From positions 1 through 45,547 of the forward strand of contig JAPLID010000149.1 in assembly GCA_026389285.1 (NCBI GenBank): a stretch of DNA of 45,547 nt, read 5' to 3'. The notes beneath the pieces were generated by a model. It searched no databases. It was given only the letters and a program-made list of their open reading frames with translations, and was not told where the DNA came from. This DNA comes from Cyanobacteriota bacterium (GTDB lineage: Bacteria; Cyanobacteriota; Cyanobacteriia; PCC-6307; Cyanobiaceae). A program made the position numbers and the translations under genes. Positions 1 through 45,547 of the stretch are shown here, piece after piece; the first letter of the stretch is position 1; each line of letters opens with the position of its first letter.

Positions 1-2
1 AC

Positions 3-269
3 ACCCCCTTCGATTCCCTCGACTTCGCCAGCGAGCGGCTGGGGCTGGGGGGCCGGCTGGCGATCGACGCCACCACCAAGATCGGTCCGGAGAAGCGGCA
101 CGAATGGGGCGAACCGCTGCGTCGTCCCGTCGAGCTCGAGCAGCGGGTGGAGCAACGCTGGGCTGAGCTCGGCTTGGCTGATCTGGGCCAGGGAGAACCG
201 GATCCAGCCCTGTTCGGCTACACCCTCGAAGCCCTGCTGACCCGGCTCGCCGCAACGGCCCGGAGCTGA
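3..269 (+). CDS. UbiD-family decarboxylase, C-terminal end (partial)
   Basis: This is the last 88 codons of a gene that begins before the window. The reading frame from base 3 to the TGA at 267 gives a C-terminus with IDATTKIGPEKRHEWG, the pattern near the end of UbiD-type carboxy-lyases (the prenylated-FMN 4-hydroxybenzoate decarboxylase family). In cyanobacteria the family member is linked to plastoquinone head-group formation. The catalytic E-(X)n-D-E region lies outside the window, so activity cannot be judged. The downstream Rrf2 gene starts 34 bases later on the same strand. The family call rests on the C-terminal signature alone. Confidence 0.72.
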   Translation, partial: TPFDSLDFASERLGLGGRLAIDATTKIGPEKRHEWGEPLRRPVELEQRVEQRWAELGLADLGQGEPDPALFGYTLEALLTRLAATARS

Positions 270-303
270 ACGGGAAGGCTCCATGCTGGACGGGAGGACC
301 TCC

Positions 304-765
304 ATGCTGAGCCGCAGCGCCATCCATGCGATCCGGGCGCTGCTGGAATTGGCAGAGACGCCCCAGCGCTGGCGCTCGGTGCATGATCTGGCCGCAGCCC
401 AGCAGCTGCCGGAACCCCTGCTGGAGCAGCTGATGCTGCGGCTGCGGCGCGCCGCGATCGTCGAAGCCAGACGCGGCCGCCAGGGGGGCTACCGGCTGGC
501 CCGCCCCGCCGGAGCGATTCCCCTGGCCACGATTCTGGCGGCCCTGACCAACACCAGCGCCGGCCCCGGCCCCGGCCCGGACCAGTCCGGCCAGCCTGAT
601 ACCGCCGCTCCGGATGCGACCGCCCGGGTCACCGTCGCCCTGGAGCGCCGCCTGCGGCAGGCCCTGGAGCGGGAACTGGCCCGCTGCACGCTGGAGGAGC
701 TGCTCCACGATCTGCGCAGCGCCCGGGCCTCCCTGAGCGATGAAAGTGGTCTGCTGCTGGGCTGA
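304..765 (+). CDS. Rrf2-family transcriptional regulator, single cysteine
   Basis: A 153-residue DNA-binding protein. The start MLSRSAIHAIRALLELA and the winged-helix core through RRGRQGGYRLARP (about residues 50-65) are typical of Rrf2/IscR-type regulators. The ATG at 304 is chosen over the in-frame ATG at 283 because GGGAGGA sits just before it and the family begins at this motif. Iron-sulfur members carry three cysteines in the linker after the wing. Here that region is a Gly/Pro/Asp-rich stretch, and the only cysteine lies later, in ELARCTLEEL. A classical [2Fe-2S] site therefore seems absent. The helix after it is the usual dimerisation helix. Targets are unknown; the neighbouring genes are candidates. 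Confidence 0.82.
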   Translation: MLSRSAIHAIRALLELAETPQRWRSVHDLAAAQQLPEPLLEQLMLRLRRAAIVEARRGRQGGYRLARPAGAIPLATILAALTNTSAGPGPGPDQSGQPDTAAPDATARVTVALERRLRQALERELARCTLEELLHDLRSARASLSDESGLLLG

Positions 766-883
766 GTCGGCCGGTTCGTTGCGCTGGCAAGCTCCTTGGG
801 CTGGCTAGCGGCCGCCGCTGAGGGCCCGAGGGCCCGATGGCCGGCCACGGCCTAACGACCTCAACGCCCCCGCAGAGCACTAC

Positions 884-905
884 GGCGAAATCCCTAAAGT
901 TCGCC
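884..905. promoter_or_regulatory. Inverted repeat and -10-like box before the DUF2605 gene
   Basis: GGCGAA at 884-889 and TTCGCC at 900-905 form a 6-bp inverted repeat with a 10-base gap, ending one base before the ATG at 907. Inside it lies TAAAGT (895-900), which fits a cyanobacterial -10 box (TAnnnT). If it is used, transcription would begin almost at the ATG, giving a leaderless message. No convincing -35 is seen. This reading is inference. Confidence 0.3.
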
Positions 906-906
906 C

Positions 907-1236
907 ATGGCTCCCTCTTCCCCCAGCCCCGACTCCGCCGGTGAACTGCTGGAGCAGGTGCTCAACCCCCTGCTGGATGATTTCGCCGCCTCCTTTGAGC
1001 GCGGGCTGCTGCTGCTGGATCACTGCCCCGAGAGCGTGCTGTCACTTGCGGCCCAGCTGAGCCTCGAGGGCAGGCTGCTGGAGGCGCGGGCCGAGCTGCG
1101 GGCCGCCCGGGCGCTGCGGGCCGCCACACCGGCACCGATGGCCCTGGACATGGCCACGATCGCCCCCTGGCATCAGCTGCTGGTGGAGGTGTGGTCCCTG
1201 TCAGGCAGCCTGCGGGCGGCGGGGATCAGCCCCTGA
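907..1236 (+). CDS. DUF2605 family protein
   Basis: A 109-residue soluble protein of a family found in cyanobacteria, with no known function. The N-terminal block [21 protein letters not shown] (residues 14-34, shown here as the match region) is the family hallmark: a helix with LL..VL.PLLDDF followed by an aromatic and acidic helix. The rest is helical and rich in Ala, Leu and Arg, with no membrane segment and no signal peptide. It lies between the Rrf2 gene and aroA on the same strand, 141 bases after the former. The family match is recognised from memory of the pattern; the role is unknown. Confidence 0.7.
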
Positions 1237-1279
1237 GCAGAGACACCGATCCAGCTTCAAGGCCCGTGAACCGCCTCCA

Positions 1280-1285
1280 TAGGAT
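1280..1285 (+). promoter_or_regulatory. Candidate -10 box of aroA
   Basis: TAGGAT lies within the 14-mer CTCCATAGGATCGG (1275-1288), 58 bases before the aroA ATG. Nearly the same 14-mer (one mismatch) precedes thrS at 24284-24297. TAnnnT is the usual core of cyanobacterial vegetative promoters. No clear -35 element is visible. Confidence 0.4.
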
Positions 1286-1343
1286 CGGAGGTCACCCTGC
1301 CGCTGCCGGCGTGCCCAGCCCCGAGATTGTGAGTCCAGGCCCG

Positions 1344-2681
1344 ATGTCCAGTTCCGGCAGCGGCGGCTCCCTGCTGACGCCCGAGCTGCGTTTGCCGGCG
1401 GGATCCAGCCTGCGGGGCAGCGTGCGGGTACCGGGGGACAAATCGATCTCGCACCGGGCCCTGTTGTTCGGAGCCATCGCCGAGGGCGAGACCCGCATCG
1501 AAGGACTGTTGCCAGCGGAGGATCCGCTCAGCACCGCCGCCTGCCTGAGGGCCATGGGGGTCGAGGTCTCGGCGATCGCCGTCGATCAGCCCGTGCTGGT
1601 GCGGGGTGTAGGCCTCGATGGCTTCCAGGAGCCGGCCGACATCCTCGACTGCGGCAACTCCGGCACCACAATGCGGTTGATGCTGGGCCTGCTGGCCGGG
1701 CGTAGCGAGCGCCATTTCGTGCTCACCGGCGACGCCTCCCTGCGCCGGCGGCCGATGCGCCGGGTCGCCGATCCTCTGGCCCAGATGGGCGCCACGATCG
1801 CCGGTCGCCACAGTGGCGAACTGGCGCCACTGGCGATCCAGGGCCGGGCCCTGCACGGCGCCACGATCCGCACGCCGGTGGCCTCCGCCCAGGTCAAGAG
1901 CGCCCTGCTGCTGGCGGCTCTCACCGCCTCAGGGCCCACCACCGTGATCGAGCCAGCCCTCTCCCGCGACCACAGCGAGCGCATGCTGCGGGCCTTCGGG
2001 GCCGACCTCAGCGTCCACGGCCCGAAGGGCACCGAGGTGACGGTGCGTCCCGGCCCCCAGCTGCGGGGCCAGGCGGTGACCGTCCCTGGCGACATCAGTT
2101 CAGCGGCCTTCTGGCTGGTGGCCGCCGCCATCACCCCGGGGGCAGAACTGACGGTGCGCAATGTGGGGCTCAATCCCAGCCGCACCGGCATTCTTGAGGT
2201 ACTCGAAGCCATGGGAGCCCATCTGGAGATCCTGGATCGCCGCGACGTGGCTGGCGAGCCGGTGGGGGATCTGCGCGTCTGCCATGGGCCCCTGCGGGCC
2301 TTCTCGATCAGCGGCGACCTGATCCCCCGCCTGGTCGATGAGATCCCGGTGCTGGCCGTGGCGGCCTGTTGCGCCGAAGGGGTCAGCCAGATCCGCGGCG
2401 CCGAAGAGCTGCGGGTCAAGGAGACCGACCGGCTGGCGGTGATGGCCCGCCAGCTGGGGGCGATGGGAGCGCAACTGCAGGAACACGCTGATGGGCTGAC
2501 AATCGCCGGTGGGGTGACGCTGCACGGTGCCACCGTCAACAGCGAGACCGACCACCGGGTGGCGATGAGCCTGGCGGTGGCCTCCCTGGTGGCCCGGGGC
2601 GATACCTGGCTGCGCGATCCGGAGGCGGCGGCCGTGTCCTATCCGGGCTTCTGGGAAGACCTGAAACGGCTGCGGGCCTGA
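1344..2681 (+). CDS. aroA: 3-phosphoshikimate 1-carboxyvinyltransferase (EPSP synthase)
   Basis: Joins shikimate-3-phosphate and phosphoenolpyruvate to give EPSP, the sixth step of the shikimate pathway, in the cytoplasm. The 445-residue protein has GDKSISHR at residues 31-38 (substrate binding), GNSGTTMR at 104-111 (first family signature, in a form close to Bacillus-type enzymes), DEIPVLA at 332-338 (catalytic Asp region) and RVKETDR at 357-363 (second signature). Length is normal. The open frame extends upstream to 1191 and would overlap the DUF2605 gene. The ATG at 1344 is preferred because family similarity starts soon after it; a GTG at 1329 is possible. The next gene starts 13 bases after the stop, so the two may be co-transcribed. 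Confidence 0.96.
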
Positions 2682-2694
2682 GCCGGGCCAGACC

Positions 2695-3855
2695 ATGCAG
2701 GGGCGCCCTGCCATGCCGGGGAGCCAGATCGCGCCATCGGCTCTGGTGCAACGCCGGAGCCGCGACGGCAGCTTCAGCCTCTACAGCCCGGAGTTCGCGG
2801 AGGGTTTTCACTGCGCCGATGGTGCCCTGAGCGAAGCCCGCCGGGTGTTCGTGGCGCCGGCTGAACTCGAGCGCTATCCCGCCGGCTCCAGGCTGCGGGT
2901 GCTGGAGGTGGCTGTGGGCACCGGCACGAACACGGCGGCCCTGGTGCAGGCCTGCCAGGAGCGGGGGCTTCGCCTCGATTGGTGGGGGCTGGAGCTGGAT
3001 CCGTTCCCTTTGCAGCTGGCACTGGCCGATGACGGTTTTCGCCGCCAGTGGCCAGGCTCTGTGCTGCGGGAACTGCAAACCCTCGCCAGCGGCGAGCGGC
3101 TGCTCTGGGGCGATGGCCGCGCCCGCCTGAGCGAGCTGCTGGAGCGCTTCGAAGGCCGCTGCGATCTGGTGCTGCACGATGGTTTCTCACCCCGCCACTG
3201 CCCCCAGCTCTGGTCGCAGGAGTTTCTGGTCGATCTGGCCGGCCTGCTGGCGCCCCGGGGGCGCCTGCTCACCTACTGCTCGGCGGCGGCGGTGCGCCGG
3301 GCCCTGGGGCTCGCCGGGCTGCAGCTGGCCGCCATCAACGCCAAGGGCGCCCCAGCCGCCGATCCCTCGAGCAACACCCACAGACCGGCAAATCCAGGCC
3401 GTGGGCTGAATGCGCCTGACGATGCGGCACCCGAGGCGTCCTGCCCAGCAGCGCCCCACCGGATCTGGAGTGCGGGCACCGCGGCCAGCCCCTCGGCGCT
3501 GCCATCAGGGCGTGTCCTGCGCCCCCTGACCCCGCTGGAGCTGGAGCATCTGGCCTGCCGGGCCGGCGAGCCCTACCGGGATCCGGAGCGCAACGGCACG
3601 GCCGCTGACATTCTCGAGCGGCGCCAGCAGCAGCAGCTCCTCAGCACGGCCGAACCGAGCGGGCAGTGGCAACGCCGCTGGGGGCTGTCGCGCCGCCACG
3701 GATCTCCGCCGGCGATCAGCTCCTCGCCACCGCTCAGTCCACCAGCTCTGCCAGGGCCTCTTCCGCCGCAGACCGATCCGGACCACAGGCCCGCGGGGCA
3801 GGGAGCCGTTCGCCAGGACACCGATGCTCAGGGACCGGCTGAGCGGGCCCGGTAG
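2695..3855 (+). CDS. MnmC-like tRNA-modifying methyltransferase (DUF752 type)
   Basis: A class I SAM-dependent methyltransferase related to the methyltransferase half of MnmC, which acts on the wobble uridine side chain of some tRNAs. The 386-residue product starts its domain with FSLYSPEFAEGFHCADGA, has the SAM-binding loop EVAVGTGTNT (about 64-73) and the family motif LHDGFSPRHCPQLW (about 160-173). No FAD oxidase domain follows, as is common in cyanobacteria. The middle (about 220-275) and the last 45 residues are Pro/Ala/Ser-rich and probably disordered. Conserved patches GEPYRDP and QQQQL...WQRRWG fall between them. An ATG at 2713 is an alternative start. The exact substrate is inferred from the family. 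Confidence 0.78.
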   Translation: MQGRPAMPGSQIAPSALVQRRSRDGSFSLYSPEFAEGFHCADGALSEARRVFVAPAELERYPAGSRLRVLEVAVGTGTNTAALVQACQERGLRLDWWGLELDPFPLQLALADDGFRRQWPGSVLRELQTLASGERLLWGDGRARLSELLERFEGRCDLVLHDGFSPRHCPQLWSQEFLVDLAGLLAPRGRLLTYCSAAAVRRALGLAGLQLAAINAKGAPAADPSSNTHRPANPGRGLNAPDDAAPEASCPAAPHRIWSAGTAASPSALPSGRVLRPLTPLELEHLACRAGEPYRDPERNGTAADILERRQQQQLLSTAEPSGQWQRRWGLSRRHGSPPAISSSPPLSPPALPGPLPPQTDPDHRPAGQGAVRQDTDAQGPAERAR

Positions 3856-3858
3856 ATT
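3853..3858 (+). promoter_or_regulatory. Candidate -10 box of glmU
   Basis: TAGATT fits TAnnnT and lies 24 bases before the glmU ATG, overlapping the stop codon region of the preceding gene. It resembles the TAGGAT and TAGGCT boxes before aroA, thrS and glgB in this window. No -35 is evident. Confidence 0.35.
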
Positions 3859-3882
3859 CCGCTCCAGCCGTGCCGCTCCCCG

Positions 3883-5241
3883 ATGCTCGCCGTTGCCGTT
3901 CTGGCCGCCGGAAAGGGAACTCGGATGAAAAGCGACCTACCGAAGGTGCTGGCGTCCCTGGCCGGCTCCACCCTGGTCGAGCGGGTGCTCTCCAGTTGCG
4001 AGCACCTGGAGCCCGAACGCCGGCTGCTGATCGTCGGCCATCAGGCTGAACGGGTCGCCAGCACCCTCGCGGCCCATGGCGGCCTGGAGTTCGTATTGCA
4101 GCAGCCCCAGCTGGGCACCGGCCACGCTGTGCAGCAACTGCTGGAGCCCCTGCAGGACTTTGAAGGCCAGCTGCTGGTGCTCAACGGTGATGTGCCGCTG
4201 CTGCGTCCGGAAACCCTCGGGCAACTGCTGGAGCTGCACCGCCGCAGCGGCGCTGCCGTCACCCTGCTCAGTGCCCGCCTGGCCGATCCCAGCGGCTACG
4301 GCCGAGTGATCGCCGCTGACGACGGGATTGCCGCTGAAGATGGTGCCGTCAGCGCCATCGTCGAGCACCGCGACTGCTCCGAGGAACAGCGCCGCAACAA
4401 CCTCACCAATGCCGGCATCTACTGCTTCGACTGGCCGAAGCTGGCGGCGGTGCTGCCGCTGCTGGCCACCAACAACGACCAGGGGGAGCTCTATCTGACC
4501 GACACCGTCGCCCTGCTCGGCTCGGCGATGCATCTGGAGGTGGCCGATCCCCAGGAGATCATCGGCATCAACGACCGGTTGCAGCTGGCCGAGTGTGAGG
4601 CGGTGTTGCAACAGCGCCTGCGGCGCCACTGGATGGCGGCAGGGGTCACCTTCACCGACCCGCTCAGTTGCACCCTCAGCGAGGGCACCACCTTCGGCCG
4701 CGATGTGGTGGTCGAACCCCAGTGCCATTTCCGCGGCAACAATCAGATCGGCTCCGGTTGCCGCATCGGACCGGGCAGCCTGATCGAGAACAGCCGCCTG
4801 GGTGAATCGGTGGAGGTGCTGTTTTCGGTGCTGCGGGATGTGGAGGTGGAGCAAGGCTGTGTGATCGGCCCCTATGCCCAGTTGCGGGCCGGGGCCCATC
4901 TCGGCGCTGGCAGCCGCATCGGCAACTTCGTCGAAGTCAAGAACAGCCACCTTGGCGCGGGGGTCAAGGCCAACCACCTCAGCTATCTGGGGGATGCCGA
5001 TCTCGGTGATGGCGTCAATGTCGGCGCCGGCACGATCACCGCCAACTACGACGGCGTGCGCAAGCACCGTACGCACATCGGTGCCGGCAGCAAGACCGGC
5101 GCCAACTCCACCCTGGTGGCCCCGATCCGCCTCGGCGACAAGGTCACGGTGGCGGCCGGCTCCACCCTCACCAAGGACGTACCCGCGGGAGCTCTGGCCT
5201 TCGGCCGGGCCCGCCAGGTGGTGAAGGAAGGGCGGAGCTGA
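3883..5241 (+). CDS. glmU: Bifunctional N-acetylglucosamine-1-phosphate uridyltransferase / glucosamine-1-phosphate acetyltransferase
   Basis: Makes UDP-GlcNAc from glucosamine-1-phosphate, acetyl-CoA and UTP, the precursor of peptidoglycan and lipopolysaccharide. The 452-residue protein has the nucleotidyltransferase signature [17 protein letters not shown] at residues 7-23 and NGDVPLL near residue 100. Its second half is a left-handed beta-helix of hexapeptide repeats. [11 protein letters not shown] near residue 381 is the acetyltransferase active-site loop. Length and domain order match the family, and no residue is obviously missing. It faces murF, another peptidoglycan gene, across a 236-base gap on the opposite strand. 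Confidence 0.97.
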
Positions 5242-5477
5242 GGGCGTCGGGATCGCCGTCGGGGTCGTTTTTACCGGTCATCCACAAGTGCAACTTCTCC
5301 GGCCTGTCCCAGGCCATGGGGCGCCTGCCTAGGCAGCAGCTGGTGCCATGTTCACGGATGCCATGTCTACGGCTGCCATGGTGTTGTGAAGAGATCAGGA
5401 GAAAGAATGCTTGCGATTCGCTGTTGCCGTAAGCGTCGCTGTCTGGACCAACACCAACGCTGGCAGCGAGCGGAATC
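5242..5477. other. Convergent gap between glmU and the minus-strand murF operon
   Basis: A 236-base stretch between two stop codons. It holds a 12-bp perfect palindrome, CTGCCTAGGCAG, at 5325-5336 and three nearby copies of TGCCATG (about 5343-5380). A short T-run (gtcgttttta, about 5265-5274) follows GC-rich sequence after glmU but no convincing stem is seen. Open frames here are short, and none looks coding. Confidence 0.4.
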
Positions 5478-5870
5478 TCAGCGGAGATGGCAAAGAGCCT
5501 GCAGCCGCTGCCAGCGCCCGAGAGCCTGGCCAGCTTCGAAATAGCGGCGCTGCTCGAGGGCCGCGCTGTACTGGTGCCGTTCCACGGAGGCCTCCCAATC
5601 CAGAGCCGGGCAGGCTGGCGGCGGATCAGCTTTAGCCGCCGGGCTGGGGGCAAGGGCGGCATCCACCCCCAGACGGAGTCGAAAGATGGCCTCCTGCCCG
5701 TGCTGGGCCCGGAAGGTGTCCGCATCGAGCGGCAACAGTGATCCAGTGCTCGGTACTTCTTTGATCACCGAGCCGGCCCGCAGCGGCCCACCCCCCGGCG
5801 CCAGCACCAACGCCAGTCCCAGTCCGACCCATGCGAGGGCCCTGAACCGGTGTCGCCGTGCACCGCTCAT
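5478..5870 (-). CDS. Small secreted or periplasmic protein of unknown function
   Basis: A 130-residue protein whose start overlaps the murF stop codon in an ATGA tetranucleotide, which strongly suggests translation coupled to murF. The N-terminus has Arg/His charges (MSGARRHRFR) followed by a hydrophobic helix ALAWVGLGLALVLAPGG, a likely signal peptide cleaved near residue 32. The mature part contains PPPACPALDW and ends in a short helix with RRYFEAGQALGRWQRL and a final cysteine near the end. Two cysteines could form a disulfide. I do not recognise a family. Its position last in a cell-wall and glycogen operon hints at an envelope role, but that is only context. Confidence 0.62.
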   Translation of the reverse strand: MSGARRHRFRALAWVGLGLALVLAPGGGPLRAGSVIKEVPSTGSLLPLDADTFRAQHGQEAIFRLRLGVDAALAPSPAAKADPPPACPALDWEASVERHQYSAALEQRRYFEAGQALGRWQRLQALCHLR

Positions 5871-7336
5871 ATCAGCACCGCCTGCAGCAGCGGCAGCAGC
5901 TGCTCCAGAGCCACGCCGCGACTGGCCTTGAGCAGCAGCAGATCCCCAGGCTTCAACCAGCTGGCCAGGGGGTCGAGGGCCTGGGCGGGGGTGTCAACCC
6001 TCACCAGCCGGGCCAGCCCGGCGCCGGCCTCCAGCATGGCCTCGCCCTCCTCGCCGGCCGCCACGATCACCAGTCCATCGAGGCCCAGCTGCCGGGCTCG
6101 GGCGGCCACCTGACGGTGCAGCACCAGGCTCTGATCACCGAGTTCAAGCATGGTGCCGAGCACGGCGTAGCGGCGGCAGGGCCCGAAGCGGGCGGCGGCA
6201 GGGTCGGGCGCCGCCATGGCCAGCAGTTCCAGGGCGGCGAGCATCGCTTCCGGGGAGGCGTTGTAGGTCTCGTCGAGCACCTCCACACCGCCGATCGCCA
6301 CCCGACGGCTGCGGCCACCGGGCACCTCCACCGCCAAGGCGCTCAGAGCCGGCTGAGACACCCCCAGCTCCCGGGCCACGGCCATCGCCAGCAGCAGATT
6401 GCGGGCGTTGTGGCGGCCGTCGAGGGGCATGGGAATGACAGTGCCATCCTCCAGGAGCAACCGAGACCGTTCGGCGGCGAAGCCAGCTGCGGGCGCATCT
6501 GCCGCCCCCTCGATCGTGCCGACCAGATCGGCCGGCGGCAGGGACGGATCAAAGCCGTCCAGCTCATCGACTAAGCCGATCCGCAGCACCCGCCCGCTCC
6601 AGACATCATCCAGGGCCCGTTCCAGCAGGGGATCCCCGGCAGGAATCACCACCAGCCCATCGGCCCGCAGGGCCGTGGTGATCTCGCACTTGGCCGTGGC
6701 GATCGCCTCCCGGCTGCCCAGCCGACCGATGTGGGCCGTGCCGATGTTGGTGATCACCGCCAGATCGGGCTCCGCACAAAGGCTGAGCCGTTCGATCTCC
6801 CCTAGGCCGCGCATGCCCATCTCCACCACCAGGGCCGCCGTGCTGCCGCTGGCCTTGAACAGGGTCAGGGGCACGCCGATGTCGTTGTTTTCATTGCCGC
6901 TGCTGGCCACCACTGGCCCCAGGGAGGCCAGGGCGGCGCGGATCAGCTCGCGGGTGGTGGTCTTGCCGGCCGAGCCGGTCACGGCGACCACCGGTGCCGC
7001 CAAGCCCCGGCGCCAGAGCCGGGCCAGTTGCTGATAGGCCAGCAGGCTGTCCTGCACAGGCCAGACCGGCCGGCCCAGGCGTTCGGCCAGGGCCTGCACC
7101 GCGGCGGGCTCGATGCGATCCAGCTGGACCACGGCGGCCGCCGCCCGCTCCAGGGCTGCCTCCAGAAAACGATGACCGTCAAAGCGCTCCCCCACCAGCG
7201 GCACGAACAGAGCACCGGCAAGATCGGAGCGGCTGTCGGTGCTGATCGTGCGGATCGATGCGGCGGGGCCGGCGGCGGCGCTGGGCCCCCAGGGCTCACC
7301 CCAGAGCGCCAGCAGGGGATCGAAACGCACTGCCAT
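5867..7336 (-). CDS. murF: UDP-N-acetylmuramoyl-tripeptide--D-alanyl-D-alanine ligase
   Basis: Adds D-Ala-D-Ala to the UDP-MurNAc tripeptide, the last cytoplasmic step of the peptidoglycan precursor. The 489-residue enzyme shows the Mur ligase layout: a substrate domain with DSR at residues 34-36, the ATP loop GSAGKTTT at 121-128, GNENNDIGVPLTL soon after, HNARNLLLA near residue 310 and a C-terminal domain. The ATG at 7336 shares its first base with the stop of the upstream gene (TGATG), which favours this start; a GTG one codon earlier (7339) is possible. The downstream secreted-protein gene overlaps by four bases. The whole set appears to be one transcript from glgA onward. Confidence 0.96.
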   Translation of the reverse strand: MAVRFDPLLALWGEPWGPSAAAGPAASIRTISTDSRSDLAGALFVPLVGERFDGHRFLEAALERAAAAVVQLDRIEPAAVQALAERLGRPVWPVQDSLLAYQQLARLWRRGLAAPVVAVTGSAGKTTTRELIRAALASLGPVVASSGNENNDIGVPLTLFKASGSTAALVVEMGMRGLGEIERLSLCAEPDLAVITNIGTAHIGRLGSREAIATAKCEITTALRADGLVVIPAGDPLLERALDDVWSGRVLRIGLVDELDGFDPSLPPADLVGTIEGAADAPAAGFAAERSRLLLEDGTVIPMPLDGRHNARNLLLAMAVARELGVSQPALSALAVEVPGGRSRRVAIGGVEVLDETYNASPEAMLAALELLAMAAPDPAAARFGPCRRYAVLGTMLELGDQSLVLHRQVAARARQLGLDGLVIVAAGEEGEAMLEAGAGLARLVRVDTPAQALDPLASWLKPGDLLLLKASRGVALEQLLPLLQAVLI

Positions 7337-8133
7337 CACAGCCTGGGGACGGGATCGAGCAGGATCATGCCGGATCCGACCAGAGCCTGACGTCCCAGGA
7401 GTCGTTGCTGGTCATCGCTCAGCTCAAAGCGCTCGTAACCCAGCTCCCGAGCCCGCTCGCACCAACGATCCGCCCACTGATGGCGGTTGGCTGCCGGCAG
7501 GTCGGTGTAGGCCGGAGCCAGGGTCAGACGCAGCAGGGACAGGGCGGGCTCGGGATGGGCCGAGAGGATCAAATGCTGGGGATCGGCGTCAGCGAGCATC
7601 TGCAGCAGGGGATCCAGGGCCAGCGGCGGCGCCATTGCCTGCTCGGGCGCGACCGACGCCGGGAGGGCCCCGCCGGGGCTCTCTCGGACGGCGACCTCCA
7701 GCTCCGGTCGCTGAGCGGTGGCGTCGGCAGCGGGCGTGGCGGCCAAGGGCGCTAGGAGCGGAAATGGATCCTCGTCTGCAGGCGATCGCGGCAGCAGCCT
7801 CTCGGAGCCCGAAACCCGCTCGCCCTCCGTCTCCGCAATCGTTGGCTGCATGGGACCCGGGCCCCGGGGCAGCACCTTCCAGGTGATCGAGGGCAGAGCC
7901 AGCAGCAGCGTCAGCAGCAGAGCCAGCAAAAGTGGCCAGAACAGCGGCTGCAGAGAGCCGGGCCAGAACCCGGGCACCGAGAACTCACCCTGGCGATTGC
8001 GGCGCCAGAGCGCCCGCAACTGCAGGCCGAGATCGGCCGTGACGGCCCTCAGATCCCGGCCGAGCATTCTCCAGGGGTTCTCGTAGCTCTGGGGCAGGTT
8101 GGCCTGGGGATCGGGCGGCTTAGCCCTCGCCAC
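7336..8133 (-). CDS. Conserved cyanobacterial single-pass membrane protein, function unknown
   Basis: A 265-residue protein placed 3 bases after glgA and joined to murF by a TGATG overlap. The N-terminal 55 residues are basic and cytoplasm-like (NPWRMLGRDLRAV, LRALWRRNRQGEF). One strong membrane helix follows (LFWPLLLALLLTLLLALPS, about residues 64-82). Next comes a long Pro/Glu/Ala-rich stretch. The C-terminal 90 residues look folded, with LSLLRLTLAPAYTDLP and RELGYERFELSDDQQRLLG. No catalytic motif is seen and I cannot name a family. Its place between a glycogen synthase and a Mur ligase is the main clue to its role. Confidence 0.72.
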   Translation of the reverse strand: MARAKPPDPQANLPQSYENPWRMLGRDLRAVTADLGLQLRALWRRNRQGEFSVPGFWPGSLQPLFWPLLLALLLTLLLALPSITWKVLPRGPGPMQPTIAETEGERVSGSERLLPRSPADEDPFPLLAPLAATPAADATAQRPELEVAVRESPGGALPASVAPEQAMAPPLALDPLLQMLADADPQHLILSAHPEPALSLLRLTLAPAYTDLPAANRHQWADRWCERARELGYERFELSDDQQRLLGRQALVGSGMILLDPVPRL

Positions 8134-8136
8134 GGC

Positions 8137-9702
8137 TCAGCCCTCGCCAAGGCGCAACAACTGGGCCAGGGGATTGCGAGATCTGGGCTGGGGCTTGGGC
8201 TTGCCGGCGGCACGGCTGGCCTCGTCGGCCGCCACCGCCGCCTCCCGCTCGGCGGCGCTGTGCAGACTCGGATCGGCCCCCTGGCCCTGGGAGAAGCGTT
8301 CCACCTGCTCGGCATCCGGGCTGGGCATCTTCACGCCGCAGACCTGGCTGTACATGGCCTCGTATTCCCTGGCCGAACGGTCCCAGCTGTAGTCCTGGGA
8401 CATCGCCCGGACCTGCAGCTCGCGCCAGCTGTCGGCATGGCGATAGGCCTCCCAGGAGCGCACGATCGTGGTGTAGAAGTCGACCGGCTCATACCGGTCA
8501 AAGCAGAAGCCACTGCCGGTATGGGCCCGGGGATCATGGGGCGGCACCGTGTCCACCAGTCCGCCCACCTTGCGCACCACCGGAATCGAGCCGTAGCGCA
8601 TCGCCAGCAGCTGGCTGATGCCGCAGGGCTCGAAGCGGCTCGGCATCAGGAAGGCATCCGAGCCGGCGTAGATCAGACGGGAGAGGGCGTCGTCATAGGT
8701 GAGGAAGACGGCGAAGCGGCCGGGATGGCGCGCCGCCAGCTGCCAGAGGCCCGATTCATAGCCGCGATCGCCGGTGCCGAGCACGACGAACTGGCTGTCG
8801 GTGTAAGCCAGGACCCGGTCGGCCACCTGCAGCAGCAGATCGACCCCCTTCTGGTCCACCAGCCGGCTGACCATGCCCATCAGGTAGGTGTCGGGATTGA
8901 CCGTCAGCCCCATGCGCTCCTGCAGCGCCCGTTTGCTGAGGGCCTTGCCGCTGAGGTCGGCGCTGCTGAAGGTGGCCGGCAGTGTGGCATCGGTGGCGGG
9001 GTTCCAGTCATCGGTATCGATGCCGTTGAGGATGCCGCGCAGCTTGGCACTGATGTAATTGAGCAATCCCTCCAGCCGTTCGCCATATTCAGCCGTGCGG
9101 ATCTCGGCGGCATAGGTGGGCGAGACCGCATTGACCCCATCGGCATAGAGCAGGGCCGCCGCCATCATGTGATCACCCTGCATGTACCAGGGGCACCAAG
9201 TCATGCGATCGAGCTTCCAGCGCCAGGGACCCTGATATTTAAGGTTGTGAATCGTGAAGACCGTGCTGATCTCCGGATCCTGATGCATCCAGACCGGGAT
9301 CATGCCGGTATGCCAATCGTGGCAATGCAGCACCTGGGGTTTCCAGACATTCCAGGCAAATTCGGCCGTCGCGCTGGCAAAGAAGGTGAAGCGCCAGTCC
9401 TCATCTTCACCGCCGTAGATGCGCTCGGGATCGAACACCGGATGGCCGACCAGATACAGGGGTAGACCGTTACTGGGATGGCGCGTTTCGAAAATGGAGA
9501 AATCGGTGCCCATCGTGTGGCCACGCCACAGCGGCTCCGCCGGAATCTGCAGGCGGCTCCAGAGCTTGCCGTAGCCCGGCAGGATCAGGCGCACATCGTG
9601 ACCGAGGGCAGCAAGGGCCGGTGGCAGTGAACCGACCACATCGCCCATTCCCCCCACCTTGATCATCGGGGCGCATTCGGCCGCGGCGAACAGGATCCGC
9701 AT
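8137..9702 (-). CDS. glgA: Glycogen synthase (ADP-glucose type)
   Basis: Transfers glucose from ADP-glucose to the growing alpha-1,4-glucan. The 521-residue GT5 enzyme has [16 protein letters not shown] from residue 15, whose Lys-Gly-Gly motif binds ADP-glucose, LHCHDWHTG in the N-terminal domain, and [17 protein letters not shown] in the C-terminal domain, where the Glu is catalytic. A Lys/Arg/Pro-rich tail follows the catalytic part. It is the first gene of a packed minus-strand group with the membrane protein, murF and the secreted protein. glgB lies at the far end of the window, so the two glycogen genes are not in one operon here. Confidence 0.97.
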
Positions 9703-9771
9703 GGAGGTTCAGGCGCCTGGCAGCGCGATGATCTGGCGGGGGCAACTCTACGGGTCATATCAGAACCGCCC

Positions 9772-10419
9772 TCAGGGCAGCACGGTCACCGGCGTGCCGA
9801 TCCGCACCAGATCAAACAATTCCTGGACGTTTTCGTCATAGAGCCGCACGCAGCCGTGGGAGACGGCCCGGCCGACGCTGTCCCGGTTGGGTGTGCCGTG
9901 GAAACCAGCGATCACACAACCTTTCAATTCGAGCTGCTCCACCCCGTTGAAACCCCTGCGGCCGCGGCAGTCGCGATGGAAGCCGATCCAGCGGCTGCCG
10001 AGGGGATTGCCGGGGCCTGGCTGGATCTTGAGGCCGGTGGCTGGATGCTCCCAGACCGGATTGGCGGTCTTCTCAATCACCTTGAACTTCCCCACCGGCG
10101 TCTCCCAGCCCGGCATCCCCACCGCCACCGGGTAGCGCCAACGCTCCCGGCCGTTCTCAAGCACCATCAGCAGGCGGCGCTGGCGATGGAGCACCAGCTG
10201 GCGCGGCGGATCGCTGCTGCCGGCCTCGGGCAGGTGCAGGCTGGGCCCCAGGCCGCCGACCGCGGCGCCCGGGGCTGCTGTGAGCGGCTGTGGTGGAACC
10301 AGGGGAGCCGCCAAGACCGGCGGCCCTTCGCCGGCCCAGGCGGCTTGGCCACAGACCAGCAGCGCCAGGGCGGCAACAGGCCCAGCCCAGCGGCGACAGG
10401 CTGTGACAAGGCTTGCCAT
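9772..10419 (-). CDS. L,D-transpeptidase (YkuD domain), exported
   Basis: Forms 3-3 crosslinks in peptidoglycan or attaches proteins to it, using a catalytic cysteine. From the ATG at 10419 the 215-residue protein begins with MASLVTACRRWAGPVAALAL, a signal peptide ending near AWA. The YkuD domain runs to the C-terminus: RYPVAVGMPGWETPVGKF, GFHGTP and SHGCVRLYDENV, where His and Cys of SHGCVR are the active site. The frame stays open upstream to 10848 through a Pro/Ala/Thr repeat and another hydrophobic segment, so a longer form anchored by two segments cannot be excluded; an ATG at 10449 is also possible. glgA starts 69 bases downstream on the same strand. Confidence 0.9.
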   Translation of the reverse strand: MASLVTACRRWAGPVAALALLVCGQAAWAGEGPPVLAAPLVPPQPLTAAPGAAVGGLGPSLHLPEAGSSDPPRQLVLHRQRRLLMVLENGRERWRYPVAVGMPGWETPVGKFKVIEKTANPVWEHPATGLKIQPGPGNPLGSRWIGFHRDCRGRRGFNGVEQLELKGCVIAGFHGTPNRDSVGRAVSHGCVRLYDENVQELFDLVRIGTPVTVLP

Positions 10420-10875
10420 GACTGGGCCTACCGCGACTGATCCCGACATGGAGGGAGCGGCCGGCACGGGCGTGGCAGGGTCGGGGCTGGCAGGGGCAGG
10501 GCTGGCAGGGGCAGTGGTGGCAGGGGCAGTGGTGGGCCTTGGGGTCACGGACCCGGAATTCACAGAATCGACACCTCGCACCCTAAGCAGCCCCAAAGCC
10601 AGCCAGCCGCCCAATCCCAGCGCCGCTGCAGACCCCCAGCTCCATTTAACGGAAAAGTTGAACCACCGTTTTGGACCGCCTGTCCGGGGCAACACTCCCA
10701 AAGACAACAGCCCAGAGCGCTCAGTGAGACAACTCTTCGGGCAACTCTCCGCGGCGTTTCCCAGGCGCAATCCTCCCGAGCGTTTGCGGAGAGCATCGCC
10801 AGGGCCGCCAGGGTTCAGAGCAACCAATTCAGGGCAACCAAGGTTCACGGCAGCGATGGTTCAGGCCAGCCAGCC
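10420..10875. other. 456-base gap between menB and the L,D-transpeptidase gene
   Basis: It holds the four-copy 15-bp repeat listed separately and a less GC-rich part around 10645-10700. Near the menB side (10810-10875) there are degenerate copies of GGTTCA and CAACCA/CAGCCA. In the transpeptidase frame the minus strand stays open across all of it and would encode a charged stretch, a hydrophobic helix GLGGWLALGLL and a Pro/Ala/Thr linker. No other gene is convincing. Confidence 0.45.
10473..10532. repeat. 15-bp tandem repeat, four copies
   Basis: Four consecutive units begin TGGCAGGG at 10473, 10488, 10503 and 10518, each 15 bases long with a few changes between them. On the minus strand, in the frame of the L,D-transpeptidase gene, each unit encodes five residues of the pattern x-x-A-P-A. 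The unit length keeps that frame, which is compatible with a coding linker. Confidence 0.75.
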
Positions 10876-11775
10876 TCAAGGCAGCCAGGGCGACCCTGAA
10901 AAGTCGGGATCGCGCTTTTCCAGGAAGGCATTGCGGCCTTCCTGGCCCTCAGCCGTCCGATAGAAGAGATGGGTAGCCTGTCCGGCCAGCTCCTGCAGGC
11001 CCGCCAGTCCATCGGTCTCGGCGTTGAAGGCCGCCTTCAGACAGCGGATCGCCGTGGGGCTGTGGCCCAGCACCTCCCGGGCCCAGGTCACCCCTTCCGC
11101 CTCCAGCTGCTCCAGCGGCACGACGCGATTGACCAGGCCCATGGCCAGGGCCTCTTCGGCGTTGTAGCGCCGGCAGAGAAACCAGATCTCCCGGGCCTTG
11201 CGCTGGCCCACCACCCGGGCCAGATAGCCGGCACCGAAGCCGCCGTCGAAACTGCCGACCCGCGGTCCGGTCTGGCCGAAGACGGCGTTCTCCGCTGCCA
11301 GGCTGAGATCACAGAGCAGGTGCAGCACCTGGCCGCCGCCAATGGCATAGCCCGCCACCAGGGCGATCACCACCTTGGGCAGGCTGCGGATCAGACGCTG
11401 CAAATCGAGCACATTCAGCCGCGGCAAGCCGTCCTCATCGACGTAGCCGCCGTCGCCGCGCACGCTCTGGTCGCCGCCGGCGCAGAAGGCCCAGGCCCCG
11501 TCAGCCGCAGGGCCGGCGCCGGTGAACAGCACCACGCCGATGGCCGTGTCATCTCGCACCCTGGAGAAGGCGTCGCAGAGCTCCTGAACCGTTCGCGGCC
11601 GGAAGGCGTTGCGTTTTTCCGGGCGGTTGATCGAGATGCGAGCGATGCCCTCATCACTGCGCTCGAAGCGGATGTCCTGATAGCGGCCGACGCTCTGCCA
11701 GTCCACCGGGGCGATCGCTCCGGTGCCCCCACCGGAACCGGCGCTGGCAGGGGAACTGGCGCTGGTGGAGGTCAT
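10876..11775 (-). CDS. menB: 1,4-dihydroxy-2-naphthoyl-CoA synthase
   Basis: Closes the ring of O-succinylbenzoyl-CoA to form dihydroxynaphthoyl-CoA in the phylloquinone (photosystem I quinone) pathway. The 299-residue crotonase-family protein has [41 protein letters not shown] and [19 protein letters not shown] (oxyanion region), then [10 protein letters not shown] and the C-terminal [10 protein letters not shown]. The first 25 residues are Ser/Gly/Ala-rich and variable. The start overlaps the menD stop by four bases (ATGA), so the two are translationally coupled. The position next to menD supports the specific call over other crotonases. Confidence 0.97.
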
Positions 11776-13649
11776 GGGAGCGAAAGCTGCCTAGAGGCCA
11801 TTGTGCGCAGGCGGGTTCGCAGTCCGGCATCGGCGCGCCGATCCGTGCGCAGCTCCAGCAGGGCCATCCGCTGCTCCAGCGCCCAGTCAAGGGCTTCCTG
11901 CAGCTGCTGAGGCCGCTCAACGCGGCGGCCGGCGACGCCATAAGCGGCGGCCAGATCCAGCTGCTCGACGGCCTGGGGCATGGCAAACAGTCGCTCAAAA
12001 TCCATGGCCCCCGGCGACGGCACGCGAATCGGCAGTTGTTCGAAGATGCCGCCACCCCCGTTCTCGATCAGCAACACGGTCAGCTGTCCCCGCAGCTGGC
12101 GCTGCCACAGCCAGCCATTGGCATCGTGCAGCAGGGCCAGATCACCGCTGATCAACACCAGCCGCCCGTGGGCCTCGGCCAGCCCGCAGGCCATCGAGAG
12201 GGTGCCATCGATGCCGGAGGCGCCGCGGAAGCCATGGATCGTTCGCGCCGGCGCCACCGGATCGGCAAAGCTCTCCCAGTCCCGCACCGGACTGCTGCTG
12301 GCCAGCATCAACGGCCAGTCAGCCGGCAGCAGGCAGCTCAGACGGCGGGCCAGCCACACCTCCCCCAACCGCACCTCTCCAAGCTGTTCCGAGCCCACGA
12401 GCTGCTGATCGAGCAAGCCCTGCACGGACGCATCGGCGCGGCACCAGCGCCGCTGCAGGTCCAGGCAAGCGGCGGCGGGTCCGGGGCCATCGTCCAGGCC
12501 GGGCAGGGCCTCCAGCCAGCGCTCCAGCCCCGCGCTCCAGTGCCGCTGCGGTGGCACCGTGCCCAGCGGATCCAGGCGGCGGGGATCGCCCTGACTCACC
12601 AACACCTGATCACCGCCCAGATCCTGCAGCCACTGCTGCAGGCGGCGGCTGGCCGGCAGGGAGCCCAGCCGCAGCACCTGATCCACCGCCAGCTGCGCCG
12701 GTGGGGCGGCAAGGATCAGGTCATAGGCGCCCACCTGGGGCAGACCTCCGTGACCGCGCAGACTGGAGAGGGGGTCGGCCAGCAGCGGCCAGCCACTGCG
12801 ATGCAGCCAGCGCCGCAGGGCGGCCAAATAGCAGGGCCAGTCGGCCGGATCGCCACGCCAGGGCCCCGCCACCACCACCCCGGGCCGATCGGGATCCAGC
12901 GCCGCAGGCCCGGGCGCAGCTATGGCCGGTGGCTGGGCAGAAAGCAGCGGACCCTGGGCCTGAAGCTCGGGAGAGGGATCGAGGGCGAGGGCTGCGAGCC
13001 CTTCGGCACCGATGTGGAGCGGTTCCTCGAAGGGCAGGTTGAGATGGACGGCACCGGCGGGGGCGCCCAGGCCATCGCCGCGGGCAGCGGCCATCGCCCG
13101 AGCCGCCATCGCCTGCAGCTGGGCGCTGTCCATCGTTGCCAGTCCGCTGCCGGCTCCCTGGCCGAGCCAGCGGCAACAGACCGCGAGGAACTGCTCCTGG
13201 GGTACGGCCTGGTTGGCGCCGCAGTGCTTGAGCCGCTCCGGCCGGTCGGCACTCAGCAACAGCAACGGCACCGTGCCGAGATCCGCCTCCACCGCCGCCG
13301 CCAGCAGCTGGGCCACCGCCGTTCCGGAGGTGGTGATCACCGCCGCCGGCCGGCCCGTCGCCTTGCCATGACCCAGGGCGAAGAAGGCGGCAGAGCGTTC
13401 ATCTATCGCCGTCAGCAACCTCAGGCCCTGCGGTTCCAGCAGGGCCGCAGCCTGGGCGAGGGGGGCGGAGCGGCTGCCAGGGCAGAGCACCACCAGCTCC
13501 AGGCCCTGGCGGACCAGGGCCGCGAGCAGCACCAGGGCCGCCCTGACGTTCGCGGTGGCGGCAGCACTGGCGGCAGCACTGGCGGCAGGAATGGCGGCAG
13601 GAATGGCCTGGGAACCGGGCCAAGGAGACGGGGGATCGCTCGGGGACAA
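11772..13649 (-). CDS. menD: 2-succinyl-5-enolpyruvyl-6-hydroxy-3-cyclohexene-1-carboxylate synthase
   Basis: ThDP-dependent enzyme that condenses isochorismate with 2-oxoglutarate, the first committed step of the naphthoquinone pathway. [10 protein letters not shown] lies about 56 residues from the chosen start, [10 protein letters not shown] follows (its Glu acts on ThDP), and [13 protein letters not shown] is the ThDP-Mg motif. The C-terminal part is complete. The start is uncertain. The frame is open to 13982, but lepB begins at 13726 on the other strand. Candidates are a TTG at 13649 (used here, 625 residues) and an ATG at 13727 whose first bases overlap the lepB start. Family similarity begins well inside, near [10 protein letters not shown], after an Ala/Pro repeat. 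Confidence 0.93.
13557..13604. repeat. 12-bp tandem repeat in the menD 5' end
   Basis: Two copies of GGCGGCAGCACT (13557-13580) are followed by two copies of GGCGGCAGGAAT (13581-13604). On the minus strand they encode an in-frame Ile-Pro-Ala-Ala / Ser-Ala-Ala-Ala stretch just before the conserved MenD domain. The unit length keeps the frame, so copy number could vary without breaking the gene. Confidence 0.8.
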
Positions 13650-13725
13650 CGGCAGGGAACCTCGGCTGGTCAGGATGGAGCGATCATCCCTGCTCCGGCT
13701 CCGGCCGGCGCTGTCTCGCCAACCC

Positions 13726-14352
13726 ATGTCCCAGGAGTCACCAGCCCCCACGCCCGACCAACCCGGTCCCTCCCTGCCGGCACACATCCAGCAGCCAGTC
13801 AGCCTGATGCGCCAGCTGCGGTCGCTGGTCCTGTGGTTGCTGCTGGCCCTGCTGCTGCGCTGGATCGTGGTCGAGCCGCGCTGGATCCCCTCCGGCTCGA
13901 TGCTGCCCACCCTGCAGCTGCAGGATCGGATCCTGGTGCAGAAGCTCGGGCCCAAGCTCGCCCGCCCCCTGAGCGCGGGCACGATCGTCGTCTTCCATCC
14001 GCCGGCCGCCCTGCAGGCCGCCGGCTACGACCCGGCGGCCGCCCTGATCAAACGGGTGGTGGCCGTGGCCGGCGACCGGATCGCCGTCAGCGACGGCCAG
14101 CTGCAACGCAATGACCAACTGGTGGCGGAGGCCTGGCGCCATCAACCGATGGACTACGACCTGCCAGCCCTGACCGTGCCGGCAGGTCATGTGCTGGTGC
14201 TCGGCGACAACCGCAATGCCAGTCTCGATTCCCACATCTGGGGCCCCTTGCCTGTGGACGATGTGATAGGAACCGCCATCTGGCGTTATTGGCCCCTGGA
14301 GCGTTTCGGTCCGATTCGGTTCTCCACCGACACCTCCCCTGGAGTGTCCTGA
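13726..14352 (+). CDS. lepB: Signal peptidase I
   Basis: Cuts signal peptides from exported proteins at the membrane. The 208-residue protein has one N-terminal membrane helix (LVLWLLLALLLRWIVVEP, about residues 34-51). The serine motif PSGSMLPTL follows, with the nucleophile near residue 58. The lysine motif LIKRVVAVAGD has the catalytic Lys near 109, and GDNRNASLDSH is box E. This short, one-helix form is usual in cyanobacteria. The frame is open upstream to 13555, but that part is antisense to the repeat in menD; the ATG at 13726 is the best start. It diverges from menD with little or no gap. Confidence 0.95.
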   Translation: MSQESPAPTPDQPGPSLPAHIQQPVSLMRQLRSLVLWLLLALLLRWIVVEPRWIPSGSMLPTLQLQDRILVQKLGPKLARPLSAGTIVVFHPPAALQAAGYDPAAALIKRVVAVAGDRIAVSDGQLQRNDQLVAEAWRHQPMDYDLPALTVPAGHVLVLGDNRNASLDSHIWGPLPVDDVIGTAIWRYWPLERFGPIRFSTDTSPGVS

Positions 14353-14362
14353 GCAGCTGCGT

Positions 14363-14368
14363 TAAGGT
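14363..14368 (+). promoter_or_regulatory. Candidate -10 box of the DUF760 gene
   Basis: TAAGGT fits TAnnnT and lies 48 bases upstream of the ATG at 14417, in the gap after lepB. No -35 element is convincing. If used, the DUF760 gene is transcribed on its own. Confidence 0.35.
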
Positions 14369-14416
14369 TTCGGTCGTGTCGCGAGGCACACCAGTCGTCA
14401 TGTTCGGGAGATCCAC

Positions 14417-14773
14417 ATGTTCAACCCGGAGTTCCTGACCAGTGACAACAAGGCGATCAGCAGCAACTCGCTGATCCAGTACCTGCAGGATCAATCTCCC
14501 GATGTCCTGCAACGGGTTGCCCGCTCAGCCAGCGGCGATATCCAGGACATCATTCGCCACAACGTTCAGGGTCTGCTGGGCATGCTCCCCGGCGAACAGT
14601 TTGAAGTGAAGATTCAGGCCAGCCGTGACAGCCTGGCTGGTTTGCTGGCTTCGGCCATGATGACCGGCTACTTCCTGCGGCAGATGGAACAGCGTATGGA
14701 ACTGGAGAGCACCCTGCTGGGCAGTGGCTTCGGAGAAACCGCCATCGACGATCCCGGCGAACTGCATCTCTGA
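14417..14773 (+). CDS. DUF760 family protein
   Basis: A 118-residue soluble protein of a family shared by cyanobacteria and plastids, with no settled function. Family features are LIQYLQDQSPDVLQRVARS (about residues 19-37), IIRHNVQGLLGMLPGEQF and LAGLLASAMMTGYFLRQMEQRM. The base composition is less GC-biased than its neighbours at the third codon position, and the message has its own candidate promoter, both common for a well-expressed small gene. GGGAGA lies upstream of the ATG as a ribosome site. It is convergent with the DUF4336 gene. Confidence 0.85.
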   Translation: MFNPEFLTSDNKAISSNSLIQYLQDQSPDVLQRVARSASGDIQDIIRHNVQGLLGMLPGEQFEVKIQASRDSLAGLLASAMMTGYFLRQMEQRMELESTLLGSGFGETAIDDPGELHL

Positions 14774-14794
14774 ACCCATGGGATCATGGGCCAC

Positions 14795-14845
14795 GTCCGG
14801 GTGAAGCCGGACTGAGCCGCCTGCTCCTTACTTTTTCACTGCTCA
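14795..14845 (+). terminator. Possible weak terminator after the DUF760 gene
   Basis: GTCCGG (14795-14800) and CCGGAC (14807-14812) form a 6-bp stem with a 6-base loop, 22 bases after the stop codon. A T-run (cttactttttcactg) follows about 16 bases later rather than directly, so this is not a standard intrinsic terminator. It lies in a convergent gap, where a terminator is expected. Confidence 0.3.
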
Positions 14846-14856
14846 CCACAGCCCTT

Positions 14857-16056
14857 TCAGTCGGGTCCGGTGGGCAGCGAGTCCGGTCCGGTCGGCTCGG
14901 CCGGCACCAGAGCCAGCCGCAGCAGGGTGCGGTCAATGCCCGCCAGGAAGGCCCAGTTCCCTTCACTGGGGGCCCAGGGCCTGGCCTCCAACTCGGCAGC
15001 CAGGGCCTCAAGCTGGGCGGCGGAACAGGCCACCGGCGCCTCGTAGTGGGCGGGAATCAGCCAGGCCAGATCCGAAAGGCCGGCCAGCTGGCGCAAATAG
15101 GCCAGCAACGCCGGCCTCGCCCTGGGAAACACCAGGCGCTCCAGCACGGCGGCCACCTGGATGCGGGGCGGCCCCGGTGGCAGCAAGATGTCCACGGCCT
15201 CTTGCCAGTGCTGGCGCCAGCGGAAGGGATAGAGCCCGAAATGAGCGCGGCGGCTGCGGCAGCCGGGCGCCAGGCTGGTGCGCAGCATCTGCAGCGGCGA
15301 CGCTACATCCAGGGGCGCGGGGCTCAGGTAGTTGGCGAACAGAACCAGCCGCTGCCAGCCGCGGCGGCGCCGTTCCGCGCTGTCGATCAGCGGTTCATCG
15401 CCCCGATCGCGGGCATGGAACAGCAGGGGGGTTGGATCGGCCTCAAACAGGGGCGGCGGCTCCGGGGAGATCGCCACCAGGGCATCGGTGAGCAACAGGG
15501 CGCCGGTGGCCCGGTCGAAACAGCCGTATTCCAGAAAGGTGCCCAACCCCAGGTTCAGCGGTCCCAGGGGTAGCCAGTGCAGCTGATCGGCGTGGGGCAG
15601 GCCATCGCTGCCCAGCACCCGGGTGCGGCCGGCCGGAAAGCCCAGCAGGCGGGGCGGCAGACGCAGCGGAAAGCTCCACTGGTGCGGCGTGATCCAGACC
15701 GCGGCCTCCGGAAAAGCCCGGGCCATGGCCGGCACCGGCAGCTTGTGCTCCAGCCCCGAGGCGGTCGGCAGCACGATTGTGCACACGGGGCCATGCAGGG
15801 CCTCCAGCCGCCGCAGCTGGGCCCGCACCTCGCCGGTGACCGCCACCGGGGCGTAAAGCATCAGGCCGTCGGCCACCTTGAGCACGGTCATGCGGATCGG
15901 CACCGCCACGTACCAGAACCCCTGCAGCTGCTCGAAACTCCAGATCCTCCCCGGCAGCAACTCCCGCACCAGGGTGCGGCGATGTCCGTAGGGATAAAGA
16001 GGCAACAGGGGCCACCAGGGCCAGCGCTGGTCCTGGGACGGAACGTCCTCGCTCAT
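14857..16056 (-). CDS. DUF4336 domain-containing protein
   Basis: A 399-residue protein of a cyanobacterial and plant family that resembles metallo-beta-lactamase-fold proteins, without a proven activity. The N-terminal part has WPWWPLLPLYPYGHRRTLV and IWSFEQLQGFWYVAVPIRM, then VLPTASGLEHKLPVPAMARA and FLEYGCFDRATGALLLTDAL, which recall the shape of the metal-binding segments in this family. The C-terminus has AWLIPAHYEAPV. The ATG at 16056 is chosen over the 16110 start because MSEDVPSQ leads directly into the conserved Trp/Pro region and leaves room for promoters shared with mntH. It diverges from mntH. Confidence 0.8.
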   Translation of the reverse strand: MSEDVPSQDQRWPWWPLLPLYPYGHRRTLVRELLPGRIWSFEQLQGFWYVAVPIRMTVLKVADGLMLYAPVAVTGEVRAQLRRLEALHGPVCTIVLPTASGLEHKLPVPAMARAFPEAAVWITPHQWSFPLRLPPRLLGFPAGRTRVLGSDGLPHADQLHWLPLGPLNLGLGTFLEYGCFDRATGALLLTDALVAISPEPPPLFEADPTPLLFHARDRGDEPLIDSAERRRRGWQRLVLFANYLSPAPLDVASPLQMLRTSLAPGCRSRRAHFGLYPFRWRQHWQEAVDILLPPGPPRIQVAAVLERLVFPRARPALLAYLRQLAGLSDLAWLIPAHYEAPVACSAAQLEALAAELEARPWAPSEGNWAFLAGIDRTLLRLALVPAEPTGPDSLPTGPD

Positions 16057-16108
16057 GACACCGGAGTGGTGGGGCGAACGCTGGCACCGGAGGACACCGG
16101 AATCTTCC

Positions 16109-16124
16109 ATACCAGCTCTGGTAT
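16109..16124. promoter_or_regulatory. Perfect 7-bp inverted repeat between the DUF4336 gene and mntH
   Basis: ATACCAG, two bases (CT), then CTGGTAT. It is centred about 60 bases from both starts in a divergent gap, the classic place for an operator. TGGTAT could also serve as a -10 box. No known cyanobacterial site (Fur, LexA, NtcA) matches it by eye. The regulator is unknown. Confidence 0.45.
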
Positions 16125-16184
16125 CAACACGGTTCCCTGCCCGCCGCCATGACCCCAGCCCACCAGCCTCACGGCTGACAGGTT

Positions 16185-17630
16185 ATGGCCCGGGAACGTC
16201 CCACAGCGGCGAGCGGCAGCCCAGCCCCTTGCGCTGGACGGGGTCGTGCCCAGGTCGGTAGCCGCAAGCCATTCCCTAACCTTTCTTTCGCCTGCCTGAG
16301 CCTGCAGTTGCCAGCCAGACCCCCGGAGGATGGGCCGAGGCCATCCGGATCGAATGCGGTCTGGATACCGGCCGAAGGCTCGGGCCTGACCACCTTTCTG
16401 AAGGTGCTGGGTCCCGGCTATCTGGTGGCCGTCGGCTACATGGATCCGGGCAACTGGGCCACGGATCTGGCCGCCGGTTCGAGCTACGGCTACGAGCTGC
16501 TTTGGGTGGTGGCGATCTCCAGCCTGATGGCGATGCTGCTGCAGTCGCTCTGCTGTCGCCTGGGCATCGCCTCCGGCCTCGATCTGGCCCAGGCCTGTGC
16601 CCAGGTGCTGCCCGAGCCCCTGCGCCTGCCCCTGTGGCTGCTGGCTGAGCTGGCGATCGTCGCCTGCGACATCGCCGAGCTGGTGGGCAGCGCCATCGCC
16701 CTGCACCTGCTGCTAGGGCTGCCCCTGCCCTGGGGCGTCGCCCTGACGGCCCTCGACACCCTGCTGCTGCTGTTGTTGCAGCAGTGGGGCGTCCGCCGGC
16801 TGGAGGCGGTGGTCATCGCCCTGGTGGCTCTGATCGGTGCCTGCTTCGCGGTGGAGCTGCTGCTGCTGCAACCGCCCTGGGAGCAGGTAGCCCAGGGATT
16901 CATCCCCCAGCTCAACGGCTTCAGCGACGGCCGCCGGCTGTTCCTGGCGGCCGGGATTCTCGGGGCCACCGTGATGCCCCATAACCTCTACCTTCACTCC
17001 GCCCTGGTCAAGTCCCGCCGCTGGGAAGGGGAGCACCAGGCCCGCCATCAGGCCCTGTGGTTCAGCACCCTGGACACCCTGGTGGCCCTGACCCTGGCCT
17101 TCCTGGTCAATGCGGCGATTCTGGTGCTGGCCGGCGGCAGTTTTTATCAGCGGGGTGGAGAGCCGGTCGCTGATCTGAGTCAGGCCTATCACCTGCTCAC
17201 GCCGATTCTCGGTACGTCGCTGGCCAGCCTGCTGTTCGGCGTCGCCCTGCTGGCCGCCGGCCAGAGCTCCACACTCACAGCCACCCTGGCGGGCCAGGTG
17301 GTGATGGAGGGCTTTCTGCAGATCCGGCTGCCCGCCTGGCAGCGGCGGCTGCTGACCCGCTGCCTGGCCCTGGTCCCGGCCATGATCACTGTGATCCTGC
17401 TGGGGGATCGGGGAATCAGTCAGTTACTGGTGCTGAGCCAGGTGTTGCTGAGCCTGCAGTTGCCCTTCGCCGCGATCCCCCTGGTCTGGCTCTGCGGGCG
17501 CCCGGCGCTGATGGGGGATCTGGTGGCGCCCGCCTGGCTGCAGGCGCTTGGCTGGAGCAGCGCCGCTGTGATCGTGGTGATCAACGCCGGCCTGCTGATC
17601 TCCACCGGAACGGCCTGGTGGCACGGCTAA
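16185..17630 (+). CDS. mntH: NRAMP-family divalent metal transporter (MntH type)
   Basis: Proton-coupled import of Mn(II) or Fe(II) across the inner membrane. The 481-residue protein has about eleven hydrophobic segments. The metal-binding motif DPGNWATDL appears in helix 1 and MPHNLYLHSALVKSRRW in helix 6, both diagnostic for NRAMP metal carriers. The first 65 or so residues are Arg/Pro-rich and not helical. The family usually starts about 30 residues before FLKVLGPGYLVAVGYMDPGN, so a later start such as TTG at 16308 is possible and would leave a longer leader. Manganese is the likelier substrate in a photosynthetic cell, but that is inference. Confidence 0.92.
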   Translation: MARERPTAASGSPAPCAGRGRAQVGSRKPFPNLSFACLSLQLPARPPEDGPRPSGSNAVWIPAEGSGLTTFLKVLGPGYLVAVGYMDPGNWATDLAAGSSYGYELLWVVAISSLMAMLLQSLCCRLGIASGLDLAQACAQVLPEPLRLPLWLLAELAIVACDIAELVGSAIALHLLLGLPLPWGVALTALDTLLLLLLQQWGVRRLEAVVIALVALIGACFAVELLLLQPPWEQVAQGFIPQLNGFSDGRRLFLAAGILGATVMPHNLYLHSALVKSRRWEGEHQARHQALWFSTLDTLVALTLAFLVNAAILVLAGGSFYQRGGEPVADLSQAYHLLTPILGTSLASLLFGVALLAAGQSSTLTATLAGQVVMEGFLQIRLPAWQRRLLTRCLALVPAMITVILLGDRGISQLLVLSQVLLSLQLPFAAIPLVWLCGRPALMGDLVAPAWLQALGWSSAAVIVVINAGLLISTGTAWWHG

Positions 17631-17709
17631 TCCGAGCACTGCACTTAGCAAGCGCAGCTGTGTTGATCTCTGGGCGAATGGATCCGGGTCATCAATCCGG
17701 GCAAGCATC

Positions 17710-17733
17710 AAAAAGCCCCCTCGGCTGAGGGGG
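17710..17733 (-). terminator. Intrinsic terminator of the psbA relic
   Basis: Read on the minus strand: CCCCCTC, loop AGCC, GAGGGGG, one C, then TTTTT. This is a clean 7-bp stem with a U-tract, 68 bases after the stop codon of the psbA pseudogene. There is no T-run on the plus strand, so it serves minus-strand transcription. It may also slow transcription coming out of mntH. Confidence 0.85.
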
Positions 17734-17801
17734 TCTGAGGACTGGATCAGATCGCATCCTGCAGCGATGGCCCCTGAGATCCGGGGGAATCAGGTCAGCG
17801 C

Positions 17802-18340
17802 TCAGCCGATCTGCGGGGCGCTGAGGGCCAGGGGGGGGAGCATAGATTGCCGTCGAAGACACACGCCACCCCCACCAGCAGGTGGAAGGGGGCGATCAGC
17901 AAGACAGCGAAGGTGGCCTACAGCGGAGCGCTGTAGGCCACGCAGATCCAGGGGCGCATGCCGAGGCGGTAGGAGAGTTCCCACTGGCGGCCCAGGTAGG
18001 CGGAGATGCCGATCAGGAAGTGGATGATCACCAGCGGATAGGGCCACCGTTGTAGAGCCACTCGTCGAGGCTGGCGGCTTCCCAGATGGGATAGAAGTGC
18101 AGTCCGATAGCGTTGCGGGAGGGAATGAGCGCTCCGGAGATGATGTTGTTGCCATACATCAGGCTGCCGGCTACAGGCCCCGGATACCGTCGATGTCGGC
18201 TGGGGGGGCGGCGATGAAGGCGACGATGAAGCAGATGGTGGCTGCCAGCAGGCAGGGGATCATCAGCACATCGAACCAACCGATGTCGATGCGGTTGTTG
18301 GTGGACCAGACCCACTGGCAGAAGCTGTCCCAGCTTCCGG
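17802..18340 (-). pseudogene. psbA: psbA pseudogene (photosystem II D1 protein), deleted and frameshifted
   Basis: About 540 bases show clear D1 similarity in pieces; an intact gene is about 1,080. Reading along the minus strand: [15 protein letters not shown], then [18 protein letters not shown] up to DGIRG, where one lost base (GAG to GG) brings a TAG at 18171-18173. The next frame continues with [32 protein letters not shown] and NGGP. Another lost base near 18040 shifts frame again to [20 protein letters not shown] and [14 protein letters not shown], then TAG at 17918-17920. After it TFAVLLI is joined to PFHLLVGVACVF, so most of D1 helices C-D is deleted. A further deletion leads straight to the C-terminus ALSAPQIG and stop. 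It cannot make D1; an intact copy must exist elsewhere. The terminator is preserved. Confidence 0.93.
17913..17941. repeat. 13-bp perfect inverted repeat inside the psbA relic
   Basis: GTGGCCTACAGCG (17913-17925), spacer GAG, then CGCTGTAGGCCAC (17929-17941). On the minus strand the first-read arm encodes the conserved D1 residues VAYSA and the second arm creates the in-frame TAG. The perfection of the arms suggests that one was copied from the other. Confidence 0.9.
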
Positions 18341-18664
18341 CCAAACCTTTCGGGCTGCCTACGGGCGGCTTCTCCCAGCGGATCAGCCGCGGATGTCGGA
18401 CTTGCAGCCAGCCGATTCAGCGGGCCAAGTCAATATCATCCCATGGATACTTTAGTGCGATGTCGAAACCAGAGCGGCGTATCAGCTGAGCGATGGATAA
18501 GGCCAATCGATAAATATATTCATGAATTTGTCTAAAGCAAGCTTGCTCTCCGCTTCCCCCAGGACTCGCCTGTCCGTTGATGCACGGTTAGAGGAAGTGG
18601 CCCACCAGCCGATTGGCGCCGGCGTGGAGTTCAGGGCTGCCCAGCCAACGGCGGCGTGTAGACC
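18341..18664. other. Gene-free stretch with an AT-rich core between the psbA relic and the DUF697 gene
   Basis: About 320 bases with no complete gene. The part 18430-18550 is much richer in A+T than the surrounding DNA and holds the 10-bp palindrome ATTCATGAAT and AATATATT. Two overlapping minus-strand frames without start codons look protein-like (one ends [11 protein letters not shown], another ends FIDWPYPSLS), which suggests a worn gene remnant or foreign DNA. I cannot name it. A promoter of the former psbA gene would also be expected here but is not clear. Confidence 0.4.
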
Positions 18665-20053
18665 TCAGGCCGGTGCCGCCTGCTGCTGCAGCCACTGCCG
18701 GCCCTGGTTCACAAAGCCACTCCAGTCGAGTTTTTCGCTCTCGGCCGCCTCGGCCACCAACAGGCTGGCCCGCCGCCGGATCCGTTCGAGGTCGGGCTGG
18801 CTGACCCCGCAGGATTCCGCCAGCACATCCGCCATCGCCCGGCCCACCACCCGGGTCAGGTAGGCCGCGCTCAGGGCTTGCACAGCCCCCGCCACCAGCC
18901 AGGTGGCGCCATGCAGCTTCAGCACCGCCATCAGCGCCTGAGCGCTCCATTCGACCAGGCCGAGGGCTAGGGCGGCGCGGGCCAGCTCCGTGGCGGCGGC
19001 GCGCAACTGCTCCAGGCTCCAGGGGCAGTCCCAGAGCTGGGCCATCTCCTGCAGCATCAGCCCATTGGCAATCGCCAGCACCACCAGATCAACACTGGGT
19101 AACGGTGAGGCGAACACACCCGCCGCCACGATCCACTGGGTTCGCTGCTGCAGACCTTGCCATTGGCTCCGCCGCAGCAGCTCCAGATCGGCCTGCCAGC
19201 GGCCGTGCAGTTGCTCGAATGTGCGTAGGGCGGTGGCCTTGCGCAGCCCCTGATCCGGGCGCGCCAGCCACAGGGCCAGGGGCTCGAGGGCCTGGGCGAG
19301 GGTCTGCTCAGCGCCGTTCCAGAGGATCACCCGCTCGGGTTCCAGGCCCGGCCACTGGCAGCTCAGCTCCGCGAGCAGTTCGCTGCGCTCGCGTGGCATC
19401 GGCACCTGGATCAGCAGCCAGATCGGTTGGCTGGAGCCCTGGGATGGACCGCTGCCCCGGGATTGCAACCAGAGCAGATCGGCGGCGCTCAGGGGCAGAT
19501 GCAGGTGGAACAGCAGGCCATCGGCACGCTCCAGGGCCAGGGGCCAGCGCCAGTCCGGGCTAAGGCTCGGCAGGGGTTCGCCCCAGTGAAGGCAAAGGGG
19601 CCGCTGGCCGCGCAGGGCCTCGACAAAGCGGAGTTGCAGCTCGGCGGCGGGCAGCTGGCAGCCCGCCAGGGCCAGGGCCAGCTCCTGGCGCTCCAGGGTG
19701 GCGCGCAGTGCTGCCAGCTCGGCGCGACGAAACGCCAGGCCCGGCCCGGCGTCGGGATCCAGCCGTTCGAACTGGCCGATCACGCCATCGCAGCGGGCGA
19801 TCCAGCCGTCGATGTCCAGGGGCAGCGCCGGCAGCAACCGTCGCCGCCTCGACAGCAACCACCAACCTCCAGCCAGGGCCCCGAGCCCCAGCAGCGATCC
19901 GCCATCGACATGGAGCAGATGGGTCACGGCGTCGCTCGCCAGGAGACCGGCAGCGGCCAGAACGACCGGCCGGCGCCAGAGGGGAGCGGCAGGAACGGCT
20001 TCAGGCAGGGCAAGCAGTGCCGCTGAAACAGGGGAGGAATCCAGGCGGGTCAC
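18665..20053 (-). CDS. DUF697 domain membrane protein
   Basis: A 462-residue protein with a GTG start. Two hydrophobic segments lie near the N-terminus (PVVLAAAGLLASDAVTHLL and LLGLGALAGGWWLLS), followed by Arg-rich residues. A middle region has helices and LLIQVPMPRERSELLAELS, which looks like a degenerate GTPase-type fold without a P-loop. The C-terminal DUF697 region contains TQWIVAAGVFASPLPSVDLV and AYLTRVVGRAMADVLAESCG. DUF697 proteins are often found beside or fused to dynamin- or Era-like GTPases at the membrane. No GTPase motif GxxxxGKS is present here. Function unknown. A hairpin lies just upstream of the start. Confidence 0.75.
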   Translation of the reverse strand: MTRLDSSPVSAALLALPEAVPAAPLWRRPVVLAAAGLLASDAVTHLLHVDGGSLLGLGALAGGWWLLSRRRRLLPALPLDIDGWIARCDGVIGQFERLDPDAGPGLAFRRAELAALRATLERQELALALAGCQLPAAELQLRFVEALRGQRPLCLHWGEPLPSLSPDWRWPLALERADGLLFHLHLPLSAADLLWLQSRGSGPSQGSSQPIWLLIQVPMPRERSELLAELSCQWPGLEPERVILWNGAEQTLAQALEPLALWLARPDQGLRKATALRTFEQLHGRWQADLELLRRSQWQGLQQRTQWIVAAGVFASPLPSVDLVVLAIANGLMLQEMAQLWDCPWSLEQLRAAATELARAALALGLVEWSAQALMAVLKLHGATWLVAGAVQALSAAYLTRVVGRAMADVLAESCGVSQPDLERIRRRASLLVAEAAESEKLDWSGFVNQGRQWLQQQAAPA

Positions 20054-20067
20054 GGGAGCTGCCGGGG

Positions 20068-20088
20068 GCTGAGCCTGTTTAGCTCAGC
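20068..20088. promoter_or_regulatory. 7-bp hairpin in front of the DUF697 gene
   Basis: GCTGAGC (20068-20074), seven bases, GCTCAGC (20082-20088). It begins 15 bases upstream of the GTG start of the minus-strand DUF697 gene, so it would sit in its leader or act as an operator. On the plus strand it is followed only by TTT. Role unknown. Confidence 0.35.
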
Positions 20089-20216
20089 TTTGGTGACCAG
20101 TACATCTCTCCGGCCGGAATGCCCATCTGTCCTGGCATCGGCGACACCGTCTGCCCTCGGCCAATCCCCATACCCTGGAGTCGTGCACCGCATGATGTCG
20201 CGAGGTTCGAGGCCCG

Positions 20217-20747
20217 ATGGTGGATGCCCTGTTGAGCCTGCGCCCTCGCCAGAGGGAGGAGCTGCAGCGACGCCTCGCGCTGCTGCAGCAGGAACAGCGC
20301 TGGCACGGAGGCCTGCCGGTGCTGATCCTTGATCGCTGCTGGCTGCGGCTGGAAAGCGTCCGGATCGATCAACTTGCCACCAGGCTGCCGCCGGATGCCA
20401 GCCGGGATGCCCCCGAACTGGCCCATTACCGCGAGCTGCTGGCGGCCGGCCTGCAGGGCTGGCAGGCCCAGCAGCAGTGCTGGCAGGAGTTCGGGGGCGA
20501 GGCCTGTCGCGAGGCCCTTCAACGCTTCTGGGAGGCCCAGGAGCGGGGCAATCAGGGCTGGACCCTGGAGCGCTACCTGACCCTGGTGCAGGACTACCGC
20601 CAGCGGTTCGCCGACCAGGCGAACCGCCCCCTGCCCCTGTTGGTGCTGGCCCGGACCGGGATCCCGGCGGCCAGTCAGCACGCCCTGCACTGGCTCCACA
20701 CCGAAGGGGATCCCGCCCGTCGCTCGATGCGCCACACTTGCGCCTGA
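20217..20747 (+). CDS. Conserved cyanobacterial protein of unknown function
   Basis: A 176-residue soluble protein. GAGG lies about 9 bases before the ATG. It is helical and rich in Gln, Arg and Leu. Features are LRPRQREELQRRLALLQQEQ near the N-terminus (possible coiled coil), GGLPVLILDRCWLRLESVRI as a likely beta-strand pair, and WTLERYLTLVQDYRQRF followed by RPLPLLVLARTG. No signal peptide, membrane helix or known catalytic motif is visible. Its stop codon is directly followed by the ATG of the next gene (TGAATG), so the two products are probably made together. I do not recognise a named family. Confidence 0.7.
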   Translation: MVDALLSLRPRQREELQRRLALLQQEQRWHGGLPVLILDRCWLRLESVRIDQLATRLPPDASRDAPELAHYRELLAAGLQGWQAQQQCWQEFGGEACREALQRFWEAQERGNQGWTLERYLTLVQDYRQRFADQANRPLPLLVLARTGIPAASQHALHWLHTEGDPARRSMRHTCA

Positions 20748-21518
20748 ATGCGTGCTGCGGGCATGGCTGACGACACCAACACTCCCCAGGCCAACGATGG
20801 GTCCGAGGAATCGGGACACGGTCGCTCTTCTGGTACTCCGCGCGAATCAAGGCAACGTGAAGGCGGATCCAGGGAAGGCGGGCCAAGGGATGGCGGGCAA
20901 CGCCAGGGGGGACAGCGCGATACCGGCGGCTTCCGCATCCGGCTGAGTGACAACGAGCTGCAGGCCGCGGGGGCGCTGCAAGAAGCCTTCGGCCTGAGGT
21001 CCACCGTGGCGGTGCTCGGTTTTGCCCTGCGCACCCTTGCCCAGCAACTTGAGTCCGGGCAGCTTGATGAACTGGTGGCCCAGCAGCGGGCCCAGGCCGC
21101 CCAGACCCCCCCCAGCACCCGCCCTGCCGGCGGTGGTGGTGGTGGTGGTGGTGGTGTGCGTGAGGGTCGCCGCGGCGAAGGCCGTGGCCCAGGCCCAGGT
21201 GGCGGAGGCGGTAGCGGTGGCGGTGGCGGTGGTGGCCGCGGTCAGCGGATTGATCCTTTCGCCAGGCCCAGTCGACCCGCGGCCGCCAAGGTGGAGCCCG
21301 AGGAGCAGGAGCCAGCGCCAACCGCAGAAACGGAACCCGCCAACGGCAGCGATTTCGAAGCGACCGGGGCTGAGACAGGGGCTGAGACAGTGGCCGAAAC
21401 GGTGGCCGACCCCGATTCAGGGGCCACCGACCAGGCCGATGGCGCCGCCAGTGCTGATGCAAGCCCAGACGCAAGCCCGGTGGCCGAAGCCGCCGAGCTG
21501 AGCCCTGGCAACGCCTGA
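20748..21518 (+). CDS. Ribbon-helix-helix-like protein with Gly/Arg-rich disordered arms
   Basis: A 256-residue protein (251 if the ATG at 20763, MADDTNT, is used). The first 60 residues are charged and carry several short R-x-G-G type repeats. A folded core follows, GGFRIRLSDNELQAAGALQ through TVAVLGFALRTLAQQL (about residues 60-100): a strand, then two helices, the plan of CopG/Arc-type DNA-binding proteins. Next comes poly-Gly encoded by eight GGT codons, another Gly/Arg block, and an acidic Thr/Ala/Glu-rich tail. No membrane segment is seen. The core assignment is inference from pattern. Arg-Gly arms often bind RNA or DNA. Coupled to the upstream gene by TGAATG. Confidence 0.72.
   Translation: MRAAGMADDTNTPQANDGSEESGHGRSSGTPRESRQREGGSREGGPRDGGQRQGGQRDTGGFRIRLSDNELQAAGALQEAFGLRSTVAVLGFALRTLAQQLESGQLDELVAQQRAQAAQTPPSTRPAGGGGGGGGGVREGRRGEGRGPGPGGGGGSGGGGGGGRGQRIDPFARPSRPAAAKVEPEEQEPAPTAETEPANGSDFEATGAETGAETVAETVADPDSGATDQADGAASADASPDASPVAEAAELSPGNA
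21132..21155. repeat. Eight tandem GGT triplets
   Basis: An uninterrupted (GGT)8 run encoding glycine in the ribbon-helix-helix-like protein, followed about 45 bases later by a second, mixed GGC/GGT Gly run. Slippage would change the linker length without a frameshift. Confidence 0.9.
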
Positions 21519-21531
21519 AGCAGCCCCCACC

Positions 21532-22584
21532 ATGCCAGCTGTCAGCGCCTTGCCTTCGGATCGGCCGCGGGTGCTTTCTGGGGTTCAGCCCACCGGTTCC
21601 CTCCATCTCGGCAACTGGCTGGGAGCCATCCGCAACTGGGTGGATCTGCAGACCAGCCACGACACTTATTTTTGTGTCGTCGACCTGCATGCGATCACGG
21701 TGCCCCATGATCCGGGGCGGCTGGCGGAGGACACCCTCAGCACCGCAGCCCTGTATTTGGCCTGCGGCATCGATCCGGAGCGCTCCACGGTCTTCGTCCA
21801 GAGCCACGTCAGTGCCCACAGCGAGCTCTGCTGGCTGCTGAACTGCGTGACGCCGCTGAACTGGCTGGAGCGCATGATCCAGTTCAAGGAAAAGGCGCTC
21901 AGACAGGGGGCGGATGTGTCCGCGGGGCTGCTCGATTACCCGGTGCTGATGGCCGCCGACATTCTTCTCTATGACGCCGATCGGGTGCCGGTGGGGGAGG
22001 ACCAGAAACAGCATCTGGAACTGGCCCGCGACATCGCCCAGCAGCGGATCAACGCTCGCTTCGGGTCCAAGGATGCCGAGGGCGAGCTGATCCCGATCCT
22101 CAAGGTTCCCGAGCCGCTGATCCTGCGGGAGGGAGCCCGGGTGATGAGCCTGAGCGACGGTCGCAGCAAGATGAGCAAAAGCGATCCGAACGAGGGATCG
22201 CGGATCAACCTGCTGGATCCACCGGAACTGATCAGCCGCAAGATCAAGCGCGCCAAGACCGATCCGCAGATGGGGCTGGAGTTCGGCAATGCGGAGCGTC
22301 CCGAGGCGGACAATCTCCTGGGCCTCTACGCGCTGCTGGCCGGTCGCAGCCGTGAAGCCGTCGCCGCCGAATGCGCCGCCATGGGCTGGGGCGCTTTCAA
22401 GCCACTGCTGGCTGAAGCCGCCGTTGCCGCGCTCAGCCCCCTGCAAGAGCGCTACCGCGACCTGCGCAGCGATCCGCTCTACCTGCAATCCGTGCTGCGC
22501 CAAGGCCGGGATCGGGCCAGCGAGGTAGCCGCCGCCACGCTTGCCAGGGTCCGGCAGTCCCTGGGCTTCCTGGCGATCCCCTGA
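21532..22584 (+). CDS. trpS: Tryptophanyl-tRNA synthetase
   Basis: Charges tRNA-Trp with tryptophan. The 350-residue class I synthetase has SGVQPTGSLHLGNWLGA near residue 17 (HIGH-type motif, here HLGN), VVDLHAIT, DYPVLMAADILLYDADRVPV (tryptophan pocket), VGEDQKQHLELARDIA and MSLSDGRSKMSKSDPN (KMSKS loop). Length is normal. It starts 13 bases after the ribbon-helix-helix-like gene and may be read from the same transcript. The long open frame on the opposite strand here is only a shadow of this gene. Confidence 0.97.
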   Translation: MPAVSALPSDRPRVLSGVQPTGSLHLGNWLGAIRNWVDLQTSHDTYFCVVDLHAITVPHDPGRLAEDTLSTAALYLACGIDPERSTVFVQSHVSAHSELCWLLNCVTPLNWLERMIQFKEKALRQGADVSAGLLDYPVLMAADILLYDADRVPVGEDQKQHLELARDIAQQRINARFGSKDAEGELIPILKVPEPLILREGARVMSLSDGRSKMSKSDPNEGSRINLLDPPELISRKIKRAKTDPQMGLEFGNAERPEADNLLGLYALLAGRSREAVAAECAAMGWGAFKPLLAEAAVAALSPLQERYRDLRSDPLYLQSVLRQGRDRASEVAAATLARVRQSLGFLAIP

Positions 22585-22716
22585 CCCCACTCGCTATGTC
22601 CAGCCGCAAGGGAGTGCCCAGCTGCTGGACCACCGGCGAACCCTCGGGTTGGTCTGGAGGCGCTCACGGCCGCGCTCCGATCGGTCTTCGCTGGCGCCGA
22701 TCAGCGACCAACCCGT

Positions 22717-23208
22717 TCAGGGCTCGCGGTACACCACACGGCCGCGCTCGTCGTTGCCCACATCGAGCAGCTGGTGATGGAGCAGCCGTTCGATCTCAGC
22801 GGACACCACCTGGCTGTCGGCATCGCGCGGCAGCTCGAGTTCCAGCAGGGCGTCATTGATGGTGAAGCCCTTTCGGCCCGAGCGGCGAGCCAGCTGCAGC
22901 AATTGACGCTCCATCGGTGGCAATGCAGCGGACTCCGCAGCCTCAAGGGTGTCTTGCAGCAGCAGGGACTGGTTGGCCTGGCCCACCAGATCGGGGATCA
23001 GCAGCAGATCCACCAGCTGGCCAAGAAAACAGAGGCCGAAGGTCAGCAACCAGACGGTGCCACTGATCGGACGGCGGTTGTAGAAGCGCTGCAGGCCACA
23101 AATCCCGACCAGGGAAACGCACCAGAACAGATAACTGATGGCGACGCTGCGCCGTTCGGCTCGATTTGCCACGGTGGGCAGGGTCTTGGACGATGGACGG
23201 GGGGTCAT
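22717..23208 (-). CDS. TM2 domain membrane protein with C-terminal helical domain
   Basis: A 163-residue protein from the ATG at 23208; upstream codons in frame to 23391 run through a G-rich gap and look non-coding. The first 20 residues are basic. A TM2 domain follows: YLFWCVSLVGICGLQRFYN, a short turn with RRPISG, then VWLLTFGLCFLGQLVDLLL, two membrane helices with the typical G-x-x-R/H-F-Y turn. The cytoplasmic part has GRKGFTINDALLELELPRD and a final strand pair GRVVYRE, reminiscent of a small winged helix. Function unknown. It is convergent with trpS and divergent from the HpsJ-like gene. Confidence 0.8.
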   Translation of the reverse strand: MTPRPSSKTLPTVANRAERRSVAISYLFWCVSLVGICGLQRFYNRRPISGTVWLLTFGLCFLGQLVDLLLIPDLVGQANQSLLLQDTLEAAESAALPPMERQLLQLARRSGRKGFTINDALLELELPRDADSQVVSAEIERLLHHQLLDVGNDERGRVVYREP

Positions 23209-23260
23209 CGAGCCTGGAAGGACCTCCTGCACCGTAGAGCCTGCTCGCGTTGCAGGTGCC

Positions 23261-23271
23261 GGGGGGGGGGG
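23261..23271. repeat. Run of eleven G
   Basis: An uninterrupted G11 tract in the gap between the divergent TM2 and HpsJ-like genes, about 53 bases upstream of the TM2 start codon. Such tracts slip during replication and are also prone to sequencing error. Confidence 0.85.
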
Positions 23272-23319
23272 CGCATGGGCTGTAGCCACAGGGCAGCCCA
23301 AAGCGCTGCGCCACCCCGT

Positions 23320-23325
23320 TACAGT
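23320..23325 (+). promoter_or_regulatory. Candidate -10 box of the HpsJ-like gene
   Basis: TACAGT fits TAnnnT and lies 28 bases before the GTG at 23354. The following bases (caagtgaaataaatgtgagcag written here in part) are less GC-rich than the surroundings. No clear -35. Confidence 0.35.
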
Positions 23326-23353
23326 CCTCAAGTGAAATAAATGTGAGCAGATA

Positions 23354-24256
23354 GTGAAAAAGACGTACGGCCGTTCCCCAGAACAGACCATAAAACTTCT
23401 AAGGCTCTCCGGGCTTGGCCTCTATGTGCTTTTTGCCTGCAATGTCCTCAGCGGCATTCTACCGATACGCCTGATTGATGCGGGCTGGCAACTGAACGCC
23501 ATCCAGTCGCTGCAGAATCTCGCTTTCCTGCCCTTGCTGGGCACCTGTCTGCTGCTGCTGGGCGCTGATCCCGATGACACCGGCTCGGGCCAGCGGCTGG
23601 GCTTGATCCGCAAAGGTGCTGGCCTGGCTTGCATCGGCTTTCTGCTGTTGATTCCCCTTCAGGCCGCAGGTACCTGGCGGCTGGGAATTCTCGCGGAGGT
23701 CCCGGCCAATCGCACGATCTCGACCATTGCGGCAGCCCGATCTGAGATTGCTTCTAGCCGCGATTTCAGCGAACTGGGCACATCCCTACTCAAACTTCCA
23801 GGTGCCCCGAAGTTGCCGCCTGGTTTCAACCAGCCCTTGAGCAAGGTGCGCCAGGGCATGGAACGGAGGCTGGCCACAGATCTGGAGAATCTGCGCAACA
23901 GCCAGCAACAACGGATCGCCCAGCGACGGCTGCCTGAACTCCTTCTGTTCTGCCGCACCCTGATCATTAACCTGGTCTTCGCCACCGTCTTCGGTGCAAT
24001 CGCAGGCTTCACACTGTCCCGGCCTCGGTTCGCTCTCAAGCTCGCCAATCCGTTCACTCAGTTGTCAATATGGATCGAGAATTCGGAACGTCGCCGCGAG
24101 GCCCAACGCCGCTCTTTCCAGGTTTCCGGCACCAAAGGCCCTCTCGACTCCATCGTCAAAGGCATCCAGTCTCGACTGAAACACATGCAACGCCGGGGCG
24201 AAGCCCGACGCCTGGCCTCCAGAACCGAGTCATCACGGCGTCAGCGCAGCGATTAG
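23354..24256 (+). CDS. HpsJ-like membrane protein
   Basis: A 300-residue protein with a GTG start. It has two N-terminal membrane helices (LGLYVLFACNVLSGILPIR and LAFLPLLGTCLLLLGAD), a third (AGLACIGFLLLIPLQAAG), a soluble stretch of about 90 residues rich in Ala, Ser, Arg and Glu, and a fourth helix (LIINLVFATVFGAIAGFTL), then a basic tail. The N-terminal layout, with a D-A-G-W motif between helices, resembles the HpsJ family of cyanobacteria, tied to export of hormogonium polysaccharide or to cyanoexosortase loci. No such locus is visible here, so the family call is tentative. The coding base use is less GC-biased than that of its neighbours. Confidence 0.65.
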   Translation: MKKTYGRSPEQTIKLLRLSGLGLYVLFACNVLSGILPIRLIDAGWQLNAIQSLQNLAFLPLLGTCLLLLGADPDDTGSGQRLGLIRKGAGLACIGFLLLIPLQAAGTWRLGILAEVPANRTISTIAAARSEIASSRDFSELGTSLLKLPGAPKLPPGFNQPLSKVRQGMERRLATDLENLRNSQQQRIAQRRLPELLLFCRTLIINLVFATVFGAIAGFTLSRPRFALKLANPFTQLSIWIENSERRREAQRRSFQVSGTKGPLDSIVKGIQSRLKHMQRRGEARRLASRTESSRRQRSD

Positions 24257-24288
24257 GCGGTTCTGATCAAACGCCTGGAGCGACTCCG

Positions 24289-24294
24289 TAGGAT
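24289..24294 (+). promoter_or_regulatory. Candidate -10 box of thrS
   Basis: TAGGAT within CTCCGTAGGATCGG (24284-24297), 27 bases before the GTG start. The same 14-mer with one change precedes aroA. This supports a shared promoter type in this genome. Confidence 0.42.
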
Positions 24295-24321
24295 CGGTTC
24301 CATTACGACATCGGTGATTCC

Positions 24322-26151
24322 GTGAGCAGCTCCCCGATCGCCGCGACCCCCCAGCCGGCATCGGTCGAGGTCCAAGCCACGACGATCCAGCTGCCGAAAA
24401 CGAGCGAAAACCCGGCCCTGCTCCGGATTCGGCACTCGATGAGTCACGTGCTGGCGATGGCTGTGCAGCGCCTGTTCCCCAAAGCCCAGGTCACCATCGG
24501 CCCCTGGACCGAGAACGGGTTCTATTACGACTTCGACAACCCTGATCCCTTCACCGAGGCCGATCTCAAGGCGATCCGCAAGGAGATGCTCAAGATCCTC
24601 AGCTCCCGACTGCCCCTGGAGCGGATCGAGGTCAGCCGCGAGGAGGCCGAACGCCGCATCCGCCAGCAGAACGAGCCCTACAAACTCGAGATCCTGGCTG
24701 GTCTGCAGGAGCCGATCACCCTCTACACCCTGGGCGACGACTGGTGGGACCTGTGCGCCGGCCCCCATGTGGCCAATACCAGCGAGCTCAATCCCAAGGC
24801 CTTTGCCCTCGAAAGTGTGGCAGGGGCCTACTGGCGCGGCGACGAGAACCGGGCCCAGCTGCAACGCATTTACGGCACCGCCTGGGAAACGGCAGAGCAG
24901 CTGGCGGAATATCAGCGCCGCAAGCAGGAGGCCCTGCGGCGCGACCATCGCCGCCTCGGCACCGACCTGGATCTGTTTTCGATCGAAGATGAGGCGGGGG
25001 CCGGACTGGTCTTCTGGCATCCCCGCGGCGCCCGCATGCGCCTGCTGATCGAGGACTTCTGGCGCCAGGCGCACTTCGATGACGGCTACGAACTGCTCTA
25101 TACCCCCCATATCGCCGACATTGAGTTATGGCGCACGTCCGGCCACCTCGACTTCTACGCCGAGAGTATGTTCGGGCCGATGCAGGTGGACGAGCGCCAG
25201 TACCAGCTCAAGCCGATGAATTGCCCCTTTCATGTGCTCACCTATGCCAGTCGGCTGCGCTCTTACCGCGAGCTGCCGATCCGCTGGGCCGAGCTGGGCA
25301 CCGTGTACCGCTACGAACGCCCCGGCGTGATGCATGGGCTGATGCGCGTGCGTGGCTTCACCCAGGATGATGCCCATGTCTTCTGCTTACCCGAGCAGAT
25401 CGGCGATGAGATCCTGCGGGTCCTGAATCTCACCGAGCGCATTCTCAGCACCTTTGATTTCCGCCACTACGAGATCCATCTCTCCACCCGGCCAGAGAAG
25501 TCCATCGGTGAAGACAGCGTCTGGGATCTGGCCACCAAGGGCCTGATCGAGGCGCTGGAGCGCAAGGGCTGGGCTTACAAGGTCGACGAGGGGGGTGGGG
25601 CGTTCTATGGCCCCAAAATCGATCTCAAGATCGAAGATGCGATCGGCCGTCTCTGGCAATGCTCCACCATCCAGCTGGATTTTAATCTGCCGGAGCGCTT
25701 CAACCTTGAATACGTGGCTGCTGATGGCAGCCGACAGCGCCCGATCATGATTCACCGGGCCATTTTTGGCTCCCTGGAGCGTTTCTTCGGCATCATGACC
25801 GAAAACTACGCCGGTGATTTTCCCTTCTGGCTGGCGCCGGAGCAGATCCGCTTGCTCCCCGTCACCGATGAGGTGTTGCCCTACGCCGAAGCCCTGCAAC
25901 AGCAGCTGGTTCAGCTGGGGGTGCGAGCCAAGATCGATCACAGCGGCGAGCGCCTCGGCAAGCTGATTCGCAATGGCGAACAGATGAAGATTCCGCTGCT
26001 GGGTGTGATCGGCGCCAAGGAGGCTGAAACCGGAACCGTCAGCCTGCGCAGCCGTCGTGATGGCGACCTCGGCGCCCTGGAGAGCGCCTCGTTGGTCAGC
26101 CGAGCCGCCGCCGCCAACCAACAGCGGCTTGCCGGCCTGGGCGAAGGTTGA
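24322..26151 (+). CDS. thrS: Threonyl-tRNA synthetase lacking the TGS domain
   Basis: Charges tRNA-Thr with threonine. The 609-residue class II enzyme begins at a GTG and goes almost directly into the editing domain: RIRHSMSHVLAMAVQRLFP and later DDWWDLCAGPHV carry the His and Cys zinc-site residues. The N-terminal TGS domain of the Escherichia coli enzyme is absent, as in other cyanobacteria. The catalytic core has MNCPFHVLTYASRLRSYREL (zinc Cys and motif 2 region), RYERPGVMHGLMRVRGFTQD and MIHRAIFGSLERFFGI (motif 3). The anticodon domain follows. It is preceded by a TAGGAT box and followed by glk after 82 bases. Confidence 0.97.
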   Translation: MSSSPIAATPQPASVEVQATTIQLPKTSENPALLRIRHSMSHVLAMAVQRLFPKAQVTIGPWTENGFYYDFDNPDPFTEADLKAIRKEMLKILSSRLPLERIEVSREEAERRIRQQNEPYKLEILAGLQEPITLYTLGDDWWDLCAGPHVANTSELNPKAFALESVAGAYWRGDENRAQLQRIYGTAWETAEQLAEYQRRKQEALRRDHRRLGTDLDLFSIEDEAGAGLVFWHPRGARMRLLIEDFWRQAHFDDGYELLYTPHIADIELWRTSGHLDFYAESMFGPMQVDERQYQLKPMNCPFHVLTYASRLRSYRELPIRWAELGTVYRYERPGVMHGLMRVRGFTQDDAHVFCLPEQIGDEILRVLNLTERILSTFDFRHYEIHLSTRPEKSIGEDSVWDLATKGLIEALERKGWAYKVDEGGGAFYGPKIDLKIEDAIGRLWQCSTIQLDFNLPERFNLEYVAADGSRQRPIMIHRAIFGSLERFFGIMTENYAGDFPFWLAPEQIRLLPVTDEVLPYAEALQQQLVQLGVRAKIDHSGERLGKLIRNGEQMKIPLLGVIGAKEAETGTVSLRSRRDGDLGALESASLVSRAAAANQQRLAGLGEG

Positions 26152-26233
26152 TCGTTCGGCAGCCCCGACCACTCAGCTGCCCCCACCACGAGGCAACAAT
26201 GGAGAACCTTCCTCTCCCTCACCGGTTGCCGCC

Positions 26234-27283
26234 ATGACCACCCTGCTGGCCGGCGATATCGGCGGCACCAAGACCCTGCTGAGCCTCCACGACGCGGCCG
26301 GCCTGGCGACCCTGAGCAGCCGCCGCTACCCCTCCGCCGACTGGCAGGACCTGGCGGCGATGGTGCTGGATTTTCTGGCCCATACCGATCTTCAGGGCCT
26401 GACCCGACCTGCCGCTGCCTGCCTGGCCGTCGCCGGCCCGGTCCATGGCGGCAGAGCCCAGCTCACCAACCTCAGCTGGAACCTTCACGAGCGCGATCTG
26501 GCCGACGCCTGCGCCATCTCCAGGCTCGAACTGGTCAACGATTTTGCCGTGCTGATCTACGGACTGCCCCATCTGCAGGCTGCCCAGCTCGCCGCGGTGC
26601 GGCCCGGTGAGGCGGAGGCGGAGTCACCGCTGCTGATCCTGGGCGCCGGTACCGGCCTGGGGGTGGCGGTGGGGGTGCACACCTGCACAGGGCTGCAGGC
26701 CCTGGCCAGCGAAGCCTCCCACGGCGACTTCGCCCCCCGCAGTCAGCAGGAGTGGAATCTGAGGCAATGGATCCAGTGTGATCGCCAGCTCGAGCGGGTC
26801 TCGATCGAAAGGGTGGTCAGCGGCACGGGGCTGGGGCATGTGGCTCGCTGGTTGCTGGCCAGCCGGGATCCCGGTGGCCTCCACCCCCTGTCGGAGCAGG
26901 CCGCCCGCTGGCTCGCCGGCGAACCGAAGCCCGGCGGCTTCGACGCCGACGCTGGCCAGCGCGCCGATCTGCCTGCCGCCGTGGCCGAAGCGGCCTCCAG
27001 CGGCGATCCCCTGGCCTTGGAGGCACTCGAACTCTGGCTGGGGGCCTATGGATCGGTCTGCGGTGATCTGGCTTTGACCAGCCTCAGCCGCGGTGGCATC
27101 TGGCTGGCCGGGGGAACGGCGGCCAAACTGTTGCAACAACTGCGATCGCCGCGGTTCACCGAGGCGTTTCTTGCCAAGGGCAGGTTGCGGGCCGTGCTGG
27201 AGCCGATGCCGATCCAGGCCGTGATCGATCCCGACTTCGGTGCTTTCAGTGCCGCCTGTCGGGCGCGGATGCTGCTGGCCTGA
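26234..27283 (+). CDS. glk: Glucokinase (non-ROK type)
   Basis: Phosphorylates glucose with ATP to glucose-6-phosphate. The 349-residue protein starts MTTLLAGDIGGTKTLLSLHD with the phosphate-binding loop at residues 8-13. It has LAVAGPV, NLSWNLHERDLADA, ELVNDFAVLIYGLP, LGAGTGLGVAV and ALASEASHGDFAPR (the substrate-binding Glu and His). GGIWLAGGTAAKLL near the end is the adenosine-binding region. The frame is open upstream into thrS, but the ATG at 26234 is where family similarity begins. With the ROK kinase at 34706 it gives this segment two sugar kinases. thrB follows after 70 bases. Confidence 0.94.
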   Translation: MTTLLAGDIGGTKTLLSLHDAAGLATLSSRRYPSADWQDLAAMVLDFLAHTDLQGLTRPAAACLAVAGPVHGGRAQLTNLSWNLHERDLADACAISRLELVNDFAVLIYGLPHLQAAQLAAVRPGEAEAESPLLILGAGTGLGVAVGVHTCTGLQALASEASHGDFAPRSQQEWNLRQWIQCDRQLERVSIERVVSGTGLGHVARWLLASRDPGGLHPLSEQAARWLAGEPKPGGFDADAGQRADLPAAVAEAASSGDPLALEALELWLGAYGSVCGDLALTSLSRGGIWLAGGTAAKLLQQLRSPRFTEAFLAKGRLRAVLEPMPIQAVIDPDFGAFSAACRARMLLA

Positions 27284-27353
27284 GTCAGGGCGCAGAAGCA
27301 GCGCCAGGGCCTGACCCATCGACTGCAACACTGGAATCAGTAAAACGTCTTTG

Positions 27354-28307
27354 ATGGTGCGCCCAAGCCTCGGCCAGGGGGTGGTGGTTGAGGTCCCCGC
27401 CACCACCGCCAACCTCGGGCCCGGTTTCGACTGCCTGGGAGCAGCTCTTGATCTGGGCAACCGCTTCGAACTGCGGGTGATTGAGGGAAGCGGCGAACGT
27501 TTTGATCTGATCATCGAAGGCAGTGAGGGCGCCCATCTGCGCGGCGGCCCCGACAACCTCATCTATCGCTCCGCCCAGCGGGTCTGGAAGGAGGCTGGCC
27601 AGGAACCGGTGGCCCTGGAGGCCAGGGTGCAGCTGGCGGTGCCTCCGGCCCGGGGCCTCGGCAGCAGTGCCACGGCGATCGTCGCCGGCCTCATCGGAGC
27701 CAATGCCCTGGTCGGCGAACCGTTGAGCAAGGAGAAACTGCTGGAGCTGGCGATCGACATCGAGGGCCATCCCGACAACGTCGTGCCCTCCCTTGTCGGC
27801 GGACTGTGCCTGACGGCCAGGGCTGCTTCCCATCGCTGGCGGGTGGTGCGCTGTGAATGGGCCAGCGACGTGCAGGCGGTGGTGGCCATCCCCTCGATCC
27901 GCCTCAGCACCGCCGAAGCGCGGCGCGCCATGCCCCGCAGCATTCCGATCAGTGATGCTGTGGTCAATCTCGGAGCTCTGACCCTGTTATTGCAGGGCCT
28001 GCGCACCGGCAATGGCGATCTGATCGCCGATGGCATGCACGACCGCATCCACGAGCCCTACCGCTGGGGACTGATCCAGGGGGGGAAGGCGGTGCGGGAA
28101 GCGGCTCTGGAGGCGGGGGCCTGGGGCTGCGTGATCAGCGGCGCCGGTCCCACCCTGCTGGCCCTGGGGCCCACCTCCGTCGCCGAGGCCGTCAGCCAGG
28201 CCATGGTCGAAGCCTGGCGCCAGGAAGGGGTGAGCAGCTGCGGCGAAGTGGTTCAGCTCCAGCACGAAGGCAGCCGCTGGAACCCCCTGCCCCTATCTGG
28301 AGCCTGA
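27354..28307 (+). CDS. thrB: Homoserine kinase
   Basis: Phosphorylates homoserine in threonine synthesis. The 317-residue GHMP-family kinase has VEVPATTANLGPGFDCLG at residues 13-30, the ATP loop PPARGLGSSATAIVAGLIG near residue 98 and the C-terminal GCVISGAGPTLLAL. The start is the ATG at 27354. A TTG just before and a GTG just after are alternatives. It sits 3' of glk and 5' of ndhD, and thrS lies two genes upstream, so two genes of threonine use are close together. A gap with two palindromes separates it from ndhD. Confidence 0.95.
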   Translation: MVRPSLGQGVVVEVPATTANLGPGFDCLGAALDLGNRFELRVIEGSGERFDLIIEGSEGAHLRGGPDNLIYRSAQRVWKEAGQEPVALEARVQLAVPPARGLGSSATAIVAGLIGANALVGEPLSKEKLLELAIDIEGHPDNVVPSLVGGLCLTARAASHRWRVVRCEWASDVQAVVAIPSIRLSTAEARRAMPRSIPISDAVVNLGALTLLLQGLRTGNGDLIADGMHDRIHEPYRWGLIQGGKAVREAALEAGAWGCVISGAGPTLLALGPTSVAEAVSQAMVEAWRQEGVSSCGEVVQLQHEGSRWNPLPLSGA

Positions 28308-28355
28308 CCGCCCCCATCCAGCTGCGCCCCGACCCACTGCCCTCAGCACAGGCCA

Positions 28356-28394
28356 TGAGTAGATCTACTCAGCTGATAGATTTCAGTTCTGAAA
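28356..28394. promoter_or_regulatory. Two palindromes in the thrB-ndhD gap
   Basis: TGAGTAGATCTACTCA (28356-28371) is a perfect 16-bp palindrome. Ten bases downstream, TTTCAG (28381-28386), TT, CTGAAA (28389-28394) form another perfect inverted repeat. Both lie 60-100 bases upstream of the ndhD start, where an operator would be expected. This block is less GC-rich than the surroundings. The binding protein is unknown; an NdhR/CcmR-type regulator is one idea, without sequence proof. Confidence 0.5.
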
Positions 28395-28455
28395 CAGTCG
28401 GTCCGGCCCCAGGGCTTGCGGCCTGCATTCCCCAAGTCAACAGCCGGAACCAGTG

Positions 28456-30030
28456 ATGGACGCCACCATGCCCATTTCGGCCGCGTCCTCGCTTACTGCG
28501 GCTTTCCCCTGGCTCAGCCTGATCGTGCTGCTGCCGGCGGCAGCAGCCTTGATCATGCCGCTGCTCCCCGGCGACGAGGACGATCCCACCCTGCCCCGGC
28601 TCCTGGCCCTGGCCACCCTCGGGGTGGATCTGGCCCTGATGCTGTGGGTGTTCAGCCGCCATTTTGATGGCTCGCTCTCCACCCTGCAGCTGGTGGAGCG
28701 GGTGCCCTGGGTTCCCACCCTCGGTCTGGAATGGTCTCTGGCCGCCGATGGCCTCTCCGCTCCCGTCGTGGTGCTCAGCGGTCTCGTCACGTTCCTGGCC
28801 GTGGCCGCCAGCTGGAATGTCAATCGCAAGACCCGTCTTTATTTCGGGCTTCTGTTGTTGCAGGCCTCGGCTCAGGGTCTGGTTTTCCTCTCCCAGGATT
28901 TCCTGTTGTTCTTCCTGGCCTGGGAGCTTGAGCTGGTGCCGGTTTACCTGCTGATCGCCATCTGGGGCGGCAAGCAGCGCCAGTACGCCGCCACCAAGTT
29001 CATCCTCTACACCGCCTCCGCCTCGCTGTTGATCCTGATCAGCGGTCTGGCTCTGGCTCTCTCCGGAGACAGCTTCACCCTCAACCTCTCAGAACTCGCG
29101 GCCCGCTCGCCAGGCGGCACCTTCGGCCTGCTCTGCTACCTGGGGTTCCTGATCGGTTTCGGGGTCAAGTTGCCGATTTTCCCCTTACATACCTGGTTGC
29201 CCGATGCCCACGGCGAGGCCAATGCACCGGTGTCGATGCTGCTGGCCGGGGTGCTGCTGAAGATGGGGGGCTATGCGCTGTTGCGTTTCAACGTGCAGAT
29301 GCTGCCGGAAATCCATCTATTGCTGGCTCCCGCCCTGGTGGTGCTCGGCATCGTCAACATCATCTACGGCGCTCTCAACGCCTTCGCCCAGGACAACGTC
29401 AAACGGCGCATCGCCTGCAGCTCGGTCAGCCATATGGGCTTCGTGCTCCTGGGCATCGGCGCTATCGATGCCCTGGGCATGAGCGGCGCCATGCTGCAGA
29501 TGATCAGCCATGGCCTGATCGCCGCCTCGATGTTCTTCTTCACCGGCGTCTTCCACGACCGCACCAAGACTCTCTCGATCCCCAATATGGGCGGCCTGGC
29601 CAAGGCCTTACCGATCACCTTCGCTTTCTTCCTGGCCAGTTCGCTGGCCTCCCTGGCCCTGCCTGGCATGAGCGGTTTCATCAGCGAGATCACCGTCTTC
29701 CTCGGTGTTACCTCCAACGACGGCTTCACGGTGCCATTCCGGGTGCTGACGATCGTCCTGGCCGCCATTGGCCTAGTGCTCACACCGGTTTACCTGCTCT
29801 CGTTGTGCCGCCGGGTGTTTTTCGGGCCCAGGATCCCCGCCCTGGCCGTGGTCGGCGATATGAATCCGAGGGAGCTGGTGATCGGCCTCAGCCTGCTGGT
29901 TCCCACCCTGGTGATCGGCTTCTGGCCGCGGGTGGCGATCGACTTCTACCAGGCCAGCACCAATGCCCTGGCAATTGAGCTCAGCAATACAAGCCAGCTG
30001 GCCCTCAGCCATTGGCCGATCTTCGGCTGA
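28456..30030 (+). CDS. ndhD: NAD(P)H-quinone oxidoreductase subunit 4
   Basis: An antiporter-like proton-pumping subunit of the thylakoid NDH-1 complex, which serves respiration and cyclic electron flow around photosystem I. The 524-residue protein has about fourteen membrane helices. Conserved parts include [20 protein letters not shown] (Glu in helix 5), [20 protein letters not shown] (helix 7-8), [30 protein letters not shown] (Lys and His) and [14 protein letters not shown]. Starts at GTG 28453, ATG 28456 or ATG 28468 are all possible. The sequence looks like the respiratory D1/D2 type rather than the CO2-uptake D3/D4 type, which is inference from overall similarity. Two palindromes lie upstream. 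Confidence 0.95.
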
Positions 30031-30175
30031 TCGACCACCAGACGGCGATCAACCAGCGCATGATCAACTCAGGCGCTGAACACCCAGTGCGGGGATCACA
30101 GCCTCCGGTTGAGCCACAGCGCCCCCCTGGCTCAGCTCGAATGAACTTCAATTCCGCCTGCCGACGAGCGCCACC
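30031..30175. other. Gap between ndhD and the M3 peptidase gene
   Basis: About 145 bases. No stem with a T-run, no promoter box that stands out and no small gene could be seen. Confidence 0.3.
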
Positions 30176-32443
30176 ATGAGCACGGATCTCCAGAGCCGAC
30201 CTGCACTGCTGGCCGGAGCCGGTCTGCCCCAGTTCGAGCAGATCACCCCGGATCAGGTCAGCCAGCACATTCCTGTGCTGATAGCGGACTTGGAAAGCGA
30301 GCTGTCAGCCTTTGAGTCCGGGCTTGATCAGCTCGCTCAACAGGGGCGGACCCCCGGCTGGCATGAGCTGATGGATCCGCTGCACCGGCTCAACGAGCGG
30401 CTGCGCTGGAGCTGGGGGGTGGTCAGTCATCTCAACGGGGTCTGCAACACCCCCGAACTGCGCCAGGCCCACGGCGAACAGCAGGCCTCTGTCGTGGCCT
30501 TCGGTAACCGGGCCGGCCAGAGCGAGAGCCTCTACCGGGCTCTCAAGGCCCTGCAGGCACGCACCGATCTCGACTTCACGCAACAGCGGATCCTGACGGC
30601 CGAGCTGCGCGATATGGACCTGCGCGGAGTCGGGCTCCAGGGCACTGAGCGGCAGGCGTTCAACGCCGCCAGCCAGGAGCTGGCAGAACTCTCCACCAGC
30701 TTCGGCAACCGCCTGCTCGATGCCACCAATCGCTGGACCCTGCGGCTCACGGAGCCGGCTGACGTGGAGGGACTGCCGCCGAGCCTGTGCGATCAGCTGG
30801 CCCAGGCCGCACGCCAGGCCGACCCGGCTGACGCCGGCGCCTCGGCCGAATCGGGCCCTTGGCTGATGGGGCTCGATTACCCCCGTTTCGGACCGTTCAT
30901 GCAATACAGCTGCCGCCGCGATCTGCGGGAGCAGGCGTACAAGGCCCAAGTGAGCCGCGCCTCCGGCGAAGCCAGCGCTCCCCTGCCGGAGCGCGCCGAG
31001 CCCGGCGATGCGGTTGACAGCAACTGGCCCGTGATCGAACGGATTCTCAGCCTGCGGCTCGAGCAGGCCCGCCGCCTTGGCTTTGCCAACTGGGCGGACA
31101 AGAGCCTCGCCGCCAAGATGGCCGGCTCAATCGCCGAGGTGGAGGCGCTGCTGGAGGATCTGCGCGCCGCCGCTTATCCGATCGCCGTCGGGGAGCTGAA
31201 GGATCTGCGCGCCTGTGCCAAACGCCATGACGCCGCCGAAGCCGCCGATATGCGGCCCTGGGATGTCAGCTTCTGGGCCGATCACCTACGCCGCGAGCGC
31301 TTTGATCTCGACAGCGAGGCGCTGCGGCCCTGGTTCCCCCTGCCCCAGGTGCTCGACGGGTTGTTCAGCCTCTGCGACCGCCTGTTCGGCATCACGATCA
31401 GCGCCGCCGATGGCGAGGCGCCGATCTGGCATCGGGATGTGCGCTTCTTCCGCGTCCACGACCGGGACGATGGCCGGCCGATCGCCGCCTTCTATCTCGA
31501 TCCCTACAGCCGGCCGGGCAGCAAGCGCGGTGGTGCCTGGATGGATGAATGCCTGAACCTTTCCCGCTCGGCCGATGGCAGCCCGGTGCTGCCTGTGGCC
31601 TACCTGGTGTGCAACCAGAGCCCACCGGTGGGGCCGACCCCCAGCCTGATGACCTTCCAGGAAGTCGAGACCCTCTTCCATGAGTTCGGCCATGGCCTGC
31701 AGCACATGCTCACCACCGTCGAGAGGCCCCAGGCGGCCGGCATCAACCATGTCGAGTGGGATGCGGTGGAACTGCCCAGCCAGTTCATGGAAAACTGGTG
31801 CTATGACCGGGCCACCCTGCTGGGCATGGCGCGCCACTGGCAGAGCGGCGAACCGCTGCCCGAAGGCGAGTTCGAAAAACTGGTGGCGGCCCGCACCTTC
31901 ATGGGCGGCAGCGCCACCCTGCGCCAGGTGCACTTCTCCCTGACCGATCTGCGCCTGCACAGCAGCTGGACGCCCGACGGCGACGAGACCCCGGAGCAGC
32001 TGCGCCGCCGGATCGCCACCACCACCACGGTGCTGGAGCCGATCGAGGAGGACGCCCTGCTCTGCTCCTTCGGCCACATCTTCGCCGGCGGCTATGCAGC
32101 TGGCTACTACTCCTACAAGTGGGCGGAAGTGCTCAGCGCCGATGCCTTCAGTGCCTTCGAGGATGAGGGTCTCGAAAACGAGGCAGCGATCCGCGCCACC
32201 GGCCGCCGCTTCCGCGACACCGTATTGAGTCTGGGCGGCAGCCGCCATCCAGCCGAGGTGTTCGAGAGCTTCCGCGGCCGTCCCCCATCCACCGAAGCCC
32301 TGATGGCGATCAGGGCCTCAGCAACTCCGCCAGCAAGGGCTGCAAGGCCTGGGGCGCCGCCATCAAGCGATCGTGGCGCAGCACCGGCAGCGGCTGGTGC
32401 CGTCCAACCGGCAGCACCCCCAGCCAGCCGGGAAAGACCGTGA
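30176..32443 (+). CDS. prlC: M3-family oligopeptidase (oligopeptidase A type) with an unusual C-terminal tail
   Basis: A cytoplasmic zinc metallopeptidase that degrades short peptides, including cleaved signal peptides in other bacteria. The 755-residue protein has the zinc motif in VETLFHEFGHGLQHML (HEFGH near residue 502), the downstream zinc Glu region GINHVEWDAVELPSQFMENW and the C-terminal GGYAAGYYSYKWAEVLSAD. The conserved domain ends near residue 710 (FRGRPPSTEAL). The last 45 residues are Pro/Ala-rich, do not resemble the family, and are read from DNA that is antisense to the 3' end of the neighbouring hydrolase gene (134 bases shared). A lost stop codon or a late frameshift would explain this. 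The gene symbol follows the Escherichia coli homologue. Confidence 0.92.
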   Translation: MSTDLQSRPALLAGAGLPQFEQITPDQVSQHIPVLIADLESELSAFESGLDQLAQQGRTPGWHELMDPLHRLNERLRWSWGVVSHLNGVCNTPELRQAHGEQQASVVAFGNRAGQSESLYRALKALQARTDLDFTQQRILTAELRDMDLRGVGLQGTERQAFNAASQELAELSTSFGNRLLDATNRWTLRLTEPADVEGLPPSLCDQLAQAARQADPADAGASAESGPWLMGLDYPRFGPFMQYSCRRDLREQAYKAQVSRASGEASAPLPERAEPGDAVDSNWPVIERILSLRLEQARRLGFANWADKSLAAKMAGSIAEVEALLEDLRAAAYPIAVGELKDLRACAKRHDAAEAADMRPWDVSFWADHLRRERFDLDSEALRPWFPLPQVLDGLFSLCDRLFGITISAADGEAPIWHRDVRFFRVHDRDDGRPIAAFYLDPYSRPGSKRGGAWMDECLNLSRSADGSPVLPVAYLVCNQSPPVGPTPSLMTFQEVETLFHEFGHGLQHMLTTVERPQAAGINHVEWDAVELPSQFMENWCYDRATLLGMARHWQSGEPLPEGEFEKLVAARTFMGGSATLRQVHFSLTDLRLHSSWTPDGDETPEQLRRRIATTTTVLEPIEEDALLCSFGHIFAGGYAAGYYSYKWAEVLSADAFSAFEDEGLENEAAIRATGRRFRDTVLSLGGSRHPAEVFESFRGRPPSTEALMAIRASATPPARAARPGAPPSSDRGAAPAAAGAVQPAAPPASRERP

Positions 32444-32906
32444 GATCGGTGGGGCAGTAAAAGCTGCAGCAATCCATGCGGCGCAGGGGATCCAGATCGG
32501 CATTCAGGCGCTCCAGCAGGGAGCTGCCAGGCTTCATGTCGGCGATGCTGGCCAGCCAGGTACGCGGCCAGGGCAGCGCCGCCAGCGTGCCCCGGTGGGG
32601 ACTGGCCACACTGATGAAGCGACGGGTGCGTGGCGCTCCCCCCAGCAGCTGAATCCAACTGCGGGCGATCACGCCCCCCATCGAGAAACCAAGCAAATCG
32701 ATCGGCTGTTCCGGCCCGAAGGCCGTCGCGATTGCCTGATCGAGCCGCTGGGCCAGATCGAGCAACGGCCTGGACCCCAGACCATGGGGCAGGTGGGGCA
32801 GCAGCAGCGGATCGCGGCGATGGTCCAAATCCCGCAGCAGCGATCGGAACACCTTCGGCGTGTCCCAGAGACCATGAATCAACACCAGGGGGACGGCCTC
32901 AGCCAT
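32310..32906 (-). CDS. Lipase-like alpha/beta hydrolase
   Basis: A 198-residue cytoplasmic hydrolase. PLVLIHGLWDTPKVFRSLLR at residues 6-25 has the oxyanion HG motif. LLGFSMGGVIARSWIQLLGG holds the nucleophile elbow G-F-S-M-G (Ser near residue 95), and SVASPHRGTL follows. The final LRHDRLMAAPQAL carries the likely catalytic His, with an Asp before it. The closest pattern is the PGAP1/lipase class 2 type found in cyanobacteria. The substrate is unknown. Its 3' end overlaps the M3 peptidase gene tail to tail. folB ends 116 bases upstream on the same strand. Confidence 0.85.
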   Translation of the reverse strand: MAEAVPLVLIHGLWDTPKVFRSLLRDLDHRRDPLLLPHLPHGLGSRPLLDLAQRLDQAIATAFGPEQPIDLLGFSMGGVIARSWIQLLGGAPRTRRFISVASPHRGTLAALPWPRTWLASIADMKPGSSLLERLNADLDPLRRMDCCSFYCPTDLTVFPGWLGVLPVGRHQPLPVLRHDRLMAAPQALQPLLAELLRP

Positions 32907-33022
32907 GGCGGCGTGGCTTCATCAGGGGCTGGCGGACAGGCCGTGAGACGGGCTTCACGATGGCAGCTTCCAGGGGGTTGGCAGCCCTGCATCGACGGTC
33001 GATCGCCCTGGGGCGCCTGCCA

Positions 33023-33388
33023 TCAGCTCCAGCGCCGCTGACGCAGCACCGACACCTGGCCCAGGAAGCCAGGAATCGGCGGCTGGCACTTGCTCAGCTC
33101 CAGCCGGATCGCGATCGGTCCGTAGAGCTGCTCCAGCTGCTCAAGGATCAGCTCGCTGTAGTGCTCGATCGTCAGGCAGCACACCGTGCGGCTGTGGCGC
33201 TGCAGGCTGGTGATCGCCAGGGCGTAGTCGAAGCTGCCCGCCAGTTCATCGTTGGCGGCGGCGGCCTGCAGATCGCCGCCGAGCCAGAACTCCAGCTCGA
33301 ACCACTGGCCATCACGCCGTTCGTGCTCAAACACGCCGACATGGGCCCAGAGCCGCAGGCCCTGCACATGGATGGAGTCGAACGGCAT
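33023..33388 (-). CDS. folB: Dihydroneopterin aldolase
   Basis: Cleaves dihydroneopterin to hydroxymethyl-dihydropterin and glycolaldehyde in folate synthesis. The 121-residue protein has DSIHVQGLRLWAHVGVFEHE with the substrate Glu near residue 21, FELEFWLGGDLQAAAANDEL, SFDYALAITSLQRHS (Tyr in the active site), LTIEHYSELILEQL and the C-terminal lysine region IRLELSKCQPPIPG. The ATG at 33388 is set by homology and by the two-base gap after the proA stop (TGAGCATG), which suggests coupled translation. Longer upstream codons are antisense-like shadow of proA. Confidence 0.93.
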   Translation of the reverse strand: MPFDSIHVQGLRLWAHVGVFEHERRDGQWFELEFWLGGDLQAAAANDELAGSFDYALAITSLQRHSRTVCCLTIEHYSELILEQLEQLYGPIAIRLELSKCQPPIPGFLGQVSVLRQRRWS

Positions 33389-33390
33389 GC

Positions 33391-34698
33391 TCACAGCGGC
33401 AGGGGGCGATGGCTGAACTGGCGCGCGCCGCTGGCGTAGTCGGCGGCGATGTGACCCTCGCCGCGCAGCCGGTAGCGATAGGTGATCAATCCCTCCAGCC
33501 CCACCGGTCCCCGCGGCGGCAGGGTCTGGGTGCTGATGCCCACCTCGGCGCCGAAGCCGTAGCGGAAGCCGTCGGCGAAGCGGGTGGAGCAATTGAGATA
33601 GACCCCGGCGCTGTCCACCGCCGCCAGGAAGCGATCGGCGGCTACCGGGTCGTCGGTGGCGATCGCATCGGTGTGGCGGGAGCCGTAGGTGCGGATGTGC
33701 TCCAGGGCCATCTCCAGATCCTCGACCACCCGCACGCTGAGGATCAGGTCGGAGTATTCGCTACGCCAGTCCTGCTCCTGGGCCGCCTGGGGCACCCCGA
33801 GGGCACAGGCGGCCGTGTCACCGCGCAGCTCAACGCCGGCGGCGGCGAAGGCCTCGATCGCCGCTGGTAGAAAGCTGGGGGCAATGGCGCCATGCACCAG
33901 CAGAGTTTCGATCGCGTTGCAGGCGGCGGGGTACTGGATCTTGCTATCGAGGGCAAGGCGCAGGGCCTGCTGCAGGTCGGCGCCACGATCGACGTAGAGA
34001 TGGCAGATGCCATCGGCGTGGCCCAGTACCGGGATGCGGGTGTTGTCCTGGATGAAGCGCACGAGATCGTTGGAGCCGCGCGGAATGATCAGATCGACCA
34101 GGCCATCGAGTTTCAGCAGCCCCAGGCTCTCCTGACGGCTGGTGAGCAGGGCCAGGGCGTCGGGCTCGATGCTGGTTGCCGCCAGGCCTCGGTGCAGGGC
34201 CGCCAGGATCGCCTCACAGCTGTGGATCGCCTCCCGCCCCCCCTTGAGCAAAGCGCCGTTGCCGGAACGGATTGCCAGGGAGGCGATCTGCATCACCGCA
34301 TCGGGCCTCGCCTCAAAGATCACGCCCAGCACCCCGAGCGGCACGGTGACCCGCTCCAGCACCAGCCCCTGATCGAGCTCGGTGTGCAGCTGGCGGCGGC
34401 CCAGGGGATCGGCTAGGGCCGCCACCTGGCGCACCCCCGCGATCGCCGCTGCAAGTTTGTCCGGATCAAGCCGGAGCCTCGCCACCAAGGCCGGGGCCAG
34501 GCCATCGGCCTCCGCCGCCTCGAGATCGCGCCGATTAGCCGCCAGGATCGCGGCCCCGCCGGCCTCCAGGGCCGCCGCCAGTGCCCCAACAGCGGCGCAG
34601 CGCTCCGCATCGCTGGCCTGCCCCAGGGCCAGAGCGGCCCGGCGCACGGCCATGGCCCGCTGCAACAGCTCGGGCGAGGGATCGGGAATCTCAGTCAT
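33391..34698 (-). CDS. proA: Gamma-glutamyl phosphate reductase
   Basis: Reduces glutamyl-5-phosphate with NADPH to the semialdehyde in proline synthesis. The 435-residue aldehyde-dehydrogenase-fold enzyme has [46 protein letters not shown] and [17 protein letters not shown], where Cys is the nucleophile. The C-terminal region has [20 protein letters not shown] and [15 protein letters not shown]. The ATG at 34698 is the natural start, since the 60 codons above it are shadow sequence of the ROK gene. It lies between the ROK kinase gene (7 bases upstream) and folB (2 bases downstream), so the three genes probably form one transcript. Confidence 0.97.
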
Positions 34699-34705
34699 GG
34701 CGCCA

Positions 34706-35668
34706 TCATCCCAAGCGATCCAGCGCCATGCGGGCGGCCCCGAGCCGGCCGGCCCCATTGCCGAGGGCGCAGGCCCGGATCTCCAGCCCTTGGCGCGACA
34801 CCGCCAGCACCCGCTGCTCCAGCTCGGCCCACACCGCCGGCAGGAAGTGGTGACAGGCGCCGCTGAGGCCACCCCCAATCAGCACCAGCTCCGGCGTGAG
34901 CACATAAATCAGGGAGCTCAGGCCGATGCCCAGCAGCTGGCCATAGCGCTGCCACACCGCCAGTGCCTCGGCATCGCCAGCGTCGGCGAGGCGACAGAGC
35001 TCGGCCGGCTCGATCGGGCTCAACCGGGCCAGGCCGGCGATGCTGCAGTGCTGCTCCAGGGAGCCGCGGTTGCCGCTGCGGCAAGGCGGACCGTCGGGAT
35101 CGAGGCCGATCAGGCCCAGTTCACCGGCGGCACCGCCATGGCCGGTGAACAGCCGTCCCCCCAGCAGCACCCCGCCGCCGACACCGGTGCCCAGGGTCAG
35201 CAGAACCGTGTCCCCACTGGCCTGGGCCGCGCCGAGCCAGGCCTCGCCGAGCAGGGCGCAGTTGGCGTCATTGCCCAGGGTGACTCGCCGCTGCAGCCGC
35301 GACTCCAGCCAGTCCGCCAGGGGCACATCGATCCAGCCCGGCAGATTGATCGAGATCCGGGCGATGCGCGCCGCCCGATCCGTGGGCCCGGGCAGTCCCA
35401 CCCCGACCCGATCGGCCCGGCGTTCGGGATCAAGCTGGGCCACCGCCTCGGTGATCGCCATCGTCACGGCCCCGGGCATCGCCGGCTGGGGGGTGGGTAC
35501 CTCCAGTTCCGCCAGCAACTGTCCCTGCTCGTCGAAGCGGGCCAGTTTGATGGCGGTGCCACCCAGATCGACGCCGATCAACTGGCCGGCATCGCCGGCC
35601 AGACCCTTGTCCCTGGCGGGATCGGGGCCGGGCTCCGGGGTGGAGCAATCGTTGAGGGGCTCGGTCAT
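34706..35668 (-). CDS. ROK-family sugar kinase lacking two zinc cysteines
   Basis: A 320-residue ROK protein, probably a glucokinase or a related hexose kinase. [20 protein letters not shown] (residues 30-49) is the ATP loop, GVGLPG follows, [18 protein letters not shown] holds the catalytic Asp, [15 protein letters not shown] is the ROK signature region, and [18 protein letters not shown] supplies sugar-binding residues. The usual zinc motif C-x-C-G-x-x-G-C is CRSGNRGS here, keeping one cysteine of three. It has no N-terminal helix-turn-helix, so it is an enzyme rather than a repressor. The ATG at 35668 is preferred to the ATG at 35701. Second sugar kinase of the window. Confidence 0.88.
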
Positions 35669-35776
35669 GACGGGAGCGCGACAGGAGTGGTCGCAGAGCA
35701 CGACAGCCGAGCCTGCCGCAGCGGGATCCGATCACGGCTGATCGCAGCCAGCCAGCCCGCACGAGTAATGACCCGA

Positions 35777-38700
35777 TCAGAACCGGAAGAACAACTGCAG
35801 CAGGCTCTGCCAAGCCCCCTGGCTGTCCACGGACGTCTGGACATTGAACGTTTCGGACGCTTTGTAGCTCAGGGTCACCTGAGGAGCCACGTCGGAGCGG
35901 TTCGGGGCCAGCAGCAAGGAGGCATTGAGCCGATCGGTGATGTCGTAACCCATCTCCGTGGCCAGCACCAGCAGCGGGGGAACCCGACCGGAGCGAATGG
36001 CGCTCCGGTCCGCGATCGAGGGGTTCACGTAAGTGGGATAGAGGGCCAGGCTGACGCGCTGCCCCAGGGCATCGCTGAAAGTGGCCAGCAGGGGCGACAG
36101 CAGCGACTGGCCGAGCACCGTGGCCAGGGCCGTGCCGGCCTGGGCCCCGCTGAGCCCCGCCAGTGAGTTGCCACCGATCAGGGCCACCAGCCGCTCCTGG
36201 GGCAGCGGTGGACTGCTGCGCAGCCGAATGTTTTCGGCGATCCGATCGGCTGGGCCACTGACACTCACGGTGACCAGGATCAGGTTCAGCTGATTCAGGG
36301 ATGAGAAGCCTCCCTGGGGGTCCACACCCAGCTGGGGCGTACCGGCATTGCCGAGCCCGCCCTGCCCCAGGCCGCTGGGGGAGATCACGTTGAGGCTGTC
36401 GGCGATGCGGGTGCGCAGGGCGATGTCGAGGTAGGGCACCAGGCCCAGCGAGGGTGTGAACACGGCCACGTTCGGTGCATCGGGATCGAGGCTGAAGGTG
36501 GTGGTGAAAAGGTTGAGGCGCCCTTTGAGCAGTCGCACTACACCGGAGGCCCGCAGCGAGGGATCGAGGCGACCATTGATCCGCAGCGCTCCACCGGTGC
36601 TGAAGTTGGCGATGTTCGGCAACACCACCCGCAGCCCGGGACCGAAGCGCAGCTGCAGGTTGTCGAAGCTCAGCCAGGGGAGATTCGGGATGGACTCCTG
36701 CAGGCCGGCATTGGTGGCGGACTCGACATCCGGGCCGAGCAGCACCAGCGGCTGGCTGAAATCCCACCGGCGCTGCAACAGCTCATTCATGCTGGTCGGC
36801 TGTACCCGCCCGCCAGCAATCGCCGCTCTAGAGCCGTTCGGGCCCGCAGCGGCGCCCGGCGCCTCGGGACGGCCCAGCTGACCGGGCTGGGCGTTGATGG
36901 TGCCATTGCTGATCGCCAGCTGGCCGCCGAGTTTTGGGGCCACGAGGCTGCCGGCCAGGGTCAGCTGACCCGCGGCAATGGCGGCGATCCGCGACTGGGC
37001 GAAGGGCACCTCCTGGAGCGTCAGCGCCAGGGTCGGTCCGGGGCTGAGGGGATGGAGCAACCCCAGTCGCCCTTCGCCCCGGATCTGGCCGCGCTTGCCG
37101 ACACTGGCCTTTAGATCCTGGACCAGCAGCTGCTCAAAGTCGAACAGCACGGTGGCCTCCACCCCCCGCAGCGACTGGCCGACGAGCTCATACTCGCCAT
37201 CGCGGAAACGCAGGAAGCCATTGGCGATCGGAGCGGTGAGGCTGCCGCGTACCAACAGCTGCAGGTCGACGCTGCCCTTGCGCCAGGTCACCGCCCGGCC
37301 GGTCAGGTCGGTGAGAAAGCGCAGCCCGTCGCCGCGGCTGGCCAGACGCAGCTCCAGGTTGTCGCTGCCCAGCTCCAGGGGGATGGTGCCGGCCAGATCG
37401 ACGCTGCTGGAGGCCCCATCCGCCCGCAGCGCCAGGTCAACCCCCAGTCCCTTGGCCTTGAGTTCCAGATGGCCCCGGTCGAGCCGCAGGGCCCGCTGGG
37501 CGAGGGCCCCATCGTCGAGGGTCAGGTCCATCGCCACCTCGGGACGACCGGAGCCCAGGCGATAACGACCCCGCAGGCCAAGGTGACCCCGCAGACTCTC
37601 CGGCACCGGGGTGAGCAGGGCCAGCAGCGCCAGGGACACGCCCGAGACATCGAAGCTGCCGTCTCCGGCGAAGAGCGCGCCTTCCAATCGCACCTGGAAG
37701 GGGTCCTGGGCCAGGGACAGATCCCGGTCCCGCAGCGCCAGCCACAGATGGCCTTTGGCTTTGAGGTCGGCCCGGGCGCGGCGCAGATCGGGTCCACGAA
37801 TGGCCAGATCGGCATCCAGCCGCATCTGCAGACGGGAGAGACGCTCCGCCCGGGTGGCGCGGCGGCGCTGCTCATCCAAGGCATTGAGCCGCTCCTGAAC
37901 CTGGCGCAGCACCAGCAGCGTCTCGTCGATCGAGGCACCCTGGGTGTCGATCGCCTCCAGCGCGAGATCGGCCGCACCGGCTCGGCGCGGCAGGGGTGCC
38001 CCGCGCCAGACGGCCCAGGCCTGCAGGATCTGGTTGAACAGCAACGAGGAGAGATCGGTCGCCTGGAAACGGGCCTCGAAGGGCCCCGCCCACCGGCCCT
38101 TCAGAGCCACATCGATGCTGCCGGAGGCCAGCGGCTCCACCTGGCCCGTGAGGCTGTACTGGCGATCGGCATAGGCCACCCGCGCCTGGACACGGCGGCC
38201 TCCGAGCCCGAGAAACTGGGGATGATCCAGGGCCACATCGCCACCAAAGGCCAGGGGCTGGAGGCCCAGATGGCCCGATCCACTCAGGGCCCCATCAAGG
38301 GGCTGAAAGGGGCGGTTGCGACCAAGAGCCAGCGACAGTCCATGCAGCGGCAGGTCGCGGGCTTGCCATTGGTAGCGGGCCGGATTGCCGCTGAGCTGCA
38401 GGCTGCCGCCATCGCGCTGCATCGCGATGGCGGTCGGGCGCCAGCGCCGATCGAGCTGGGCGGTGATCGTGCCGCTGGGGGCCGGAGTCCGGGCGGCGAC
38501 GCGCAGCTGACCGCCGCCGGCGCTGAGCCCGTTCAGGCGTCCGGCCCAGGTTTCCTCCAGCCGCAGGGGTCCGGCCCCGGGCCCACGCACCACCAGATCG
38601 AGATCGGGCACCAGGGCGCCTAGGGCGCCGTGCACCCGGCCCTGGGCGTCCAGCCGGCCCTGAAGCGGGGTCCCCACCAGGCGGCTCAGGCGAGCGAGGG

Positions 38701-40351
38701 GAAAGTCGCTGAGGTTGAAATCAGCCTGCAGCTCGCCCAAGCGCATTCCGCGGCCCGACTCGATCAGCAGTGGCAGGGAGGCGGAGGCCTGTAGGTGCTC
38801 CGCCGACAGACGCCGCAGCTGTAACTGACCCGCAGCGAGACGCAGGGAGGCCTGCCAGCTGCCCAGCACCGGATTGGAGTGCTGCAGCACCGTGTCCAGC
38901 TGCAGGTCGGGCTGGCGCAGCAGGCCCGTCGCCAGGAGACGGCCCTCCAGCGGACGATCCCGCAGCCAGTCGGGCAGCTGGCGGCCGCGGGGCAGATCGA
39001 CGGGATCCAATCGCCAGGCACCCGCCAGATCCAGCTGGCGACCGATGGCTCCCGTGAGCGCCAACCGCGACTGGCCGCGCCAGGCCTGCAGTCGGGCCTG
39101 CTGCAGATGGCCGGCCTGCCAGCGGCCCTCCAGGGATGCCTGAATCGGATCGCTGCCAAGCCTCTGAGCAACCGGTGGACGGGCCAGCAGGCGCAGAGAC
39201 AGGGAGCGGTCGGTGTCGATGCGGCCGGAGGCCTGGCCGGCCCAGGCCCCGAACCGCCAGAGGCTCGGGGCCATGGTGAGCCGCTGCGACCGGCAGCTGA
39301 GTGGCACCGTGTCCAGTGCCAGGGGCTGGGCCACCCCGGCCTGCCGCCAGCGCATGGCGGAGAGCAGCACCTGCCCCTGGCAGCTCGCTTTTGCCTGCTC
39401 GAGGTTGAGGGAGACCATGCCATCGGCAGCGCCGCTGAGTTGACCCTTCAGGGGCACGAACCGGCCCAGGCTGTTGATCGCCAGGTGCTGGGGGCTGATC
39501 TGCAATCGCCAGCTGCGCTGCTGCCATTGCCCTGAACCCACCAGCAGGGCCGCCCCAGCCTGGCCCGGCAGCTCCAGCCTGGCCCGCCCCTCAATCTTGC
39601 GCTGGTGGGGCCAGAGGCCCACCTGGCCCGCAGCATCGATTTCGATCGGCTGCCCGCCCTGACCCAGGCCCCAGATCCGCAAGCGTCCCGGCTGCAATAG
39701 GCGAAAGCGCAGATCGAGCCGCGGCGGCTTGCCGCCCGCCTGGGCCTGTCCCAGCACCCACCACTGCCCCCTGGCATTGGGCCGCAGATCGACGCGAGCG
39801 TCGCTGAAACTGATATCGAGCACCAGGCTGCGCCGTCTCCAGCTGGCCAACGGATCCAGCAGCACATGCCCGCGGCGGACCTCCACCGTGGAGCCGTCCC
39901 TGGGGCCGGCCAGAAAGCGGCTGGGACCCACGCAGAGGCCGTCGGCGCTGAAGCCGCAGTAGGGGCCGAGCTGCAGCGGCCGACCCATGAGCGTGCCCAC
40001 CTGGCGCTCCAGGCGCGGTCGCCAGCTCTCGTACAGGCCCGCCAGGATCCGATCGGAAGCCAGCCACAGGGCCGCAGCACCGGCGACCAGGACACCACCG
40101 GCAGCCAGGGCGGTCGCAGCAGTCCGGGGTCGCCGGATCGGCCCTCGGGCATCCCCGCCAGGGTTTGGCCCCGCGCCGAGGTCGTCTGGCCCGGCAGCCG
40201 GGGGCTGGGCGGATGCAGCAGGCCTGCCGATCCACGGCAACTTTGCTGACCAAACCGGCAGCGCCAGCCAGCCGGGTTTCCAGGGGCCAGCAGCTTTGGC
40301 GGGCCACAGGCTGCGCAGGGATCGGAACCAATGTCTGGGCAGCAAGCTCAT
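35777..40351 (-). CDS. tamB: TamB-like translocation and assembly module protein (DUF490)
   Basis: A 1,524-residue envelope protein. It has a basic, Pro-rich N-terminus, one membrane anchor (ATALAAGGVLVAGAAALWLA, about residues 78-97), then more than 1,300 residues of repeated short beta-strands, the plan of AsmA/TamB proteins that bridge inner and outer membrane and carry lipids or help insert outer-membrane proteins. The DUF490 end shows LNLILVTVSVSGPADRIAEN, RLRSSPPLPQERLVALIGG and a final strand ending in Phe-Arg-Phe, typical of TamB. A short coiled region with LNALDEQRRRATRAERLSRL lies near the middle. It starts 68 bases from the divergent ycf51. No Omp85 partner gene is in the window. 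Confidence 0.93.
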   Translation of the reverse strand: MSLLPRHWFRSLRSLWPAKAAGPWKPGWLALPVWSAKLPWIGRPAASAQPPAAGPDDLGAGPNPGGDARGPIRRPRTAATALAAGGVLVAGAAALWLASDRILAGLYESWRPRLERQVGTLMGRPLQLGPYCGFSADGLCVGPSRFLAGPRDGSTVEVRRGHVLLDPLASWRRRSLVLDISFSDARVDLRPNARGQWWVLGQAQAGGKPPRLDLRFRLLQPGRLRIWGLGQGGQPIEIDAAGQVGLWPHQRKIEGRARLELPGQAGAALLVGSGQWQQRSWRLQISPQHLAINSLGRFVPLKGQLSGAADGMVSLNLEQAKASCQGQVLLSAMRWRQAGVAQPLALDTVPLSCRSQRLTMAPSLWRFGAWAGQASGRIDTDRSLSLRLLARPPVAQRLGSDPIQASLEGRWQAGHLQQARLQAWRGQSRLALTGAIGRQLDLAGAWRLDPVDLPRGRQLPDWLRDRPLEGRLLATGLLRQPDLQLDTVLQHSNPVLGSWQASLRLAAGQLQLRRLSAEHLQASASLPLLIESGRGMRLGELQADFNLSDFPLARLSRLVGTPLQGRLDAQGRVHGALGALVPDLDLVVRGPGAGPLRLEETWAGRLNGLSAGGGQLRVAARTPAPSGTITAQLDRRWRPTAIAMQRDGGSLQLSGNPARYQWQARDLPLHGLSLALGRNRPFQPLDGALSGSGHLGLQPLAFGGDVALDHPQFLGLGGRRVQARVAYADRQYSLTGQVEPLASGSIDVALKGRWAGPFEARFQATDLSSLLFNQILQAWAVWRGAPLPRRAGAADLALEAIDTQGASIDETLLVLRQVQERLNALDEQRRRATRAERLSRLQMRLDADLAIRGPDLRRARADLKAKGHLWLALRDRDLSLAQDPFQVRLEGALFAGDGSFDVSGVSLALLALLTPVPESLRGHLGLRGRYRLGSGRPEVAMDLTLDDGALAQRALRLDRGHLELKAKGLGVDLALRADGASSSVDLAGTIPLELGSDNLELRLASRGDGLRFLTDLTGRAVTWRKGSVDLQLLVRGSLTAPIANGFLRFRDGEYELVGQSLRGVEATVLFDFEQLLVQDLKASVGKRGQIRGEGRLGLLHPLSPGPTLALTLQEVPFAQSRIAAIAAGQLTLAGSLVAPKLGGQLAISNGTINAQPGQLGRPEAPGAAAGPNGSRAAIAGGRVQPTSMNELLQRRWDFSQPLVLLGPDVESATNAGLQESIPNLPWLSFDNLQLRFGPGLRVVLPNIANFSTGGALRINGRLDPSLRASGVVRLLKGRLNLFTTTFSLDPDAPNVAVFTPSLGLVPYLDIALRTRIADSLNVISPSGLGQGGLGNAGTPQLGVDPQGGFSSLNQLNLILVTVSVSGPADRIAENIRLRSSPPLPQERLVALIGGNSLAGLSGAQAGTALATVLGQSLLSPLLATFSDALGQRVSLALYPTYVNPSIADRSAIRSGRVPPLLVLATEMGYDITDRLNASLLLAPNRSDVAPQVTLSYKASETFNVQTSVDSQGAWQSLLQLFFRF

Positions 40352-40389
40352 CTGCCCAGGTCAATCACCGGCGCGGTCGGCCGCAATAT

Positions 40390-40397
40390 AAGGAGGT
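40390..40397 (+). promoter_or_regulatory. Strong Shine-Dalgarno-like sequence before ycf51
   Basis: AAGGAGGT is fully complementary to the 3' end of 16S rRNA but lies 22 bases before the ATG at 40420, too far for normal initiation. The nearest other start is a TTG that begins at the last part of the site and opens a 22-codon frame. It may be chance, a second start, or a sign that the annotated start is wrong. Confidence 0.35.
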
Positions 40398-40419
40398 TGA
40401 CTCGTCTTCCCAAGTCCCG

Positions 40420-40887
40420 ATGGCCGCCGATTCGATCCTGCTCGTGGCCGCGAAGTGGCTCGGCCTAGCCAGCGGGCTGCTGATCCTGGCCACGGTGGCC
40501 GGGTTCACCCTGCGCTGGGGCATCCGCTTCCGGCTTGTGGGAATTACCAGTTTCACCGCCCTGCTGGCCATCTCCTGCCTGGCCTTCTCGATCAGCTACA
40601 CCCCGCGGGTGACGATCAGCGGCGCCGTGGTGGCCCCGGTGGTCTTTGACGGCGGCTCTGATCTGGTGATTGCCGCCGCGCCCGCTGATCTGCCCCCCGA
40701 GACGATCGGGCCCACGGTGATCCAGGTGGCCAGCAATCTGCATGGCGGCGGCAAAAAGACCAGCGACGGAAAGGTAAGGGTGCGCCTGCGGGCCATCGAA
40801 CCGGCGGGCGACGGCACCGCCCGGCCCGTGGTGCTGGCGGAGGCCGTGCGCAATCTGGCCAACGGTGAGGTCACGCTGACGCCATGA
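40420..40887 (+). CDS. ycf51: Ycf51 family membrane protein (DUF2518)
   Basis: A 155-residue protein of a family shared by cyanobacteria and algal plastids; its function is not established. Two N-terminal membrane helices (WLGLASGLLILATVAGFTL and TSFTALLAISCLAFSISY) flank the family motif LRWGIRFRLVGIT, near residues 30-42. A soluble domain follows with TISGAVVAPVVFDGGSD and a beta-rich end. The ATG at 40420 is chosen because MAADSILLVAAKW matches the family start. The stop overlaps the next start by four bases (ATGA). It diverges from tamB. Confidence 0.85.
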   Translation: MAADSILLVAAKWLGLASGLLILATVAGFTLRWGIRFRLVGITSFTALLAISCLAFSISYTPRVTISGAVVAPVVFDGGSDLVIAAAPADLPPETIGPTVIQVASNLHGGGKKTSDGKVRVRLRAIEPAGDGTARPVVLAEAVRNLANGEVTLTP

Positions 40888-41321
40888 GTGACGCTGCCGG
40901 CCCCGGCCAGCAGCCGGAGGTTCCCTGGGAGTTCCGGCTGCCGCCCCATTTCAGCCGCGAAGCGGCCCGGCTCCAGGCCCATGGCATCGGCGACTGGGCG
41001 GCCCTCGCCGCCCTCGATGACCGCATCCTGCGGCAACTGGCCCGCAGCGGTGGCGCCAGCGAAGCCCGGTTGATCAAGCTGCGGGGCCAAGCCCGCCTGG
41101 TGGTCGAGGTCGGGGTCTCGCCGCCGGATGCCGCCTTGCTGCTGTACGCCGGTATCGCCAACCGTCAGGGCCTGGCGCAGGCCGATCCGGATCGCCTGCA
41201 GCTGCAGCTGGGCCGTTTTCAGCGCCAGTTGCTGGGCCGGGCGGCCGTGGCCATCGATCCGGCCCAGGTGCGCCGCTGGATCCGCCAGGCCCGCGGCCCC
41301 TCCAGTCGCTCGCCGAACTGA
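40884..41321 (+). CDS. DUF4332-like helix-hairpin-helix protein
   Basis: A 145-residue soluble protein translated from an ATGA overlap with ycf51. It looks all-helical. HGIGDWAALAALDDRILRQL and later LIKLRGQARLVVEVGVSPPD resemble paired helix-hairpin-helix units, as in DUF4332 proteins, which are thought to bind nucleic acid nonspecifically. The second half has LLLYAGIANRQGLAQADPDR, a second such pair, and ends in a basic tail RRWIRQARG. No signal peptide is seen. The family match is by pattern only, and a role beside ycf51 is unknown. Confidence 0.7.
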   Translation: MSDAAGPGQQPEVPWEFRLPPHFSREAARLQAHGIGDWAALAALDDRILRQLARSGGASEARLIKLRGQARLVVEVGVSPPDAALLLYAGIANRQGLAQADPDRLQLQLGRFQRQLLGRAAVAIDPAQVRRWIRQARGPSSRSPN

Positions 41322-41384
41322 CCCTGACCGAACAACACCCAGGCCGCCCCGTCCCTGGAATGGAGGAATCCCTGGGAGGCAGCG

Positions 41385-41747
41385 ATGCCCCGCCATTCCA
41401 GCGTGAACGCCATTCGCCACCGCCGGGCCGCCCGGCCTGAATCCGGACCTCCCCTCCAGAGCCCGCTTGCTGCCGGCTGGTTCACCGCCGGCAGCCTGCT
41501 GCTGGGGCTGGCGCTGGCCCCGCTAGCCCCGGCAGCCGCCGCCTCAGCCCTGCTGGAATCGGTCAAGCAGAACCCCCAGCTGGCCAGGCAGCTCTGCGCC
41601 GAGTTCAAGCAGATCAACGCCGAGGGCCGCTCGGCCACCTCCCCTGAATCCCTGGCCCGGGTGGCCAGCAGCCAGGGGCTGAGCACCATGGACGCCGAAG
41701 TGCTCACCACCTACGTGATCGGCCTTTACTGCCCGGACGTGCGCTGA
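41385..41747 (+). CDS. Small exported protein of unknown function
   Basis: A 120-residue protein with GGGAGG a few bases before its ATG. The N-terminus is long and basic (about 25 residues with several Arg/His), then a hydrophobic core AAGWFTAGSLLLGLALAPLA and an Ala-rich cleavage region near residue 53. The mature part of about 65 residues is helical, with two cysteines (RQLCAEFKQIN and GLYCPDVR at the end) that could form one disulfide. It contains ESLARVASSQGLSTMDAEVL. I do not recognise a named family. One base separates its stop from the next start, so it is probably co-translated with the CocE-type hydrolase. Confidence 0.72.
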   Translation: MPRHSSVNAIRHRRAARPESGPPLQSPLAAGWFTAGSLLLGLALAPLAPAAAASALLESVKQNPQLARQLCAEFKQINAEGRSATSPESLARVASSQGLSTMDAEVLTTYVIGLYCPDVR

Positions 41748-41748
41748 G

Positions 41749-43497
41749 ATGGGCCCAGGCACGGACCTGGCGATGGTGACGTCAGACGGCGTCTCCCTGG
41801 CCAACCGGATCTTTAGGCCGGAGGGCGAAGGCACGTGGCCGGTGTTGCTGATGCGTCAGCCGTACGGCCTGGCGATCGCCTCCACTGTCACCTACGCCCA
41901 CCCCAGCTGGTATGCCCGGGCAGGTTTTCTGGTGGTGGTGCAGGACGTGCGCGGACGGGGAGAGTCCGGCGGCGCGTTTGGCGGTTTCCGCCAGGAGGCC
42001 CCTGACGGGGCGGCGACGGTCCGCTGGGCGCGGCAGTTGCCGGGCAGCAATGGCCGGGTCGGCGCCTACGGCTTTTCATACCAGGGGCTGAGCCAGCTGC
42101 TCAACGACGGTGAAGGGCCCGACCTGCCGGACGCTCTGGTGCCGGCCATGTGCGGCCTGGATGAACGGCTGCACTGGGCCAGCGAGGGGGGAGCCCACTG
42201 GTGGAGCCTGGGCCTGGGCTGGGGCCTGCAGCTGGCGGCCGAAGGCTGTCGGCGGCGCCGGGATGACGACGGCTGGCTGGAGATCCGCTGCAGCCTCGAG
42301 AGCGGTGCCTATCTGCGCGAAGGCCTGGCCCTGCTCGAACGGCATGATCCCGATGGCATGGCGCTGGAGTGGTTGGGGAGCGATCCGGGCTGTCCCGAGC
42401 TGTGGCGGATCCATCCGGTGGCCCCGGAACTGCTGCGGCGGCCGATGCTGTTGATCGGCGGCTGGCATGATCCCCACCTGCGCGGCGTGCTGGATCTGTA
42501 TCGCCAGGCCCGGGCCGCCGGCGGCCAGCCGCAGCTGCGGATCGGCGCCTGGAGTCATCTCGACTGGCAGGGCGGGATCGATGCCCTGCAGCTGGAATTC
42601 TTTCGGCAGCATCTTCAGACGCCGGGGGTCGAAGCCCGGCCTGAAGTGACGGCTTCCGAAGTGACAGCTACCGCATGGCAATCCGTCCCGGGGTCAGCGG
42701 ATTCCCGGCAACCAGCACCTAGAGGCGGGATAACGCCGTCCCCTCCGCCCCCGTCCCCTGCCCCCCGGTTCCCGGCCGTCTCCGCGCCTGTGCCTGGAAT
42801 GGGAGCAGCCCTGGCCCTGCAGTGCATCCGCACAGGCCTCTGGCGGGCAGAGGCCCCCATGCCCGAGCCGATCGCAGCCCGGGGCTGGGATCTGGCCAGC
42901 TCCGGGCTGGCCGGGATCCGCAGTGACGAAGGCCAGTTGCTGGCGGCGAGCGAGCGAAACCCAGACCAGGGACCCTTGACCCTGGTGCACGATCCCTGGC
43001 GTCCGACCCCCAGCCGCGGCGGCCATCTCGGCCCCGATCCAGGCCTGGTGCCGCGCCGGGATCTCGATCAGCGGCCGGAGGTGGCCTGCTTCACCACGGC
43101 GTCGCTGCCATCAACGCTGCGGTTGCTTGGGGAACCGCGCCTGCGGCTGATTGCCTGGGCCGATCAGCCGGGTTTCGATCTCTGGGCCTGCCTGTCGGTA
43201 CTGACCCCCGACGGAGCGGTGCAGCAGCTCTGCACCGGCGGACTGTGCCTGCTCGGGGATCAGGCCCTGATCCCCCAGTCAAGGGAGCTGGCCCTGCAGC
43301 CGCTGGATGCGACCCTGCTGCCTGGCGAATGCCTGCGCCTGTCACTGGCCCCGGCCGCCTGGCCGGCCATTGCGGTCAACCCCGGCGATGGCTCCCTGCC
43401 CACCGGTGGTGTGGGAGCCCAGCATCGGGTGATCACGATCGAGCTGGAGCTGGGCGGCTCACGCCTCTGGCTGGACCCTCTTGCTGGGGCAAACTGA
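41749..43497 (+). CDS. CocE/NonD-family hydrolase (peptidase S15 type)
   Basis: A 582-residue serine hydrolase. The alpha/beta fold begins with DGVSLANRIFRPEGEGTWPV. VVVQDVRGRGESGGAFGGF is the usual loop. GAYGFSYQGLSQLL has the nucleophile Ser (G-F-S-Y-Q-G, near residue 110). LLIGGWHDPHLRGVLDLY carries the catalytic Asp, and RIGAWSHLDW the His. The C-terminal jelly-roll domain ends with INPGDG-type sequence. A Pro/Ser/Ala-rich insert of about 55 residues (around 290-345) separates the two domains. No signal peptide. The family covers acyl-peptide and ester hydrolases, so the substrate is unknown. Confidence 0.88.
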   Translation: MGPGTDLAMVTSDGVSLANRIFRPEGEGTWPVLLMRQPYGLAIASTVTYAHPSWYARAGFLVVVQDVRGRGESGGAFGGFRQEAPDGAATVRWARQLPGSNGRVGAYGFSYQGLSQLLNDGEGPDLPDALVPAMCGLDERLHWASEGGAHWWSLGLGWGLQLAAEGCRRRRDDDGWLEIRCSLESGAYLREGLALLERHDPDGMALEWLGSDPGCPELWRIHPVAPELLRRPMLLIGGWHDPHLRGVLDLYRQARAAGGQPQLRIGAWSHLDWQGGIDALQLEFFRQHLQTPGVEARPEVTASEVTATAWQSVPGSADSRQPAPRGGITPSPPPPSPAPRFPAVSAPVPGMGAALALQCIRTGLWRAEAPMPEPIAARGWDLASSGLAGIRSDEGQLLAASERNPDQGPLTLVHDPWRPTPSRGGHLGPDPGLVPRRDLDQRPEVACFTTASLPSTLRLLGEPRLRLIAWADQPGFDLWACLSVLTPDGAVQQLCTGGLCLLGDQALIPQSRELALQPLDATLLPGECLRLSLAPAAWPAIAVNPGDGSLPTGGVGAQHRVITIELELGGSRLWLDPLAGAN

Positions 43498-43518
43498 AGT
43501 GACCTTTCCTGTACCTCC

Positions 43519-44310
43519 ATGCTCCGCCTGATCACCAGCCCGAGTCGTCGCCTGCTGATGGCCGTGGTGCTGGCCTGTGCAGCGGGCCTGGGAGCTGGCA
43601 TGCCGGCCGCGCCGGCCGGGGCCCAGAGCGAGGCCGTGCCGAGCAACCGCCGGGCCGAACCCACGGCGGCCATGGCGGAAGAAGCGGCGAGCGCCGCGGC
43701 TGAGCGCATCCTGATCGCCGTGCGCAGCGGCGATGCCCAGGCCCGCTTCAACCAGTTCGCGCCAAGTCTGCAGCGGGTCAGCAGCCCGGCGATGGTGGCC
43801 GAATCGATCAAGCGGATGCCCAGACTGCTGAGCTGGCAGATCACCTCCATCCAGCCCGGAGTCGATTCCAGCAGCGTCGAGGCCAAGGTGCTGACCAGCG
43901 ACGGCAGCAAGGAGCTGACTATGGTGATCGATGAGAATGGCAAACTCCAGGGCTACAACATCGCTTCTCAGGACATCGCAGCCGAGAAGGTGGTGACCAG
44001 GTTCATGACGGCCCTGACCAGGGGAGAGTTCATCATCGCCAGCGGCTTTCTCAGCCCGACGTTGCAGGAGGACATCTCCCAGGCCACCCTTCAGAAGAAA
44101 TGGCAGCAACTGCAGCGAATCACCGGTAATTTCGTGGAGGTCAAGAAGATCTGGAAGGCGGAAAGCACAGCCCTGATGAAGCTGGTCATCGTCAAGACCC
44201 AGTTCAACCGGCTCACCGACAACCTGTTTGTGTCGCTTAACGAGCGCAATCAGATCATCGGCGTCGATTTCCCTACCGATCCCGCTCCGGCCACCGTTCC
44301 CGGGCGCTGA
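43519..44310 (+). CDS. Secreted DUF3887-like protein, two copies of the domain
   Basis: A 263-residue protein with a signal peptide (MLRLITSPSRRLLMAVVLAC, cleavage near AGAQS, about residue 36). The mature part has an Ala/Glu-rich helix and then two similar alpha+beta units: one from about residue 62 (AERILIAVRSGDAQARFNQF) and one from about residue 155 (EKVVTRFMTALTRGEFIIAS), each followed by strands such as LTMVIDENGKLQGYNI and FVSLNERNQIIGVDF. This matches the DUF3887 plan, related to cystatin/NTF2-like folds. The function is unknown. glgB follows after 65 bases on the same strand. Confidence 0.75.
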   Translation: MLRLITSPSRRLLMAVVLACAAGLGAGMPAAPAGAQSEAVPSNRRAEPTAAMAEEAASAAAERILIAVRSGDAQARFNQFAPSLQRVSSPAMVAESIKRMPRLLSWQITSIQPGVDSSSVEAKVLTSDGSKELTMVIDENGKLQGYNIASQDIAAEKVVTRFMTALTRGEFIIASGFLSPTLQEDISQATLQKKWQQLQRITGNFVEVKKIWKAESTALMKLVIVKTQFNRLTDNLFVSLNERNQIIGVDFPTDPAPATVPGR

Positions 44311-44342
44311 CAGCAGGCGAAGGGGCAGGGACCGGGGCGCCG

Positions 44343-44348
44343 TAGGCT
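44343..44348 (+). promoter_or_regulatory. Candidate -10 box of glgB
   Basis: TAGGCT fits TAnnnT and lies 27 bases before the glgB ATG. The context CCGTAGGCTCCG resembles that before thrS. No -35 is evident. Confidence 0.35.
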
Positions 44349-44375
44349 CCGTGCGCTTCGTAACTAGCCTCGGCC

Positions 44376-45547
44376 ATGGCTCCACTCAGCCTCGATTGGA
44401 TGATCGAAGACGCCCAGAGGCTGGCGGAGTGCCGCCACGACCATCCTTTCTCACTGCTGGGACCGCAGCCGATCGAAGGCGGTCGCTGGGTTGTTCGCGT
44501 GTGGATGCCGGAAGCAGAGCGAGTGGAGTTGCTGCTGGCGGGCTCAAGCCAGCCGATGCACAACCCGAACCATCCCTGGATCTTCGAGGCCGACGTCGAG
44601 GGTGATCCCGGCTGTGGCTACCGGGTGCGGGTGCTGCGCGGCGGCATCGAGCACGAACAGCACGATCCCTGGGCCTTCCGCCATGAGTGGATGGGCGAGC
44701 TCGATCGCCATCTGTTCGCCGAAGGCAACCACCACCACATCTGGCGACGCATGGGCGCCCATGTGGGTGAACGCGACGGCGTGGCCGGGGTGCAGTTCTG
44801 CCTGTGGGCGCCCAATGCCCGCAGCGTCTCGGTGCTGGGCGACTTCAATGGCTGGGATGGCCGTCACCACCCGATGCAGCAACGGGTCGGCGGCAGCTGG
44901 GAGCTGTTCATCCCCGGGCTCAGCCGCGGCGATGTCTACAAATATGAGGTGCGGGCCCAGAACGGCCACTGCTATCAGAAGACCGATCCCTACGGATTCC
45001 GGGCCGAGGTGCGCCCGAACCACGGCTCGGTGATCGATCAGCTCAGCCAGTACCACTGGCATGACAGCTCCTGGATCGAAGAGCGGGACCATCGCAACCC
45101 GCTCGATCAGCCGATCTCGGTCTACGAGATGCATCTCGGCAGCTGGATGCACGCCGCCGCCGATGCCCCCTTTATCGAAGCCGATGGCACGCCGCGGCCC
45201 CCGGTGCCGGCGGCCGATCTCAAGCCCGGCGCCCGCCTGCTCACCTACCCCGAGCTGGCCGACAAGGTGATCCCGTATGTCAAGGCACGGGGCTTCACCC
45301 ACATCGAACTGATGCCGATCTCCGAGCATCCGTTCGATGGCTCCTGGGGCTATCAGGTGACGGGCTGGTATGCCCCCACCAGCCGCTTCGGCTCACCGAA
45401 TGAGTTCCGCGCCTTCATCGATCGCTGCCACGCCGAAGGCATCGGCGTGATCCTGGACTGGGTGCCGGGCCATTTCCCCAAGGATGCCCACGGCCTGGCT
45501 TTTTTCGACGGAGCCCATCTCTACGAGCATGCCGATCCACGCATCGG
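44376..45547 (+). CDS. glgB: 1,4-alpha-glucan branching enzyme, 5' part
   Basis: Adds alpha-1,6 branches to glycogen. The first 390 residues are present and the gene runs off the window. The N-terminal CBM48-type beta domain starts [16 protein letters not shown] and contains [14 protein letters not shown], a second module with [20 protein letters not shown] (about residues 140-159), and the GH13 barrel begins at [30 protein letters not shown] and [18 protein letters not shown] are branching-enzyme hallmarks. The catalytic Asp and Glu lie beyond the end. The ATG at 44376 fits the family start. It has a candidate promoter of its own. Confidence 0.96.

Follow-up and report, generated by a model that had tools for sequence, protein, structure and literature searches.

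Marine Synechococcus species carry one psbA gene encoding the D1:1 isoform of the photosystem II protein D1 and two to five encoding D1:2, the isoforms being exchanged with light, according to the part of PMC3441193 available. The same part of that paper gives glutamine at residue 130 as the mark of D1:1 and glutamate as that of D1:2. D1:1 is described as the more efficient form and D1:2 as the more resistant to photoinhibition (PMC3441193; PMC7393227, both in the sections available).

The window analysed here, 45,547 nt in length, is the whole of one contig (C178) in a draft genome of 3.0 Mb that is divided between 223 contigs and is 88.5% complete. It contains a psbA gene whose status as a pseudogene is solid. 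We consider that the locus is a dead psbA, the decayed ortholog of a single-copy D1:1 (Gln130) gene, and that it suggests that selection for D1:1 has been repeatedly relaxed or reversed; we would place the probability of this reading at about 0.88. The lesions were mapped against the intact psbA that occupies the corresponding position in a near relative, G010; this gene and those of other relatives were taken as the alignment reference because no psbA of the source genome has been assembled whole. The features of the locus are the following, in window coordinates.

14857–16110, minus strand: DUF4336 protein, a homologue of which (by eye) lies directly after DUF697 in G001, G005 and G051
16185–17630, plus strand: Nramp-type metal transporter (Pfam), the downstream neighbour, also found in G010
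17710–17733, minus strand: terminator-like hairpin and T-run (stem 17733–17716, T-run 17714–17710), with a counterpart in the G010 alignment
17802–17836, minus strand: psbA piece 5, the last ~11 codons, with the TGA stop at 17804–17802
17837–17893, minus strand: psbA piece 4, codons about 194–211 with a 3-nt insertion, ending at a ~409-nt deletion in a C-run
17894–18046, minus strand: psbA piece 3, codons about 109–159, with Gln130 and an in-frame TAG, ending at a 102-nt deletion
17920–17918, minus strand: the in-frame TAG, formerly a serine codon, in the D1 frame of piece 3
17992–17967, minus strand: GRQWELSYR motif with Gln130, in piece 3
18047–18180, minus strand: psbA piece 2, codons about 64–108, ending at the second single-base loss, 18047/18046
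18181–18340, minus strand: psbA piece 1, D1 codons about 11–63, ending at a single-base loss, 18181/18180
18499–18546, minus strand: upstream (promoter/leader) remnant, of which ~48 bp are still like G010
18665–20053, minus strand: DUF697 protein of 462 aa (Pfam), the usual upstream neighbour of D1:1 psbA

The alignment puts the five pieces of the psbA wreck in order along the minus strand, between 18340 and 17802. An earlier note, made from the letters alone, had described a ruined psbA in five D1-like pieces with two single-base losses, an internal TAG, two larger deletions, a C-terminal end and a terminator, and each of these has now been located against G010. Two of the pieces match the D1 profile TIGR01151, with E values of 2e-24 and 4.6e-26 (profile search; three places on the window contig). 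Their scores stay below the full-length cut-off of 596 bits, which is what a wreck should give. At the DNA level there is a match of 88% identity over 457 query bases with E = 1.7e-162, so that a chance resemblance to psbA is excluded.

The first large deletion, of 102 nt, lies at about 17894/17893, and in G010 its ends are CCCTTC direct repeats exactly 102 apart. The second removes ~409 nt and ends in the C-run at 17838–17831, and the 3-nt insertion lies near 17872. The ATG and the first ~10 codons are no longer recognizable. Codons 160–193 and about 212–347 are deleted, ~511 nt being gone in all, and 531 of the 1074 coding positions of G010 survive, counted from nucleotide 31 onwards. With two single-base losses, the TAG and two deletions there is no open frame for the whole protein. 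Most of the D1 ligands of the manganese cluster, we take it, fall within the deleted parts, and thus the remnant is not a working D1. The terminator-like hairpin folds weakly (z = −1.63), and its counterpart in G010 rests on the alignment only.

Could the frame breaks be errors of sequencing, or the locus a misassembly between psbA copies? The assembly is a draft, and the psbA repeat family does break contigs in this genome. Yet the flanks are contiguous and syntenic with those of G010, the order Nramp, psbA, DUF697 being common to both with psbA intact in G010, and the open reading frames next to the wreck are unbroken at 417, 481 and 462 aa. Moreover, the wreck groups with the D1:1 genes of its relatives and not with D1:2, and about 511 nt are gone. 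Such an artefact is therefore very improbable.

The changes that are private to the wreck look neutral, and purifying selection on it is lost. Counted only at sites where the relatives agree, which lowers the synonymous count of the window more than those of the controls, the private changes of the window are 24 nonsynonymous and 6 synonymous; two of the 24 lie in codon 194 by the deletion junction and may be effects of alignment. The corresponding numbers on five intact branches are 4:11 (G010), 3:12 (G014), 3:3 (G016), 0:1 (G042) and 0:2 (G049), summing to 10:29, and the difference from 24:6 is significant (Fisher, 9e-6). A neutral ratio of 2.6–3.1 to 1 is expected, and that of the window is near or above this. 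The private changes are spread over the three codon positions as 12:10:8, with no bias (p = 0.67). Branch lengths give a similar picture. The branch to the window is 0.080 at codon positions 1 and 2 and 0.248 at position 3, a ratio of 0.32, compared with ratios of 0.05–0.17 on the longer intact branches (G010, G014, G016, G050 and six outgroups). The branches of G042 and G049 have almost no length at positions 1 and 2, and the ratio of 0.47 on the intact branch of G047 (0.003 to 0.006) reflects one or two changes, too few for use.

A shortened functional product, or a regulatory RNA made from the remnant, would be one reason for the survival of the terminator together with some of the upstream region. 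This is exceedingly unlikely. It is opposed by the lack of codon-position bias and by the ratio near or above neutrality; moreover the shortened form is present in none of the relatives read at the site, which were checked for it and leave the reading as a wreck unrefuted, and no Rfam family reaches its gathering threshold in the window. The window also contains no tRNA.

The same data bear on the age of the loss, which the earlier note called recent. Assuming near-neutral evolution at position 3 and an intact-like ratio on the early part of the branch, branch-length arithmetic gives ~0.05–0.07 substitutions per site after the loss. Recency stands to this extent, as a relative date only: some 5–7% neutral divergence, accumulated over a final stretch that is very roughly between a fifth and a quarter of the window branch. 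The conserved terminator had been offered as its sign, and a surviving element of 24 nt says little. That odd residues arose after loss of function is mostly borne out by the 24 to 6 ratio, IDIGWFDV comprising Y28D and G33D, both private to this genome. On the other hand STNNR, previously taken for a product of decay, consists of residues that are normal for D1:1.

Which psbA was lost? The wreck has glutamine at position 130 (GRQWELSYR), as in D1:1, and its surviving residues are of the D1:1 kind. In a DNA tree of 24 rows it groups with D1:1 copies with support of 99/98, and within its own clade with 87/88; D1:1 orthologs of the same genus are 85–89% identical to it in DNA. A DNA pattern for the Gln130 motif (GRQWELSYR) matches 28 of 42 genomes of the genus, once in each and never twice. 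In 27 of these the motif belongs to a psbA next to DUF697; in the window the match is the pseudogene. DUF697 is itself matched in 42/42 genomes, with an ortholog in 41, that of G031 being shortened by a run of N. By its sequence, then, the wreck is orthologous to the Gln130 (D1:1) psbA, a single-copy gene that usually adjoins the DUF697 gene.

Cyanophages also carry psbA-like sequences, and 512 phage records match the wreck. All 512 lie in the 60–80% identity band, the 20 matches listed being 74.5–78.5% identical, as against 85–89% for the D1:1 genes of the same genus, and an intact psbA occupies the same chromosomal site in G010. There is only a vanishingly small chance that the fragment was left by a phage, and we rejected such an origin on the weaker match compared with host orthologs (the DNA tree comprised host copies only).

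The remaining psbA sequences of the genome are pieces on contigs C141, C89, C101, C60 and C10, all ending at contig edges. The N-terminal pieces begin MTATIQQRSGASAWNQF or MTTTLQQRQGVSAWNQF, as do D1:2 copies, and all five contigs carry what look like D1:2-type genes, none of them whole. No whole D1:2 psbA is assembled in this 88.5% complete draft, as in several other drafts surveyed, and a second Gln130 copy may conceivably lie unassembled elsewhere in the genome. As assembled, the pseudogene is the only match to the Gln130 pattern. The earlier note regarded the loss as that of one redundant copy. Many of these genomes do have several psbA copies, and losing one may be tolerated, so that one of a set of interchangeable genes might have been lost by simple redundancy with the set of isoforms unchanged. 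This appears unlikely, since the lost copy was the sole Gln130 gene in the genome as assembled, and other lineages have lost the same type. It was not an interchangeable copy; it was the single-copy Gln130 (D1:1) ortholog, and the other pieces look D1:2-type.

How widespread is the loss? The DUF697 site was compared in two overlapping surveys, and a comparison of the syntenic site, as the earlier note had advised, shows that in G010 the psbA flanked by the Nramp and DUF697 genes is intact. Among the 42 genomes of the genus, a Gln130 psbA lies at the site in 27 and a Glu130 copy in one (G040). The 5′ part of psbA is cut by a contig end in four (G002, G015, G016 and G034), and the contig ends before psbA in one (G046). 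A remnant or wreck is found in four (G000, G018, G009 and, with doubt, G031), psbA is lacking at the site in four (G001, G005, G051 and G045), and the remaining genome, G041, lacks an ortholog of DUF697 and has just a weak match to it. The remnant in G009 is only 23 aa at 65%, and in G031 (L206/L108) a run of N is followed by a C-terminal psbA piece with a probable frame break, which we have kept as unsure. In G001, G005 and G051 the DUF4336 homologue stands where psbA and Nramp were not found (by eye).

The second survey took the best 80 of 348 DUF697 loci. In these 80, Gln130 is seen in 51 (38 near full length and 13 cut by the contig end further on), and residue 130 is hidden by contig ends in 12, ten with the 5′ part only and two ending before psbA. 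There is no psbA at the site in 12, two of them Prochlorococcus, and remnants are found in two, plus the unsure L206. The last two are Cyanobium FGCU52, with Glu130, and L202, in which psbA is displaced by 4.7 kb. Cyanobium N.Huapi 1H5 (L176) is one of the genomes in which D1:1 is kept. No information comes from G046/L169 and L216, whose contigs stop short of the expected start of psbA. Sites without psbA include those of T1B-Tous, FACHB-13342, C. usitatum Tous, CS-1330, CS-1331 and casp40. A ZIP transporter directly follows DUF697 in T1B-Tous (Pfam) and, by eye, in FACHB-13342, C. usitatum Tous, CS-1330 and casp40; the gene in that position is ZnuA-type in CS-1331 (Pfam) and, by eye, in both Prochlorococcus. 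One further locus, L222 (CALPNT020000107.1), is titled Bifidobacterium breve; it is a picocyanobacterial contig with DUF697 and a D1:1 psbA, and the bin looks mislabelled.

The closest kin of the window are seven genomes in a clade with support of 100/100, in which psbA is kept or cut by contig ends. Some kin of the window carry lake names in their records. On a DUF697 tree of 81 rows the pattern of presence and loss needs six changes of state, which as read from the drawn tree fall on the window; on G001/G005/G051/G018; on G009/G031/G045; on the T1B-Tous/usitatum/CS-1331 group; on FGCU52; and on Prochlorococcus. The tree, built from a single gene, has long branches, and a count of changes does not in itself show which way they went; how many losses were independent is therefore an estimate. 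The remnants and the wide spread of the intact gene indicate that the changes are losses and not gains. The loss had been treated earlier as that of one copy in one genome. We infer by parsimony that at least three further lineages of the group have lost this locus too, by decay or by deletion, which suggests that selection for D1:1 has been relaxed or reversed repeatedly.

DNA patterns for both the Gln130 and Glu130 kinds were then run on 26 genomes. Pattern search found Gln130 nowhere in the 13 site-losing genomes outside Prochlorococcus (the unsure L206 among them), and Glu130 in seven of them; the other six matched neither kind, and the absence is weak in those 6/13, where psbA is present only at contig ends or as short fragments. 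Exactly one Gln130 was found in 8/8 genomes that keep the gene, including the displaced copy of L202. The same search gave no Gln130 in FGCU52, and neither pattern matched in two Prochlorococcus drafts and L169. Of 20 psbA pieces read from losing genomes, 18 look D1:2-type, one belongs to a divergent class and one is the unsure L206 remnant.

Several other psbA sequences came to light in these genomes. A divergent D1 class of about 78–81% identity, with Glu130, WIAVAYS and GSFSDALPLG, is present in many genomes of the genus (L024, L153, L154, L239), and a gene with two internal TAG codons at G049:C81:1391-2458 is probably of this class. The copy at G036:C15:85236-85851 runs in two overlapping frames with a TGA, and is possibly a second wreck of a different copy. 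In the complete genome of SynAce01 (G071:C1:2611962-2613037) one psbA copy is spread over two frames, by a frameshift of the strain or a sequence error. Finally, a psbA-like stretch of 45% identity at G043:C1:250928-251587 contains six TGA stops and one TAA, and is either an old wreck or a chance frame.

In FGCU52 (G040) the copy at the site has D1:1-like ends, while residues 121–158 are those of D1:2, including Glu130. A strict +1/−1 segment score gave no significant result (permutation p = 0.63). A likelihood scan, chosen after that score, finds D1:2-like sites at 19/42 within nucleotides 267–662 and at 8/98 elsewhere, a result equalled in 2 of 1000 shuffles. The only Glu130 pattern besides the site copy is in a divergent gene, so that there is no matching D1:2 copy with which the donor could be compared. 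Gene conversion at this site is likely from its sequence, and if it took place would have led by a second path to the same end as loss of D1:1.

At the loci examined, a metal transporter often comes next after the D1:1 site, its family varying between Nramp, ZnuA/MntC-type and ZIP, as assigned by Pfam for three loci and by eye for the others (L015, L016, L191, L213, window 16185-17630); G001/G005/G051 and G018 depart from this. Since the manganese cluster is carried by D1, the linkage may not be due to chance. At L092 (G042:C50:43591-43686) there is an Nramp remnant of 32 aa with an in-frame TAG, about 2.7 kb from the D1:1 psbA. A gene that looks MntC-type follows that psbA, and Nramp too seems to have been lost nearby.

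A course of events can be proposed for the window. Once freed from selection, psbA would have accumulated point changes. The 102-nt deletion could have arisen by slippage between the 6-base direct repeats (CCCTTC), with the second deletion occurring in the C-run and the start region being lost. Photosystem II would then be built from the remaining Glu130-type (D1:2) copies, and the light-driven exchange of D1:1 and D1:2 would be gone. More broadly, we lean towards the view that several mainly freshwater lineages have independently dropped D1:1 and run photosystem II on D1:2 alone, with no exchange of D1; a state with D1:2 only is probable, judged from incomplete draft assemblies. On that reading the window might represent the loss half way, with G018 and G009 further on and the others complete. 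Cells that have lost D1:1 would have the resistant form of D1 at all light levels, and one guess is that bright, mixed surface water favours this. We found no report of D1:1 loss in freshwater picocyanobacteria in the titles and abstract openings listed from the open-licence literature, which does not establish priority, and PMC11316352 mentions none of five terms such as psb and photosystem II.

Repeated loss of D1:1, if true, would constitute a natural experiment on the purpose of D1 exchange. The genomes concerned include records that are not marked as metagenome-assembled (C. usitatum Tous, T1B-Tous, CS-1330, CS-1331 and FACHB-13342, and also FGCU52, which would have taken a different route), and they can be compared with close relatives in which D1:1 is retained. 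Placing the psbA wreck of one draft genome has thus been worthwhile, since what was lost is an isoform and not a spare.

The gene of the window resembles the D1:1 psbA of Synechococcus (e.g. SynWH7803_0784; the part of PMC3441193 available) in having Gln130 and being single copy, and differs in being broken and evolving neutrally. In the concerted evolution of cyanobacterial psbA genes, as described in the available part of PMC6053082, copies replace one another; the copy at the FGCU52 site, which looks partly D1:2, is alike in this, whereas the window has undergone decay and not conversion. Prochlorococcus, with one D1 isoform that is D1:1-like (PMC3441193, same part), shares a set reduced to one type. 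Yet it is the mirror image, for Prochlorococcus has Gln130 and no D1:2, while the group of the window has lost Gln130 and seems to keep D1:2.
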